Source: Fusobacteriota bacterium (GTDB taxonomy: Bacteria > Fusobacteriota > Fusobacteriia > JAPLKR01). Taken from it: a stretch of DNA of 11,172 nt. Under the pieces are notes generated by a model. It saw only the letters and a list, made by a program, of their open reading frames with translations. It did not search any database and was not told the origin of the DNA. Where the stretch lies: the NCBI GenBank assembly GCA_026387965.1, contig JAPLKR010000021.1, positions 1 to 11,172 of the forward strand, given 5' to 3'. The translations under genes were made by a program, and so were the position numbers. Below, piece by piece: positions 1 through 11,172 of the stretch; position 1 is the stretch's first letter; every line of letters begins with the position of its first letter.

Positions 1-99
1 GATCAGCCATGGGATAATATTAGAAATTATGATGAGAAACATGAATGGTTAAATGATAAGAATGCGATTGTTTGGCCAGAAAGAAGGAATAATGAGTAA
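1..99 (+). CDS. 3' end of upstream gene, possibly 5-deoxy-glucuronate isomerase (IolB)
   Basis: An open frame enters from the left edge and ends at TAA 97-99, giving the last 32 residues of a protein (ending ..PERRNNE). The stop lies inside the start region of iolD: the ATG of iolD (92-94) overlaps this frame by 8 nt (ATGAGTAA), so the two are translationally coupled and in one operon. The tail includes NYDEKHEWL, which loosely resembles the NDPxHEWI-like ending of IolB proteins as I remember them. IolB (5-deoxy-glucuronate to 2-deoxy-5-keto-D-gluconate) is also the enzyme that would complete the set next to iolD. Thirty-two residues are too few to be certain, so IolB is a guess from context and weak similarity. 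That it is the end of a real coding gene is much firmer. Confidence 0.55.
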
Positions 100-2029
100 T
101 AAGAAAATGACTGTAGCACAAGCGTTAGTAAAATTTATAAACAATCAGTACTTGTCAGTCGATGGTGAAGAGTGGCCTTTTGTAAATGGGATATTTACTA
201 TATTTGGACATGGAAATGTTCTAGGTTTAGGACAAGCATTAGAAGAAGACAGTGGCCATTTACATGTGTTACAAGGCAGAAATGAACAAGGAATGGGTCA
301 TGCTGCAATCGGATTTGCTAAACAAAATAAAAGACATAGAATATATGCGTGCACTTCTTCAGTTGGACCCGGTGCAGCTAATATGGTTACGGCTGCTGCA
401 ACAGCAACAGCTAATAGAATTCCAGTCCTATTTTTACCTGGTGATGTGTTTGCGACAAGACAACCAGATCCTGTGCTACAACAAATTGAGCAATTTCATG
501 ATTTGTCTATTTCAACAAATGATGCATTTAGGGCAGTTAGCAAATATTGGGATAGAATAACACGACCAGAACAATTAATGAGTGCTGCAATTAATGCTTT
601 TAGGGTCTTAACAGATCCTGAAAATACGGGGGCTGTAACTATTTGTCTACCTCAAGATGTTCAAGCTGAATGCTATGACTATCCAGAGTATTTTTTCAGA
701 AAACGTATTTGGTTATTAGAAAGAACACCACCTACTGTTACTATGTTAGAAAATGGATTAGAATTAATATTGAAGAGTAAACACCCTTTGATTATTTGTG
801 GAGGTGGGGTCAAATATTCTGCCGCAAGTAAAGAATTACAAACTTTTTCAGAAAAATTTAACATTCCCATTGCTGAAACTCAAGCTGGAAAAAGTGCTAT
901 TATTGGTTCGTATCATTTAAATTTAGGTGGAATTGGAACAACAGGAAATTTAGCCGCTAATATAATCGCTAAAAATTGTGATTTAGTGATTGGAATTGGG
1001 ACGCGATATACTGATTTTACAACTGGATCAAAATCTCTTTTTCAAAATGAAAATGTAAAGTTTTTAAATATAAACATTTCTAATTTTGATGCATTAAAAT
1101 TAGATGCTACTATGATGCGTTGTGATGCTAAAGTTGGCTTAACAACACTAATGAAAGAATTGGAAATACACAACTATTGTTCTGGTTATATCAATGAAAT
1201 TTCAGATGTAAAAGAAAAATGGAAAAAGGAATTAGAACGTTTAAACAGTATCAAATACGAAAAAAGCAAATTTATTCCCGAAGTATGTGGACAATTGGAC
1301 CATGTAATAGAGGAGTTTGTCGAATTAACAGGATCATCATTAACACAAACTCAAGTAATTGGAATTATCAATGAATTTCTAGATGAAACCGCTATAATAG
1401 TGGGGGCTTCAGGGAGCATTCCTGGAGATTTACAAAGAATGTGGTGTGCTAAAGGTGAAAATAGTTATCACATGGAATACGGTTATTCGTGTATGGGATA
1501 TGAAGTGAATGCTGCATTAGGCGTGAAATTAGCAGTTGGCAAACAGCGTGAAGTTTATAGCATGGTCGGAGATGGAGCATACCAAATGCTTCATAGTGAA
1601 CTTGTTACTTCAATACAGGAAAATCAAAAAATCAATATTATTCTCTTTGATAATATGGCTTTTGGTTGCATTAATAATCTTCAAATGGGCAATGGAATGG
1701 GAAGTTATGGAACAGAATTTAGGTATAGAGATGATAAAACCAATTCGTTAACAGGAAAACTTCAAACAATTGATTATGCTATGAGTGCCAAAGGGTATGG
1801 TTGTGAAACATATTCTGTAAGAAATGTACAAGAACTTAAAAATGCATTGGAGTCAGCAAAAAAATCTGATGTATCAACATTAATAGATATAAAAGTTTTG
1901 CCTAAAACAATGACTTCAGGGTATGAAAGTTGGTGGCACGCAGGAGTTGCACATTATACCAATAATACTAAAATAAATTCTGCTAGGACAGAAATGGATA
2001 AATTCTTAAAAAATGCTCGAAAATATTAG
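92..2029 (+). CDS. iolD: 3D-(3,5/4)-trihydroxycyclohexane-1,2-dione hydrolase (IolD), ThDP-dependent
   Basis: Cytoplasmic ThDP enzyme that opens the ring of trihydroxycyclohexane-1,2-dione to give 5-deoxy-D-glucuronate, the third step of myo-inositol catabolism. The 645-residue protein matches the Bacillus IolD family in length and along its whole course: [13 protein letters not shown] (33-45), the catalytic Glu in GRNEQG (E65), [10 protein letters not shown] (90-99), [12 protein letters not shown] (120-131), [13 protein letters not shown] (151-163), ETQAGKS (262-268), GIGTRYTDF (301-309), [12 protein letters not shown] (460-471), and the ThDP/Mg motif starting GDG (493-495) with Asn521. KVLPKTMT and SWWHAGVA near the C-terminus are also family hallmarks. 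I chose ATG 92, after AGAAGGA, because [12 protein letters not shown] lines up with known IolD N-termini; the longer frame from ATG 53 would add 13 unrelated residues. It overlaps the upstream gene by 8 nt, and dmlA follows after 12 nt. Confidence 0.96.
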
Positions 2030-2041
2030 AAAGGCGGAATA

Positions 2042-3109
2042 ATGAAATCATTTAAAATTGCTGTAATTCCAGGTGATGGTATAGGTAATGAGGTTATGGA
2101 TGAAGCATTGAAAATACTTAATAAAATTTCTAAAATACAGAACAATATAAATTTTGAGTTTGTTCATTTTGAATGGGGGTGCGAATACTATTTAAAACAT
2201 CAAAAAATGATGGATGATAATGGTTTAGAAATACTTAGAAATTTTGATGCAATATTGCTAGGAGCTGTTGGTTATCCAGGCGTTCCGGATCATATTTCTT
2301 TAAGAGATTTGCTGTTAAAAATACGCCAGGGATTTAACCAATATATTAATTATCGTCCTATAAAATTACTAGAAAATATTACCTGCCCTCTTGTTGGAAA
2401 AACTCATAAAGATATTGATATGATTTTTATTAGAGAAAATAGAGAAGGTGAATATTCGGGGATCGGTGGTATTTTTGCTGAAGGATTTGAACAAGAAACA
2501 GCCATTCAAACAAGTGTTTTTACACGCAAAAATACAGAAAAGGTTATGAGATATGCTTTTGAAGTTGCTAAAAAACGTGGAAAGCATAATAAAGTGACAA
2601 GTATAACAAAATCTAATGCTTTAAATTATAGTATGGTATTTTGGGATAAAATTTTTCAAGAGCAAGGAGAAAAATACCCAGATATCGAAACAAATCAACT
2701 TCATGTTGATGCAGCAGCAATGTTTATGATACAAAAGCCACAAATATTTGATACTGTAGTAGCGTCAAATTTATTTGGAGATATTCTAACAGATTTGGGA
2801 GCTGCGTTACAAGGAGGGTTAGGATTTGCAGCCGGGGGCAATATAAACCCCGAACGTGAATACCCTTCGATGTTCGAACCAGTTCACGGTAGTGCTCCAG
2901 ACATTGCAGGAAAAGGAGTTGCGAATCCTATTGCAATGATCCTTACAGCAGGGCTGATGCTAGAGCATTTAGGGCATTATGATTTATCTGTGAAAATAGA
3001 AAACGCGGTGAAGGAAATTTTAAAAAGCAAAAAAAATCTAACTCCTGATTTAGGTGGTATAGCATCTACGCAACAAGTTGGAAATTTATTGTGTGATTTA
3101 TTAATTTAA
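2042..3109 (+). CDS. dmlA: Tartrate dehydrogenase / D-malate dehydrogenase (decarboxylating) family protein
   Basis: Member of the beta-decarboxylating dehydrogenase superfamily (isocitrate, isopropylmalate, tartrate/D-malate). The 355 residues resemble the TDH/DmlA branch more than LeuB or Icd: IPGDGIGNEV (9-18), EWGCEYYLKHQKMM (44-57), GAVGYPGVPDHISL (74-87), RENREGEYS (131-139, usually RENTEGEYS), the catalytic Lys190 in TKSNAL, metal-binding Asp223, Asp247 and Asp251, VASNLFGDILTDLG (240-253) and FEPVHGSAPDI (278-288). DmlA oxidises D-malate with NAD+ to pyruvate and CO2; TDH also accepts tartrate and related 2-hydroxy acids. A good Shine-Dalgarno (AAAGGCGG) precedes the ATG, 12 nt after iolD. 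No leucine or tartrate genes are nearby. It sits among inositol genes and a GAPDH/PGK pair, which suggests D-malate formed from inositol as substrate (inference). The family call is firm; the substrate is not proven. Confidence 0.85.
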   Translation: MKSFKIAVIPGDGIGNEVMDEALKILNKISKIQNNINFEFVHFEWGCEYYLKHQKMMDDNGLEILRNFDAILLGAVGYPGVPDHISLRDLLLKIRQGFNQYINYRPIKLLENITCPLVGKTHKDIDMIFIRENREGEYSGIGGIFAEGFEQETAIQTSVFTRKNTEKVMRYAFEVAKKRGKHNKVTSITKSNALNYSMVFWDKIFQEQGEKYPDIETNQLHVDAAAMFMIQKPQIFDTVVASNLFGDILTDLGAALQGGLGFAAGGNINPEREYPSMFEPVHGSAPDIAGKGVANPIAMILTAGLMLEHLGHYDLSVKIENAVKEILKSKKNLTPDLGGIASTQQVGNLLCDLLI

Positions 3110-3119
3110 AGGAAAGGGG
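3110..3119 (+). promoter_or_regulatory. Strong Shine-Dalgarno serving a mini-ORF rather than iolE directly
   Basis: AGGAAAGGGG follows the dmlA stop directly. It is 3 nt before an ATG at 3123 but 33 nt before the iolE ATG at 3153, where no Shine-Dalgarno is visible (the preceding bases are CATACAAGATAA). Ribosomes loaded here would translate the mini-ORF and reach iolE by termination and restart. Confidence 0.5.
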
Positions 3120-3122
3120 TTG

Positions 3123-3152
3123 ATGTTGATTATGCGACATCATACAAGATAA
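3123..3152 (+). CDS. Nine-codon mini-ORF abutting iolE (putative coupling leader)
   Basis: ATG 3123 opens a nine-codon frame reading MLIMRHHTR, closed by TAA 3150-3152. The iolE ATG begins at the next base, in the same frame. The mini-ORF owns the only good ribosome-binding site in this gap, so it may act as a ribosome-delivery leader for iolE through TAA-ATG reinitiation. The alternative is that it is a former N-terminal extension of iolE cut off by a nonsense change. That is less likely, because iolE from 3153 already lines up with the family N-terminus (MSDVLLGIAPIGW). No function for the peptide itself is claimed. Confidence 0.35.
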   Translation: MLIMRHHTR

Positions 3153-4037
3153 ATGAGTGATGTATTACTTGGTATAGCACCCATTGGGTGGACTAATGAT
3201 GATTTACCTGAATTAGGAGGAACAAACACATTTGAACAGTGTATAAGTGAAATGGCGTTAGCAGGATTTTCAGGAAGTGAAATTGGGAATAAATATCCAA
3301 AAGACCCGGTTGCGTTAAACAAAGCATTAAAACTGCGAAACTTGACAATATGTAATGCGTGGTTTTCAACATACTTTACAACTAAATCACTAGACGAGGT
3401 TGAAAATGCATTCATTAAACATAGAGATTTTTTATATGCTGTTGGAGCACGCGTTATTGGAGTTTCAGAACAGGGAAATAGTATACAGGGAAATCTTTAT
3501 TTAAGTATTTTCGATAATAAACCAATATTTAGTGATTCTGAATGGGAAAAAGTAGCAAAAGGACTTAATAGACTTGCACAATTAGCTGAAGAAAAGGGAA
3601 TGACATTAGGCTATCACCATCACATGGGAACAGGTGTAGAATCATTCAAAGAAATTCAAGAATTGATGAATAGAACCAATCGGAATGTGTATTTATTATT
3701 TGATACAGGACACGCATATTTTGCTGGAATTGACCCTATAAAATTATTAAAAACATATATTGAACGAATTAATCATGTTCATTTAAAAGATGTTAGAAAA
3801 GATATTTTAGAAAAAGTAAAGAGAGAGCAACTTTCGTTTTTATCAGCTGTTAAAAATGGAGTATTTACAGTTCCAGGTGATGGAAATATAGAGTTTAAAC
3901 CCATTTTTGAGGTGCTAAAAGAAAACAATTATGTTGGATGGTATGTTGTTGAAGCAGAGCAAGACCCTTCAATCGCTAATCCATTCGAGTATGCTTTAAA
4001 AGCAAGAAGTTATATAAAAGAAACAGCACAAATATAG
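3153..4037 (+). CDS. iolE: Myo-inosose-2 dehydratase (IolE)
   Basis: Dehydrates 2-keto-myo-inositol (scyllo-inosose) to 3D-(3,5/4)-trihydroxycyclohexane-1,2-dione, the second step of inositol catabolism; cytoplasmic and metal-dependent in known members. The 294 residues form a xylose-isomerase-like TIM barrel of the usual IolE length. Visible family motifs are LGIAPIGWTNDD (6-17), GSEIGNKYP (41-49), LKLRNL (59-64), VSEQGNSIQG (104-113), YHHHMGTGV (154-162), DTGHAYF (184-190), HVHLKD (208-213), GVFTVPGDG (236-244) and VVEAEQDP (265-272), followed by NPFEYALKAR. Glu and His/Asp in these motifs supply the metal site. The start at ATG 3153 fits the family but lacks its own Shine-Dalgarno, because a mini-ORF with a strong one ends exactly at the base before it. 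iolG follows after 9 nt. Confidence 0.95.
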   Translation: MSDVLLGIAPIGWTNDDLPELGGTNTFEQCISEMALAGFSGSEIGNKYPKDPVALNKALKLRNLTICNAWFSTYFTTKSLDEVENAFIKHRDFLYAVGARVIGVSEQGNSIQGNLYLSIFDNKPIFSDSEWEKVAKGLNRLAQLAEEKGMTLGYHHHMGTGVESFKEIQELMNRTNRNVYLLFDTGHAYFAGIDPIKLLKTYIERINHVHLKDVRKDILEKVKREQLSFLSAVKNGVFTVPGDGNIEFKPIFEVLKENNYVGWYVVEAEQDPSIANPFEYALKARSYIKETAQI

Positions 4038-4046
4038 GAGGAAATT

Positions 4047-5045
4047 ATGAATACATTGACAGTAGGAATTATTGGAGCAGGAAGAATAGGGAAGGTTCAC
4101 GCAAACACAATACTAACGCAGCTTCCACATATAAAAATAAAATATATTGCAGATACTTGGGCTGGGGCTAAAAAATATGTTGAAAGCTTAAATGGGCTTC
4201 ATTTCACACAGAATATAGATGATATTTTTAATGATAAAGAAATTGAAGCAGTGTTAATTTGCTCATCAACGGATACACATGTTGAGTATATTATTAAAGC
4301 CGCTAATGCTAAGAAACATATTTTTTGTGAAAAACCCGTGGATCATGATTTAAATAGAATTATTTTAGCTAAAGAAGCAGTAGAACTAAATGGTGTTAAA
4401 TTTCAAATTGGGTTCAATAGGCGTTTTGACCATAATTTTTTAGCAGTAAAAAAGGCTATTGACACACATCAAATTGGTGACGTAAGATTTATCAATATAA
4501 CATCGAGAGATCCTGAAGCCCCTCCCATTGAATATGTGAAAGTATCTGGTGGAATGTTTATGGATATGACAATTCATGATTTCGATATGGCGCGTTTTTT
4601 AGCAGGATCAGAAGTAAAAGAGGTGTATGCAAAAGGTGTCGTAATGGTAGACAAAGCAATTGGAGATGCTGGAGATATTGATTCTGCTGCGATTATATTA
4701 ACATTTGAGAATGGAAGTATAGGAATTATTAATAATTGTAGAGAAGCGTCTTATGGCTATGATCAACGAGTAGAAGTATTTGGTTCTAAAGGGAGCGTAG
4801 AGATTAAAAATGATACAATTTCTTCTGCAATAATAAGTACCAAAAATGGTGTTGTAGCAGAAAAACCGTTGCACTTTTTTATGCAACGATACACACAAAG
4901 CTATAAAGATGAAATGATTCAGTTTATTGAGTCTATTCAAAATAACACTGAAACCAAAACAAATATTATTGATGGATTAAAATCAGTTGAAATTGCAAAA
5001 GCTGCGGTATTATCTTATAAAGAAAATCGTGTAGTTAAATTATAA
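4047..5045 (+). CDS. iolG: Inositol 2-dehydrogenase (IolG), Gfo/Idh/MocA family
   Basis: NAD+-dependent oxidation of myo-inositol to 2-keto-myo-inositol, the entry step of the pathway. The 332-residue protein has an N-terminal Rossmann domain with GIIGAGRIG (7-15), the family EKP motif with catalytic Lys96, and a C-terminal Gfo/Idh/MocA domain. GGMFMDMTIHDFDMARFL (168-185) is the hallmark of inositol 2-dehydrogenases; it supplies Asp173 and His177, matching the catalytic Asp172/His176 of Bacillus IolG. FNRRFD (123-128) is also conserved. Relatives in the family oxidise scyllo- or D-chiro-inositol, so the exact isomer is open. ATG 4047 is preceded by a consensus AGGAGGA overlapping the iolE stop codon. 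The GAPDH paralogue starts 31 nt downstream behind its own GGAGG. Confidence 0.92.
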   Translation: MNTLTVGIIGAGRIGKVHANTILTQLPHIKIKYIADTWAGAKKYVESLNGLHFTQNIDDIFNDKEIEAVLICSSTDTHVEYIIKAANAKKHIFCEKPVDHDLNRIILAKEAVELNGVKFQIGFNRRFDHNFLAVKKAIDTHQIGDVRFINITSRDPEAPPIEYVKVSGGMFMDMTIHDFDMARFLAGSEVKEVYAKGVVMVDKAIGDAGDIDSAAIILTFENGSIGIINNCREASYGYDQRVEVFGSKGSVEIKNDTISSAIISTKNGVVAEKPLHFFMQRYTQSYKDEMIQFIESIQNNTETKTNIIDGLKSVEIAKAAVLSYKENRVVKL

Positions 5046-5076
5046 TAAATTTATTAGAAAATAAGATGGAGGCAAA

Positions 5077-6105
5077 ATGAACAAAGTTAGAGTTGCAGTT
5101 GTGGGGTATGGTGTTATTGGTCAAAGATTAGCTGATGGAGTTGCGTTGCAAGAGGATATGGAGTTAGTAGGGGTAGTTGATGCAGAAGTTAATTTAGCAA
5201 CACGTGCTTTAAAAGAAAAGGGGATGACTTATAAATTGTACGTTGCATTTACAGAAGCAAAAGCGGCATTTGAAAAAGTAAATATCCCAATTTCTGGTAC
5301 TATGGAAGAACTTTTGGATCAAGTTGACATTGTTCTAGATTCAACTCCTGCAGGAATAGGTGCAAAAAATAAATCGCTATATGAAAAAAAAGGGGTTAAA
5401 GCGATTTTTCAAGGTGGTGAAAATAATAATATTGCAGATGTATTTTTTCATGGCTACGCAAATTTCGAATGTGGTGTCAATAAAGATTATTTGAAATTGA
5501 CTTCATGTAATACAACGGGACTAATAAGGGCAGTGGATTGTTTAGATAAAATAATTGGTATTGAGAAGATTGCAATTACAATCGTAAGACGAGTAGCTGA
5601 CCCTGGTGATTATCACAGAGGTTTAACTAATGCACTAAAAGTAGATAAAGCTCCAAGTCATCAAGCAGAAGATTTAATGAGTATAATGCCACATATAAAT
5701 GCAACTGGAATATTAATCCATACGCCAGTAACTCACGGTCATTTTATTAGTGTAGTAGCAACGCCTAAAAATTATATCAGTGTGGCTGAAGTTTTAGAAG
5801 CTTTTAGTTTGCATGACAGAATCAGAGTAGTTAGCTTAGATGAAGGATTTGAGGGAAATGCATCAATTTTTAGATATGCTCGTGATCTCGGAAGGCCGAG
5901 AGGTGATATTTATGAAATCTGTATTTGGAAAGATACTATTGTAAAATCAGGAAATGATATTATGTTTGGAATACACATTCCTCAAGAATCAGTCACGATT
6001 CCTGAAACTATTGATGCAATTCGTGCATCAATGGGTATGCAAGTGACTTCAGTTGAGGGAGTTTCTATGACAAATAAATATCTTAACCTACCGAGTTGGA
6101 AATAA
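5077..6105 (+). CDS. Type II (archaeal-type) glyceraldehyde-3-phosphate dehydrogenase paralogue
   Basis: A 342-residue protein of the archaeal GAPDH family, not the usual bacterial GapA. Motifs: VVGYGVIGQRLAD (8-20), DSTPAGIGAKN (88-98), KAIFQGGE (108-115), the catalytic Cys144 in SCNTTGL (143-149), RRVADP (171-176), SHQAEDL (194-200), THGH (219-222, holding the catalytic-type His), QES (303-305) and PETIDAIRA. The family oxidatively phosphorylates an aldehyde to an acyl phosphate. Asp35 at the end of the second strand (GVVDAEV), in place of the KTRP stretch of NADP-using archaeal enzymes, suggests NAD+. The archaeal SHHGPD is SHQAED here and VHQES is IPQES, so two family His residues are changed near the active site (by-eye alignment). 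Placed between iolG and a PGK paralogue, it may act on D-malate semialdehyde rather than glyceraldehyde 3-phosphate (inference). TGGAGG precedes the ATG. Confidence 0.88.
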   Translation: MNKVRVAVVGYGVIGQRLADGVALQEDMELVGVVDAEVNLATRALKEKGMTYKLYVAFTEAKAAFEKVNIPISGTMEELLDQVDIVLDSTPAGIGAKNKSLYEKKGVKAIFQGGENNNIADVFFHGYANFECGVNKDYLKLTSCNTTGLIRAVDCLDKIIGIEKIAITIVRRVADPGDYHRGLTNALKVDKAPSHQAEDLMSIMPHINATGILIHTPVTHGHFISVVATPKNYISVAEVLEAFSLHDRIRVVSLDEGFEGNASIFRYARDLGRPRGDIYEICIWKDTIVKSGNDIMFGIHIPQESVTIPETIDAIRASMGMQVTSVEGVSMTNKYLNLPSWK

Positions 6106-6115
6106 AGGAGGAAGT

Positions 6116-7396
6116 GTGAATAAACTCAATATAACATCGATGAGAGATTTGCCTCTTGATGGGAAAAAAGTTTTGCTTAGGCTTGATATTAATTCTCCAA
6201 TTGATATTAAAAATAAAAAAATTGTCAATACAAATCGAATTGATATGAGTTTGTTAACTTTAGAATATCTCATTTCTAAAAATTGTAAAATTGCTATTAT
6301 TGCTCATCAAGGAGATACACTTGACTATCAAAATTTAATTCCACTTAAAGAACATGCTGGTATTTTATCTAAAAAATTGAACAGAATTGTTGAATATGTA
6401 GATGATGTTTGCGGAATGTATGCAGTTGCAAAAATTCAATGTTTAAAAGAAGGAGAAATAATATTATTAGGTAATTTACGGTATTTATCGGAAGAAATAT
6501 CTACTTTTGAAACTGTGGTACCGTTAAAACCACCGGAAATGAAGAGTACTTATCTTGTGAGACAACTTGTGAAAGAATTTGATTTTTATATCAACGATGC
6601 TTTTGCAGCGGCACATAGAAATGCTCCTTCAATGGTAGGGTTCCAAGAGCATTTAATTTCAGGAGCAGGAGATTTGTTTTTTAAAGAAGTATCGGCATTG
6701 AATTCAGTAATGACTAATCCACAAAAACCGTCAGTTTTTGTATTAGGAGGAGCAAAAATATCAGACGCATTCGGTATGATGAAACAAGTATTAGAAAATA
6801 ATACAGCAGATAAAATCATTACCTTAGGAATTATAGGGGAAATTTTTTTAATAGCAAGTGGCGTTAATATTGGAAAGAAAAAAATGAAGTTTCTTCAGGA
6901 TAGAAAATTAGATGAATTTATTGAATCTGCTAAGGAATATTTAAAATTATACGCCAAAAAAATTGAAATACCTAGAGATTTAGCTTTTGAAAAAGATGGC
7001 AAGCGTGAAGAAATAAAGGTATGTGATCTGCCTATTGAAGAAATGTTTTTGGATATTGGAAAGAAAACAATAAGCGATTATGAAAAAATTATTTTGGAAG
7101 CTAAAAGTTTGTTTGCAAACGGACCTGCCGGTGTTTACGAAAACCCACTTTTTGAACTTGGAACTAGAAATATAATGGAAGCGATATCACGTTCATCAGC
7201 ATATTCTGTTATTGGTGGTGGTGATACAGTAACCGCAGCTACAAAATTTATTGATTTAAATACACTAGGATATGTTTGTACTGCGGGTGGAGCAATGGTC
7301 CGTTATCTGACTGGCAAAAAACTTCCACTCATTGAAGCGATGGAGAAAGCATACTATAAGTTAAATCTTAGAGAAGAGGAGCGAGATAATGGATAA
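6116..7396 (+). CDS. Archaeal-type phosphoglycerate kinase paralogue
   Basis: A 426-residue PGK-fold protein closest to archaeal PGKs, starting at GTG 6116 after AAAGGAGG. It transfers the acyl phosphate made by the GAPDH partner to ADP. Kept motifs: LLRLDINSPID (20-30), Arg41, NLRYLSEE (120-127, Arg122), DAFAAAHRNAPSMVGF (161-176, Arg168), LGGAKISD (210-217, Lys214), ANGPAGVYE (334-342) and the nucleotide loop GGGDT (367-371). The change to notice: the substrate loop normally HxGRP (archaeal HQxRP) reads HQGDT (64-68), so the conserved Arg is Asp67. That Arg belongs to the basic patch holding 3-phosphoglycerate, so this enzyme probably does not use 3-phosphoglycerate as its main substrate. 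A carboxylate analogue such as D-malate is my proposal. The 3' end overlaps the transketolase start by 8 nt. Confidence 0.88.
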   Translation: MNKLNITSMRDLPLDGKKVLLRLDINSPIDIKNKKIVNTNRIDMSLLTLEYLISKNCKIAIIAHQGDTLDYQNLIPLKEHAGILSKKLNRIVEYVDDVCGMYAVAKIQCLKEGEIILLGNLRYLSEEISTFETVVPLKPPEMKSTYLVRQLVKEFDFYINDAFAAAHRNAPSMVGFQEHLISGAGDLFFKEVSALNSVMTNPQKPSVFVLGGAKISDAFGMMKQVLENNTADKIITLGIIGEIFLIASGVNIGKKKMKFLQDRKLDEFIESAKEYLKLYAKKIEIPRDLAFEKDGKREEIKVCDLPIEEMFLDIGKKTISDYEKIILEAKSLFANGPAGVYENPLFELGTRNIMEAISRSSAYSVIGGGDTVTAATKFIDLNTLGYVCTAGGAMVRYLTGKKLPLIEAMEKAYYKLNLREEERDNG

Positions 7397-8246
7397 AACA
7401 GAAATTCAAAAAATTGAACGATTTGCATTGGAGATTCGGTTAGAAACACTAAAGCAAATTACAATAAGAGGGTTCGGACATCTTGGTGGAGCAATGTCTG
7501 TTGTAGAACTTCTTGCTGTATTATATGGAAAAGTTATGAATATTGATTCAAAGAATCCTAAAAAAAGAGATAGAGATTTTTTAGTGTGTTCTAAAGGTCA
7601 TGCTGGCCCCGCAATCTATTCAACACTTGCTTTAAAGGGATATTTTTCTATGGCAGAACTTATGACATTAAATCAAAATGGTACTAATTTACCTAGTCAT
7701 TGTGATATGAATAAAACTATTGGAATTGATATGACAACAGGGTCTTTAGGACAAGGAGTGTCAACAGCAATGGGAATTGCAGTTGGTAATAGGCTTGATG
7801 GGTTGAACAATTATACATATTTAATAGTAGGTGATGGAGAGCTTAATGAAGGTCAGTGTTGGGAAGGATTTATGTTTGCAGCACACCAAAAATTGGATAA
7901 TTTAATTTGCTTTCTGGATTATAATAAAAAACAATTAGATGGATATTTAGAAGAAATATGCAATCCTTTTGATTTTGAAGAAAAATTCAAAGCATTTGGA
8001 TTCGAGACACAAAAAGTTAATGGAGCTTCTATTGAAGAGATTTTTAAAGCTATTGAAAATGCAAAAAATAAAAAGGGAATGCCGCATGTGATTATCCTTG
8101 ATACGATAAAAGGGCAGGGGATTGACTTTGTTGTAGAAGATGGCGGACATCACATGAGATTTAGTGAAAAACATTTTATACAAGCATCTGAAGCAATCAA
8201 GCATTTTGAAAATCTGTTAAAAACCCCTGTAAATGGAGGAAATTAA
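7389..8246 (+). CDS. Transketolase, N-terminal (ThDP pyrophosphate-binding) subunit
   Basis: The first half of a two-gene transketolase, 285 residues, as usual for split enzymes. It binds the ThDP diphosphate and metal: GHLGGAMS (30-37, His31), CSKGHAGP (67-74, His71), TGSLGQGVS (117-125), and GDGELNEGQCWEG (148-160) with Asp149 and Asn179 for the metal. KGQGIDF (241-247) precedes the segment that in ordinary split transketolases reads roughly WHGKAP. Here it is GHHMRF (253-258): the active-site His is kept (His254) but its surroundings are not. The gene overlaps the PGK stop by 8 nt, and the C-terminal partner starts 2 nt after its stop, so both subunits are made together. Split transketolases in catabolic clusters can act on special ketoses, for example apulose 4-phosphate or sulfosugars, and the context here points to an inositol-derived ketose (inference). 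Confidence 0.92.
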   Translation: MDKTEIQKIERFALEIRLETLKQITIRGFGHLGGAMSVVELLAVLYGKVMNIDSKNPKKRDRDFLVCSKGHAGPAIYSTLALKGYFSMAELMTLNQNGTNLPSHCDMNKTIGIDMTTGSLGQGVSTAMGIAVGNRLDGLNNYTYLIVGDGELNEGQCWEGFMFAAHQKLDNLICFLDYNKKQLDGYLEEICNPFDFEEKFKAFGFETQKVNGASIEEIFKAIENAKNKKGMPHVIILDTIKGQGIDFVVEDGGHHMRFSEKHFIQASEAIKHFENLLKTPVNGGN

Positions 8247-8248
8247 TT

Positions 8249-9220
8249 ATGTTAAATTTTAAATTATCAAAGGAACATGGATTAGAAAAAAATGCTATGA
8301 GAACTGTCTATTGCGATACATTAATTGCATTAGCAAATAGCAATAAAAATATAGTTGCGCTGGATGCAGATTTAATGAGTTCCATGGGAATGAATGCATT
8401 CAAAAAAACATTTCCGGATAGAATGTTCAATTGTGGTGTTCAAGAAGCGAATATGATTGGAGTTGCAGCAGGGCTTTCTTCTATTGGTAAAATTCCTTAT
8501 GCTCATACATTTGGACCATTTGCGTCAAGAAGGTGTTTTGATCAAATTTTTCTATCATGTGCTTATTCAAAGCAAAATGTTAGAATTATTGGCTCTGATC
8601 CTGGAATTACCGCAGCTTATAACGGTGGAACACATATGCCATTTGAAGATTTAGCTTTAATGAGAACAGTTCCTGAAATGAATATTATTGTGCCATCAGA
8701 TTCTGTAATGTTAGAAGATATTATTCGAAAAACTGAAAATTTATATGGAAATTTTTATATTCAATTGCTTCGTAACAATGCAGTTTCAATTTATGAAAAG
8801 GGGTCTAAGTTTACACTTGGTAAAGCTAATAAGATTGTTGAAGGCAAAGATATTACCATTATTGCAAATGGAATAATGGTTTCTGAATGTTTAATTGCAG
8901 CAGAGCAACTTTCAAAAATAGGAATTCATGCAAGAATATTAGATATGTTTTGTTTGAAACCTATCGATAAAGAATCTATTCTAAATGCGGCACAAGAAAC
9001 AGGAGCAATTGTTACTGTAGAGAATCATAATATTATAAACGGATTAGCATCGGCTGTTTCAGAAGTTATAGTAGAAGAATGTTTAGTACCAATGGGTAAA
9101 ATTGGAGTAAGAGATCAATTTGGGCAAGTTGGAAGTGTAGAATATTTAAAAGAAGTATATCATTTAACGCCTCAAGATATTGTTGAAGAGGTTATAAAAA
9201 CATTAAAGCGAAAAAAATAA
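8249..9220 (+). CDS. Transketolase, C-terminal (pyrimidine-binding plus C-terminal domain) subunit
   Basis: The 323-residue partner of the preceding subunit. The catalytic Glu66 lies in GVQEANMIGVAAGLS (63-77), followed by YAHTFGPFASRRCFDQI (84-100). Residues 201-323 form the C-terminal domain (ITIIANGIMV, VTVENHN). Compared by eye with yeast/E. coli transketolase, several substrate residues are kept: Arg18, Ser44, His129 (GGTH) and Arg175 (LLRNN). Two are changed: the donor-phosphate-binding His (yeast His469, usually in THAG or THDS) is Asp117 in SDPG, and the specificity Asp (yeast Asp477, in GEDG) is Asn125 in AYNGG. This fits a donor without a terminal phosphate, such as 2-deoxy-5-keto-D-gluconate (inference). 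GGAGGA precedes the ATG. The transporter gene follows after 63 nt. Confidence 0.92.
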   Translation: MLNFKLSKEHGLEKNAMRTVYCDTLIALANSNKNIVALDADLMSSMGMNAFKKTFPDRMFNCGVQEANMIGVAAGLSSIGKIPYAHTFGPFASRRCFDQIFLSCAYSKQNVRIIGSDPGITAAYNGGTHMPFEDLALMRTVPEMNIIVPSDSVMLEDIIRKTENLYGNFYIQLLRNNAVSIYEKGSKFTLGKANKIVEGKDITIIANGIMVSECLIAAEQLSKIGIHARILDMFCLKPIDKESILNAAQETGAIVTVENHNIINGLASAVSEVIVEECLVPMGKIGVRDQFGQVGSVEYLKEVYHLTPQDIVEEVIKTLKRKK

Positions 9221-9283
9221 GGTATTAATAGGGTGTGGCTTCTTAAACTATGTGTAATAAAATAATATAATAAAGAGGTACTT

Positions 9284-10709
9284 ATGTCAGAATTTAAATT
9301 GGAAGCTAGGAATAGTAGTGATCAGATAGAAAATAAAAGTAAGTCAAGATTTATGTATTTTGTTGCTATTATTGCAGCTTTGGGTGGAATATTATTTGGA
9401 TTTGATACAGGGGTAATATCGGGCGCTTTAATATTTGTAAACAAGACATTTAATCCAAGTATTGCAAGTCAGCAATTAGCCGTGAGCATGGTAGTTGCTG
9501 GAGCCTTCGTTGGATGTTTATTAAGTGGTAAATTATCTAATACGCTTGGAAGAAAAAAATTACTTATCATTGTAGCATATATTTTTATTATTGGTACAGC
9601 AATATGTGCATTAGCACCAACCATGGACATATTAATAATAGGTAGATTTGTATTAGGATTAGCAGTAGGAGTAGCATCATACACAGCGCCACTTTTTATT
9701 GCAGAAATTTCGATTCCAAGTAAACGCGGGTCAATGGTTTTATTGAATGGGTTTTGTATAACAGGTGCTCAAGCAATTGCAGTTTTATTAGATTGGTGGC
9801 TTGCAAGATATAGCTATACAATTAATTGGAGAATAATGATGGGACTTGCCATTATCCCGTCAATATTACTCTTAGCAGGAATGATTATAGCCCCGAATTC
9901 TCCAAGATGGTTAATCATGGTTGGAAGAGTAGAGGAAGCAAGAAGAGTTCTCAGAAAAATCAGAGATTTTGATAAAGTAGAAATTGAAATACAGGAGATA
10001 TTGAAAAGTTTGAATCAAAAAAAAGGAACTTTGTCACTATTGTTTTCGAAACGCATTAGACCAGTTTTGATTATTGGGCTAATCTTAGGAATTGGGCAAC
10101 AATTTTCTGGATTTAATACCGTTATGTATTATGGCCCTGAAATATTTAAACAAGTAGGATTTCATGGAAATAGTGCTACAATAATGGCAACATTTGGAAT
10201 GGCAGTAATAAATTTTTTGATTACTATTGTTTGCATGATCTTTGTTGATAAACTTGGAAGAAGAAAATTGCTTATAATTGGTATGTTATTAGCCACAATT
10301 TGTCAATTTTTATTAGGAGAAATAATAAAAGTTGGTGTAGATCATTTTCCGGGTGGTGCATACACAGCTTTTATAGTAATTATGGTTTTTGTTGTTGGAT
10401 ACGCAGGAAGTTTAGGAACACTTTTCTGGTTAATAATTTCAGAAATATATCCGCTTGAGGTTCGAGGAATTGGAATGAGTTTTGTAGCAGGTATTCAATG
10501 GTTAGCAAATTTTATAGTTTCGGCAACTTTTTTTAACAGTAATGAGTATTTATGGTGGCGGCACGTTTTGGTTTTATGGTACCGCATTGTTAATTATACT
10601 TATTTTCATAATTATATATGTTCCCGAAACAAAAGGCGTTTCTTTAGAAGTGATAGAACTAAATTTAGATAAAGGAACAAAATTAAGAGATTTAGGTAAA
10701 ATATCATAA
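9284..10709 (+). pseudogene. Sugar:proton symporter (MFS, GalP/AraE/IolT type), frameshifted near the 3' end; likely inositol transporter
   Basis: Twelve-helix MFS sugar porter in the cytoplasmic membrane, preceded by AAAGAGGT. Motifs in order: GGILFGFDTGVISGAL (34-49), LGRKK (88-92), GRFVLGLAVG (120-129), PNSPRWL (204-210), GQQFSGFN (271-278) and LGRRKLL (324-330). The first frame runs to TAA 10670-10672 (462 aa), but its last ~46 residues are nonsense. The proper ending, reading GGGTFWFYG, a last helix, the sugar-porter signature PETKGVSLE and KLRDLGKIS, is in the next frame and stops at TAA 10707-10709. Removing one T from the seven-T run at 10528-10534 joins the frames into ATFLTVM.., just as GalP/AraE read ATFLT, giving 474 aa. 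Either a real inactivating or phase-variable indel, or a homopolymer sequencing error. The operon context suggests inositol as substrate; similarity alone would also allow galactose or arabinose. Confidence 0.85.
10528..10534 (+). repeat. Seven-T homopolymer at the transporter frameshift
   Basis: The run sits exactly where the transporter reading frame changes. Six Ts would restore a full-length protein with a GalP/AraE-like junction. Homopolymers of this length are slippage sites and also common sequencing-error sites. Confidence 0.8.
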
Positions 10710-11023
10710 TATATCGAAATAATAAAGATGATGTTATCCATGAGTTAGTTCTGATTTCTCTGATTCTGGATTTCAAGCTCTTTTAATTTGAGTACAATGC
10801 TTTGATTTCTTAGTAGCCCTTTTATTATATCGTAGCGAAAATAATATAGCGGTATTAGGTGAAAAATAATTCTTGGAAAATTATTAAGTAAAAAAACTGT
10901 AATGTCGAGAATAATCGAACTGTTTCTGTTAAAAATTTATTAATTGAGACACGGTGACAACATAAGAAAAAACGAATAAATTCCTTACAAACACTGATTT
11001 ACAATAATTTTTCAAAAAAGATG
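10710..11023. other. Intergenic region, no convincing gene
   Basis: About 314 AT-rich bases between the transporter end and a downstream promoter. I see no classical GC-rich hairpin plus T-run terminator after the operon. On the minus strand, 10745-10936 is open for 63 codons without an ATG, GTG or TTG start. It ends in a charged stretch (LKLKELEIQNQRNQN) and could be the worn 3' end of an old gene, or chance. A purely A/T inverted repeat (AATAATT/AATTATT, near 10866-10886) is too weak to call. Confidence 0.6.
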
Positions 11024-11052
11024 TTGACGGTTAAAAAAAAGTATGGTATGAT
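11024..11052 (+). promoter_or_regulatory. Strong sigma-A-type promoter with extended -10
   Basis: The -35 box TTGACG (11024-11029) and -10 box TATGAT (11047-11052) are separated by exactly 17 nt, and TGG just before the -10 gives an extended -10 (TGn). A-rich sequence lies upstream. Transcription would start near 11058-11060, reading rightward away from the inositol operon. It drives a separate unit whose body lies beyond the window. The strength and the structured leader suggest a stable RNA or ribosomal operon, but no such gene is visible here. Confidence 0.75.
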
Positions 11053-11056
11053 AACT

Positions 11057-11080
11057 CTTGTCCCTTGAAAAAAGGACAAG
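11057..11080 (+). other. 5'-terminal leader hairpin
   Basis: CTTGTCC (11057-11063) pairs perfectly with GGACAAG (11074-11080) around a 10-nt A-rich loop. It lies at the predicted transcript 5' end, so it could shield the RNA from decay or form part of a leader structure. No T run follows, so it is not a terminator. Confidence 0.6.
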
Positions 11081-11114
11081 CACATTGGGAAAAGAATAGG
11101 AAACAACCAAATCG

Positions 11115-11141
11115 TTTTAAAACGTGTAATGCGTTTTAAAA
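11115..11141 (+). repeat. Perfect 10-bp inverted repeat in the leader
   Basis: TTTTAAAACG (11115-11124) and CGTTTTAAAA (11132-11141) are perfect reverse complements around the 7-nt loop TGTAATG. Each arm is itself nearly self-complementary, and 11113-11124 is a 12-nt palindrome (CGTTTTAAAACG). It may be a second leader hairpin or a protein-binding site. Confidence 0.6.
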
Positions 11142-11143
11142 TA

Positions 11144-11159
11144 GCAGACGAATGTCTGC
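11144..11159 (+). other. Leader hairpin with GAAT loop
   Basis: GCAGAC (11144-11149) pairs with GTCTGC (11154-11159) around a GAAT tetraloop, followed by a moderately T-rich stretch (AAACTGTTTTGTC) to the window edge. Its role is unclear: a weak attenuator or part of a structured RNA. Confidence 0.5.
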
Positions 11160-11172
11160 AAACTGTTTTGTC

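Follow-up and report, generated by a model that had tools for sequence, protein, structure and literature searches.

Inositol and phytate rank among the major compounds of plants and the major nutrients of the gut. In the canonical myo-inositol pathway, IolG, IolE, IolD, IolB and IolC act in succession, followed by IolJ or a DUF2090 aldolase and by IolA. The DUF2090 alternative aldolase occurs fused to IolC (PMC9007349). In a large survey of inositol genes, at least three of iolB, iolC, iolD and iolE were required, and the absence of a fourth was explained by sequence incompleteness, misassembly or frameshifts (PMC9430895). In sulfoglycolysis by transketolase, the two-gene enzyme SqwGH moves the ketol of a sulfonated 2-ketose to glyceraldehyde 3-phosphate, as demonstrated with recombinant enzymes (PMC11659671). 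Malate racemases of the LarAH6 family (Mar2) were described with their in vivo role left open (PMC7583248), and a further malate racemase member has been described (PMC11770544). None of these papers describes the pathway proposed below, nor was it found in open-access literature searched for inositol in combination with transketolase, D-malate, malate racemase or malic enzyme.

The window, the whole stretch of 11,172 nucleotides analyzed here, is contig C107 of a source genome of 1.79 Mb (95.5% complete). Nine adjacent and tightly spaced genes on the plus strand extend across it, namely, iolD, a tartrate/D-malate dehydrogenase gene, iolE, iolG, the genes for a type II GAPDH, a PGK, the two chains of a split transketolase (TK), and a sugar porter (Table 1). 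An earlier note made from the sequence had placed this gene set in one operon, and all nine genes were recovered with HMM support. The possible iolB end at the window start, also claimed there, is by inference real. Contig C11 ends with an rpiR-type regulator gene and an iolB (TIGR04378, partial) cut by the contig edge, the window encodes a fitting C-terminus, and the two contigs abut without overlap. By this join, the operon would begin as rpiR-iolB on C11 and continue into the window, with a few iolB codons probably missing in between. The genes on the upstream side of rpiR are unrelated; iolC and iolJ directly upstream, the arrangement named in the earlier note as speaking against its reading, are absent.

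Table 1. Features of the window, with positions in nucleotides and the profile evidence for each.
Feature	Position	Strand	Evidence
iolB C-terminus (5-deoxy-glucuronate isomerase)	1..99	+	translation fits iolB C-termini of relatives; rest at the end of contig C11 (L001)
iolD, trihydroxycyclohexane-dione hydrolase	92..2029	+	TIGR04377, 928.8 bits (cut-off 715)
Tartrate/D-malate dehydrogenase, DmlA/TTC type	2042..3109	+	TIGR02089 (tartrate dehydrogenase), 489 bits (cut-off 470.4)
iolE, myo-inosose-2 dehydratase	3153..4037	+	TIGR04379, 407 bits (cut-off 290)
iolG, inositol 2-dehydrogenase	4047..5045	+	TIGR04380, 451 bits (cut-off 355)
Type II GAPDH paralogue	5077..6105	+	NF003251, 403 bits (cut-off 185)
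PGK paralogue	6116..7396	+	PF00162, 349 bits (cut-off 27)
Transketolase N-terminal chain	7389..8246	+	PF00456
Transketolase C-terminal chain	8249..9220	+	PF02779, PF02780
MFS sugar porter, probable inositol transporter	9284..10709	+	TIGR00879, 344 bits; frameshifted

The iolD gene probably starts at 92 rather than at the listed open reading frame start at 53, and the reading frame of the porter changes near 10,540-10,570, which places its natural end at about 10,709. The best solved relative of the dehydrogenase is the tartrate dehydrogenase/decarboxylase 3flk, and those of the TK chains are 6yak (N chain, from a split TK) and 6yaj (C chain). A second PGK is encoded elsewhere in the source genome. 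In profile searches of the window proteins, no iolA (methylmalonate/malonate semialdehyde dehydrogenase) and no E2 or E3 gene was detected. Neither were IolM, IolN or IolO recognized among these proteins, IolE showing a weak similarity to IolO (24 bits versus 300). The cluster contains no sulfoquinovose isomerase or sulfonate-specific genes, and all nine window genes are otherwise assigned.

The canonical genes iolD, iolE, iolG and, in part and on the abutting contig, iolB are thus present. The source genome was searched family by family, with iolC called at a score above the TIGR04382 cut-off of 300 bits. No IolC kinase exceeded this cut-off in the 95.5%-complete genome, the best match reaching about 87-89 bits. 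Among PfkB family proteins, the matches were a ribokinase, HldE, a pair of 1-phosphofructokinase-like proteins, and a single hit that was both weak and partial. The genome has just one class II aldolase, which exceeds the cut-offs of models for the housekeeping fructose-bisphosphate aldolase (NF005481, TIGR01859), and no IolJ-type class II aldolase was found.

The ring-opening genes lead to 2-deoxy-5-keto-D-gluconate (DKG), HOOC-CH2-CHOH-CHOH-CO-CH2OH, which read from its CH2OH end is a 2-ketose with D-threo C3/C4 as in fructose and xylulose. Once the two-carbon ketol is removed, the remainder is (R)-3-hydroxy-4-oxobutanoate, a carboxylate counterpart of D-glyceraldehyde 3-phosphate, and this aldehyde is oxidized to (R)-malate, commonly called D-malate. 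The stereochemistry of DKG hence predicts D-malate as the product, and the derivation given in the earlier note holds as established chemistry. In the proposed pathway, IolG, IolE, IolD and IolB would convert myo-inositol to DKG, and the split TK would move the two-carbon ketol end of DKG onto a probable aldose phosphate acceptor, for example glyceraldehyde 3-phosphate (yielding xylulose 5-phosphate), with release of D-malate semialdehyde. The GAPDH paralogue would oxidize and phosphorylate the semialdehyde to malyl phosphate, and the PGK paralogue would form D-malate and ATP from malyl phosphate and ADP. For the last step, the tartrate/D-malate dehydrogenase is proposed to act on D-malate, with pyruvate, CO2 and NADH as products; most relatives would instead use a LarAH6-type nickel malate racemase here, in many cases together with malic enzyme. 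We consider a kinase- and aldolase-independent inositol pathway a strong genomic prediction for this operon (probability roughly 0.83), in which we infer all reactions beyond DKG, the TK acceptor and the cofactors.

Up to DKG, the proposed route is that of the canonical pathway, where IolC and IolJ or DUF2090 then lead to dihydroxyacetone phosphate and malonate semialdehyde, whereas here a TK would cleave DKG into a two-carbon unit and D-malate semialdehyde. With lower glycolysis it shares the order of the GAPDH and PGK families and the logic of substrate-level phosphorylation; it differs in the proposed substrate, in the replaced phosphate-contact residues and in the archaeal-type II form of the GAPDH. 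The Thermotoga-type inositol pathway (IolM, IolN and IolO) is linked to it by two relatives of the module that adjoin IolN, but the window opens the ring with IolE and IolD. SqwGH is likewise a two-gene TK acting on an anionic non-phosphorylated 2-ketose, an activity shown there with recombinant enzymes and predicted here; its substrate is a sulfonate and not a carboxylate, no GAPDH/PGK pair is involved, and the products are others.

If the prediction is true, GAPDH and PGK have been recruited to a non-phosphorylated dicarboxylate, for which we know of no prior description, and the route leads to pyruvate with a gain of one ATP and none invested in DKG. Some genomes in the inositol survey with a missing fourth iol gene may then use this route (PMC9430895), and the LarAH6 malate racemases would acquire the physiological role that was left open (PMC7583248). 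The carriers described below include gut and other anaerobic bacteria.

The window GAPDH was used to scan genome_contigs (84,980 species), where 33 loci in 32 other genomes matched, most at 62-75% identity; together with the window genome, these make 33 carrier genomes. The carriers belong to Clostridia and Lachnospiraceae, Christensenella, Synergistaceae, Spirochaetes, Coriobacteriia, and Alkalibacter. A relative was absent from all 97 further genomes of the phylum to which the window belongs, which suggests that the window GAPDH was acquired horizontally. Plasmid GAPDH-II proteins (34-36% identical) were set aside as an outgroup, the three loci inspected showing other contexts, e.g., beside glgP.

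In 21 of the 33 loci, true iol genes share a fragment with the GAPDH gene; gene order varies among these loci, and PGK and the two TK chains are usually encoded there as well. Across the carriers, GAPDH-PGK-TK was usually accompanied by iolB, iolD, iolE and iolG. Since order is shuffled while content remains constant, shared function is favored over simple co-inheritance. Above cut-off, iolD was found in 26/33 carriers (split in one further carrier) and was missing in six, including Christensenella hongkongensis and Alkalibacter mobilis, while iolC was found in four; most relatives are metagenome assemblies, in which absences are softer than presences. The survey of other genomes suggested in the earlier note gives independent support to its reading, with GAPDH-PGK-TK found together with iolB, iolD, iolE and iolG in many lineages and iolC scarce among carriers. 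The four carriers with iolC and the six without iolD weigh against the proposed pathway.

For comparison, 398 genomes were drawn evenly from the phylum of one carrier (G123, the sample center). Seventeen of them carried iolD, 15 of these together with iolC, and the two with iolD and without iolC were exactly the two iolD genomes with the GAPDH; one of the two is G123, ascertained as the sample center, so that only G176 is independent. In G176, the genes form a single run of ABC transporter-gap2-pgk-tktN-tktC-iolB-iolD-iolE-iolG-racemase. Six of the eight GAPDH carriers in the drawn sample lacked iolD above cut-off.

The window-type dehydrogenase is encoded at none of the 33 relative loci, where a LarAH6-type protein of about 416 residues and a malic enzyme of about 390 residues recur instead, the malic enzyme family at 15 loci. 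The LarAH6 proteins scored 585 and 562 bits with the nickel malate racemase model (cut-off 500), and their closest solved structure is the malate racemase Mar2. Genome-wide, LarAH6 exceeded the cut-off in 28/33 carriers compared to 1/14 control genomes. Unlike the operons of relatives, which encode LarAH6 members above the curated cut-off, the window genome has no LarAH6 above it and carries the DmlA-type enzyme in the operon. Among the other carriers, G120 has no LarAH6 above cut-off and has DmlA-type genes on another contig, G099 gave a partial racemase match only, and in G109 the start of a racemase gene right behind PGK is truncated by the contig end. Both enzymes occur in G129, and the 1.4-Mb genome G114 is the sole carrier showing neither. 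Two unrelated D-malate-consuming solutions in one gene set argue for D-malate as a node of the pathway, which is the strongest single argument here, and this exchange of racemase and dehydrogenase points to the proposed D-malate intermediate. DmlA-type enzymes act on D-malate, and those of the TTC family use tartrate and other substrates too, a point against the proposed pathway.

Substrate-contact residues were compared in the three enzymes, PGK, TK and GAPDH. The equivalent of PGK Arg65, which binds the 3-phosphate of phosphoglycerate, is Asp, Ser or Gly in 30/30 operon PGKs and Arg or Lys in 9/9 housekeeping PGKs from the same genome set; Arg and His are conserved at the remaining substrate positions. 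Where human TK has His416, a contact to the phosphate of the substrate, 22/22 operon TKs have Asp and the split TK of C. hydrogenoformans has His; all 22 also carry Asn in place of Asp424. The TPP-binding (ThDP) site, the catalytic motifs, Arg near residue 474, and the Gln/His pocket of TK are retained, as are the catalytic Cys and the RRxADP motif of GAPDH. In the SHxGPD loop of GAPDH, Gly is changed to Ala in 33/33, with further clade-specific changes, which may hint at a substrate other than glyceraldehyde 3-phosphate. The changes in all three enzymes fit a carboxylate in place of the phosphate, and the change of the phosphate-contact His leaves the identity of the TK acceptor uncertain.

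These residues bear on whether TK, GAPDH and PGK could be ordinary duplicates, spare enzymes of the pentose phosphate pathway and glycolysis acting on trioses, with DKG phosphorylated by an unrecognized 1-phosphofructokinase-like kinase and then split by the only class II aldolase of the genome. The genome does encode two such PfkB proteins and one such aldolase, but the substrate-contact changes are family-wide, iolC is scarce among carriers, and the recurring D-malate dehydrogenase or malate racemase would be superfluous to the classical route; on these grounds the duplicate explanation was rejected as very improbable. Similarly slim, if anything slimmer, are the chances that the source organism degrades another ketose acid, e.g., 5-ketogluconate via tartrate semialdehyde to tartrate, to be consumed by the TTC-type enzyme. 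The score of the window dehydrogenase as a tartrate dehydrogenase would suit this, as would the two loci in which TK-GAPDH-PGK adjoins IolN-type inositol genes, since the product of these genes retains its hydroxyl at C2. However, iolE, iolD and iolB of the window give a 2-deoxy product, the window has no recognizable IolN, relatives with the same iol genes have malate racemase and malic enzyme, and the TKs adjoining IolN show a different substrate motif.

A different C2 chemistry, in which the TPP enzyme passes the ketol to a non-phosphorylated acceptor or frees glycolaldehyde while D-malate semialdehyde proceeds as proposed, is unlikely but retains some weight. The invariant Asp at the phosphate-contact position is in line with it, and two related loci encode, instead of the split TK, a pyruvate-dehydrogenase-like E1 accompanied by E2/E3-like frames. 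Set against this are the conserved remaining TK motifs, the window operon without E2 or E3, and the transfer of ketol to glyceraldehyde 3-phosphate by the sulfoglycolytic enzyme (PMC11659671). For the kinase- and aldolase-independent pathway of the earlier note, the scarcity of iolC, the replacement of DmlA by the racemase, and residue changes fitting a non-phosphorylated substrate together provide support at the level of sequence.

The carriers without iolD, both among the 33 and in the drawn sample, indicate that the module has other feeds, so that it is probably not exclusive to inositol, which would be one of several. In Alkalibacter, genes for a TRAP-like transporter, a zinc dehydrogenase, and a mannonate-oxidoreductase-like SDR precede gap2. 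As 2-deoxymannonate and 2-deoxygluconate are one compound, C5 oxidation of this 2-deoxy acid could also give DKG and serve as an alternative source there. The IolN proteins adjoining TK-GAPDH-PGK in two loci (541 and 553 bits, cut-off 245) suggest a second inositol-opening route into a similar module. We give about even odds to a broader view, in which TK-GAPDH-PGK with malate racemase, malic enzyme or D-malate dehydrogenase forms a portable module, similar to lower glycolysis, that handles the semialdehydes of four-carbon acids. Placed behind several front ends (IolBDEG, IolN-type, sugar-acid dehydrogenases, and pyruvate-dehydrogenase-like complexes), it would let members of several bacterial phyla conserve energy from the semialdehyde of malate or tartrate. 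The occurrence of the module outside iolD clusters was not foreseen in the earlier note.

The module of transketolase, GAPDH and PGK, proposed to release D-malate semialdehyde and turn it into D-malate plus ATP, was also present without iolD in Alkalibacter mobilis and Christensenella hongkongensis (loci L045/L144, L145, and L046), where the genes ahead of it encoded transporters, zinc dehydrogenases, SDRs, or a protein resembling lactonases. In Alkalibacter there were two copies, the one at L145 without transketolase.

At L136 and L137 (genomes G383 and G312), the three module genes adjoined the gene for IolN, the Thermotoga-type inositol ring-opening hydrolase. The substrate motif of the transketolase was different again at these loci, and tartrate semialdehyde might be the product there. 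Spirochaeta genome G120 (L140, L141, and L142) encoded both a classical iol cluster with the kinase gene iolC and a separate iolB-transketolase-GAPDH-PGK cluster, and two DmlA-like genes were located on a third contig.

Lipoyl/E2- and E3-like frames adjoined gap2 (type II GAPDH), pgk, malate racemase, and malic enzyme genes at L133 and L134 (G233 and G200), and L133 also had a molybdenum hydroxylase together with an E1 resembling that of pyruvate dehydrogenase; no split transketolase was seen at either locus. Type II GAPDH genes were repeatedly carried by bacterial plasmids (L048 to L050 and other plasmid matches), with the alpha-glucan phosphorylase gene glgP nearby at the three loci read and the remaining neighbors differing.

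The sugar porter gene of the window was frameshifted (positions 10540-10709), its C terminus running on in another frame to approximately 10,709, which may reflect a sequencing error or a real mutation.
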